Shown: positions 1-37,415 of the stretch, piece by piece
Position numbering within the stretch: the first letter of the stretch is position 1
Layout of the letters: every line of letters begins with the position of its first letter
Source: a virus
Reading direction: 5' to 3' (one strand)
Virus record (IMG/VR): IMGVR_UViG_3300033149_002163
Location: 1 to 37,415 of that record
Length of the DNA stretch: 37,415 nt
The notes under the pieces: model-generated
The model's input: the letters and a program-made list of their open reading frames with translations, nothing else
Database searches by the model: none
Told to the model about the DNA's origin: nothing
Position numbers and translations under genes: made by a program

Positions 1-114
1 AGCGTCGGCGGGATGTACGAATATCGTGCCCTCTGGAATAGCGGTATGTTGTAATATTTTCGCGCCACGGAACTCTCCGAACGTTGACGATTCATGTTTG
101 AGTTGTTCGATACC
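1..114. repeat. Terminal direct repeat, left copy
   Basis: Bases 1-114 are identical to 37302-37415. Such an exact end-to-end repeat in an assembled contig normally means that the molecule is circular or circularly permuted and that the assembler read past its own start. It could also be a true short terminal repeat. The repeat lies inside one continuous reading frame, which favours an arbitrary cut in a circular map over a physical end. The unit length is then 37,301 bp. Confidence 0.95.
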
Positions 115-297
115 GTTTGATATTAGAAGTTCTCTCATCTGATGGATCATTGCTCCCTTGGTAACTTCACCTATCGTACCATCCCAGCCCTCTGAAACTG
201 CGCTAACTACTCGATGCAATACGTCGAGATACAGGAATGGTGCGCCGATGCTATTGGTGGGGTATCCCACCTTGATATGTTCTACGTCGAGTTCCAT
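1..297 (-). CDS. Hypothetical protein, 5' part of gene spanning the contig junction
   Basis: The frame starts at ATG 297 and runs leftward through base 1 without a stop. Joined to the other contig end it continues to TGA at 37281-37283, giving 105 residues beginning MELDVEHIKVGYP. The ribosome binding site GGAGATGA sits four bases before the ATG, just after the T-tract of the preceding terminator. I recognise no family; it looks like a small soluble alpha/beta protein with no Cys cluster and no membrane segment. Its stop codon forms part of the ribosome binding site of the radical-SAM-like gene downstream, so the two are probably translationally coupled. Confidence 0.85.
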   Translation of the reverse strand, partial: MELDVEHIKVGYPTNSIGAPFLYLDVLHRVVSAVSEGWDGTIGEVTKGAMIHQMRELLISNGIEQLKHESSTFGEFRGAKILQHTAIPEGTIFVHPADA

Positions 298-308
298 GTT
301 ATCATCTC

Positions 309-346
309 CAAAAAATAAAGAAAAGCCGGGGATTTGAACCCCGGCT
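309..346 (-). terminator. Hairpin plus T-tract terminator with tRNA T-arm-like hairpin
   Basis: On the minus strand an 8-bp perfect stem (AGCCGGGG/CCCCGGCT, 324-331 and 339-346) encloses the 7-base loop TTCAAAT and is followed by the T-rich run TTTTCTTTATTTTTT (309-323). It lies in the short gap between the gene ending at 345 and the gene starting at 297, which fits transcription termination. The loop and closing pair, GTTCAAATC, match the consensus of a tRNA T-psi-C arm exactly. No full tRNA can be folded around it, because the upstream sequence is coding. Confidence 0.75.
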
Positions 347-800
347 ATATTGTCTGTTGCTTCCCATCCTCCGGTTCGACCGCCGCAAGTATGCCAACCG
401 CTTCCTCCCACTTCTCTATGTCCTCGTTCATTACGGATAGCTCTACCCGTAGCGGGGTCGTCGCGGTCAGCTTCTTGATGCCGAGTATGGAACATAGCTT
501 CTTGACTTTCTCGGGGTCCATGTTGTTGAGCGGCATGTTGGTTCCCGTCGCTATCAGTTCATCGCCGTTCTCATCCTTGACCGTCAGGTGTAGATTTATT
601 TTATCGGTCCCTTTTATGTCGTCGTGGGTGTGGGATGTTACTTTGGCGTGCATGACCAGTGCTTGCCTGGTCTTGCCCTTCGGCTTCACGTTCTCGGCGG
701 CCTTCTTGGGGCCGTCCTCCTTCCCTTTCTTTTCTTTCAGCGGCTCCTTGCCGCCGTCCTTCCCCTTCTTGGGGTCTTTCGGTTTCGGTTTCTTCGGTAT
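345..800 (-). CDS. Hypothetical protein with Lys/Pro-rich N-terminus; probable AUA start
   Basis: The protein is about 151 residues: a roughly 50-residue tail rich in Lys, Pro and Gly, then a compact mixed alpha/beta domain of about 100 residues that I do not recognise. Its place after recombination-like genes would suit a nucleic-acid-binding role, but that is inference. No ATG, GTG or TTG lies at a sensible distance from the strong ribosome binding site GGAGGTGA. At the standard distance of four bases sits ATA (800-798), which overlaps the previous gene's TAA as TAATA, the same geometry as the TAATG junction at 34653. An in-frame GTG further upstream lacks a binding site and would overlap the previous gene by about 40 bases. 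Confidence 0.7.
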   Translation of the reverse strand: MPKKPKPKDPKKGKDGGKEPLKEKKGKEDGPKKAAENVKPKGKTRQALVMHAKVTSHTHDDIKGTDKINLHLTVKDENGDELIATGTNMPLNNMDPEKVKKLCSILGIKKLTATTPLRVELSVMNEDIEKWEEAVGILAAVEPEDGKQQTI

Positions 801-1348
801 TATTTCACCTCCGGGGTGTTCACTCCGTTCCACTTCCGCTTGAAGTCTTGAACGATATTGAGCTTGAATGTATGACGCTCGACGCCCGCAAGTAGCGCGT
901 CGAACCCGTCCCCCTTCTTTCCGATCTCCACGGGGCCTATCCATTGGAAGCCGCCGCCGTCGTGCGCTACCTGGAACCATACCTTCCAGGGCTTCCGGGG
1001 TACGAACCCCCATAGCAACGGCGTTACGAGCGGCACCGGCATGTCTAGCGCCTCAATCTTTCGGCGGCGCTCTCGTATCCGGCTCCCCTGGTGCGTGGCC
1101 TTGTCGGTCGTAACCTGTATCAGGTGTATGGGATGGACGACCCCCGCGCTCAATGGCCGGTATGCGGCAAGGTCGAACCCGTGGAACAGGTCCACCTCGG
1201 ATACTACCGGGAACCTGCCGGGGCCGTCCTTCTTAGGTACCCACCGTACGCGGTTAAACGGGCCGTCCACTATGAAGCCGTGGCCCTCGTACATTCCGCG
1301 TACGGCCTTCGCGTACGCCTTCCCTTTTTGCTTCGCTGTCTGCGCCAT
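800..1348 (-). CDS. PD-(D/E)XK-like nuclease-fold protein
   Basis: This 182-residue protein has an N-terminal Lys-rich helix (KQKGKAYAKAVRGMYEGHGF), then EVDLFHGFDLAAY (around residues 51-63) and HLIQVTTD (75-82). The order helix, D-L-F...D-L, then a strand ending Q-V-T is what I know from a family of phage proteins with a PD-(D/E)XK-like core in which Q-x-T replaces the usual E-x-K. Such proteins may be Holliday-junction or restriction-like nucleases or inactive relatives. The ATG directly follows the preceding stop (TAAATG). Its 3' end overlaps the next gene's proposed start by one base. The neighbours look like a recombination module. Confidence 0.65.
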   Translation of the reverse strand: MAQTAKQKGKAYAKAVRGMYEGHGFIVDGPFNRVRWVPKKDGPGRFPVVSEVDLFHGFDLAAYRPLSAGVVHPIHLIQVTTDKATHQGSRIRERRRKIEALDMPVPLVTPLLWGFVPRKPWKVWFQVAHDGGGFQWIGPVEIGKKGDGFDALLAGVERHTFKLNIVQDFKRKWNGVNTPEVK

Positions 1349-1723
1349 TTAACGCCCCATATAGTTGACGATATTGGCCATGGCGCGGGCGTTCTTTGCG
1401 CGGTCGTGCTCGTAATCCCTTTCGGCAACGGCCTCGCGCTTCTTGATATGCCAGCCTGCGATCTCGTTTCTTATATCTCTCAGCCGTTCGTCGTCGTGGC
1501 ACTTCTCAGTATGGCCCGCTTTCCGGGCGCCGTCGTTCGGGTAGTTCTCCTTGTCCGCGTACACCTCGCGCATTATCGTCGCGTCCCTGTAAGCCAGTTC
1601 GCGGTGTAGCTCCGCCAGCTTATCCTCGGCTTCCCATACCGGCCCCATGGCCTGCCGTACCTTCTCAGCACCTTCCGCTAGGACCTTCGCCGTTTCACCT
1701 ATCAGCCGTGTTATCTCGTCCAT
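1349..1723 (-). CDS. Helical hypothetical phage protein
   Basis: The product is 124 residues, predicted almost all helical and highly charged, with the central motif YPNDGARKAG flanked by long amphipathic helices. This shape (helix, N-D-x-x-R turn, helix) occurs in many small phage proteins near recombination genes, whose function is unknown to me. The ribosome binding site GGAGTGA lies four bases before ATG 1723. The gene sits four bases after the Gp157/Gam-like gene and abuts the nuclease-like gene, so it belongs to the same transcript. Confidence 0.75.
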   Translation of the reverse strand: MDEITRLIGETAKVLAEGAEKVRQAMGPVWEAEDKLAELHRELAYRDATIMREVYADKENYPNDGARKAGHTEKCHDDERLRDIRNEIAGWHIKKREAVAERDYEHDRAKNARAMANIVNYMGR

Positions 1724-1727
1724 GCGT

Positions 1728-2252
1728 TCACTCCTTCGGGGCCTTCGGCTTGCCTATGGCGATGTGGTGCGATTCCGCTACCGTTACGAGATCGTCGTCT
1801 AGCGCGCCGCCGTCGTGAAGCGTCAAGAGTGCCCGCTTATCCCACGGTATCTTATCAAGCTTCAAAGGCGGCACGGGCATACCTATCGCCTTTCCGAGTA
1901 GGTCCAACGGCTCCATTATTACGGCGGTCCGGGTGGTCTTGCGCGTGAACGTACCAGCCTCGCGCTCCACTACCTTCTTGGGGTGTACCCAGTTCTCCGC
2001 CAGGTTCTCCTTGGCGCCAGCTATCGAAATTAGGTAATGCGCCTCGCGCTTGAGTAGTCCGGCCTCCGCCATCTCCGCTTCGATGTCGGCTGCAAGCTTC
2101 TTGGTCTCGGCGTTCAGGTGCTCGAAAATATCATCATACTTGCGCCGTATCGTCGCCATACTCTCGCGGACTTCGCTGAGCCCTGCCTGGTCATCTAAAA
2201 GACCGTCCATCGCTCCTTCCATTTCCTCTTCCGTTCTTGTTACCTCGTCCAT
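1728..2252 (-). CDS. Gp157/Gam-like coiled-coil protein
   Basis: The protein is 174 residues. The first half is a long coiled coil with heptads rich in Glu, Lys and Leu. The second half is a small beta-rich tail containing TFTRKTTRTAV, then DKRALLTLHDGGAL and a terminal strand ending HHIAIGK. Coiled coil followed by a W/F-x-R-K-T-x-R strand and an 'xIxIxK' end is the layout of siphovirus Gp157 and Mu Gam-like proteins, which accompany phage recombination genes and, in Gam, protect DNA ends from host nucleases. I chose ATG 2252 because GGAGTGA precedes it by five bases. The TGA of that motif is the stop of the upstream gene. Family assignment is moderate. Confidence 0.55.
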   Translation of the reverse strand: MDEVTRTEEEMEGAMDGLLDDQAGLSEVRESMATIRRKYDDIFEHLNAETKKLAADIEAEMAEAGLLKREAHYLISIAGAKENLAENWVHPKKVVEREAGTFTRKTTRTAVIMEPLDLLGKAIGMPVPPLKLDKIPWDKRALLTLHDGGALDDDLVTVAESHHIAIGKPKAPKE

Positions 2253-2257
2253 GTTCT

Positions 2258-2887
2258 TCACTCCTTCTTTATCGCGCCCGTCCATATCATCGGGCATCCG
2301 TGGCAATAGAACCCGGTGGGGTCCTTGTTCGAGCTTGATACCCTGCCGCCGCACTGTGGGCACTTCGGCATCGGGTCGCCCTTCCCTATGAGTGGCTTAC
2401 CCTGGGGCCATGGCTTCCGGGGAACGCCGCTGCCTGTTTGTGATGACTGTGGCTTCGTATAGGGGGCGCTACCGTGGCCGGAACTCTGCCCGGTACCTTT
2501 ACGCCCGGTACGGGCCGCCTCGGCTATACGGTCGCCCTCGGCCTTTACGCGGTCAAGGTCAAGCGGGGCACCGTCTACGAATATCTTGGTGCCGTCCGGG
2601 CACGGTTCGATAACGATCTGATGCGCTACGTCCTCGGCCATGTTCGCAAGCGTCAGCCCAATCATTTTCATCTTCTCGAATATCTCCCGCGTATCCTTTA
2701 TGAATGCGTCCATCTCGGCGGCCTCGTCGCAACGGTAGACCATCGTAACGTCCCCGCTCCGCGATCTGAACGATTCGGCCTCTCCACCAGCGCCGAAGTG
2801 CTTGTCAGCCAAGGCGCCCTTCGCTGAACCTGTCAACGCTACCCGGCTGATTACCTCGAACGCGAACTGTCCTGTTTTAGTTCTCAT
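2258..2887 (-). CDS. Hypothetical protein with C-terminal zinc ribbon
   Basis: The product is 209 residues from ATG 2887. Residues 1-120 are a mixed domain, residues 125-165 a Gly/Ser/Pro-rich linker, and the C-terminus carries CPQCGG and CHGC about 20 residues apart, a clear zinc-ribbon pattern. The N-terminal part is not recognised. The gene begins the recombination-like set with the Gp157/Gam-like and nuclease-like genes, so a role in binding or annealing viral DNA is possible but not shown. Its stop TGA lies within the binding site of the following gene, suggesting coupled translation. Confidence 0.75.
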   Translation of the reverse strand: MRTKTGQFAFEVISRVALTGSAKGALADKHFGAGGEAESFRSRSGDVTMVYRCDEAAEMDAFIKDTREIFEKMKMIGLTLANMAEDVAHQIVIEPCPDGTKIFVDGAPLDLDRVKAEGDRIAEAARTGRKGTGQSSGHGSAPYTKPQSSQTGSGVPRKPWPQGKPLIGKGDPMPKCPQCGGRVSSSNKDPTGFYCHGCPMIWTGAIKKE

Positions 2888-2888
2888 C

Positions 2889-3110
2889 TTACCATCCACT
2901 CCATTCGTCCTCATCCATTGGCTTTCCATCGTTGAAATGTAACGATACCCACCGGGCTATCCCCTTCCGGCCCTGCCGTACATACTTGGCTGGTACTCTC
3001 TCGCGCCGGTGGTTCCTGTTTATGTCCTGGCCTATGACGTTCGCGTACGGGCGCCCTTTCCGCTTCGACTGCATCGAGCCCCGCGTTACGTCCTTCACAT
3101 ATACCGCCAT
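2889..3110 (-). CDS. Small basic hypothetical protein
   Basis: The product is 73 residues, strongly basic in its first two thirds (KRKGRPYANV, NRNHRRERVP) and acidic at the end (DEDEWSGW), ending two bases before the next gene. The frame stays open far upstream of ATG 3110, but the translation there is Pro/Ser/Arg-rich and lies in a hairpin-rich segment, so I take ATG 3110 as the start. No good ribosome binding site precedes it. ATG 3074, preceded by a weak GGGG, is an alternative. Function unknown; nucleic-acid binding is plausible from the charge. Confidence 0.55.
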   Translation of the reverse strand: MAVYVKDVTRGSMQSKRKGRPYANVIGQDINRNHRRERVPAKYVRQGRKGIARWVSLHFNDGKPMDEDEWSGW

Positions 3111-3309
3111 ATCGAATTGAGTAGCGGTAGATTTCCACCGCGTAACATTGTCCCACCGCGCCGGTGAAACCCATCGTAAAAGTAGGTTGGGCGCGTCATC
3201 GCGTAGGCCGTTCTTTACGCCTGGTACGGCCATCCCAGGCAACCCACCTACGCCGTCATGGTGGGGGCTACCCGTCGGCTCGGCGCCCTGTTGGGATTGT
3301 GATAGGGTA

Positions 3310-3336
3310 GGGGCGGGGCTCCCAGGCCCCCGCCCC
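3310..3336. repeat. Inverted repeat, 9-bp all-GC stem
   Basis: GGGGCGGGG at 3310-3318 pairs perfectly with CCCCGCCCC at 3328-3336 around a 9-base loop. It lies in the non-coding segment and has no T-tract after it on either strand, so it is not an ordinary terminator. Confidence 0.8.
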
Positions 3337-3557
3337 CTTGATGCACTCCTTATGCCTGCCAAAGCATTGCCGTGATAAGCGGAAGTAGAGCCCGTCCGTG
3401 CGAGGCGCTTGCCGGTGCGGGCTCCGGGATGGGATGAGCGTGATAGGTTAGGGCGTCCGAAGGGGGGCAAACGGACGCCTAGGGGTGGTGTGTATGTCGG
3501 AAGCGGCGGGCGAGGTACGCAAGAACGCAACCGGGTACCCGCCGGGCCTCCTTTCGC

Positions 3558-3605
3558 GGGTGCCGTCGTTGGGGACCCGGCGCCCCTCCGACGTTGTGCG
3601 CACCC
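3558..3605. repeat. Long stacked inverted repeat
   Basis: Three stems stack: GGGTGC (3558-3563) with GCACCC (3600-3605), CGTCG (3564-3568) with CGACG (3589-3593), and GGGG (3571-3574) with CCCC (3583-3586). A 2x2 internal loop, a 6-base bulge and an 8-base apical loop separate them. Fifteen pairs within 48 bases is far beyond what coding sequence needs and suggests a structural RNA or a cruciform DNA element. Confidence 0.75.
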
Positions 3606-3702
3606 TCGACTGTGATATGTGTAACCGTAACGGCGATCTGTTCCCGCTGGGCGCGTACCTCTCATACCGCGTACCTCGGAACCTGTAACGCCGGGTGGAT
3701 AT

Positions 3703-3951
3703 TTATTTCTTTGGTACAATGGAAGCCTCCATACCGGGCGCCACTAATATTAGCTCTGTATCGCCTTCAATAACTACTATCGCACCGCGCGTGCTTTCAG
3801 ATAATACAACGGGTATCCATTCTAGCTTCTTACCCTTCTCTATCCGGTCCATCCAGTCCCTAACCTCTTTGGGTATAGTTACGGCTAGGCCGTGGCCGTA
3901 CGGGTGTACTATGGTCTTCGTTATGTAATCACCCCCTGCTTGCGTAGCCAT
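3703..3951 (-). CDS. AbrB/SpoVT-type transcription regulator
   Basis: The protein is 82 residues from ATG 3951, or 73 from the alternative start. The core VHPYGHGLAVTIPKEVRDW followed by a GKKLEW turn and IVVIEG is the swapped-hairpin AbrB fold (G-x-x-x-x-V-T-I-P-K-x-V, then a strand pair). AbrB proteins bind DNA as dimers and regulate transcription; they are common in archaea and their plasmids. ATG 3951 has no binding site and lies 31 bases inside the previous gene. GGGGGTGA followed by TTAC and ATA (3924-3922) gives the normal GGTGA-N4 spacing and an ATAA overlap with the upstream stop, so an AUA start is likely. It is the last gene before the hairpin segment and may control it or the 5.8-kb promoter. 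Confidence 0.8.
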   Translation of the reverse strand: MATQAGGDYITKTIVHPYGHGLAVTIPKEVRDWMDRIEKGKKLEWIPVVLSESTRGAIVVIEGDTELILVAPGMEASIVPKK

Positions 3952-4367
3952 GCTTTAATAGTCGCCTCGTCCAGTATGAACGAACCGCTCATACGTGCTG
4001 TGAACCGGCTGTGGAACCCTTCGTAATACCGTTCGGCAATGTTCTCGCCGACGCAATCCAAAAGCAAGTTGTACGCGGTGTCAAGTGGGGCGCCGGTTTC
4101 GTATCCCCAATAGAACCGCCTGATACTCGGATCGGACTGATACCGCCGCACCGTGTAGGGTAGCGGGTACTCGGACCCGTCCGGGTTGATTACCATTATC
4201 GACGTTGCCCCGCTCGGGGGATGCTCGAAGTCGTACACCTTCCCGTCCGGGCTCTCAATCGTGGCCGCCTCGGGGCCGCCCGTAGCCGTAGCGGAGTGGG
4301 AAACTCCGGGGGCGCCCTCTAGCCCTCGCAAGGTTTCCTGTCCCGTAGCGTTCGCCGTAGGGGTCAT
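3921..4367 (-). CDS. DUF6166-like protein
   Basis: The protein is 148 residues. The first 40 are Ala/Gly/Thr-rich and probably disordered. The rest contains RRFYWGYETGAPLDTAYNLL, a phenylalanine-centred strand and DEATIKAWL at the end. The order 'WGY.G.GP.x.LA..LL.D', 'F', and 'I..WL' is how I remember the DUF6166 family, small proteins of unknown function in phages and plasmids. The start ATG 4367 is preceded by GGTGAGGAT, where the TGA is the stop of the gene before it. It overlaps the AbrB-like gene. Confidence 0.65.
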   Translation of the reverse strand: MTPTANATGQETLRGLEGAPGVSHSATATGGPEAATIESPDGKVYDFEHPPSGATSIMVINPDGSEYPLPYTVRRYQSDPSIRRFYWGYETGAPLDTAYNLLLDCVGENIAERYYEGFHSRFTARMSGSFILDEATIKAWLRKQGVIT

Positions 4368-4371
4368 ATCC

Positions 4372-4602
4372 TCACCGCTCCAACCAGGCCTTTACTTTTT
4401 CCGGCGAACCCCATGCCCTGGATGGTAGCTCGTTGTAACAGTATTGCACGATCTCCGCCAGGTCGGCCCTGTTCTTCGTATCGGCCCGCCCTACTGCGTT
4501 TATCAAGTCGTTGCTTAATACGGCTTTTAAGAACCCGCCTGGCTCTCTCCTTTCATCGATGTATCGTATCAACGCGGCCCGTATTATATTGTTAATTATC
4601 AT
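4372..4602 (-). CDS. Small hypothetical protein
   Basis: The product is 76 residues, mostly helical (MIINNIIRAALIRYI at the start, EKVKAWLER at the end), with a hydrophobic first helix that is too short and interrupted to call a membrane segment. I chose ATG 4602 because GGAGG lies seven bases upstream; ATG 4608 would sit almost on that site. The start overlaps the stop of the previous 56-residue gene by two bases. Function unknown. Confidence 0.7.
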   Translation of the reverse strand: MIINNIIRAALIRYIDERREPGGFLKAVLSNDLINAVGRADTKNRADLAEIVQYCYNELPSRAWGSPEKVKAWLER

Positions 4603-4769
4603 ATACATTCCTCCAGTTGCACGTACTTATCCCCCAGGTATTTTACCTTCCAGTTGCGCCCGTTCGGGCCGGTACCAAGCCACTGTAATTCGTAGAGGTC
4701 TTGGAACTCTACCCCGTAGTGTTTCTCCCATCCCTCCTTCCATTGCTGGCGCGATATTGAACGCCTCAT
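4599..4769 (-). CDS. Small hypothetical protein, Trp-rich
   Basis: The product is 56 residues with four Trp, beginning MRRSISRQQWKEGWEKHYG and ending YVQLEECI. The ribosome binding site GGAGGTG is correctly spaced before ATG 4769. The ATG overlaps the previous stop as ATGA, and the gene's own stop overlaps the next start, so its place in the operon is secure although it is short. No family recognised. The Trp-x-x-Trp and the late beta-like segment (NWKVKYLGDKYVQL) suggest a small folded domain. Confidence 0.7.
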   Translation of the reverse strand: MRRSISRQQWKEGWEKHYGVEFQDLYELQWLGTGPNGRNWKVKYLGDKYVQLEECI

Positions 4770-5038
4770 GTGGGCACCTCCTCGATAGGTAGCGGGTGGC
4801 TGTCCTCGGGGCGAATCTCGATAACTATCTTGGCGCTGTATCGGTCGGTCCTAGCGGCCGTTACCCGGTAGCGTAGCCCGCCGGTATCGAACTCTATGGG
4901 GCGCGGGTCCCTCATAAGCGCGGCGGCTCCTTCAAGCGCGGCGGCTAGTACGTCGGCAGGTATGTACACGTTCGCGGCCGGGTGGTCCCGGTTGCCCCGC
5001 GTCGTAAGGTGGTTCCACTCCCTCGCCTCGCGGGCCAT
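4766..5038 (-). CDS. Hypothetical protein
   Basis: The product is 90 residues: a helical first half (YIPADVLAAALEGAAALMRD) followed by a beta-rich half (GGLRYRVTAARTDRYSAKIV). GGAGGGGAAGTAG precedes ATG 5038. The layout resembles small two-layer alpha/beta phage proteins, but I cannot name a family. It lies within the tightly packed set of small genes that starts at 5759. Confidence 0.7.
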   Translation of the reverse strand: MAREAREWNHLTTRGNRDHPAANVYIPADVLAAALEGAAALMRDPRPIEFDTGGLRYRVTAARTDRYSAKIVIEIRPEDSHPLPIEEVPT

Positions 5039-5239
5039 CTACTTCCCCTCCTGTACCCGCTTATGTATCTCTTTCATTATATCATCCATCGTTACCTCTC
5101 TGAAAGAACCAACCTCAACTATCCAACGCCGCGAACCGAACCCTAATGTGATTATGATTAGGTCGCCGTTGTCATCGTATCTCGCCCCCTTAATTTTTAG
5201 CCGGGGCAAGTACACATTCCCGCCTACTTCGCATCCCAT
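5039..5239 (-). CDS. Hypothetical protein
   Basis: The product is 66 residues, with several predicted strands (GNVYLPRLKIKG, DLIIITLGFG, RRWIVEVGSF) and a C-terminal helix. ATG 5239 directly follows the upstream stop (TAAATG), and GGGGGTG in the end of the previous gene is the binding site. Function unknown. Its composition matches its neighbours. Confidence 0.7.
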   Translation of the reverse strand: MGCEVGGNVYLPRLKIKGARYDDNGDLIIITLGFGSRRWIVEVGSFREVTMDDIMKEIHKRVQEGK

Positions 5240-5590
5240 TTATCGCACCCCCGGAACCGTTACCTCTACCTCTGCTCTAGGGTACCGCCGGGTATCCCCT
5301 GGCGGTATCGCCCTGGCGTTTACCCATGTCTGCATATGCTTCTTGATGTCTGTTATGGGTCCGAGTATTCGCAAGTCCTCCATGTCTACCCGTACCCATT
5401 CCCGCCCGTGTACCTCTGGCCGGTATCCGAACCCGTACCCGGCTGCCTCTAGGTACATCTTGGTAAAGCCTTTCTCTCTCGCCCACCTCCCAAGCTTGCC
5501 GCCTAGGTGGACCGGTGCGAACGGTATGGTGCGTTCCTCGGTAACTGTGATCTGCGAACCGTCCCACTCTATCGCGGTAATTTCGGGCAT
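5240..5590 (-). CDS. Hypothetical protein
   Basis: The product is 116 residues, beginning MPEITAIEWDGSQITVTEER with alternating strands and ending in a short strand AEVEVTVPGV. The central part GYGFGYRPEVHGREWVRVD is rich in aromatic residues. GGAGGTAGCG precedes ATG 5590 inside the end of the zinc-ribbon gene. I do not recognise it. It belongs to the small-gene block of probable early or host-takeover functions. Confidence 0.7.
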   Translation of the reverse strand: MPEITAIEWDGSQITVTEERTIPFAPVHLGGKLGRWAREKGFTKMYLEAAGYGFGYRPEVHGREWVRVDMEDLRILGPITDIKKHMQTWVNARAIPPGDTRRYPRAEVEVTVPGVR

Positions 5591-5591
5591 T

Positions 5592-5759
5592 TTACGCTAC
5601 CTCCCACCCGTACTCGTCGTATCTGCTATCCCGCACTATTTGGTGTTCCTTCCGAGCTATACAAAAAGGGCAGAACTTTACCTCGTGTTCTGCTAGGTCT
5701 AGCCCGCATATCTCGCACTCTCGGCTCTCGTTCTTATTGCCGTCGTTGTTCGTGGTCAT
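5592..5759 (-). CDS. Small zinc-ribbon protein, first gene of its operon
   Basis: The product is 55 residues with CEICG (around 15-19) and CPFC (around 30-33), a standard two-knuckle zinc ribbon, and charged tails on either side. GAGGTACGCAAA precedes ATG 5759. It is the first gene after the 380-bp control region with TATA-like elements and so is probably the first translated gene of the leftward small-gene transcript. Proteins of this size with one zinc ribbon are common in archaeal viruses; the partner is unknown. Confidence 0.75.
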   Translation of the reverse strand: MTTNNDGNKNESRECEICGLDLAEHEVKFCPFCIARKEHQIVRDSRYDEYGWEVA

Positions 5760-5775
5760 TTTGCGTACCTCAATT

Positions 5776-5803
5776 GGGTATATACCCTGCGTGGTATATA
5801 TCC
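5776..5803 (-). promoter_or_regulatory. Tandem TATA-like elements, one a perfect palindrome
   Basis: GGGTATATACCC (5776-5787) is a perfect 12-bp palindrome and GGATATATACC (minus strand, 5793-5803) lies 17 bases upstream. An archaeal TATA box at 5793-5803 would place the start of transcription near 5772, leaving room for the ribosome binding site of the gene at 5759. The palindrome could be a second TATA box or an operator covering the start site. Inferred from sequence only. Confidence 0.5.
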
Positions 5804-6017
5804 ATTCTCGCTATCTGAATGGGCCGGATATGTTAGAGCCGCCGCCGAGTAGTGATAACTAAATTGGCCGTACGGAGGCCGTACCCCGAGGACAAGGTAA
5901 ACGGGTATCTTTACCCTCGGCGATATTGACCCCGTCGTACCGTTCTCCGTAGGTGCCCGTACGGTTCCGAACCGGTGCGCCCGTAGGATGACCACCGCCG
6001 AACCCCGATATGCTCAT

Positions 6018-6026
6018 AAAAAAAAA
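6018..6026 (-). terminator. Oligo-T terminator after the structural block
   Basis: The minus strand has nine consecutive T here, about 115 bases after the stop of the last tail gene. Archaeal RNA polymerase terminates at such T-runs without needing a hairpin. A 5-bp hairpin (CACGC/GCGTG, 6125-6138) lies directly after the stop and may help. Confidence 0.6.
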
Positions 6027-6048
6027 GGTAGTGTCGGGGGGTTTACTG

Positions 6049-6147
6049 CGTTAATAATCCCGTTAATAAATAAATAACGGATGTAAATAAATAATTAACC
6101 GTATCCAGAATACTCTCTCTCTCTCACGCGAAGGCGTGCGTTAATAA
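6049..6147. repeat. Three copies of CGTTAATAA
   Basis: CGTTAATAA occurs at 6049-6057, 6061-6069 and 6139-6147; the last copy includes the stop codon of the hub-like gene. The first two are spaced 12 bases apart, and CCGTTA/TAACGG forms a small inverted repeat around the second. They could be protein-binding iterons or chance in AT-rich sequence. Confidence 0.45.
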
Positions 6148-7232
6148 CTGAGTAGTTCACTGAATAGATATGCTCTGTTCCCTACGGTTAGGTTCACCGG
6201 TCCGGGCTCACCTAGTGGGAAATCAACCGACGTAACGATATGATACCCCGTTCGGTTGACCTCGTCGGCCTCAAAGTAAATACTCCATCCAGGTACGAGA
6301 TGATACAGATCACCAAACGTTACAATCTCGAACACGGATACCTCGGTCTTCTTTCGGCTCACATCACCATACGTTCTTTCCAGGCCCTCATCGGGGTAGC
6401 GTAAGCCGGTATTCTGCGATACCATATCCATGCCCCCATGCACCGCTTGGAACGCGCTGTCTAGGTACTCGAAGTACCGCCCCTCGGGTAGCTCCACTAT
6501 TGCCCGGTTCGCCATGTCGTGCCTACGGCGTATTATCGGCTTGATAACGTCCCCCTCGTATCTGAGCGTTGCCTGTAAGCGGGTGCCATCTAGGAGCGGC
6601 GACTTCTCGCAGTATGCTCGCCCGTTCCACTCCCTGAGATGATACCGCAGCGGGGGATTCGGCGCGGGGCTGTTGTCCCGCATGATGCCGAGTAATAGCC
6701 GTACCCGGTCGCCCCCTGTCTTCCACCCGGACCCCAGGTCGGTCTCAACCTCGGGGGTAATGTACGATTGCGGCACCGAGCCGACGAGCTGCGATATGTC
6801 TAGAGGCTGGCCCGGTATCGCCTGTATAATCTGGGCGATGGCGTCCATGGTAGTTCTGCCCGCCAGCGTTACGTTCTCCGGGGCATCATCGAACCCGAGC
6901 CGGTCCCCTTGAAATATCCGGGTACCGTTGAGCCGTCCCAAGTGCCCCAGGCACTTGATGTTTACCCATATGTCATCATTCTCCCACTCTGGAAGTATCC
7001 ACCCCTTAAAGATGGGATCTCCCACGATAGTATCCCAGGACTGGTAAACTGTTACCTCGCGGCCAGGCCAGATAAGTTGTTCGTGGCCGGCAAGGTACGG
7101 GGTTTGCAGAGCCACTGCGTCCACGGTATCGAGCGCCTTACTGCATGTACCGCGCCAGCCCCAGTGCGATACGTCGTACCCGTCCAGCATTACCTTGAGG
7201 TTGAGCTGCGGCGCGAAGCTGATTACACTCAT
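6141..7232 (-). CDS. Baseplate hub-like tail protein
   Basis: The protein is 363 residues, last gene of the structural block and so at the tail tip by synteny. The N-terminal part (LKVMLDGYDVSHWGWRGTC, HEQLIWPGREVTVYQSW, FKGWI) has the look of the first barrel of a gp27/hub domain: 'G-x-D-V', then 'G-x-E-V-x-x-Y', then 'F-x-G-x-I'. It ends with a strand-rich segment (GWSIYFEADEVNRTGYHIV) typical of the second hub barrel. Hub proteins join the tube to the host-recognition parts. No peptidase motif is visible. GAGGG precedes ATG 7232. Assignment is by order and pattern. Confidence 0.6.
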   Translation of the reverse strand: MSVISFAPQLNLKVMLDGYDVSHWGWRGTCSKALDTVDAVALQTPYLAGHEQLIWPGREVTVYQSWDTIVGDPIFKGWILPEWENDDIWVNIKCLGHLGRLNGTRIFQGDRLGFDDAPENVTLAGRTTMDAIAQIIQAIPGQPLDISQLVGSVPQSYITPEVETDLGSGWKTGGDRVRLLLGIMRDNSPAPNPPLRYHLREWNGRAYCEKSPLLDGTRLQATLRYEGDVIKPIIRRRHDMANRAIVELPEGRYFEYLDSAFQAVHGGMDMVSQNTGLRYPDEGLERTYGDVSRKKTEVSVFEIVTFGDLYHLVPGWSIYFEADEVNRTGYHIVTSVDFPLGEPGPVNLTVGNRAYLFSELLSY

Positions 7233-7244
7233 AGCCAGCCCTCG

Positions 7245-9503
7245 CTAATACGCGCCATCCTCCATGAATAAGACGGCTATCCAGTAGAAGTTCATTACCT
7301 CACCGCCCTTGCGATCTGATTTCAAGCGCACTATGGAGCCCCGCCGCACGGTGCCGTCCAGATTGAACGTCGCCACCTTGCGGCCGTTCTTGATGTCCCG
7401 GAGCGTTACGATGTCGTCAGGCAACGACCCCGAGCTTATGGAATGGGCGTTGTCGCCTCGCAGGGTGATGAGGCGCGGTAACATCTTGGCAGTTATCAGG
7501 CTCCCGCCGTCCTTGAACGTATCGAGTACCGCGTGCTTGATGTCCTCCGGGTCGCTCAGGGCGTCGTAGCGGTCCACTAGGACGCTATCAAGGTCCACCG
7601 TAACCTCTGATACCAAACCGGGGCCTGCCGCCTTATACGTCGTCCATGAGCCGTTTCCGAGGTCGTCGAGTAATGCGAGGCGGCAGGGGGCAGTCGCTTC
7701 GTAGGCGATAGGGTATCCATTCACGATTTCAATGGCGGGTTCCTCGCTGTAAACCCCCAGCATGGCATAATCCAAAATGGCATCGTTGGATGAACCCGCT
7801 GTTTGAATCTTGACCCAATAGCCCGCCTGCCCGTTGATAGTCGATATTGCCGCATCCGTTGGCATAGTGGCCTTGATGATGTGCGTACCCAAAACAGACA
7901 GGCTGAGGTTGCCCTGGCCCGCCAGTAGGCCCGTGAACGTCTTCCATCCCGTCGTAGACCAATACTGGTACGATACGCTCCCCCCGTTCGGGGGCGTGCG
8001 AACCTGCAACCAAAACAGATTCGTGGGCCGCTCTAGGCATAGCAAAAGATTATCACCAGCCACCGAACCGCCTAGGGTTACATCAGTCGCGACCGCATTC
8101 CAGCAATCACCCGTTTCATCGGTGTACGTCGGCGTGCGGTGGAAAAAGGCGCGGAGCGGTGCAAGGTGAAACAGATAGTAGTGATGGGCCGCGTTCGCAA
8201 CGTACCATTCCGACTGTATGCCATTGAGCGTAAACGGGCTACCTGTAACGACCGTCCGGGGACGTACTGCAAAGTTTATCGTTGGGTCGATGCCAGCTAC
8301 CGTTACGGTCGTTGTCGGTATGTCGTGGATGTCCGAGTAAAAGCCCAGATCGATCTCAACGCGGCCCTTGATGTTCTGCGTGCCCTGGTACGGGTATCGG
8401 TGCTTGCGCGCCGCTTCGGTTGACCAGCCCCAGGACGGGTCGTTGTCGGTGGACAATCCCCACTGGTGATAATAGCGCGTTATCGCGCCGCTGGCCGTGA
8501 TGGTTACGGTTATCTCTTGTCCCACCGTCGGCGTAATCGTTGATGGTGTAACCGCCGAGATGGCAGGGCGTACACAGCTTGTACCCTTCACGCTACCCGG
8601 GCCACCGGTTACGTTCGAGTGCGTTGAGTAGTCGTCGGAAGCGCCCCACACGTTCGAGGTTACGACGTTCACCGCATCCTCAATGGCTATGCCGTAATAG
8701 TACGGCGTGCCCTCTGTTACGGTGCCAGTGTCCACATAATTATTCTGACCCTGATTAGTTATCGTGGCCAGTAGGGTAGCTCCTGACATGGCCGGTGAAG
8801 TTGATTTGAATATCTTGTATTGTACAAAATCGTTATCACGGTTCGGCGTCCATGTGAGCATAGGCTCGGTAAGTTCTGCTGGGTTTGGGTACACTTCAAG
8901 GTCAGTAATTGCAGTCGGGGCCAGGTCGTCGTACCCCACCTCGATGTAAGGTTGACGCCATGCCGCCGCATCCTCAGAGGTACCTATTTGGATGTACTTG
9001 TTTGAGAGGATTTCCGATTTCTGGAATAGGCAATACTTCTCATCGTTCCAGGTCCATCCCTCGGCTAGTGGGATCTCAATGTAGAACCAGCCCGTACCAT
9101 TGATATGTCCCGTCCCGAAAATCTCACCGGATGCGTCGCCCCCAGGGCTCGCCCAGTTCGATATGCCATTATAGGTATTCCATGTGGCACCGTCGGCAGT
9201 AGCCGAGCCATTACCCGTACCTTCGGTCCATATATGGTCAGAGTACCTGAGGCGATATTGTTTGAATGGGTCGTCGTTGAACGCCAGCACATAGAAATAA
9301 TACCTGATGTAACGAATGGCACCCGTGCCAGTAGGTTGAGGTGGCATTTCGAGGCGCGTATGCATAGTGTACTGTTTAGGTGTACCTGTTACAATTATCC
9401 CGATATTGCATGATGGCGATACGCCGTAATTGAATGTAGGGTTCAATGAATTAATCGGTGCGTCGTACGTCGTCTTCTTTATCACGCTGTTGATCTGGCC
9501 CAT
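7245..9503 (-). CDS. Tail protein with DNRLRE-like and FN3-like domains
   Basis: The protein is 752 residues. Residues about 1-200 resemble a DNRLRE domain: an opening strand with SLNPTFNYG, then HIWTEGTGNG, DGATWNTYNG, NWASPGGD and a closing strand IQIGTSED. DNRLRE domains are known mainly from cell-surface and extracellular proteins of archaea and bacteria. Residues about 200-290 look like a fibronectin type III domain (APTAITDLEVYPNP, YKIFKST, GTPYYYGIAIED). More beta domains follow. It sits between tape measure and hub, where distal-tail or receptor-binding proteins are coded, so a role in host attachment is likely. No signal peptide. Confidence 0.65.
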   Translation of the reverse strand: MGQINSVIKKTTYDAPINSLNPTFNYGVSPSCNIGIIVTGTPKQYTMHTRLEMPPQPTGTGAIRYIRYYFYVLAFNDDPFKQYRLRYSDHIWTEGTGNGSATADGATWNTYNGISNWASPGGDASGEIFGTGHINGTGWFYIEIPLAEGWTWNDEKYCLFQKSEILSNKYIQIGTSEDAAAWRQPYIEVGYDDLAPTAITDLEVYPNPAELTEPMLTWTPNRDNDFVQYKIFKSTSPAMSGATLLATITNQGQNNYVDTGTVTEGTPYYYGIAIEDAVNVVTSNVWGASDDYSTHSNVTGGPGSVKGTSCVRPAISAVTPSTITPTVGQEITVTITASGAITRYYHQWGLSTDNDPSWGWSTEAARKHRYPYQGTQNIKGRVEIDLGFYSDIHDIPTTTVTVAGIDPTINFAVRPRTVVTGSPFTLNGIQSEWYVANAAHHYYLFHLAPLRAFFHRTPTYTDETGDCWNAVATDVTLGGSVAGDNLLLCLERPTNLFWLQVRTPPNGGSVSYQYWSTTGWKTFTGLLAGQGNLSLSVLGTHIIKATMPTDAAISTINGQAGYWVKIQTAGSSNDAILDYAMLGVYSEEPAIEIVNGYPIAYEATAPCRLALLDDLGNGSWTTYKAAGPGLVSEVTVDLDSVLVDRYDALSDPEDIKHAVLDTFKDGGSLITAKMLPRLITLRGDNAHSISSGSLPDDIVTLRDIKNGRKVATFNLDGTVRRGSIVRLKSDRKGGEVMNFYWIAVLFMEDGAY

Positions 9504-9507
9504 ATCT

Positions 9508-11787
9508 TTATCCTCCCGGTGCGGCCATGCGCCGCCGGTCCGATGCTACTAGGGCGTTCACCATCTCGCGGCTGAACTCCTGGCGCCCCATGTCGTCGCG
9601 GTATCCCGCGTTTACCTGGGGGAATGATAGCGTGCGGTGGTCTTCGTATATAGTCGTACCTGACCCACCACCGCTGAGCGCGCCCCGCATGGCTGGCCCC
9701 TCGGTTATCCGCATGTTGTCCGCGTACCCCCTCATCATGTACTGCGACATATGAACGCCCCACTTGTACGCCATGGCATCGTTGATGGGGTTGTCGAATC
9801 CGATAAGCCCCTTGAGCGCGTCAACTAGGATGTGGCCCATGTTTCGTATCGCGTCCTTGGCCCCCTTGATAAGGTTTTTGATGAGATCCCCACCCCACTT
9901 AACCGCGTCCTTGACGCCTTCCATGAACTTCTCTTTTATCCATGTCCAGAGATTGCCGAGGACGCCCATTATCTTATCCTTAATAGTACCCCAGAACTCG
10001 ATGTACTTTTTAGCCGCACCCGCAGCGGCCTCGCTTGCTTTCTTTCCCCACGCCTTTGCAGCGGTTCCGGCCTCCTTAAATTTCGCACCCACTTCTTTCA
10101 GCTTGCCGCCTATCTCCTTCAATCCAGCCCACACTTTACTACCGGCCGCCTTGACCTTATCCCAATGTTTCACCAGTAGGATAATCACGACGATGAGGGC
10201 GACGATTAACGCGATAATCCATACGAGCGGGTTCGCATAGAGGGCCACGTTCCAGGCCCAGGTTGCCGCCGTAACCAGCCAGGTCGCGGCTGTGCTCGCG
10301 GCTAGGGCAATGGTACTTCCCACCGTAGCGGCTGCGCTAGCCATCTTGGCGCCGATGTTCGCGTTAATGGCAGCGGTGTGGAAGTTGGTTAATGCCAGTT
10401 GCAGCTTCATTAATGCAAGCTGCGCGTATCCCGCCAAGGTTACGGCTGCCGTGGCGATGGCATATCCCGCCAGTACCGCCTTGTTCGCGATGTACGCCGC
10501 CATGTTTGACCACATGCTAGCGGTATCTTTTCGGCGTAATGACGTAATAAGGATGATGCTGGCTATCATCCGTAGCATATCCCCCACGGTGGATAGTATC
10601 GAGCCGCCCACCATCATGATTAGACCGCCCCACTCTTGGAGCGGACCGGGGAGCTTGGCAAGCGCATTATAGTATTTGAGTTGTAATTCAAGGTGCCGCT
10701 CTAGTGCGGGCTGCATACGCTCTCCAAATGCGGCCTTCGCGCCGTCTACCTCGTTTTGAAGTATCTGTAATTGTGCACTCATGGACGAGGTATTAATTGC
10801 GAACGCGGCAGCCATGGCACCCGTGTTATTCTGCATCGACGTAAACGCCTCATCGTAGGTATCTGACAATAACATAATCGTGCTGATACCCTCGCGTGCT
10901 CTGATGTTCGGGAACGCCATGGCAAGGGCGGCGGCCGCCTGGGATTCGGTCATGTCGGCAGTTTGCTTATTCAGATCGTGTACGATGTCGCCGAGGTCAC
11001 GGAACGAACCGTCAACGTTCACCGCCTCAACGCCCATGCTTTTGAGCGCGGCGATTGTCTCGGGTTTTGCCAGGGCTTGCATTACACGGCTCACCCTCGT
11101 ACCTGATTCTGCCGCGTCATACCCGCCCTGCGTCAAGGCAACGAACGCCGCGTATGGAGCTTCGAGGTCTTGACCTGCGAGGCGCGCCGCCGAACCCATG
11201 CGGCCTATCTGAGTGGAGAGGTCTTCGTATCGAGTGATGCCGAGCCGGACGGTTTCAAACTGAACGTCATAAATATGCGTTAGGTCCGTGGCCGCCTCAC
11301 CTGCCGCGTGCTGAGCTTGGATACCGGCCCTGGCCGCCGTAGCCGCATCGGTAAGGCCCGCGCTGGCCGCTCGGGCTGCCAGCTCGGTAGTGTAGAGAGC
11401 TTCGTTCACATCAGTTATACCGGCGCTTAAAACATCGTAGTACGCCGAGCCCAAATCCTCGGCACTTTGCGGCACCCGAGCACTCATAGCTATGAGCGCA
11501 TCGGTAAAACCTTCGATCTGTATCCGCGTTGCTTGTATAAGGCTCCCTGCCTCCGTGGCCGCCCGGTCTATGGCGGTGGCCATGTCGTGCATATCAACGA
11601 CGACCTGCTGGGCTTTCTGGCCAATCATGGTAAGATTAGCGGCCACCATCGACATCGCCGTGGCAATGTTCGCGCCGGTGTTCTGCGCAATGGTTGAGTA
11701 CGACTGCATGGCTGTTTGAAACTGATTGTCTATCTGCCATATCACCCGTAAGGTGCTCTCGTCTATACTGCCGCCAGTGTTGGGCAT
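9508..11787 (-). CDS. Tape measure protein
   Basis: The protein is 759 residues. It has an N-terminal helical region, then the phage tape-measure core (residues about 80-350: SAYYDVLSAG, ARAGIQAQHAAG, PYAAFVALTQGGYDA, MGVEAVNVDGSFRDL), a long hydrophobic stretch at about 400-560 with several strong segments (PLVWIIALIVALIVVIILLV) and an amphipathic Lys/Ala/Gly region after it. It follows the frameshifted chaperone gene, as usual in siphoviruses. By the rule of about 0.15 nm per residue, it predicts a tail near 110 nm. GAGGTGAGACC precedes ATG 11787. Confidence 0.93.
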   Translation of the reverse strand: MPNTGGSIDESTLRVIWQIDNQFQTAMQSYSTIAQNTGANIATAMSMVAANLTMIGQKAQQVVVDMHDMATAIDRAATEAGSLIQATRIQIEGFTDALIAMSARVPQSAEDLGSAYYDVLSAGITDVNEALYTTELAARAASAGLTDAATAARAGIQAQHAAGEAATDLTHIYDVQFETVRLGITRYEDLSTQIGRMGSAARLAGQDLEAPYAAFVALTQGGYDAAESGTRVSRVMQALAKPETIAALKSMGVEAVNVDGSFRDLGDIVHDLNKQTADMTESQAAAALAMAFPNIRAREGISTIMLLSDTYDEAFTSMQNNTGAMAAAFAINTSSMSAQLQILQNEVDGAKAAFGERMQPALERHLELQLKYYNALAKLPGPLQEWGGLIMMVGGSILSTVGDMLRMIASIILITSLRRKDTASMWSNMAAYIANKAVLAGYAIATAAVTLAGYAQLALMKLQLALTNFHTAAINANIGAKMASAAATVGSTIALAASTAATWLVTAATWAWNVALYANPLVWIIALIVALIVVIILLVKHWDKVKAAGSKVWAGLKEIGGKLKEVGAKFKEAGTAAKAWGKKASEAAAGAAKKYIEFWGTIKDKIMGVLGNLWTWIKEKFMEGVKDAVKWGGDLIKNLIKGAKDAIRNMGHILVDALKGLIGFDNPINDAMAYKWGVHMSQYMMRGYADNMRITEGPAMRGALSGGGSGTTIYEDHRTLSFPQVNAGYRDDMGRQEFSREMVNALVASDRRRMAAPGG

Positions 11788-11823
11788 GGTCTCACCTCGC
11801 GTTTATCGGGCCATTCTGTTGGA

Positions 11824-12602
11824 CTATCGGCCCGCTCGCTTCGCGTCCTTGTCTTCGTATTCAGCCCGGATAGATTCTATTACCAGGAGGCGCCGGAGTA
11901 CGTACGGGTCTTGTTCGTCGTACCCTCCGAGGTCGGGGAATTGGTGGAAGGTCCGACACGCCGCATAGACCCGGAAGAGCCAATGGTGCGAGCCGGACCC
12001 CTTGAAGTACTTATGAGCCTCCCTGGCTAGTTTTTTTGTTCTGTGTCCGATACTGCCGTTGCCTTCCTCATCTTGTCGAACTCGTTCCAGATGCCGTTTC
12101 CGATCTCCGGTGCTAGGCCCTCGTCGTCCTTGCCGCCAGCGTCGCCAGCGTAGTAGTCCAGCCACCACTTGCGCGCCGATGTGTGGTCGAGTTCTACGGG
12201 GCCCTCGTCATCGTCGATGGGTTCGGCCATCCTTGCCCTGCGCCGCTCGTCCTCGTCGAAGCCTGGGCCGGAGTGAAGGAGTACCCGTACGATGTCCGGC
12301 TTTACGGCCATCAACGCCGCGTTGACCTTCATGGGGTCAACCTGTCCGAACTTCTCGTTGGCGGTTTCCTTCGCCTTCCTCTCGACCTCGGCGGTCCCGG
12401 CGCTCCGATCTGCGAGCGCGTCGGCCTGTATCTCGGCCACCATCTCGGCTGTCTTTTCCTTCCCGGCTGCCTGGGTTACGGCTTCAAGGTACAACCTCTC
12501 GGCCATGTCCAGGTACTTTAACCCGGTGCGCATTCTCCATTTGTCGCCTACGTTATCTATCAGGGTTTTCGTTCTCATGCGTATGTCCTCCGCTACGGGC
12601 AT
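11824..12602 (-). CDS. Tail assembly chaperone, -1 frameshift fusion product
   Basis: Ribosomes that slip back one base at A AAA AAC (12036-12030) leave the 191-residue frame and continue with LAREAHKYFKGSGSHHW to the stop at 11824, giving about 259 residues. The added domain ends KDAKRAGR. This copies the lambda G/GT arrangement, in which the long form binds the tape measure during tail assembly and the tube protein binds the short form. The second frame has no binding site or start of its own near the overlap, which supports frameshifting. Confidence 0.8.
12027..12602 (-). CDS. Tail assembly chaperone, short form
   Basis: The protein is 191 residues, mostly helical and acidic, ending AVSDTEQKN with its stop immediately after the slippery heptamer. 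It lies between tail tube and tape measure, the fixed position of tail chaperones. ATG 12602 begins MPVAEDIRMRT; ATG 12578 is an alternative. No catalytic motif is expected. The related longer protein is made by frameshift at its last codons. Confidence 0.8.
   Translation of the reverse strand: MPVAEDIRMRTKTLIDNVGDKWRMRTGLKYLDMAERLYLEAVTQAAGKEKTAEMVAEIQADALADRSAGTAEVERKAKETANEKFGQVDPMKVNAALMAVKPDIVRVLLHSGPGFDEDERRRARMAEPIDDDEGPVELDHTSARKWWLDYYAGDAGGKDDEGLAPEIGNGIWNEFDKMRKATAVSDTEQKN
12030..12036 (-). other. Programmed -1 frameshift site A AAA AAC
   Basis: The zero frame reads GAA CAA AAA AAC TAG, so the heptamer A AAA AAC has the X XXY YYZ form in the correct phase and is followed at once by a stop. 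A weak 4-bp hairpin (AGCC/GGCT) lies directly after. The -1 frame continues openly for another 67 codons. Confidence 0.85.
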
Positions 12603-12611
12603 ATTGTTTCA

Positions 12612-12651
12612 GCCAGGGACCGAGCCCGCCCGTTTTCGGTCGGCCCCTGGC
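12612..12651 (-). terminator. Strong hairpin after the tail tube gene
   Basis: GCCAGGG (12612-12618) pairs with CCCTGGC (12645-12651), with inner pairing CCGA/TCGG. It lies 49 to 88 bases after the tube stop and just before the chaperone start. No T-tract follows, so it may be an mRNA-stabilising end or an attenuator rather than a full terminator. Confidence 0.5.
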
Positions 12652-12699
12652 ACGTTGGGGTATCCATCCCTTCTGATGGGGTTGGAGCGTGATGTATGA

Positions 12700-13599
12700 T
12701 TACGCGATAGTTACGAGCGTGCCGGTGAACGGTAGGTCAACGGGTGTTAGCTGGCTCGTTACGTCGCCTGATGTCGTGTCGCTAGTGCATTTCGCGGCCA
12801 TGGTTAGCGTGTGGCTGTCCATGTTCAGGACCAGGTCGGCGCTCGCTGCACCAACCCAGGCAAGCTCCGCTTGGTCTGCCGCCCACACGCTCAGGTTCGA
12901 CTCGAAGGTGAACGAGCCGCCTCGGATGCTTGCAGGTTCCTCAGGGGTGGTCTGCCGGATAGGGTACGATGCCTCCATGCCGCTGTCTATCTTGAAGGAC
13001 CAGGACGCCGTATTATCGACCGGTGAACCTCCACGGGTTACATACGAATCCGTGGAGATTAGCTGGTCGGTGGTAACAGCCGTCGCGTTGCTTCCAGTGC
13101 CGAGGGTCGGGGCCACAATTGCGATAGCCTGGGCCGCGCCCTCCATGGTTATCTCCACATCGCCGCCGTGGTCCACCTTCACCTCGAAGGAGACCCAGAG
13201 CGTGCCCTTGAAAACCCAGTGGTACGTGTTGCCATCGGTGCTTACACCGGCAGCGTGTACCGAATAGTATGTCCGGGCATCTCGCCCGGTGGTTCCGCCG
13301 AGTATCAACTGGGGAAGGTTCGACCAGTTGTAGCCGCCGCTCGATAGCTGAGGCTTGATGGTTACGGAGTATCCGTAACTGACCTCAGCGGAACGGGAGC
13401 TATTCGGCACGGTGGAGGTCGGGATGGCTTCCCCGACGGCGTCCATGCCGTACGCTATCAGCTCTTTGGCTTCCTTGCTCAGCTCTACATTCTGCACTAA
13501 TCCGAACCAGTTAAAGTCGGGATTAGCCGGTGTATCACCCGGCACTACCTCGGGGACGTATTGAGCGCCCCAAGATATGATGTCGTCCTGCATTGGCAT
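12700..13599 (-). CDS. Major tail tube protein
   Basis: The protein is 299 residues, strand-rich, Ser/Thr/Gly/Ala-rich and low in Cys. Early residues carry a helix (SKEAKELIAYGMDAVGEA) followed by VSYGYSVTIKPQL and a long strand KGTLWVSFEVKVDHGGDVEI. The second half repeats the pattern SWSFKIDSGME...GGSFTFESNLSVW, which suggests two tube-like domains. It lies two genes before the chaperone and tape measure. GAGGTGATGAAAA precedes ATG 13599. The hairpin after the gene fits a highly expressed structural gene. The call rests on order and general fold character. Confidence 0.75.
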   Translation of the reverse strand: MPMQDDIISWGAQYVPEVVPGDTPANPDFNWFGLVQNVELSKEAKELIAYGMDAVGEAIPTSTVPNSSRSAEVSYGYSVTIKPQLSSGGYNWSNLPQLILGGTTGRDARTYYSVHAAGVSTDGNTYHWVFKGTLWVSFEVKVDHGGDVEITMEGAAQAIAIVAPTLGTGSNATAVTTDQLISTDSYVTRGGSPVDNTASWSFKIDSGMEASYPIRQTTPEEPASIRGGSFTFESNLSVWAADQAELAWVGAASADLVLNMDSHTLTMAAKCTSDTTSGDVTSQLTPVDLPFTGTLVTIA

Positions 13600-13613
13600 T
13601 TTTCATCACCTCT

Positions 13614-13865
13614 TTACTTCTTGGGGGATTTAGAGCCCCCGCGCTTCTTTGGGTTTTTCTTTTTCGGGGCGCCCGTCTTCCCCGTGTTCACCGTGGCCGC
13701 CTTCCGTATGGCCTCGTCGCTGGCCTCCCGTATCTCGAACCGTTCCAGTTCTGCCTGGGCCGCTTCGAGGCGGGCCTTCAAGCGGTCGTCTTCCGACCGC
13801 TCTTCGAGGCGTTCCTGGAGGTGATCGATGTCGGCGAGTACATGTTCTTTTTTCCTTGCTGGCAT
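13614..13865 (-). CDS. Small charged coiled-coil protein
   Basis: The product is 83 residues: a coiled coil (HVLADIDHLQERLEERSEDD, then RLEAAQAELERFE) followed by a Lys/Pro-rich tail KKKNPKKRGGSKSPKK. GAGGTGTAGAT precedes ATG 13865. It is coded between the probable tail terminator and the tube gene. Its function is unknown; a tail assembly factor is possible from position alone. Confidence 0.75.
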   Translation of the reverse strand: MPARKKEHVLADIDHLQERLEERSEDDRLKARLEAAQAELERFEIREASDEAIRKAATVNTGKTGAPKKKNPKKRGGSKSPKK

Positions 13866-13874
13866 ATCTACACC

Positions 13875-15191
13875 TCATGCTTGTACCTTATGGTAAATGT
13901 CGAATTGATGACTATGGATAACGGTATGGTCCAGCATACCAAGCTTGGGAACGTAGCCGCGCCAGACCACCGCCCGTACGTTCATCGCGTGTATGTTCTT
14001 CAGAGCGTTGGTTGCGGCCATTAAATCCAGATCGTACGCCTTGAACTTGTCCTCGGGGAACTGGTCGATTTCGTCTAGGCCCTCGAATGGCAGCTTAATG
14101 TCCACGGTAACGGACGTACGCGCCATGTGGGATGTATGGCGGGTATCAGCCGGGTCGCCAGTTGCATCGAGCGTATAGGCGCTTATAGTGGGCTTCTCGA
14201 CGCGAGGCGGCCCCCCCATGTATATCGCATCGGTATCGAAGAGGGTTAGGCGTGCCCTCAACTCGGAAACGAACCAATCGAGTATCGTAGGCGGTACGTT
14301 CACTGTTACATACGTCAAGGCCGGGGAGGCCTTGATACTGGCCCCGTCGAACGCCGCATAGGCTACACCAGACCATACGCCCTCCTTCGGCAGCCAATCA
14401 CCAGGCGCCGTTGCGAAGTAGGTAACGCCTGTTTCAATGTCGCCGCCTCCGCTCTCCAATAGCATCGGCTCGGAACTGAGGCCGCCGTTCGCCAGTATCA
14501 CCCAGACCGCATCGGGTAGCGTGCCGCCTGGCTCAGTTACGAGTACGGATAACTGGCACTCCTGGCCGTAGTCTATCGGGGTCTGGGCCACTAGGTTCCC
14601 CAGGACCGGCGCAGGGAACGCCTGCGAGATAGTAATGTCAAGATGGCTCTGAGATTCAATCTCGGGACCTTCGCTCACAAACCGAGCATGATATAATCCA
14701 ACTGGTAGTGCGGGTATTTCTGCATAGTAACATCCGTCGAAACATGGTACTCTCTTGGTCAAATCGAGTATGTTTCCATCAACAAGTACGCCGTCATCGT
14801 CGTACAATCGGCCCCATATATCAATTGATTCAACGGGCAGGTAATCATCATTAAGGACTAGAACTGGAACCTTGAACGGCACCCCATTTCTCACAACGGC
14901 GCCAGATTGGTAAACGTGTTGCACTCCAAGTATGGTACGCAACGATACGACCGTAGTGTACGCCGTAACGATGCTCTCCATGGTGAACGCTACGAAGACC
15001 ATGTACAAGCCATCTGGGAGCGTAGATATATCAAAATCATAATAGAATAATCCATCGCTAGAGCCGAACTTGATTAAGGGGGCCGCGCTCACAATAGCAG
15101 ACAGTGCGCTATTGTAAATAAATACGCTCTCATCAGTGGGATTCGCAAGGTTTCCCCTAGAATTTTGAAAATGAAATGTTAGCCTAACCAC
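13875..15191 (-). CDS. Beta-domain protein with C-terminal tail-terminator-like domain
   Basis: The protein is 438 residues from GTG 15191. Residues 1 to about 290 form several immunoglobulin-like or surface-type strands (LPDGLYMVFVAF, GVPFKVPVLVLNDDYLPVE, LPVGLYHARFV, ECQLSVLVTEPGG). The last 150 residues start with ILDWFVSELRARLTLFDTD, pass through GPPRVEKPTISAY and SVTVDIKLPF and end in a helix and strand, the usual shape of a tail terminator or neck protein (gpU-like). Position just before the tube gene supports this. The start is uncertain: GTG 15191 overlaps the previous stop and has GGGAGTG upstream, whereas ATG 15212 has no binding site. Confidence 0.6.
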   Translation of the reverse strand: MVRLTFHFQNSRGNLANPTDESVFIYNSALSAIVSAAPLIKFGSSDGLFYYDFDISTLPDGLYMVFVAFTMESIVTAYTTVVSLRTILGVQHVYQSGAVVRNGVPFKVPVLVLNDDYLPVESIDIWGRLYDDDGVLVDGNILDLTKRVPCFDGCYYAEIPALPVGLYHARFVSEGPEIESQSHLDITISQAFPAPVLGNLVAQTPIDYGQECQLSVLVTEPGGTLPDAVWVILANGGLSSEPMLLESGGGDIETGVTYFATAPGDWLPKEGVWSGVAYAAFDGASIKASPALTYVTVNVPPTILDWFVSELRARLTLFDTDAIYMGGPPRVEKPTISAYTLDATGDPADTRHTSHMARTSVTVDIKLPFEGLDEIDQFPEDKFKAYDLDLMAATNALKNIHAMNVRAVVWRGYVPKLGMLDHTVIHSHQFDIYHKVQA

Positions 15192-16359
15192 CGCAGAACA
15201 CACTCCCTGCATTGTTTGGTTGCCGGTCGCATAGCTTGTGCCCTGGTACCGCGTACACGTTCCTTGCAAGCGATACCTGCATGGCTTCGCTACCATTCCC
15301 GTACAGGTCCATCTCTACCTTGACCTCGCCGAACAGTTCATCAAAATCGCCCCCAGTTGGCACCGTGATTATGTGGGCTCCGAACGTGTCAATGGTACCG
15401 TACCACCAGGCTTGTAAAACGTCGTTGTCGTCGTACCATCTGATGCCGGATACCCCGCTTATGCCCTCCTGGACTTCTACGAGGTTGAACTGGAAACTGT
15501 AATATCTCAATCCAGCCGGTATCATGTACGGGTCGAGTGCGTCATCGTGCGTAAGCCGCATCGTTCCAGTCGTGGCGTACGTTCCGATGGGGCCGGTTAT
15601 CATCCCCTTTGATAATTTATAATCGTTATACTCTGCGATAACTGTGCCATTGCAAACCCGAGCGCACCGGGTACGTGTTATGAGATGGTCGGTCCAGTCG
15701 GTCGTTTGAGTATGTATTAACTGGTAGCCGCCACCGTCTTCCTCGTCAATGTAAAAGAAAAGCTCGTTATCGTATCGTCGAATCTTCAACCAATAGCTCC
15801 GGGCATCGTAGCCGAGGTAAAGGAAATCACCCACCCAGACGCCACTATGGTTGAAGTATTGCAGTAGCAAGTAATCCTTATTGTTTGTAGAGTACCGCTG
15901 CCAAGCCAGGAGTCCATTTAATGAGGGGCCTGGTCCCTCTTGTACCCACAAGCCAGCGTAAGAACACTTCGTTTTATCCCAACTCAGAATATCTATATGG
16001 ACTTCAATCTCGAACTCAGTGGCATCGCCGCTGCCGGGCTGCCAAAACACCTGTGCATCGGTATCAAAATATTTCCAGCCCTGATCTATGTTCTCAATAA
16101 AGAGTTTCCCCGGCGACGTGATGCCAATATCATAGCTGCCAGCGCCTATGAGTCTCCATGGCGTCCAGAACTTAGTATCAACGTCTGCGCTCGGGGTGCT
16201 GAATCTATCGGCGTACCAGTTTGCAAGTGAGAATCTATTGGCGGGTAAAATGTCAGGCCGTAGACAATCGGTAACAGTCATCACGTTGTAGAACTCGTCG
16301 GTAACGCCCTTCACCCCCGCGTCGAAGGCGGCCGTTGTAGATGATACTTGAAAAGCCAC
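15184..16359 (-). CDS. Concanavalin/laminin-G-like lectin domain protein
   Basis: The protein is 391 residues from GTG 16359, which overlaps the previous stop as TAGTG. The central region (about 100-240) has the strand order of a concanavalin-type jelly roll: EFEIEVHIDILSW, CSYAGLWVQEG, DYLLLQYFN, YWLKIRRYDNELFFYIDEED, then a GYQLIHTQTTDW strand. Such domains bind carbohydrate or decorate virions. A second beta domain follows (TGTMRLTHDDALD, YYSFQFNLVEVQ). It lies between small membrane proteins and tail genes, so it could be a capsid or neck fibre. No enzymatic residues can be assigned. Confidence 0.6.
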   Translation of the reverse strand: MAFQVSSTTAAFDAGVKGVTDEFYNVMTVTDCLRPDILPANRFSLANWYADRFSTPSADVDTKFWTPWRLIGAGSYDIGITSPGKLFIENIDQGWKYFDTDAQVFWQPGSGDATEFEIEVHIDILSWDKTKCSYAGLWVQEGPGPSLNGLLAWQRYSTNNKDYLLLQYFNHSGVWVGDFLYLGYDARSYWLKIRRYDNELFFYIDEEDGGGYQLIHTQTTDWTDHLITRTRCARVCNGTVIAEYNDYKLSKGMITGPIGTYATTGTMRLTHDDALDPYMIPAGLRYYSFQFNLVEVQEGISGVSGIRWYDDNDVLQAWWYGTIDTFGAHIITVPTGGDFDELFGEVKVEMDLYGNGSEAMQVSLARNVYAVPGHKLCDRQPNNAGSVFCGG

Positions 16360-16556
16360 TACTCCACCACCAGCGGTTCATCGTGCCATTCTGCCCCGTC
16401 GTACCAGCGCGCTACCATTGCGCTAGGGTCGATCTGTACGTCAACGGCTCCGAGCCCCTCGCAGTAGAGTACAACCGGCTCGCTCCATTCGTGTACGGCC
16501 TCCACATACGCCTCGGGATTTCCGGGCTGTGGTTGAGGTACGGGTGGAACAATCAC
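16359..16556 (-). CDS. Small acidic hypothetical protein
   Basis: The product is 65 residues from GTG 16556 (TAGTG overlap), with a Pro/Gln-rich start (VPPVPQPQPGNPEAY) and short strands later (PVVLYCEGLGAVDVQI, ARWYDGAEWHD). The W-Y-D-G-x-x-W piece resembles linker strands of tail-fibre proteins. It is joined by overlap to both neighbours and may be an accessory piece of the lectin-like protein that follows. Confidence 0.65.
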   Translation of the reverse strand: MIVPPVPQPQPGNPEAYVEAVHEWSEPVVLYCEGLGAVDVQIDPSAMVARWYDGAEWHDEPLVVE

Positions 16557-16756
16557 TATATCAGCCCCAAGAAGTGCGCTACCGTGGCCGCTACGGCCAA
16601 AACTACTAGAGGGCCGTATATCCGGGGGTCTTTGATGGATACATGGATGTGGAGGCCCTTACCGTTCGTTTTAACGCCTAGCTCTATCTCGTCGCCTTCA
16701 CGGTTCGGGTCCAGGTCAATGCCCTTGCGATACCACCAGCGGGGCCGGTCTTTCAA
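16556..16756 (-). CDS. Small membrane protein with C-terminal TM segment (TTG start)
   Basis: The product is 66 residues from TTG 16756: a charged first part (KDRPRWWYRKGIDLDP), a beta-like middle (GLHIHVSIKD) and a C-terminal hydrophobic segment GPLVVLAVAATVAHFLGLI. GGTGA and four bases precede the TTG, and TTGA overlaps the stop of the gene before it. Two adjacent small proteins with single C-terminal membrane segments suggest a holin or membrane-docking pair, but archaeal virus exit is poorly known and this is inference. Confidence 0.6.
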   Translation of the reverse strand: MKDRPRWWYRKGIDLDPNREGDEIELGVKTNGKGLHIHVSIKDPRIYGPLVVLAVAATVAHFLGLI

Positions 16757-16977
16757 AATATCACCCCGGCGGCTAGGCTTACGATGACGCCGATAGCAAC
16801 GCCCCCCGCGATACCGGCGCCCCATACCATGTTCATGCGGGCTTCAACCCGTCGTATCCGTTCTTCGTGGTCCTTCGAGGTCTGGCATAGGATGTGTATA
16901 TCGGTAGCTACCGTCGCCCACTGTCCCGCGAACTCCTTGAAATTCGCCGGTATCTTAACCACGAAGCCCTCGCTCAT
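16753..16977 (-). CDS. XhlA-like small membrane protein, possible holin component
   Basis: The product is 74 residues: a soluble helical part ending in a short coiled coil (KDHEERIRRVEARMNMV) and a C-terminal membrane segment (GAGIAGGVAIGVIVSLAAGVIF). Coiled coil followed by one C-terminal membrane span is the layout of XhlA-type hemolysin/holin-associated proteins of phages. It overlaps the next membrane-protein gene by four bases. No recognised lysin is present in the genome, so the exit role is only a candidate. Confidence 0.6.
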   Translation of the reverse strand: MSEGFVVKIPANFKEFAGQWATVATDIHILCQTSKDHEERIRRVEARMNMVWGAGIAGGVAIGVIVSLAAGVIF

Positions 16978-16981
16978 CAGT

Positions 16982-17380
16982 TCACCAGTACGGGGGCTGC
17001 GCCTGGCTCGTATTGAATACCGAGTTGTGGCTGCCCATGTCCATTTTCACCGCTGAGGTCGGACCGCGCCCTGTGTAGTTGTTCTCCCAGAACTGTTTAA
17101 ACGCTTTCTCCGAGTTGCGTACAAGCACGTTGCCGCGTTCGGTAGCATCGAGCCCTTCCTGGGCTCCGGTTGGCGATAGCAATACCATCCCTGTAACCCA
17201 GTTCAAAACGATGCCTTTTAACGCGGTTGGTACGGGTGAAACCGGCACGGTCGTAAAGAGCTTCAAGCGGTCGTCTACCTGGCCTTCGACGTACGCGATC
17301 TGCTCGTTGATAGTATCATCGTTCCGCGTACTCGTTAGCTGCATATGGTCCTTGACATCCTGGAGCGTTACATAACTCAT
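16982..17380 (-). CDS. Head-tail connector (adaptor) protein
   Basis: The product is 132 residues beginning MSYVTLQDVKDHMQLTSTRN, then DDTINEQIAYVEGQVDDRL and a helix TALKGIVLNWVTGMVLLSP. A start with 'x-L-x-D-V-K-x-x-L', followed by 'D-D-x-I-x-x-x-I-x-x-A/V-x-x-x-V-D-x-R-L' and two helices, is typical of gp6/gp15-type connector proteins under the portal. GGGGTGA lies six bases before ATG 17380. Position after the capsid gene agrees. Confidence 0.75.
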   Translation of the reverse strand: MSYVTLQDVKDHMQLTSTRNDDTINEQIAYVEGQVDDRLKLFTTVPVSPVPTALKGIVLNWVTGMVLLSPTGAQEGLDATERGNVLVRNSEKAFKQFWENNYTGRGPTSAVKMDMGSHNSVFNTSQAQPPYW

Positions 17381-17403
17381 GCCGGTTCACCCCTGCGTTC
17401 TCT

Positions 17404-17832
17404 CTACCCTGTGCACTTCGCCCGGTGGTTCTCGAACGCCTTGCGCCCTGCGCCGCTGTCCATCTCGTACGGGTCGCCGCCCCTGTGGCGGTTATTGCAC
17501 GCTGCGCAGACCCCTGCCGCGTTCTTATCAGCCACCTCGGCCCCTTCCCCGGCCTCGGCGGCCTTGGCGGGTTCCTCGGGTGCGGGTTCGCTCTCGGTTC
17601 CCGGAGCGGCCATTGCCTCGTCGGGCGTCGGCTCGGGTGGGCTCACGGGTTCCGTCGTCTTCACTCCCTCCGGTGCGGGGGTAGCTGCCGGGCGGGCAAC
17701 AACCCTGAGAGCGCGCGGGGCGCCCTCAAGGACCGAAGGCGGTACATTCACTGTCGCGCCGAGCTTGTGGGTCTTCCCATCGAATACCCACCGGTTCGCG
17801 ATTACCTGGCACTTCACCGTCTTTTCTGTCAT
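17404..17832 (-). CDS. Pro/Ala/Glu-rich protein with C-terminal zinc motif
   Basis: The product is 142 residues. The first 45 form a small beta domain (KCQVIANRWVFDGKTHKLG). Residues 50-105 are a disordered Pro/Glu/Ala linker. The end has CAACNNRH and HRAKC, a possible CCHC or CCHH zinc site. The first part resembles small phage proteins that follow the capsid gene. A GAGAGG motif precedes ATG 17832. A zinc tail on a virion-block protein is uncommon. Function unknown. Confidence 0.65.
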   Translation of the reverse strand: MTEKTVKCQVIANRWVFDGKTHKLGATVNVPPSVLEGAPRALRVVARPAATPAPEGVKTTEPVSPPEPTPDEAMAAPGTESEPAPEEPAKAAEAGEGAEVADKNAAGVCAACNNRHRGGDPYEMDSGAGRKAFENHRAKCTG

Positions 17833-17876
17833 ATGGTTGTCCTCTCTTCGATTCCGGGGTACCTCCCCCGACTAAA

Positions 17877-17913
17877 AGAAAATATAAGGCGGCATCCCCG
17901 GTGATACCGCCTT
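17877..17913 (-). terminator. Terminator after major capsid gene
   Basis: On the minus strand AAGGCGG (17907-17913 complement) pairs with CCGCCTT (17886-17892 complement) and the hairpin is followed by ATATTTTCTTTTA. It starts 34 bases after the capsid stop. Hairpin plus T-rich tail marks transcription termination or processing, which would let capsid mRNA be in excess. Confidence 0.75.
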
Positions 17914-17946
17914 GGGGGAGGAGATTTAAGATGTTTCAGCCTACGC

Positions 17947-18858
17947 TCACAGGGCCGAGAAGGCGTAGATGGCGTCACAGGTTCCCGCCGCGTTGAGCCT
18001 CGGGAAGATGGGGGCACCATCCAGCGAAGCCCTGGCGACCAGATCGCCGTCGGCGTTGTACCAGGAGGCGTTCGAGCCGCCCCTAGGCTCTATGTGGAGG
18101 TCCGTGGCCAGCACGTAGATGAACCAGCCCTTGCCAGGCAGTACGCTCATGTAGCCCTCAGTGGTTGCCAGCGCCGAGCTTTCCCAGATGCCGCCGCCCA
18201 CGCCGAGCATGTCCAGGACCTTGCGCCACTCGTCAATACCGGCACCGCTGCCGAGTATCGAGGCTTCGAGCTGGCCCGCGCTCTCGTAGTTTAGTACGAT
18301 ATTGTACGGGCCGTTGGCCTTCAATGTCTTCATGCCAGCCTTGGCAGCCCTCACGGCTACGATGGCCTGCCCCGCCGTCGCGAAGTCGTACCCGGTGCTG
18401 TCCACCGTGCCCGCCATCTTGAACATGCCGGGCCACTCGTAGTTCGTGCCGTCGGTGGTCCCGCCCACCGTTATGAGCGCGTCCTCTTGTTCCTGGATAG
18501 CCCGCCCGGCCTCGTCATAGACGACGGTCGAGTACGGTATCCCCTGGAACTCGTACGCCTCCAAGTCCTCGCGTGGAATCTTGACGATGGTCTGTATCTT
18601 GGGGAGCTTCCACTCGTGGGGCTTGGTTTCCAGTAGGTTCTCGCCGAGGCGAGCGTACCCATACTGGACTAGCACGTTTGCGATCTCGCCGACCTGGAAC
18701 GTGCGGTACGTGCCCACACCCCGGCCGAGTAGCCTACCCATCACGCCGATGAGCGGGCGGCCTACCAGTTCCATGCGGGCGGATCTGGTGATGTCCTGTG
18801 CGTCTTCCCGTATCCAATCTGCGGGTACGGCGTTTCCCTGTCTTCCTCTTCGTATCAT
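17947..18858 (-). CDS. Major capsid protein, HK97 fold, encapsulin-like
   Basis: The protein is 303 residues. Beginning with a basic segment and helix, it has the E-loop and P-domain character of the HK97 fold: FQVGEIANVLVQYGYA, KIPREDLEAYEFQGIPY, then the spine helix region EQEDALITVGGT followed by GMFK, and later NYESAGQLEASIL, IWESSAL and YVLATDLHIE. The series 'R-E-D-L...A...E-D-x-x-I-x-x-G' is close to the encapsulin-type capsid family. Position after DUF2213 and the decoration protein supports it. Best-placed binding site of the genome: GAGGTGA and four bases before ATG 18858. A terminator follows. Confidence 0.85.
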   Translation of the reverse strand: MIRRGRQGNAVPADWIREDAQDITRSARMELVGRPLIGVMGRLLGRGVGTYRTFQVGEIANVLVQYGYARLGENLLETKPHEWKLPKIQTIVKIPREDLEAYEFQGIPYSTVVYDEAGRAIQEQEDALITVGGTTDGTNYEWPGMFKMAGTVDSTGYDFATAGQAIVAVRAAKAGMKTLKANGPYNIVLNYESAGQLEASILGSGAGIDEWRKVLDMLGVGGGIWESSALATTEGYMSVLPGKGWFIYVLATDLHIEPRGGSNASWYNADGDLVARASLDGAPIFPRLNAAGTCDAIYAFSAL

Positions 18859-18867
18859 GGTATCACC

Positions 18868-19770
18868 TCACTCATAGGGGAATAGCCAGAGGGCTTCCTT
18901 GGAGCCGCTAGCGGTCTTTGGTTCTAGTGCCTTGCCGATGACCTCGAAGTTGTTGGTCAGCACGTTGCTGTCGCTCGTCACGTCGCTGCCGTCGGTGTCC
19001 GTCGGGCTGACGAACAGGACGCGCTCGGCCACCGTTCCGCCATCCTCATCGAAGTAGATGGCGACACCGTTACTGGCTGCGCTGGCGTCGTGGGTCAGTT
19101 TGATGAGCTGGCCGTTGCTGAGCGGCACGTACAGGTCGGTCAATGTGACCGTGTTGTTGATGAGGAAACGGGAACCGGCTATTCCATCCTCATCGAAGTA
19201 GACCTGGAACGACAACGTTGCCGCGCCGTCTAGGTCGTGCATCTTCACGATGTTGCTGTCATCGTCGCCCCACTTGCCCTCTGCATCAGTCGGGGAAACG
19301 AACTCGAAGCCACCGAGTAGTCCCGGTGCCGAGCGGACGTAAACGGCTACGCCGGTCGATGCGGCGTTGTCGTCGTCCTTGACGGTCAGTGTGGTTTCTG
19401 CTGGGTCGTACGCGGCGTACTGCCCGGCTGCGGCTGCCATCAGGAGGCCACCCTCGATAACGGTCTCACCGTCAGCGAGCCATCCCCTTACGGGGTAGTG
19501 TCCGTCGTGATAGACGGGTGCCCAATCATCGGCGGCGTAGAGTGTGTCGCGGTCAGCCGGGGCGAACCCTGACCGGGCATGCTCGTAACCGAGGATGCCA
19601 ATCGCAGGCTCGATGCCAGCGACTACAATATCATCGGGGTGTGTACCGACCTTGACCCTGACGCCAGGGTACATGTGGGTACCAGTCTCGACCTTTCGAT
19701 GTGTTATGTACTGGGGGTCGCCGCCTAGCACACCTTTGCTGTTCTTTATCATCATGGGGATGGTGGACAT
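18868..19770 (-). CDS. Capsid decoration-like protein with inserted repeat domain
   Basis: The protein is 300 residues. Residues 1-125 and 273-300 (NNFEVIGKALEPKTASG) together look like a small DUF2190/decoration-type beta protein. Between them lie three related units of about 45 residues: LTVKDDDNAASTGVAVYV (128-145), GAATLSFQVYFDEDG (182-196) and LTHDASAASNGVAIYFDEDG (225-244), the first and third each followed by FVSPTD. The inserted repeats are acidic and would point outward from a capsid. It lies between DUF2213 and the capsid gene, the usual place for decoration proteins. Confidence 0.7.
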   Translation of the reverse strand: MSTIPMMIKNSKGVLGGDPQYITHRKVETGTHMYPGVRVKVGTHPDDIVVAGIEPAIGILGYEHARSGFAPADRDTLYAADDWAPVYHDGHYPVRGWLADGETVIEGGLLMAAAAGQYAAYDPAETTLTVKDDDNAASTGVAVYVRSAPGLLGGFEFVSPTDAEGKWGDDDSNIVKMHDLDGAATLSFQVYFDEDGIAGSRFLINNTVTLTDLYVPLSNGQLIKLTHDASAASNGVAIYFDEDGGTVAERVLFVSPTDTDGSDVTSDSNVLTNNFEVIGKALEPKTASGSKEALWLFPYE

Positions 19771-21212
19771 TAGGCATTACCTCCAGCAGGGGGGTTCGCG
19801 GGTGGTTCTGCGGGTGCAGGGCGCCAGGGCACCTTGTACTCGTACTCGCCGCGAGGGTTGCCATACGAGGGCCGCGCCTTGAGCACAGGCACGCCGATGG
19901 AGAGGTCTACGACCCCGCCGGCTGGCATCTGTGTGGCGTTGACCTGGCGCCCGACTTCGGCGGGCACCTGGCCCTGGGTTCCCGTGGCGGCGGGGACTTC
20001 CGCTATCGTCCCGCCGGGGAATCCAGGCGACACGGACGCCATCGCCTTGCGAATGGCCGCCGCATCTGCGTTCTCCACCAGTGCCTCGGGCAAGCCGTAT
20101 ATATCTACGGCTTCCTTGCGAAGGTCCACCATCTCGGCGTCCTTCTCGGTCTGGCGTTCTGTCCTCATCGCCTCGATGGCGGTCGCGTTCTCGGCGGCGG
20201 CCTTCTCTGCCGCTTCCGCGCGTGCCCTCAAGGCGTCGAGGTCCTCGGTATTGCCGCCCCCATCACTGGGGGGAGGCGCGACCGGAGGGGCTGTGGGCGG
20301 AGCTACGGGGGGGGCCTGCGGGGCTCCTTCCGTTCCGCCTGTGTTCGGTTCCTCATCTGGCATTCCTGATGCCTCCGTGCCATCCCCCCGTAAAGGGGGC
20401 GGCGTCATTTCCGCGTTCGCGGCCTGGCCTATTCCGCAGATCGGCGGCGGGCAAGCGACCGTTACGGTCCCTGGCCTGGCTATGAATACGTGGAGTGGTA
20501 GTATGTTACGTTCGACGTAGCCGTATTGTACGCCGCCATATTCTCCCGGCTCGGCGTACATCTCGCGGTCAAATCCTAGTGATAGCTCCTTGAACTCCCC
20601 GGCGGCCACCTGTGCGGCTATCGTCGGGTCGGTAATGACAAGCTCGCAACGCACCTTCTTTTTCGCAGCGTCCCATTCGGCGTTGCGGGTGTAGCCGACA
20701 ACGTCATCCATGTGAATCTCGTCCATGGATTCGGGCATGTGTAGGTACATCTGCGTAATGATGGGGAGACCATTACACCACGATACTATCTTCTCAATCT
20801 CGGCGGCTGGCTTGAAAAAGCCTAGGTGTACGCCCTCGGCGGTGATGCTGGCCGGGATAACGTAGTTGCCCCCTTCCCATTTCCCGTTCGTAGCGTTTAC
20901 CTGGTGCCGGTCAAGCTGGCAGCCCTGCATAACCGCGTCGCCCTTCTTGCGCGTGGCCGCCTCGAACTTGATGTACTTGATGTCGTTCTCCTTGAGCCAC
21001 GCCTTAGCCTCGGCGGCAGTCCACTTATCGACGTTGAAGCGTATGGCTTGTACCGCCCAGTCATCGGGGCCGCGCCCCTTCAAGTGTCCCCAGATCGCAC
21101 GGGTGCCGTTCGGTAGGCGTACGCCGTGGACCTTCGCGCTCTTGGATGAACGGAAGCGGTCGAACTTGTCAGGTGATTGCAGGCGGGCGCTGTGCTCGTT
21201 CGGGTACGGCAT
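19770..21212 (-). CDS. DUF2213-like prohead protease/scaffold protein
   Basis: The protein is 480 residues. The first 80 are the phage domain HSARLQSPDKFDRFRSSK...AIRFNVDKWTAAEAKAWLKE, known in front of prohead proteins. Residues 90-260 resemble DUF2213, with GFFKPAAEIEKIVSWCNGLP, HMDDVVGYTRNAEWD, VRCELVITDP and GEFKELSLGFD. A Pro-rich linker (about 295-320) and a coiled coil (325-365) follow, as in protease-scaffold fusions. DUF2213 proteins lie between portal and capsid genes and are thought to act in prohead maturation. I cannot point to catalytic residues. Overlaps both neighbours by one base. Confidence 0.75.
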   Translation of the reverse strand: MPYPNEHSARLQSPDKFDRFRSSKSAKVHGVRLPNGTRAIWGHLKGRGPDDWAVQAIRFNVDKWTAAEAKAWLKENDIKYIKFEAATRKKGDAVMQGCQLDRHQVNATNGKWEGGNYVIPASITAEGVHLGFFKPAAEIEKIVSWCNGLPIITQMYLHMPESMDEIHMDDVVGYTRNAEWDAAKKKVRCELVITDPTIAAQVAAGEFKELSLGFDREMYAEPGEYGGVQYGYVERNILPLHVFIARPGTVTVACPPPICGIGQAANAEMTPPPLRGDGTEASGMPDEEPNTGGTEGAPQAPPVAPPTAPPVAPPPSDGGGNTEDLDALRARAEAAEKAAAENATAIEAMRTERQTEKDAEMVDLRKEAVDIYGLPEALVENADAAAIRKAMASVSPGFPGGTIAEVPAATGTQGQVPAEVGRQVNATQMPAGGVVDLSIGVPVLKARPSYGNPRGEYEYKVPWRPAPAEPPANPPAGGNA

Positions 21213-21598
21213 TACCCCATCACCTTCTTTAGTTCCCTGGCGATGCGCTCAGGTATCGTGGGCAGTACCCATCGAGCCGCTGGTATCAAGTAGGGGCGCG
21301 GGGACACCATGCCGCCGCCTATGGTCGTATGCCCGAACTCGACGTACGCCGCGTAGTTCACGCCTGTACCACCGCCCCCGGCCGCTACCGAAGGCCGACG
21401 GCTTATCGGGTCCCTGGCTACTCGTATTGAACGCCTGAGCGCCCCGGTGCGCTTAGGGGCCGTTACCTTCGCAATCCGTACAACGTCGATGCTGGCACTA
21501 CGCAAGGCGCGGTTTATGGCGCGGTCTGATTCTGCCGCCATCTTGCGCATACGCTTTGCCATCTCGGGGAAGCCTATTACCTTGACCGTGGAGGTCAT
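21212..21598 (-). CDS. HK97 gp10-like neck/tail-completion protein
   Basis: The product is 128 residues. It has an N-terminal strand, a long helix (MAKRMRKMAAESDRAINRAL), then the hallmark segment VTAPKRTGALRRSIRV and YAAYVEFGHTTI...SPRPYLIPA. 'A-P-x-x-T-G-x-L-R-x-S-I' followed by 'Y-A-x-x-V-E-F-G' and 'P-R-P-Y-L-x-P-A' identifies the HK97 gp10-like family, which closes the head or joins the tail. ATG overlaps the portal stop (ATGA). Usually this gene lies after the connector; here it directly follows the portal-MuF gene. Confidence 0.88.
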   Translation of the reverse strand: MTSTVKVIGFPEMAKRMRKMAAESDRAINRALRSASIDVVRIAKVTAPKRTGALRRSIRVARDPISRRPSVAAGGGGTGVNYAAYVEFGHTTIGGGMVSPRPYLIPAARWVLPTIPERIARELKKVMG

Positions 21599-23790
21599 GC
21601 GGCCATCTCCCCAGGAGTGTTGAACTCCGGCTGTACGGGCAAGATGTCAAACTCGCAGTTCGGGTGCATGGGGCACCGGTCCTCTATCACTTCGAGCGGT
21701 TCGGTTATGCCGAGGTACGGCGCGCATATGTCGCAGGACGGGTCGCAGCCGTACTGCTGTCCGCGTGTAATCCCCATCGAACGGTACACCACGCCGTTCC
21801 CACGCGTTACCCATCGGGCGGTTTCCGTCCGGGCTATCCGTACGAAATGCTTGCGGCCGAGAACGCCGTTGGGGTCGAGCTGTCGGCGCATCTCGGACGC
21901 CGCCCACTCCCAGTTCTTCCCGTCGGCTATGGCCTGGTCGAAGACGTTGCCGATGGTCTGCAAGTACGCAGGGGTCGCCCCCGGTGGCGCCTTGATAAGC
22001 GAGTTGGCCATGGCCGCGTTGGTCTGTTCCCACCATACCGCCATCGCGGCCGGGTGGTCAACCTCGAACGATACACCGAGCTGGTACCACTCTGCCGTCT
22101 TGGCGGCGCCCGTATCTTGGGTGGTCTTTGCGTGCCGTTGAAGTAGCAACGTGCCATCCTCGGCGGCTTCCCTGAACGCCCCCTCTATCTCTGATATGAA
22201 CGCCGCCTTATCGGACGGCATCAACGACGGCGGCTCCGCGTTCCCCACCTTCGCTGCATTGCCACCGCGCCCCGTTAATGACGTTGGTACTCCCCTGAGG
22301 CCTCGCTTACCCAGGCTCTCGTTTACGGCCTTCAATGCGATGCCGATGTAAGGCCCTTGAATAAGCTCGGCCACTAACTCACTGGCCAGCCCTTGCTTCA
22401 ATGCTAGCCGCTCGCGCTTGAACTTGTCTAGCATCCACCCCGGAGGTAATGCCCATTGCTCGGCGTTCGCCTGGCGTCCCGCAACGCCGCCCTCCTTGAA
22501 CGTGTGATCTGTAATTATCATACGCTCACCGGCATACACGTACGGTATCCCCATCTCTCGGGCGTTCTTCATGGCGTAGACGATTGTGGACATGGCATCG
22601 GCCCGCGCCTTCTCTGCCTCCGCCTTCGCCTTCTCGTCGGTGTAGTCAATCTCCGAGCCGATGAACTCCGCGTCAAGGGCGGCCGCCGAAAGGTACCCGC
22701 ACTCAACGAGTATCTTGGTGAGGTCCATCAAACCGTCGGCCATGAGGTCGTCCTGTACCCGGAAGACCGCACGATAATACTGCCGGTCGTTTACCTCGGA
22801 CCCCGTAACACTCCCCGCCTGGGCACCGGTAAGCTTGGTTGAAGGTATCCCCGTATCAGCCGCCAGGTTCTCCATGGCGACGTTATGGTACTTCGTGGGG
22901 TCGAGCTGGTCCGAGCCGCCGAACTGTAACAGCTTCCACCCCTCGCCCTGGGCCACGAAATGCGTACCCGGACCCTGCGCCCCCCATCCCGACTTCATGG
23001 CCTTGTAGGTATCGTCGGGCGTGTTCTCCGGCATTATGAGGACGGGTATCTTCGATGCGTTCCGGTATGCCGTTTCGTAGAACGCCCACCGCATATGAGT
23101 GTCGGCGTCCAGGTCGTCGTACATCGGCAAGAACATCGATAGCCCCTTTGGGTTCTCGTCCGGCCCCATGTTCTTGAAGTAGGCGATGCGGGAAGCATGG
23201 ATAATGCGAGCCTTCCCCCCGCTTGTCATCAGGTGATACCTGAGTGGCCGCCCGTCATCATCGGTTTCGATAAGCGAGACGAGGCCCGCATGTATGGGGC
23301 GCAGTCCTCGGATAGTGTGCGCTCCCTTCAAGGGGTACGCCGGGTCCGGCAATATCTCGCCGCCCGACCCCTTCTCTTTCAGGACGGGTTCGCCCGCCTT
23401 GGGCTCTACCGCGACGTATAGCGGACAAAAGCCATAAGCCAGGGCCCAGGCCGTCGCCACCTTTGCGCGCTGCTTTACGGCCAGCCGCTTGAACGTAGCG
23501 TTGATGCTCTCGGCCACCTTGGAGCTTACCCCCTCTATATTGAACCAGGCCCCGACCGCATCGTCCACTAGGTCCCGCCATATCCGGTACGCCTTCCCAT
23601 GGCGTATCAGCATGGCCATGATGTCATTAATGGTTATGACAAGCTGGAATCGTGGGAAGTAAACTTGGCTGGATACGATCTGTTTACCGAAGTCCGAGAG
23701 CGCCACGCCCTCGTTAGCCTGTGGGTTTACTGGCATCGAAGCGTTCGCTTGCCGTCCAATAGATGCCCTAACGGTTCCGCTCTTACTCAT
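21595..23790 (-). CDS. Portal protein fused to MuF-like head morphogenesis domain
   Basis: The protein is 731 residues, much longer than a portal alone. Residues about 40-420 have portal features, including GLVSLIETDDDGRPLRYHL, ASRIAYFKNMG and the signature TKLTGAQAGSVTGSEVNDRQ, close to DUF1073-type portals ('L-x-G-x-x-x-G-x-x-x-x-G-E-x-D-x-R-x-Y-Y'). Residues about 560-725 look like Mu F/SPP1 gp7: RIARTETARWVTRGNGVVYR, CDPSCDICAPYLG and MHPNCEFDILPV. The portal ring and the minor head protein would thus be one polypeptide. ATG 23790 has no ribosome binding site, and a TATA-like element lies about 26 bases upstream. Confidence 0.85.
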   Translation of the reverse strand: MSKSGTVRASIGRQANASMPVNPQANEGVALSDFGKQIVSSQVYFPRFQLVITINDIMAMLIRHGKAYRIWRDLVDDAVGAWFNIEGVSSKVAESINATFKRLAVKQRAKVATAWALAYGFCPLYVAVEPKAGEPVLKEKGSGGEILPDPAYPLKGAHTIRGLRPIHAGLVSLIETDDDGRPLRYHLMTSGGKARIIHASRIAYFKNMGPDENPKGLSMFLPMYDDLDADTHMRWAFYETAYRNASKIPVLIMPENTPDDTYKAMKSGWGAQGPGTHFVAQGEGWKLLQFGGSDQLDPTKYHNVAMENLAADTGIPSTKLTGAQAGSVTGSEVNDRQYYRAVFRVQDDLMADGLMDLTKILVECGYLSAAALDAEFIGSEIDYTDEKAKAEAEKARADAMSTIVYAMKNAREMGIPYVYAGERMIITDHTFKEGGVAGRQANAEQWALPPGWMLDKFKRERLALKQGLASELVAELIQGPYIGIALKAVNESLGKRGLRGVPTSLTGRGGNAAKVGNAEPPSLMPSDKAAFISEIEGAFREAAEDGTLLLQRHAKTTQDTGAAKTAEWYQLGVSFEVDHPAAMAVWWEQTNAAMANSLIKAPPGATPAYLQTIGNVFDQAIADGKNWEWAASEMRRQLDPNGVLGRKHFVRIARTETARWVTRGNGVVYRSMGITRGQQYGCDPSCDICAPYLGITEPLEVIEDRCPMHPNCEFDILPVQPEFNTPGEMAA

Positions 23791-23810
23791 TGAACAGATA
23801 AGGGTTTCAT

Positions 23811-23838
23811 ACTTTTATAAACGGTCATAATTATAAAC
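23811..23838 (-). promoter_or_regulatory. Tandem TATA-like elements before the portal gene
   Basis: In the 93-bp AT-rich gap the minus strand carries GTTTATAA at 23838-23831 and again at 23822-23815 (continuing AAAG). The nearer copy is about 26 bases before the portal ATG, the distance from an archaeal TATA box to the start of transcription. Together with the missing ribosome binding site this suggests a leaderless portal mRNA and the main late promoter. Confidence 0.6.
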
Positions 23839-23883
23839 TAAAACGATTCAGAACTGACACACCTTAAACTTGTATAGATACAC

Positions 23884-24168
23884 CTAACGTACCTTACCCG
23901 TGGGCACCGTATCGGCGACCTTCTCAACGGCTCGGATGCCCCGTTCGAGCCCGCCCACCCTACCTTTAAGTGTCGCGTTCTCTAGTTCGAGTTCACGATT
24001 GGTACGCCGCAGATCGTCAAGCTCAGCGCGGAGGTGCAGGTAATCTGTAAGGATGGCGACGGCGCGCTGGTTATCCGACCGGGCCTGCCACCGGTCAAGC
24101 GGTATTCGTTCTATCGCGTCCCATACGTCAGCGGGTACGAGTGCTTGCACCTTCTTTTTCTCTGGCAT
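23884..24168 (-). CDS. Ribbon-helix-helix-like protein with coiled coil
   Basis: The product is 94 residues from ATG 24168, with GAGG before it. The start MPEKKKVQALVPADVWDAIE, then a segment RSDNQRAVAILTDYL looks like a strand and two helices of a ribbon-helix-helix DNA-binding fold. Residues 46-85 form a leucine-rich coiled coil (LRAELDDLRRTNRELELENA). It precedes the late promoter, so it may regulate the virion genes or act with terminase as a small subunit. Both roles are inference. Confidence 0.6.
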   Translation of the reverse strand: MPEKKKVQALVPADVWDAIERIPLDRWQARSDNQRAVAILTDYLHLRAELDDLRRTNRELELENATLKGRVGGLERGIRAVEKVADTVPTGKVR

Positions 24169-24233
24169 TCTGGCCTCGGTATTGTGGTAATTAAGAAGCT
24201 CTACGGCGGCCACTACGGCGAACGGGGATAATG

Positions 24234-24256
24234 GGCGGGGGCAAGTTACCCCCGCC
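24234..24256 (-). repeat. Perfect 8-bp GC hairpin between genes
   Basis: GGCGGGGG (24234-24241) pairs with CCCCCGCC (24249-24256) around a 7-base loop, 24 bases after the stop of the zinc-ribbon gene. No T-tract follows on the minus strand. It could slow RNA polymerase or protect an mRNA end. Confidence 0.6.
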
Positions 24257-24279
24257 GCTCCCTTTCCGTACGGGTCCGC

Positions 24280-25446
24280 CTACGGCTCTTTGGGTACCTC
24301 TGTATCTCCATCGACCAGCCGACCCGCTAATTTAGCGCCCTCCTTCGCGGCGTTGAGTATTTGCGGTTGTGCTGTCTCAAATGCCTTGATTTCTTTTTCC
24401 GTTGGGGGTTTCGTAGGGGCCCCCGCCTCACTTACAAGGCGGTAGGCTTCGCCTAGTTCCCCCCCGCCCTCGGGTACCGGCTCTGGGTTCGGCTTGGTAG
24501 TTTGGAACTTCCACCGGGGCGGTCCGCACTTGAGGCAGTAATGGCTGTTGGTCCGGGTGCACTTCTCGCACTCGGGCGGTACCTTCTCGGCCTGGGCGGC
24601 CTTTTGGTCCGCCTCTATCGCGTCCAGTATGTCGTGGTCCAGTAACAGCTTCGCTCCGGGGGTGGGTGGTACCCTAGCCACGGTGGGGGTCGGTACTCTC
24701 TTTTTCGCGGGCTTGTCCTTCTCGTACGTCCCATCGAATAGCAGCCAGCCAGGAGTTGCGACCTTGCACTTTGGGCAAGCCGTCGGGGGCGTACCGTCGC
24801 GGGGCCAGTTGTTATGCGCGCCGCACTTCGCGCAATGGGCCTTGCATATGAACTCCACGGGCTCGGCCATCTCAGCCTTAACAGTCGGGCCGCTCTTGGG
24901 CTCGGGTCCGGCCTTCGGCTCGGGCCTCTTGGAATCTCCGGGGGGGCGCCCGTCCACTATCATCCTGGCGATGCGGGGTTGGGTAAGCCCCTTCGGTGGG
25001 CCCAAGCCAAAGGTCGGTATCTCGGCCTTCCTTGCGAGCTTGTGGAACTCCCAGGGGTCCGTCGGATTCGCCATGGTTGGGAGGTAATGCAGGTGCGAGG
25101 CGATGAACTGCAACGTGCCGGCTGTCTTCGCTTCGAGTAGGCGTATGTCGATGTTCTGCTCATCGAAGAGCATGCACATCATACCATACGCGCCATCGAC
25201 CCGGGCCGCCACGTTGTTGGTCATAGCCACCTGCTGTTCCATGTCGGCGTTCCGCGCCTTCAACCATTCGATGCGTACATGGGCCGCCTTCATGTCCATT
25301 TCCAAGATCCATATCCGGCAGTCCCGACATTCACACTCCGGCGAGTGGGGCTTTTGGATGGACCTAGTCATAGGCCCGGAGCCCTCACCGGGGGGGTTCG
25401 CTCTCTTTCGCTCGGGGGCTGGTTGCCCCTTCCCATTGTCTCTCAT
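24280..25446 (-). CDS. Multi-zinc-ribbon protein between terminase and portal
   Basis: The protein is 388 residues. A basic, Pro-rich start is followed by CECRDC (around 38-43), a helical region (ILEMDMKAAHVRIEWLKARN) and then, in the second half, CKAHCAKCG, CPKCK, CEKC and CLKC, making at least two zinc ribbons separated by Pro/Lys-rich linkers. It overlaps the terminase stop (ATGA), and GGAGG precedes ATG 25446. Genes at this position are normally portal. A zinc protein here could help DNA packaging or be an unrelated insertion. No family recognised. Confidence 0.7.
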   Translation of the reverse strand: MRDNGKGQPAPERKRANPPGEGSGPMTRSIQKPHSPECECRDCRIWILEMDMKAAHVRIEWLKARNADMEQQVAMTNNVAARVDGAYGMMCMLFDEQNIDIRLLEAKTAGTLQFIASHLHYLPTMANPTDPWEFHKLARKAEIPTFGLGPPKGLTQPRIARMIVDGRPPGDSKRPEPKAGPEPKSGPTVKAEMAEPVEFICKAHCAKCGAHNNWPRDGTPPTACPKCKVATPGWLLFDGTYEKDKPAKKRVPTPTVARVPPTPGAKLLLDHDILDAIEADQKAAQAEKVPPECEKCTRTNSHYCLKCGPPRWKFQTTKPNPEPVPEGGGELGEAYRLVSEAGAPTKPPTEKEIKAFETAQPQILNAAKEGAKLAGRLVDGDTEVPKEP

Positions 25447-26837
25447 CTTGTAATTCCTCCGATCTCGCCGCGTACGTTTCCTCCCATACCTGATGATGCC
25501 ACGCGGCTGTACACCATCTCGGTCGTATCTAAGAAATCGTTATGGCTGCTGTGCGGGTACATCTCCATCTCGTCGATGTACTCCTTCATAGGGGCGGTAT
25601 CTCGCAGCCCTTCCCAGAACCATATCTCGCCGTCCCTAAACGGTATCTCTAGCGATTCGATACGGCGCGCCTTGTTCTCGGTGTTGTGGAGCGTACGCAC
25701 GGTCATGTACCCTCCTTGCTTGCGTATGTAATCCTCTAGCGGGCGCCGCAACGTCGGCGCGTAATTGTCCTCGTACCATAGCTCCGAAGCCTTGACGATG
25801 CGAGCGAAGCGAAAGAACTTCTCACGGTGGCTGGTCTTCGTAGTCCAGTACGCCAGGGCGATAATGAGTAGCCCCTTCCCGTATTTCTGAGCGCCTATTC
25901 CTACGGTGTACGAGTTGTCGGGATTGTCGGAACTGGCCGGGTCGAAGAACGCGAACACGCGCTGGTTCGGCGGTATGTTCGCCGTGTACCTTATCCACTG
26001 TGTATCTAACAGGCCGCCCTCAGGAGCTATCCGTAGCTGCTGGTAATTCGCCTGCCATTCCCACGCCCTGAGCGACGGCTTCAACTGGGCGAGAATCCGG
26101 TGCATGGGGAAGCGCTCAGGCACCAGCGGAACGTTGCCGGGGCCAACCATGGGAAGCACTAGGGCGTCGAAGCCGCCTATCTCGTCCTCGATGTACTCAT
26201 AGAAGCCATTGGGTAGGAAGCGGTGCCCCTCGATAACGATCTGGCCGCCGGGCTCTAGGCGTTGAAGCCAGGTACCCAGTACGAGCTTGAGCCGCCGGGT
26301 ATCGGCGGGGGATAGCGCCGTGTGAATGTCCACCGGGTCGGAAGCCACTATCTTATTGAGCCGCAAGCTCTCGGCCTGGCCCCCTACGCCCAGGTTGGTT
26401 AGGGTCGGGGTGGGTATGTCGGTTCGGCTCCCAAGCACCCGCAGCGCTTCGGTATTCCATTGTGCCGGATTGTAGAACGCGCCGAAGTCGGCGATTATCC
26501 GGGGATTGTTTCGCAGTATCTCACCGACCCCGCGCATGATGTTCGTGGCCTTCCCTCTTGTCTTACTGAATATTCCGGCCCGGAAGTCGAAGCCGCCAGG
26601 GGAGGGGTATGCCCGCTCCCGGCATATGTCCATGGTAAGCTCGATGGTGGCGCACCGGGTAGTCTTCCCCGAGCCGGGCGGCGCGAGTATCAACTTGTGC
26701 GGTCCCTTCATAGCATCTACTAGGCGGTACCACCCGTAGTATTGATACTGCGGCAGGTACCTCTCGGTGAACGCAGCCGGCGAGGACAATGCGGCGTCCC
26801 TCGCCTTGACCAATTCCGAAAAGTCCTGGAACTGCAC
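25443..26837 (-). CDS. terL: Terminase large subunit
   Basis: The protein is 464 residues from GTG 26837. The ATPase half has the Walker A motif APPGSGKTT (52-60) and a probable Walker B at KIVASDPVD (162-170), in which Ser stands where the first Asp of the common 'DD' is expected. The nuclease half has FAFFDPASSDNPD (about 300) and ends with HNDFLDTTE, giving the acidic residues of the RNase H-like nuclease. Terminase cuts concatemeric DNA and pumps it through the portal. A small subunit is not certain; candidates are the HTH protein ending at 28383 or the coiled-coil protein ending at 23884. Confidence 0.92.
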   Translation of the reverse strand: MQFQDFSELVKARDAALSSPAAFTERYLPQYQYYGWYRLVDAMKGPHKLILAPPGSGKTTRCATIELTMDICRERAYPSPGGFDFRAGIFSKTRGKATNIMRGVGEILRNNPRIIADFGAFYNPAQWNTEALRVLGSRTDIPTPTLTNLGVGGQAESLRLNKIVASDPVDIHTALSPADTRRLKLVLGTWLQRLEPGGQIVIEGHRFLPNGFYEYIEDEIGGFDALVLPMVGPGNVPLVPERFPMHRILAQLKPSLRAWEWQANYQQLRIAPEGGLLDTQWIRYTANIPPNQRVFAFFDPASSDNPDNSYTVGIGAQKYGKGLLIIALAYWTTKTSHREKFFRFARIVKASELWYEDNYAPTLRRPLEDYIRKQGGYMTVRTLHNTENKARRIESLEIPFRDGEIWFWEGLRDTAPMKEYIDEMEMYPHSSHNDFLDTTEMVYSRVASSGMGGNVRGEIGGITR

Positions 26838-26839
26838 GT

Positions 26840-27034
26840 TTAACCCCCCCTACGCGCCGGTTTTGGTCGCTTCGTTGACTTGCGTCTTTTATCTCCACGT
26901 CGTCCGTCGTCCTTCGGCATGAATCCGGTAGGCGGACCGATCGCCCTAGATAAGCAAGATGGTCGACGGCGCCTTCCCTTCTTCCGGTGGCACGCACGTC
27001 GGCGGAAGCATCTATCACACCAGAGAGTTATCAA
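26840..27034 (-). CDS. Small very basic zinc-finger-like protein (TTG start)
   Basis: The product is 64 residues with more than 20 Arg/Lys. The start LWCDRCFRRRACHRKKG has C-x-x-C and a further Cys/His pair that could bind zinc; the tail is RRGDKRRKSTKRPKPARRGG. Start TTG 27034 has GGTGA and four bases before it and overlaps the previous stop as TTGA. It lies two bases before terminase, so a DNA-binding role in packaging is a fair guess but unproven. Confidence 0.65.
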   Translation of the reverse strand: MITLWCDRCFRRRACHRKKGRRRRPSCLSRAIGPPTGFMPKDDGRRGDKRRKSTKRPKPARRGG

Positions 27035-27489
27035 CGCTTCACCCTCTCACGGCTGTACTGGCAGATAGAGGCCTCCTTGATCTTCCAGTACCTCGCGTAG
27101 CCACAACGGCCGTACGTGCAGGGCCTGTTCCTCCCACCACGTACGCACTTCATTAGGTCCTCTGGCAGTATGGTACCCGTACAGGTCCTTGCATTGTGGC
27201 CAAGGCCCCCGCACTTCCCGCAGGTATTCAGTCGCGGTCCGTCCTGGTGAGCTTCGGCAGGCGCCACGGAGATGTGGTACAGCTTGCCGTCGACCTCGAC
27301 GTAGTGCTCCCGCTTCGCGCCACGGTGGTTGATGAGGTACTCGAGGTGTAGCGGATCAGGGTAGAGCGCGTTGTGCTTGTCCATGGCGGGGAAGCGGTGG
27401 CGTGGGAACGGCTCCGAGCGGCGGGGTGGGGACGGGTTGCCTTTCACCACGTAGCTATCGTAGTCGTGTGGATCGTATGTCGGTATCAT
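27031..27489 (-). CDS. CCHC zinc-knuckle protein
   Basis: The product is 152 residues. The clear motif is CGKCGGLGHNARTC (around 90-103), a C-x2-C-x4-H-x4-C zinc knuckle of the kind that binds single-stranded nucleic acid in retroviral and cellular proteins. Two further Cys-rich pieces, KCVRGGRNRPC and YGRCGYARYW, follow. Upstream is a small domain with HLEYLINHRGAKREHYVEVD. GGAAGGTGG precedes ATG 27489. CCHC knuckles are rare in tailed viruses. Confidence 0.75.
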   Translation of the reverse strand: MIPTYDPHDYDSYVVKGNPSPPRRSEPFPRHRFPAMDKHNALYPDPLHLEYLINHRGAKREHYVEVDGKLYHISVAPAEAHQDGPRLNTCGKCGGLGHNARTCTGTILPEDLMKCVRGGRNRPCTYGRCGYARYWKIKEASICQYSRERVKR

Positions 27490-27590
27490 CCGTCCACCTT
27501 CCCCCAGTCGATTGAACCTCGTAGCTGATAGGCGAGAGCATCGGCGTATGGCACTCCTATGGTCACGTAGATATTCGTTGTGATGTTCAT
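27486..27590 (-). CDS. Tiny protein, 34 residues
   Basis: The product begins MNITTNIYVTIGVPYAD and ends SIDWGKVDG. It is supported by the perfect GGTGA plus four bases before ATG 27590, where the TGA is the stop of the nuclease-like gene, and by the overlap of its own stop with the next ATG. Short strand-helix-strand character; function unknown. Confidence 0.55.
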   Translation of the reverse strand: MNITTNIYVTIGVPYADALAYQLRGSIDWGKVDG

Positions 27591-27594
27591 GTGT

Positions 27595-28386
27595 TCACCC
27601 AAATTTCTCTAGTTCACATTGGTCTTTTTCAAGGCCTGGTGGAAGCCCACCAACCATCGCTCTGAGTTTGATAGGCCACCCTTCGGTGAACTTGTGAAGT
27701 GGACGGCCGCAATAGGTATAGGTGGTCCTCTCCAGGAATGTCCTCGATGGTGCTGCATCTATGAGTTGCCCTTGTATAGCTAGAAGGACGCCAGCGAGTC
27801 GATCCCGCAGTATGCTCGTAGAATAGTCGTGTGGGGTGGGCTCCCGTAGCCATCGGGTATCATCACCATCAACGAGGAGAAGGCCGATGTGATTGCCTTT
27901 GTGGTGGCCTTCCGCATGTCGTTCCACGGTGCGCAGGCTTCTCTCCTTCGGCATTGCGACGGCGACCATGTCAGAGTAATCCATCCTCTTGATGACTTGC
28001 TCGAACACGACCTTTGGTGCGGACAGCTTCAACTCCACGCAGAGAAGAGTGTGATTATCGATGTCTCCCTGGAGAGCAGCGATGTCAAAGAGGTCGTAGG
28101 AATCGCGGTAAACAAAGTACCTAGCATTGGTTAGGAAGCTCCTGGTGGCAGGGACTAGATTCTGTTCTGATGGCTTGGCGCATCCGTATAGCCCCGGCTC
28201 ATCGTAGAGCTTTCCATCAGCAACTGTACCACACTTCTCACATATCCAGCGGGCACCATTGTAAGGGGGTGCCGACCTGTGGCCGAGGATAGCCCCTGAA
28301 GATAGAGGGACGGGTTCACCATCGACAAGTGATTCTTGATGGCGCCATTTGTGCGACCATTGTGGCGGCCCCCAATTTCCATTCAT
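27595..28386 (-). CDS. Zinc-ribbon/PD-(D/E)XK nuclease-like protein
   Basis: The protein is 263 residues. Residues 47-70 carry ICEKCG and YGC, a partial zinc ribbon. Residues 98-150 read YDLFDIAAL, LLCVELKLS (E118, K120) and FEQVIKRMDYSDMVAVAMPK, the D, E-x-K and Q-helix arrangement of PD-(D/E)XK nucleases such as restriction enzymes and resolvases. The remaining 110 residues are unassigned. ATG overlaps the stop of the HTH gene (ATGA). It could cut branched DNA before packaging or attack host DNA. Confidence 0.68.
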   Translation of the reverse strand: MNGNWGPPQWSHKWRHQESLVDGEPVPLSSGAILGHRSAPPYNGARWICEKCGTVADGKLYDEPGLYGCAKPSEQNLVPATRSFLTNARYFVYRDSYDLFDIAALQGDIDNHTLLCVELKLSAPKVVFEQVIKRMDYSDMVAVAMPKERSLRTVERHAEGHHKGNHIGLLLVDGDDTRWLREPTPHDYSTSILRDRLAGVLLAIQGQLIDAAPSRTFLERTTYTYCGRPLHKFTEGWPIKLRAMVGGLPPGLEKDQCELEKFG

Positions 28387-29111
28387 ATCTTCACCCCAAG
28401 GGCGCGTGCGATCTCCCTCCGCTGGGCCTCATTTGCACGCTTGATGAACGCCACGACCATCGGCACGGTGATGCTGTCCACGGTCACCTGCCCCACCTGA
28501 CCGAGCGCCACGGTGCGGATCCTCGCAGCCAGGGACGACTCGTTCGGAACCCGAGACAGTATCTCGTCAATCTGCTCCACCTTGGCGGCCGTCAGGAAGG
28601 AGACCACGTTGCCCACGGCCACCTGGATGTTGGTCTGCGAGAACTGTATGCGGATGGCGCCCTGCCGTGCGACGTAGAGCCGGGCGAACGTGCGGGCCCA
28701 CTTGTTCGCGGCCTCGTGGTTCTCCCCCACGACGATGTCGCGGCCGCACTCGCACCTCACCTTCCCACCTACCGTCTGCGCGAACACCAGGCCGGCGACC
28801 TCCGCCACCTTCCGCAAGGAGGCGTCCCACTCGAAGTCCGATGTCTGGCTCTTGGTGGGTGTGCTACCGTTGGAGGGTGTGGCACCGAGCGCGTCCGAGG
28901 GGCTGGCCGTACCCGGTGCGAGGGCCTGGGCCGCACCCCCTTTGGTCTTGATGCGGCGCAGGTCGCTCTTGACGGTGTTCTTCTTCCATCCCGTAGCTCG
29001 AGCGAGACGCGTATAGCTCCAGTCGGGGTGCTCGATCCATACCTCCATGTAGCGGCGGACACGGTCCAGGAAGGGCGGTGGTGGAGCTGGTGGCTTCTTC
29101 TTCTTGGCCAC
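28383..29111 (-). CDS. HTH protein, candidate small terminase or regulator (GTG start)
   Basis: The protein is 242 residues from GTG 29111. A Lys/Pro-rich tip is followed by a helix-turn-helix (PDWSYTRLARATGWKKNTVK, about 29-49), a Ser/Thr/Pro linker (60-90), a region with CECG (around 120) and a helical C-terminal half. HTH followed by helical oligomerisation segments near terminase would suit a small terminase subunit; a transcription factor is equally possible. The GTG lies just after the stop of the Cys-rich gene, with GGGAG about 12 bases before it, so the start is less secure. Confidence 0.6.
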   Translation of the reverse strand: MAKKKKPPAPPPPFLDRVRRYMEVWIEHPDWSYTRLARATGWKKNTVKSDLRRIKTKGGAAQALAPGTASPSDALGATPSNGSTPTKSQTSDFEWDASLRKVAEVAGLVFAQTVGGKVRCECGRDIVVGENHEAANKWARTFARLYVARQGAIRIQFSQTNIQVAVGNVVSFLTAAKVEQIDEILSRVPNESSLAARIRTVALGQVGQVTVDSITVPMVVAFIKRANEAQRREIARALGVKI

Positions 29112-29116
29112 GGTGG

Positions 29117-29287
29117 TTACGCTCCCTTCGTCCGCTTCGGGCACTTCCGCATGTTGCAACTATCGAGGGGGCACGCTTCGGCGCAGGGGTCGCATACGCA
29201 GTTCTCTCGAACGTCGCAATGTCCGTCATCGTCCGGGCAATTTTCCTGGCACTCGAACGGCTTATCACAGCATACGCATGTCGGCAT
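29117..29287 (-). CDS. Cys-rich mini-protein (12 Cys in 56 residues)
   Basis: Beginning MPTCVCCDKPFECQENC, the product has Cys at 4, 6, 7, 13, 17, 24, 30, 32, 35, 39, 44 and 49. The stretch CVCDPCAEACP recalls part of a 4Fe-4S ferredoxin motif (C-x2-C-x3-C-P), while the first part resembles metallothionein-like clusters. It starts two bases after the stop of the B12-type radical SAM gene and has GGAGG ten bases before ATG 29287. It could be an iron-sulfur electron donor, a zinc protein, or a substrate of the enzyme. Its acidic middle (PDDDG) has no leader-peptide look. Confidence 0.7.
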   Translation of the reverse strand: MPTCVCCDKPFECQENCPDDDGHCDVRENCVCDPCAEACPLDSCNMRKCPKRTKGA

Positions 29288-29289
29288 CT

Positions 29290-30642
29290 TCACATTTCCT
29301 CCATTCCCAGATTATCCAGTAGCCGCTTGTGCATACGCCTTAGCGTTCCAGGTGCGGTGAACGAGCGCAGGTACCAGGCGGGCAGCTCCTCGGCAGGGCT
29401 GTACTGCCGCAGGTACGGCGTGAGGTTGTACTTCTTGCGGAGGGCGCGCACCTTATCGTCAGTCCCCATTGATTTGAGCCGGGTATTGAAAAGGATGGTC
29501 TGTATCAGCCCGTCGCTGTCTTCGGTCGCCCTGTTGATTATTATCTGTTCAAGGTGCGTGTATGCGCTGCTGATTGTCTGGAAGTACACGGCCTGCATGT
29601 TCTCGCCGGTGTAGATGCGCTTTCCCGCCCACTTCCACCATGACTTCTCAATGTTCGCCGGGAGCCATTGACCAGGCGTACACAGTGAAGGCTCGTACGG
29701 TGTGAGCCGCATTACGATGACGACCGGCTTGCCCGTTACGCGGATCTGCGCGACGGTGTCCTTGAAGTCGGTTACGTCTGCGTCGGTTTCGGTCGGGTAT
29801 GAGCCGATGTTGTAGAGGTGTATGATGGTCTTCTTACCCTGCCATCCTTCGCTCAGTAGCTCTACCGCGTCTATGAGGTCTTGATTCTTTATGTGCTTGT
29901 TGAAGGCGAACCGCAGCCGCTCGGAGAACCCGTCGATAGATGATAGGATACCACCCTTGTGTACGTCAGGGTCCCACATCTCGGCCATCTCTTTAAGCGC
30001 AATCTCAGGCTGCGATTTGAGGCCCTTTACGTCGTTGTATAGGCCGACGGCGTTCGGGGTTGATACATACTTGCGTGAGAACGTGTAGTGGCAGAAGTAG
30101 CACCGGTTCGGGCAGCCTATCATCTTCTCAGTTCGGGGGTGGGGCCTGATGTCTAGTTCGTGCGGGTAGAACTCCGGGGCCTGCCGCATCTTTACCGGCG
30201 TTATCTCCGGCAGGTTCATTACATTGTCGAGGGGCGCCGGGTCGCCGTTTACGGCATACTCTAGGATAAGGGGGCCTACCATACCCTCAGCCCGTCCGTA
30301 CACCGCGTAGTCCACGTACGACCGCACCGGCGCCACGTTCTGCATACCGAAGCCGCCCATGATTACCTTGAACGTGCGAGCGCCCGGTTTCCATGTCGGC
30401 TCGGGCATGACGGCGCCTAGGAAATTATAGATGTCCCACTCGCTCGTCAGCGATACCAGTACGATGTCGAACTTGTGCGCTGATTCCGGGGTGCAGAACT
30501 CCATCTCTATGCCGTGGTTGCGCCGCAGATCGTCGATGACCATGTAGGCCCCGACGTTCTCGAAGTAGTCGAACGCCTTTATCGCCTTGCGGGCTCCCTT
30601 CTTTCCCCACTTGAATACGAGGAAGGCAATCCGCTGAGGCAT
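29290..30642 (-). CDS. B12-binding-type radical SAM enzyme
   Basis: The protein is 450 residues from ATG 30642. Residues 1-150 form a Rossmann-type domain with DIVLVSLTSEWD, KVIMGGFGMQNVAPV and VDYAVYGRAEG, the pattern of B12-binding N-terminal domains in class B radical SAM enzymes ('V-x-G-G', then 'V-D-x-x-V-x-G-x-x-E'). No D-x-H-x-x-G cobalamin motif is seen, so cobalamin may be bound base-off or not at all. GCPNRCYFCH (C177, C181, C184) is the C-x3-C-x2-C radical SAM cluster. The rest has TIM-barrel-like strands. Substrate unknown. It is rare cargo for a virus. ATG overlaps the stop of the 53-residue gene (TGATG). Confidence 0.85.
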   Translation of the reverse strand: MPQRIAFLVFKWGKKGARKAIKAFDYFENVGAYMVIDDLRRNHGIEMEFCTPESAHKFDIVLVSLTSEWDIYNFLGAVMPEPTWKPGARTFKVIMGGFGMQNVAPVRSYVDYAVYGRAEGMVGPLILEYAVNGDPAPLDNVMNLPEITPVKMRQAPEFYPHELDIRPHPRTEKMIGCPNRCYFCHYTFSRKYVSTPNAVGLYNDVKGLKSQPEIALKEMAEMWDPDVHKGGILSSIDGFSERLRFAFNKHIKNQDLIDAVELLSEGWQGKKTIIHLYNIGSYPTETDADVTDFKDTVAQIRVTGKPVVIVMRLTPYEPSLCTPGQWLPANIEKSWWKWAGKRIYTGENMQAVYFQTISSAYTHLEQIIINRATEDSDGLIQTILFNTRLKSMGTDDKVRALRKKYNLTPYLRQYSPAEELPAWYLRSFTAPGTLRRMHKRLLDNLGMEEM

Positions 30643-30803
30643 CACAGCACCCGCCCACATTTTGAGCATCCGTGCCCCTTCAATTTGTCCGTAATTATCT
30701 CCTTCGTTTCATCGTCTATGCACCGCTTCGGTCTTCTTATCGTAGCGAACCGGCACGCATGGGGACCGCAGTTAGCGTTGAATGATAAGCATATCCAGCC
30801 CAT
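30642..30803 (-). CDS. Small Cys-containing protein upstream of the radical SAM enzyme
   Basis: The product is 53 residues with six Cys (5, 12, 17, 28, 46, 49), including CGPHACRF and GHGCSKCGRVL, a possible zinc ribbon. AGGTGGTG precedes ATG 30803, and its stop overlaps the radical SAM start, so the two are coupled. With the Cys-rich protein after the enzyme it makes a three-gene set. A basic helix (TIRRPKRC) lies in the middle. Function unknown. Confidence 0.65.
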   Translation of the reverse strand: MGWICLSFNANCGPHACRFATIRRPKRCIDDETKEIITDKLKGHGCSKCGRVL

Positions 30804-30815
30804 CGTCGGCACCAC

Positions 30816-31400
30816 CTACGGCTTGAACTCGGTACCGCACTTAGGGCACGTTACCATGGCACTGATTGAACGATGCGCTGCAACCGGCGTTTCTCCCAGT
30901 TCAAGCTCTCCGGCTTTTATCCGTAGCTCCTTTAAGATGTCGTCCAGGTTGCCGGTTCCGAGTATCTGCAAGTCCTCGGTGTTCGCGGCTGCCTTTGCGC
31001 TTTTCAGCACGGCTGCCAGGTCGATAGTCCAATCACCCGCGATAGCTTGGTTGTTCGCCGTTACCATAGCCAGGTGCGCGGTGTTCTCCTCCCAGTCAAC
31101 TACTCGAACCTCGAACATGCCGCCGTCGGGAGTGGTGAGTACCCTTTTCGTTGATGCCTTGCCGCGCCCCCTCTTGAGCGTGAGCGTTTCCAGCTTGAGC
31201 TTATCGCCGTACCGGCTCCGTAGTTCCTTGACGCGCTGGTGGCCGGTAACGAGTAGGCCGGTGCGACCGTTCCAGGTTATGCCGGAAATGTCGCCGAACA
31301 TATCCATGCTGCGCCCGAGCCCTTCCTGGGATTTCTCGTCTATCTCTCGGGGGTTCACCGGGTCGGGCTTCAAATCGTCGAGCTTGCGTAGTGTCTTCAA
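30816..31400 (-). CDS. ParB-like domain protein with terminal zinc motif (TTG start)
   Basis: The protein is 194 residues from TTG 31400, with GGAGG eight bases before it. Residues 5-60 (DLKPDPVNPREID, EGLGRSMDMFGDISGITWNG, GLLVTGHQRVKEL) match the ParB/sulfiredoxin-type domain: 'N-P-R', 'L-x-x-S-x-x-x-x-G', 'G-H-x-R'. Phage ParB-domain proteins include nucleases, kinase-like ATP-binding proteins and partners of DNA methylases. The terminus CPKCGTEF adds one C-x2-C. No methylase lies beside it. It directly precedes the radical SAM set. Confidence 0.75.
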   Translation of the reverse strand: MKTLRKLDDLKPDPVNPREIDEKSQEGLGRSMDMFGDISGITWNGRTGLLVTGHQRVKELRSRYGDKLKLETLTLKRGRGKASTKRVLTTPDGGMFEVRVVDWEENTAHLAMVTANNQAIAGDWTIDLAAVLKSAKAAANTEDLQILGTGNLDDILKELRIKAGELELGETPVAAHRSISAMVTCPKCGTEFKP

Positions 31401-31413
31401 TCTGCGTACCTCC

Positions 31414-31953
31414 TTAATACTGCCATAGACGGGGTTGGTCCGGGGGTACCTTCGGAGGCTTCCGCGCCTTCTTGATTCTCCGGGTGCGCTCGGCTCGTTC
31501 TTCCGGGGTCAACGGCCGGGCGTTTAAAACCTCGTCCTCAACGGGTGTATTGGTATCATAATTATTAAACTGTTTGGATATTGAACGCGGAAGCGGGAGC
31601 GGGTGCTTTCGCGTTACGATTCTGCCGCACTCTGGACAAAGCCAGTGCTTGCGTTCGACGTATTGGCGGCCGTCCCATTCCTTCTTCTTGACGCGCGCTA
31701 GCTTACGGCCGCCATGCGGGAAGAACGGCGGCGTGCAATGGCACTTGTCCACGTAAAGCTCGTAGCCGCACCGGGTACAAGTGGCGTGCGTAACCTCGAT
31801 GTACCAGGCGCGTTCTAGTTTGCTTGGCTTCTTGCGTACCTTCTTGATAAGCTGAGGTATGAACGTTGCATCGGGGCCGCAGTTCGGACAATCCCCCTGG
31901 TAGTCGTACTCCGTCATTCGTATTGTTATGAACGGCTCCGTAGGCGCGGCCAT
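31414..31953 (-). CDS. Multi-zinc-ribbon protein
   Basis: The product is 179 residues with C-x2-C pairs at 22/25 (CPNCG), 59/62 (CTRCG) and 106/109 (CPECG) and a C-x-C at 71/73 (CHC), giving two probable zinc sites, with a basic Pro-rich tail (RRIKKARKPPKVPPDQPRLW). GAGGTAGCC precedes ATG 31953. Such arrays bind nucleic acid or protein. No further family is recognised. Its stop lies within the binding site of the ParB-like gene. Confidence 0.72.
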   Translation of the reverse strand: MAAPTEPFITIRMTEYDYQGDCPNCGPDATFIPQLIKKVRKKPSKLERAWYIEVTHATCTRCGYELYVDKCHCTPPFFPHGGRKLARVKKKEWDGRQYVERKHWLCPECGRIVTRKHPLPLPRSISKQFNNYDTNTPVEDEVLNARPLTPEERAERTRRIKKARKPPKVPPDQPRLWQY

Positions 31954-31963
31954 GGCTACCTCG

Positions 31964-32341
31964 TTAAACGTCCCTGTTCTTTACGTTAATAATTCGGTCG
32001 GGGATCTCGCTGCGTGCTCTGATAATATTGGCTTCGTATCCCTCTGCTAGCCAGCGGTAAGCCAGCCATTTAGCTGCGCCTAATTGTGCTCCCGACAAAC
32101 CTCCATTCTCGGGCAGTATCTTATCTACCCTCATAATAGCCCCGTCCCCATAGGTGAAGAGAAACGCCTTAATGTCCTCGGGAAGCTCGAACCCGATATA
32201 ATATCTAACGATTTCAACCGTCGCCAATTGTATGCCGTATTCGTATCCATCTCCCATTCCACCGAGTTCTACTGTATCTATCCGTTCTCCGCTATCCCAC
32301 TTCTTTAACATCGCCTCGTTCTGTTCTTGTATTGTATCCAT
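31964..32341 (-). CDS. Hypothetical protein
   Basis: The product is 125 residues from ATG 32341, chosen because GAGGTGAAATC stands directly before it and the TGA in that motif is the stop of the previous small gene. Starting MDTIQEQNEAMLKKWDSGER, it has a central aromatic strand region (VEIVRYYIGFELPEDIKAF) and a helix AAKWLAYRWLAEGYEANI. Not recognised; no membrane segment or metal site. Confidence 0.7.
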   Translation of the reverse strand: MDTIQEQNEAMLKKWDSGERIDTVELGGMGDGYEYGIQLATVEIVRYYIGFELPEDIKAFLFTYGDGAIMRVDKILPENGGLSGAQLGAAKWLAYRWLAEGYEANIIRARSEIPDRIINVKNRDV

Positions 32342-32343
32342 GA

Positions 32344-32477
32344 TTTCACCTCGTAAGGTCTGTGAATCCACGACGCATTTCATTGGCCATACCCTCCATC
32401 CACGAACGATGTGTGGCCATGTTGTACTCGTGTTCTCTCACCATCTCGTCTTCCATAGTTTCACCTCGTAAGGTCTG
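32344..32477. repeat. 19-bp direct repeat at two gene junctions
   Basis: The 19-base sequence TTTCACCTCGTAAGGTCTG occurs at 32344-32362 and 32459-32477. On the coding strand each copy spells the last codons of one gene (D-L-T-R-stop) and the GAGGTGAAA binding site of the next. It marks a duplicated junction on both sides of the 36-residue gene. Confidence 0.85.
32346..32456 (-). CDS. Tiny protein, 36 residues
   Basis: The product begins MEDEMVREHEYNMATHRSWM and ends RRGFTDLTR, a single amphipathic helix by appearance. It is supported by GAGGTGA and four bases before ATG 32456 and by the stop embedded in the next gene's binding site. Its last residues copy those of the 79-residue gene before it (DLTR), because both junctions carry the 19-bp repeat. 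It may have arisen by local duplication. Confidence 0.6.
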   Translation of the reverse strand: MEDEMVREHEYNMATHRSWMEGMANEMRRGFTDLTR

Positions 32478-32700
32478 ACGTATTCTCTTGTAGCTGGACC
32501 ATGGCCGGGCTCGGCTTCATCTCGAACTCTATGTAGGTCTTGACCTGTACCTCTGTCATGGTGCCGTTGAGGCGTGCGATCTCCCCCGTTACCCACTCGA
32601 ACATAGCTAGCTCTCGCATCCCTTCCTTCACTATCCGTTCGCGTTGCTTGCTCAGTTCAACGAGCATGTGGCCCGCGTGCAGTAATGATATTCTGGTCAT
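32461..32700 (-). CDS. Small helical hypothetical protein
   Basis: The product is 79 residues with helices HMLVELSKQRERIVKEGMRE and a later segment VTGEIARLNGTMTEVQVKTY, ending SDLTR. ATG 32700 follows the previous stop by four bases; GGTGAGG lies a little far upstream, and ATG 32667 is an alternative start. Function unknown. Confidence 0.65.
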   Translation of the reverse strand: MTRISLLHAGHMLVELSKQRERIVKEGMRELAMFEWVTGEIARLNGTMTEVQVKTYIEFEMKPSPAMVQLQENTSDLTR

Positions 32701-32704
32701 GTTA

Positions 32705-33334
32705 TCATCGCCTCACCATTTCGGGCGCCGCCGCTACCCATTCGACCAGGTCGGCTGCCTCCACCTTCTCATCGCCCCGCTTCTCGATAGCTTCGAGCGC
32801 CATCTGTAAGGCGTTCTCCGGGTTCCCCCACCCGGCCCGTTCTATCCGTTCGCCCCATACCTCACGCCGTAGTATCTCAAGTACGGTATCCGGGGTGTAC
32901 GTCTTTCGATGCCCGACTACCCGCATGGGTGGGTGAACTCCGGGGGGGTTCCGCTCGGTAATCGCTTCGCGGTAGGTCAAGCATTGTAGTACGAGCTGCG
33001 TTACTTCTTCCATGGCCGGGGTCCAGCCCGTATGTATGGCTAACGCGCCCGCCGCCGCCTTCTCAACCTCAACCGCTCGTATGGCCTCGGCTGCATGTCG
33101 GTAGGCCGTAGCCTCAGCGGTAAGGGCCTGTACGTGCTTGCCGTGGCCGGTGGTTAGGTTTGTGATCTTCGTGTCCTTCTCTTTCGCCAGCCGTTCAAGG
33201 TACTCGGGCCGTTCCCTTCCGACAATATCTAACCCCGCCCTTACGAACTGCGTTAATGATTTGAAGCCCATACTCTCGATAAGCTCCCATTCATCCGGGT
33301 ACAAGGACGCCGTATGTGATGCGGCGCGCCTCAC
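32705..33334 (-). CDS. Ribbon-helix-helix-like/coiled-coil protein (GTG start)
   Basis: The protein is 209 residues from GTG 33334, with GGGAGGGG five bases before it. Residues 9-38 (ASLYPDEWELIESMGFKSLT, QFVRAGLDIVG) resemble a ribbon-helix-helix DNA-binding unit. A coiled coil follows (LERLAKEKDTKITNL, TAYRHAAEAIRAVEVEKAAA), then a helical C-terminal part with two Trp-rich turns. It could be a regulator of this operon. GTG overlaps the stop of the gene before. Confidence 0.6.
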   Translation of the reverse strand: MRRAASHTASLYPDEWELIESMGFKSLTQFVRAGLDIVGRERPEYLERLAKEKDTKITNLTTGHGKHVQALTAEATAYRHAAEAIRAVEVEKAAAGALAIHTGWTPAMEEVTQLVLQCLTYREAITERNPPGVHPPMRVVGHRKTYTPDTVLEILRREVWGERIERAGWGNPENALQMALEAIEKRGDEKVEAADLVEWVAAAPEMVRR

Positions 33335-33525
33335 TTCGACCCCTCCCGTTTCTTTATAGCTGCCAGCTTTCGTTTACACGCGGCGCAGTTATCCTCGCTG
33401 TTGTCGTTCCCAAGTTCGAGGTGCGTTATGGCGAAGCAACCGAACGACCGGCATAGCGACCGGCCATCCTTGAAGTAATGCCACTTCCTAGACGCGCCAA
33501 TCTTACCCCATCCCTCCATGCTCAT
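33331..33525 (-). CDS. Small Cys/His protein, zinc-binding candidate
   Basis: The product is 64 residues from ATG 33525, which overlaps the previous stop (ATGA) and has GGAGG nine bases before. The layout WHYFKDGRSLCRSFGCF, then NCAACKRKL matches small phage and plasmid proteins with 'H-Y-F...G-R-S-L-C' and a final 'C-x2-C-x-R-x-L', probably one zinc ion. Role unknown. Confidence 0.65.
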   Translation of the reverse strand: MSMEGWGKIGASRKWHYFKDGRSLCRSFGCFAITHLELGNDNSEDNCAACKRKLAAIKKREGSK

Positions 33526-33791
33526 GCGAACCGCCCTCCGTAAAAGCTCCCGGATAGTTTCAGGCCGGGTATCACTACGTCCCACTTGAAGTCGCTGCTG
33601 GTACCCACTGATATGTTCAGTTCCTTGGCCTTGTCGAGTTCGTTGTATCGGATTTCGATAGGTCCCCTCTCGCGGCCATGGTCCTTAAACCATAGGTGGG
33701 CTACCACGCTATTGTTCTGTTCGCATTCGCGCCTCACGTCCTCGCTCGGCCAGCTCACTGTCTTAACAAGAGTTCCCTTGATGAATCCCAT
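33522..33791 (-). CDS. Hypothetical beta-rich protein
   Basis: The product is 89 residues beginning MGFIKGTLVKTVSWPSEDV, with strands VVAHLWFKDHG, GPIEIRYNELDKAKEL and DVVIPGLKLSGSFYGGRFA, a small beta barrel by appearance. ATG 33791 lies two bases after the previous stop. No family recognised. Confidence 0.68.
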   Translation of the reverse strand: MGFIKGTLVKTVSWPSEDVRRECEQNNSVVAHLWFKDHGRERGPIEIRYNELDKAKELNISVGTSSDFKWDVVIPGLKLSGSFYGGRFA

Positions 33792-33793
33792 TA

Positions 33794-33925
33794 TCAGCTG
33801 GCCCCCTGTATGAGTTGGTCCACCTTGTTCTCAATCCGCGCTAGGCGGCAGTTCGTACAGTTGCACCCCTCTAGCGGGGGCTCCATCCCATCCTTCACTT
33901 CTTGCGTACCTCCATGTTGGTTCAT
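33794..33925 (-). CDS. Tiny Cys-containing protein, 43 residues
   Basis: The product begins MNQHGGTQEVKDGMEPPLEG, carries CNCTNC (21-26) and ends with a coiled-coil-like helix RLARIENKVDQLIQG. GAGGTGA and four bases precede ATG 33925, the canonical site of this genome. With only three Cys it would need a partner to hold a metal, for example as a dimer. Function unknown. Confidence 0.6.
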   Translation of the reverse strand: MNQHGGTQEVKDGMEPPLEGCNCTNCRLARIENKVDQLIQGAS

Positions 33926-33960
33926 GCTCTCACCTCGATACCGTATCGGTACCTGTCTTC

Positions 33961-34176
33961 TTATCCGTTTTGGACCTCGCGTTCTGTCCTCGAACTTCCC
34001 GCCATCGCCGAGGCCCTAGCGTGTACGGCGGGGTGCTTCCTCCGTATGTGCGCCCTCATACACGGGCGGCAATACGGGCCATCTCCACACTCGCGGCAGT
34101 TGGTGAGGTACTTGGTATTCGTACATGGCTGAGTACCTGCGCCCATCGTATGGTGCTTCTTGCCCTTGCATTTCAT
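33961..34176 (-). CDS. B-box-like small zinc-finger protein
   Basis: The product is 71 residues: MKCKGKKHHTMG, then CTNTKYLTNCRECG, YCRPCMRAHIRRKHP and a short basic tail. The C-x-C-C-C-C-H-H order resembles a B-box or treble-clef zinc finger. ATG 34176 immediately follows the stop of the ASCH gene (TAAATG) without its own binding site, so it depends on coupled translation. Confidence 0.68.
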   Translation of the reverse strand: MKCKGKKHHTMGAGTQPCTNTKYLTNCRECGDGPYCRPCMRAHIRRKHPAVHARASAMAGSSRTEREVQNG

Positions 34177-34653
34177 TTATACCAACCATCCTAACTTTAA
34201 ACTAAATATGCTACAAAGTGAGGTCACCGCGTCGATAATGGCTAGGTCAGTTGTAAACATATCTTCCATACCCCGCCGGACCTGGGCCGGGGGGAACTCG
34301 ATAACCCAATACGACGCATCCAGCTCGTGCCAACCTAGGGTGATATCCCATAGTGGCCGTTCCGGGTCGTGTACGATGCGCTCCCATTGGTCATCTAGCC
34401 ACTTGAAACCCTCGCGAACGTATAACGTTTCAACGTCCTCGCATGAGATGTGTTCGTAGTACGGGGATCTCGTAAGCGTTACCTGCCCCACCCATTCGGC
34501 ACCTGGGAAACGCGCTTGCTTGGACCAGGCCGGAACGATGGCGCCCGCGTGGTACTTGATGGCGTGCGTCGGCGGCCACTCCCGGCGGGTAACGGTCTTC
34601 GCACCGGCTACCAGCGGCGGCGTGGTCCACGCGAACGATAACGGCAGCGGCAT
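34177..34653 (-). CDS. ASCH-domain protein (PUA-like fold)
   Basis: The product is 158 residues. The first segment LPLSFAWTTPPLVAGAKT then VTRREW is the hallmark of phage ASCH proteins ('S-x-x-x-T-x-x-x-x-x-G-x-K-x-x-T-R-R-x-W'), followed by EWVGQVTLTRSPYYEHIS and later WVIEFPPA. ASCH domains bind RNA or modified nucleosides, and some are nucleases or amidohydrolases. Set beside a MazG-like enzyme it suggests work on nucleotides or RNA. ATG overlaps the stop of the 31-residue gene (TAATG). Confidence 0.78.
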   Translation of the reverse strand: MPLPLSFAWTTPPLVAGAKTVTRREWPPTHAIKYHAGAIVPAWSKQARFPGAEWVGQVTLTRSPYYEHISCEDVETLYVREGFKWLDDQWERIVHDPERPLWDITLGWHELDASYWVIEFPPAQVRRGMEDMFTTDLAIIDAVTSLCSIFSLKLGWLV

Positions 34654-34748
34654 TATTCCCCCTCCCGCAACTTCGCTATGGTCCGCTCGAATACCTGTAT
34701 CATGTCATCTGTGGTCAGTCGCCGTACAGCGTCCCCGAACTTAGTCAT
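34653..34748 (-). CDS. Tiny protein, 31 residues
   Basis: The product begins MTKFGDAVRRLTTDDMIQVF and continues to a Glu-rich end. A strong GGAGGTG with four bases to ATG 34748 lies inside the end of the MazG-like gene, and its stop overlaps the next ATG (TAATG). It looks like one amphipathic helix. Function unknown; it may serve mainly to couple translation. Confidence 0.55.
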   Translation of the reverse strand: MTKFGDAVRRLTTDDMIQVFERTIAKLREGE

Positions 34749-35250
34749 CGTCCACCTCCGCAGCCCCGAATCCCCCTAGCGTCATTTGGTCCTCATCATC
34801 GGCGGCCTTGATTGAATTAATTAGGCGCGAGTTATCGGCTACCAAGCCATCCCTATCATCTGATTCCATGTAGGCTCGCGGTTTCCCCTCTCGAAAATCT
34901 ACCCAATGCCACCGGCCGGTATCGTCCTTCATTCTCCAAAGGCCCTCCTTTCGTGGATGTTGATGATAACCATGCTGTACCAATATATCAATCCCGCATC
35001 TTGCCACCGCTCGGCGCTTCGTATCGTTATCAAGTATGAAGCTCGCCAACAATGCAACGTCCACGGCTTCCTCGGTGGCCTTCGTAACGTCGCCCTCCTT
35101 GAGTGCTTGGAGTAGTTCGATTGCCTCATTCCCCATAAGCCCGGCCAGGTCCTTCTCTGGCATCTGCCTCCATGTTAAGCCCTTTTCAGGGTGGTGTCGT
35201 TCATAGGTCTGGCGCATCTTGTCTGCGAACAATCCTACTGGAGTTGTCAT
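34741..35250 (-). CDS. MazG-like NTP pyrophosphohydrolase
   Basis: The product is 169 residues. Residues 41-68 read NEAIELLQALKEGDV then ATEEAVDVALLASF, giving E42-x2-E45 and E61-x2-D64, the metal-binding layout of all-alpha NTP pyrophosphohydrolases (MazG/dUTPase-2 superfamily). These cleave NTP or dNTP to the monophosphate, cleaning the pool or lowering alarmones. The C-terminal 90 residues (WRMKDDTGRWHWVDFREGKP) are an extra unassigned domain with an acidic tail. ATG overlaps the stop of the Spo11-like gene (ATGA). Confidence 0.72.
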   Translation of the reverse strand: MTTPVGLFADKMRQTYERHHPEKGLTWRQMPEKDLAGLMGNEAIELLQALKEGDVTKATEEAVDVALLASFILDNDTKRRAVARCGIDILVQHGYHQHPRKEGLWRMKDDTGRWHWVDFREGKPRAYMESDDRDGLVADNSRLINSIKAADDEDQMTLGGFGAAEVDDD

Positions 35251-36437
35251 TCGTCATCAACCTCAACGCCGTCCATATCTGGCGCCTCTCCATCCTTCCA
35301 CGTTAGGACCAGTACGCCGTCTACGATCTCGTATTTCTCAACGCAGTTATCTATGATGTAATTAAAGGTGTCAGTGGGTAGCCGCATCAATGACATATCA
35401 AACGCGCCAAGTGCTTTTTCCGCACGCCGCCGTAGGGTGCCGTTCGATATGTCCTTCCGCGTATCGTCTATCGTACCGTCATCTTGTAGCTCCTTCGCTT
35501 TTTGCTCGAACTGGTCGGGGATGTCGCCTAGAAATACTGCCTCGAACTGCCACTTAACTAGCATAGGTAGTTCGTTCCAGCTTTGCTCCCGTAACCAGTC
35601 GTATAACTTCTTCTCGGGGCAATGCCGCTCTAGTGCGGCGGCCAATACTTGCCGCCGTCGCTCGCCCCCTACGGCCTGTAATTCGAGCCCGTACGGGCCG
35701 CCTATCCCGTACCTTTCTACCCACTCATTATCATAGTCGCACTTGACCGGTATTGGGAACTTCAAAACATCAAGGCGCCCCGTTTCTACGTCACGAGGTA
35801 GGATACCAACGCGCTCGCTTTCAATGTCCATGCCGAGCTGTTCCATCCGGCGGCATAGGTCCTCGAATATCTTGAACCCGAAGGCGTCGTAATCGGTCAT
35901 ACCCAATACAAGGAAGCGGGTATCGAGTAGGTCTACTCCCTCTATTTCAAGTAGACCTATCAACTTTTCGAGTAGCGCAGTTGCCTCGAACCCGCTGCCC
36001 TCTATCATCCATATACGATAGGCATCTGCCACGGCCTGTATCTTGTTGAAGCTCGCGTGGTCTTCAACGAATACAATTACTTCCTCGAAGGGGCCATTGG
36101 CATCTACATGGTTTCGGGTATCATCCACTATCCCGAGATCGGAGTATCTAAGTTCTCCGTCAAGTACCATCTCGGATAGTACCGCCGAAAGGGCCTGTGA
36201 TGCCTTACGGTTCCACCATCCCGCACGCTTCGACTTTTCCGGCTCGAAGCGGAGCAATGGTATCTTAACCACCTCGTACCAAAACTCCCGAAGGGTTCTG
36301 TCTTCACTCGGCGCACCTGCCGCGTTCTCGTTCAAGATAATGGCTTTCAGAAATGCGGTGCGGCTTGGGAACTGTTCTTGCAGTTCCGCAGTATCCCACG
36401 TATGGAAATCTTCGCTCCCATCTTCTAGTTCTCTCAT
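35247..36437 (-). CDS. Spo11/topoisomerase VI A-like protein (Mini-A-like)
   Basis: The protein is 396 residues. TLREFWYEVV (48-57) is the counterpart of the catalytic-tyrosine motif of Top6A/Spo11, with Y54 the candidate nucleophile, followed by an LSEMVLDGELRYSDLGI wing region. The Toprim part has VIVFVEDHASF (E125), then MIEGSGF, and LGMTDYDAFGFKI (D182, D184), then GGPYGLELQAV. Toprim and tyrosine together identify the type IIB topoisomerase A-subunit fold. No B subunit (ATPase) is in the genome, as in orphan 'Mini-A' proteins of mobile elements. It could nick or break viral DNA for replication or recombination. AGGAGG precedes ATG 36437. Confidence 0.75.
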   Translation of the reverse strand: MRELEDGSEDFHTWDTAELQEQFPSRTAFLKAIILNENAAGAPSEDRTLREFWYEVVKIPLLRFEPEKSKRAGWWNRKASQALSAVLSEMVLDGELRYSDLGIVDDTRNHVDANGPFEEVIVFVEDHASFNKIQAVADAYRIWMIEGSGFEATALLEKLIGLLEIEGVDLLDTRFLVLGMTDYDAFGFKIFEDLCRRMEQLGMDIESERVGILPRDVETGRLDVLKFPIPVKCDYDNEWVERYGIGGPYGLELQAVGGERRRQVLAAALERHCPEKKLYDWLREQSWNELPMLVKWQFEAVFLGDIPDQFEQKAKELQDDGTIDDTRKDISNGTLRRRAEKALGAFDMSLMRLPTDTFNYIIDNCVEKYEIVDGVLVLTWKDGEAPDMDGVEVDDE

Positions 36438-36439
36438 TG

Positions 36440-37276
36440 TTATTCCTCCTTCAAATGTTTAAGGTTCGCCTTCAGTTTGATGTTGATACTTTCTGGCAGC
36501 TTGGCTATGAGCGCTTCCACTTCGGCCCGCGTCGGTTCGGGTAGTGAAATATCCCGGCGGCTGTTCGCGCCGATGCTTACGAACTTCGGCCCGATACCTG
36601 CGAGCATATCCCGGAACGGTAATAGGTCGAACTGCATTACCGGCTCGACCGTTACGCTCAAGCTGTAATCCGTACCTCGCCGTCGGCTATGCTCTCGCAC
36701 CTGCCGATTGTACGCGGGGTGGCTCAGTAGGTGGCCGTAGGCGGCCTTGGACATCGGGCCGGTATCTTCAGCCCGCCCTATCTTGTGATGCGTTATACGA
36801 GCCCGTAACGCCCGCATAGCCGTCGCCCTGGCTATCGGGTGCGGCTCATTATTTATCTCCGGGTAGGCTCGGTTGCTTTCGATGGTCGTGCAAAAGACCA
36901 CGCGCGGCGGGTACTCCCATAGCTCGAAGTCCTGGAAGCGCCACGGGTTCGCAGTCTGGAATAGGTAGGTGTTCAGCGGGTAGTCTTGGCAATGGTCAAG
37001 CACCTGCTGTATGATGTCGTGCGGTACGATCTGCGCGAATAGGTCCCCGCAGTTCTGCACGAATATGGTACGACCGCATCCCCAGTTATGCAGCTCCTTG
37101 CGTACCAGTCGCGGCGTTTTGTCCTGGTGATACTTCAACGTCAGCGCGGGGGCCGCGAACTTCTCAATGTAACAGTACACGCATCGGTGGCCGAACGTGT
37201 GGCAGTTCATCGCCACGGGGTTGATTGTGTGCGTTACCCACTCGTACATATTTCCGGCTGACTTGTTCAGTGGCAT
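36440..37276 (-). CDS. DUF5131 (phage Gp37/Gp68)-type radical-SAM-like protein
   Basis: The protein is 278 residues from ATG 37276, preceded by GGTGAACAC; TTG 37291 is a poorer start. Near the N-terminus are INPVAMNC and HRCVYCYIEKF, giving C25-x6-C32-x2-C35, the spacing of the Gp37/Gp68 (DUF5131) family ('N-P-x-x-x-C-x6-C-x2-C-Y') and not of classical C-x3-C-x2-C enzymes. It continues with barrel-like strands (RTIFVQNCGDLFA, TYLFQTANPWRF, VVFCTTIESN, YSLSVTVEPVMQF, FVSIGANSRRD). The reaction is unknown for the family. It precedes the Spo11-like gene by two bases. Confidence 0.8.
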   Translation of the reverse strand: MPLNKSAGNMYEWVTHTINPVAMNCHTFGHRCVYCYIEKFAAPALTLKYHQDKTPRLVRKELHNWGCGRTIFVQNCGDLFAQIVPHDIIQQVLDHCQDYPLNTYLFQTANPWRFQDFELWEYPPRVVFCTTIESNRAYPEINNEPHPIARATAMRALRARITHHKIGRAEDTGPMSKAAYGHLLSHPAYNRQVREHSRRRGTDYSLSVTVEPVMQFDLLPFRDMLAGIGPKFVSIGANSRRDISLPEPTRAEVEALIAKLPESINIKLKANLKHLKEE

Positions 37277-37280
37277 GTGT

Positions 37281-37415
37281 TCACCGTTCAAATAGTCTTA
37301 AAGCGTCGGCGGGATGTACGAATATCGTGCCCTCTGGAATAGCGGTATGTTGTAATATTTTCGCGCCACGGAACTCTCCGAACGTTGACGATTCATGTTT
37401 GAGTTGTTCGATACC
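37281..37415 (-). CDS. Hypothetical protein, 3' part of gene spanning the contig junction
   Basis: This is the end of the 105-residue gene that starts at 297 on the circular map. The unique part added here is six codons (L-R-L-F-E-R) and TGA at 37281-37283; the rest repeats bases 1-114. The TGA belongs to the GGTGA site of the next gene. Confidence 0.85.
   Translation of the reverse strand, partial: GIEQLKHESSTFGEFRGAKILQHTAIPEGTIFVHPADALRLFER
37302..37415. repeat. Terminal direct repeat, right copy
   Basis: These 114 bases repeat 1-114 without a mismatch and mark the circular closure of the contig. Confidence 0.95.

Follow-up and report, generated by a model that had tools for sequence, protein, structure and literature searches.

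The stretch of DNA analyzed here (the window) comprises 37,415 bases of an IMG/VR virus record, with most genes on the minus strand. ORFs annotated as tailed-virus genes included those for the large terminase subunit (TerL; phrog_38, 5e-42), a portal protein, a head protease, and a tape measure protein. One ORF was predicted to encode a class-B-type radical SAM enzyme (rSAM), the start codon of which overlaps the stop codon of an upstream mini-ORF as TGATG (Table 1). The original prediction had placed a virus-borne enzyme of this type between two Cys-rich mini-proteins. The coordinates, lengths, Cys motif (C177-x3-C181-x2-C184), Cys counts (6 and 12), and junctions were all re-read as first described, and the TerL, portal, and tape measure genes of the window bore out the viral setting. 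A ParB-like gene farther upstream, absent from the original prediction, is the conserved partner of the rSAM.

Elsewhere on the minus strand, positions 36440 to 37291 encode a DUF5131 protein (2.4e-11) with several cysteines in its N-terminal region, possibly a second metal-cluster enzyme. Positions 34177 to 36437 contain a phrog_11705 protein (1.8e-19), a MazG-like candidate, and a further ORF that has a DYDAFG motif and resembles topoisomerases very weakly (0.077).

TABLE 1 Predicted features around the radical SAM gene of the window
Feature	Positions	Strand	Characteristics
Large terminase subunit (TerL)	25443..26837	-	phrog_38, 5.3e-42
HTH-containing ORF, candidate small terminase	28383..29159	-	Start uncertain; Sigma70_r4_2/HTH weak; phrog_141, 0.22; upstream of TerL
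Mini-ORF 2	29117..29287	-	56 aa, 12 Cys; ATG at 29287; good RBS (GGAGG); 2-base gap after rSAM stop
Class-B-type radical SAM enzyme (rSAM), predicted	29290..30642	-	450 aa; start ATG, 30640-30642; stop, 29290-29292; cobalamin-binding-type domain, ~1-135; SAM/[4Fe-4S] core, C177/C181/C184; helical C-terminal region
Mini-ORF 1	30642..30803	-	53 aa, 6 Cys; ATG at 30803; GTG at 30815 as alternative start
ParB-fold protein	30816..31400	-	194 aa; TTG start; strong SD (AAGGAGGT); C-terminal CPKCGTEFKP tail; phrog_620 ParB-like, 1.3e-15

Family assignment and predicted structure of the enzyme

As a single sequence, the window rSAM gave weak matches to Pfam Radical_SAM (8.6e-4, with a score below the gathering score), Radical_SAM_N2 (9.7e-4), and TIGR03960 (4.4e-4), as well as to TIGR04013 and TIGR04014. 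The family alignment, with good coverage for residues 1 to 350, comprised 11 members (the window protein and ten others, with the identical L009 and L011 counted once). All 11 of these members matched Radical_SAM and TIGR03960 (best, 1.6e-10), Pfam B12-binding was matched in 8 (best, 7e-5), and TIGR04014 was matched weakly in 10; C177, C181, and C184 were invariant across all aligned relatives. The radical SAM assignment is weak from the window sequence alone and firm for the family, with the predicted fold in support. The window rSAM lies outside two curated families, scoring 18.9 bits against a cutoff of 462.3 for TIGR03960 and 13.9 bits against a cutoff of 360 for TIGR04014, to which MgmA belongs, and it matched no defense family in PADLOC.

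Two AlphaFold models of the rSAM were of middling confidence (pLDDT, 69 and 72; pTM, 0.73 to 0.74), which was lowest around the Cys motif. Their top fold matches were cobalamin-dependent radical SAM enzymes, namely, MgmA followed by CysS, TsrM, OxsB, and TokK, and MiaB/RimO-kind radical SAM folds were also among the matches (Z, ~8). MgmA was the best match for both models (Z, 12.2; 297 to 304 residues; 6 to 7 Å, with 6.9 Å over 297 residues); the whole-length rmsd is high, and the domain arrangement of the rSAM is therefore uncertain. Residues 1 to 133 matched the cobalamin domain of 2-hydroxyisobutyryl-CoA mutase (Z, 10.0; 3.0 Å; 115 residues). The predicted N-terminal domain is of the cobalamin-binding type, as in class B enzymes, and the rSAM would be expected to use cobalamin.

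Viral relatives of the enzyme

Two designed scans yielded 11 viral rSAM relatives (28 to 40% identity), all metagenomic and mostly on short contigs. The first scan used an alignment forcing GCP[NHY]RCxFC, in which invented filler rows flanked the motif and served pattern choice alone, and its candidates were checked by tblastn against the real rSAM protein; the second was built from real relatives. Single-protein scans with the rSAM and TerL over viral and genome collections gave no matches, nor did exact DNA patterns for the Cys motif. No rSAM relative was found in 394 genomes of three phyla, and the hosts may belong to other phyla.

Three genome matches (L005 to L007) were rejected as family members; they are chromosomal enzymes, either of the TIGR03960 type or general B12 radical SAM proteins. 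A match in a record labeled as a phage (MW495066.1, "Microcystis phage MaAM05") was likewise not taken to be viral; its TIGR03960-type gene lies among trpS, mqnC, and ispG, and the stretch looks bacterial-chromosomal.

Phylogenetically, the viral rSAMs formed one clade (support, 100/100) on a long stem, separate from chromosomal TIGR03960-type enzymes. Values of dN for the closer pairs were 0.07 to 0.32, and dS was mostly saturated, leaving one computable dN/dS (0.042); given the low dN, the rSAM is under strong constraint by purifying selection.

A ParB-like partner gene

A gene for a CPKCG-tailed ParB-like protein was found 5′ of the rSAM gene in all 10 loci with enough sequence (the window, L003, L004, L008, L010, L011, L012, L014, L015, and L016); in the L009 fragment, only the ParB tail was visible. 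The family profile of this protein matched ParB/Spo0J structures (9.6e-10), and an arginine was invariant in the GxxR stretch corresponding to Box-II, so that both the ParB fold and the Box-II arginine are represented. In a published survey, phage ParB-CTPase folds often occur as fusions with DNA-methyltransferase domains, and their NTP binding depends on the Box-II arginine (PMC12704722).

The spacing between the ParB-like and rSAM genes was -14 to +2 nt in eight loci, often with an overlap (e.g., ATGCAATCTGA). Inserts were present in the window (173 nt) and in L010 (143 nt), each with a small Cys-containing ORF. These two ORFs (53 and 54 aa) are unrelated to each other, that of L010 (positions 2921 to 3085; 54 codons, 5 Cys) occupying the same junction as mini-ORF 1 of the window. 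Since the mini-proteins were not found in the related records and the ParB-like gene was found in 10 of 10 loci, the conserved unit, as judged from sequence comparison, is a two-gene cassette of ParB-like protein and rSAM, with the mini-proteins outside its core.

The ParB-rSAM pair adjoins TerL genes of different families (phrog_3717/2, 15, 9, and 38); because these families differ, the pair moves between unrelated viruses yet keeps its place. In one relative, L004, a separate N6/N4 DNA methylase lies upstream of the pair.

ParB-like genes in other phages

The place beside the terminase is shared by the window, the rSAM relatives, and ParB-like genes of other phages (L019, L023, L024, and L032 to L034). 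Twelve records with the same ParB-like domain (isolated phages), picked for variety and not at random, were inspected, and 11 of them contained a known or candidate DNA-modifying enzyme. The ParB-like domain was fused to an N6/N4-MTase in five (Javan630, NatCom_3357, NatCom_34063, IMGVR 517045, and Funu2), one of which also has a neighboring C5 methylase; the fusion in IMGVR 517045 (L020) was called N6/N4 by sequence likeness to L019 and L024. It was followed by a C5-MTase in two records (PaBG and the Erwinia phage) and by a TET-associated glycosyltransferase (TAGT; 1e-32) in one (phi jlb1). A PAPS_reduct domain was fused or adjacent to it in three (Methanoculleus virus L4768, Bacillus 055SW001, and Riemerella CRP2), and these PAPS-reductase domains may act in DNA modification. 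The remaining record, Arthrobacter phage Abba, had a ParB-like gene without a recognized partner. Genes annotated as encoding DNA methylases made up 26 of the 40 listed tblastn matches, one of which (L4768) is really a PAPS-reductase fusion, and a ParB-like gene adjoins a DNA methyltransferase in V-YDF132 (PMC9413028). Outside the rSAM family, both the slot and the ParB domain thus accompany DNA-modifying enzymes.

Several annotations in these records differed from the domains found. Gene gp05 of Methanoculleus virus L4768 (L023:1242-2486) is labeled a "DNA modification methylase," yet its only Pfam match is to PAPS reductase (4e-14); this domain lies behind the ParB-like domain and adjoins the terminase. 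Viral "cysH" genes that are assigned to sulfur metabolism in another study (PMC9723712) may in part be DNA-modification genes. In Lactobacillus phage phi jlb1 (L032:2501-4076), the ParB-like ORF overlaps the TAGT ORF (PF20691, 1e-32), labeled hypothetical and directly 5′ of the terminase.

Two further arrangements were observed. An intein-like insert (PF14890, 2e-8) splits the C5 cytosine methylase by the ParB-like gene of Erwinia phage pEa_SNUABM_23 (L018:3647-5776). In Bacillus phage 055SW001 (L021:3001-6291), a ParB-like gene, a PAPS reductase, a methyltransferase, and a second ParB-like gene are clustered, possibly as a multienzyme DNA-modification cluster.

Proposed function and alternative readings

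Other phages hold DNA-modifying enzymes in this slot, and the rSAM therefore probably performs an undescribed chemistry that alters viral DNA. Our preferred reading, which we consider evenly balanced between right and wrong, is that in this cassette beside the terminase the ParB-like protein brings a cobalamin-type rSAM to viral DNA, where an unreactive carbon is modified. The ParB-fold protein most likely binds nucleotide and DNA and would serve as an NTP-dependent DNA-loading or targeting partner, recruiting the rSAM onto viral DNA ahead of packaging or while it proceeds. The rSAM would then use its [4Fe-4S] cluster and the cobalamin of its N-terminal domain on an unreactive carbon in either a base or a sugar of the DNA. 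The reaction could be methylation or another modification, C-methylation being probable, as in most of the fold relatives, and the product may shield the genome from host nucleases or mark it.

A DNA-modifying role suggested by the slot is an analogy, an argument of guilt by association, and the extra methylase of L004, the partnerless gene of Abba, and the nonrandom choice of records count against it. We know of no class B radical SAM enzyme that acts on DNA, and the enzymes structurally closest to the rSAM have proteins or small molecules as substrates. Radical SAM/B12 chemistry on DNA, of which no earlier instance is known to us, is conceivable here as a first case but somewhat doubtful.

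It is unlikely, if still worth serious consideration, that the rSAM instead C-methylates a protein of the host or virus (e.g., ParB, terminase, or capsid), as MgmA does. The first rank of MgmA among the fold matches of both models and the weak TIGR04014 matches in 10 of 11 members point that way, whereas the score of the window rSAM is far under the TIGR04014 cutoff and the slot and partner indicate DNA. The tail of the ParB-like protein was rejected as the substrate; a CPxC tail is present also beside C5 methylases (PaBG and the Erwinia phage) and is therefore not a substrate dedicated to radical SAM enzymes.

We consider it decidedly improbable that the substrates are free dNTPs, later built into viral DNA, or tRNA rather than polymer DNA. 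This alternative is consistent with the MiaB/RimO-kind fold matches and with the MazG-like pyrophosphohydrolase candidate in the window (PRA-PH, 0.0085), but no polymerase or dNTP-pathway gene accompanied the pair among the loci read, and the N6/N4 and C5 methylases found in the same slot work on polymer DNA.

Cys-rich mini-ORFs

Mini-ORF 2 is exceptional in composition, with 12 Cys in 56 residues against 1.1% Cys window-wide (binomial, ~1e-12). The 6-Cys content of mini-ORF 1 is unremarkable, as 6 to 9 Cys (~10%) are reached by other small ORFs in the window, noncoding-looking plus-strand ORFs among them. Its coding signal was not above that of wrong frames (codon score, 0.087 per codon; wrong-frame 95th percentile, 0.189), and mini-ORF 1 may or may not be a gene. 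Neither mini-protein was matched in the 11 related records, a search of limited sensitivity given short queries, fragmentary records, and no positive control. At the junctions of the relatives, the ParB-like gene overlaps or abuts the rSAM gene, and L010 has its unrelated insert instead.

The original prediction had counted both mini-proteins as part of the enzyme's unit, one that was to be abandoned if homologues occurred widely without them. With 11 relatives lacking a match to either, and neither present at the relatives' junctions, the proposed set is not supported as a functional unit; a compact modification system probably does exist, the core of which does not include the mini-proteins. 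That the rSAM works with the two of them, as Fe-S electron donor or modified peptide, is very unlikely. The tight packing of the ORFs, the composition and good RBS of mini-ORF 2, and the weak resemblance of the 12-Cys protein to PsaC (0.019) are in keeping with such a partnership. Against it stand, besides the missing matches and the coding signal of mini-ORF 1, the spacing C-x-C-x2-C-x3-C-P of the 12-Cys protein in place of the ferredoxin spacing C-x2-C-x2-C-x3-C-P. A conserved small precursor peptide beside the enzyme, as in RiPP systems, was likewise not matched in the 11 related records or at their junctions. The mini-proteins are probably local additions, and the 12-Cys protein may bind metal or an Fe-S cluster but has no evident tie to the enzyme.

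Relation to known systems and implications

Viral auxiliary genes are reported to include radical SAM genes (PMC9723712), but it is hardly credible that the rSAM is a generic host-derived gene boosting host metabolism, with its neighbors there by chance, given a single distinct viral clade under purifying selection, a ParB partner and slot that stay constant, and the lack of a close cellular relative among 394 genomes from three phyla. Several known systems resemble the pair in part. Genes for B12-type radical SAM enzymes are on record for viruses of methanogenic and methanotrophic archaea; these are likewise virus borne and of the cobalamin type, and in the accessible portion of that study they are noted by Cys content and number, with no ParB pairing, slot, or mechanism (PMC9723712). 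As to the initial view that no such viral set had been described, viral genes for the enzyme type are thus already known, but no description of a ParB-radical SAM pair was found in the open-access literature searched.

Phages with a ParB-CTPase and a DNA methyltransferase (PMC12704722; Streptococcus phage Javan630 and Pseudomonas phage PaBG) share the ParB-like domain with an enzyme fused or adjacent, the CPxC tail in some, and a terminase nearby in several; the enzyme there is a classical methylase, whereas here it is a cobalamin-type radical SAM enzyme, and the main text of that survey does not contain the word "radical." MgmA (methyl-coenzyme M reductase glutamine C-methylase; TIGR04014; PDB 9ccb) has the same order of cobalamin domain and radical SAM core and a similar length. 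It differs in sequence (~15 to 18% identity, with the window rSAM below the curated score) and in gene neighborhood, and there are no grounds for expecting the same substrate. The uncharacterized, chromosomal TIGR03960 family is the best profile match; PxETxxD and TPxQW motifs occur in both groups, and their C-terminal regions are alike, whereas the viral proteins are shorter and form a separate clade, the window rSAM scoring hundreds of bits under the cutoff. ParB-methylase fusions are already known; the ParB-rSAM pairing, not found in the literature searched, has a chance of being categorically novel if radical chemistry on DNA is shown.

If the preferred reading is correct, viruses of largely uncultured hosts would apply B12 radical chemistry to their own DNA, a type of modification without a known signature. 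The comparison also suggests a rule by which a ParB-like domain near the terminase marks a DNA-modification slot, and this rule may be usable to find new DNA-modifying enzymes in viral genomes.
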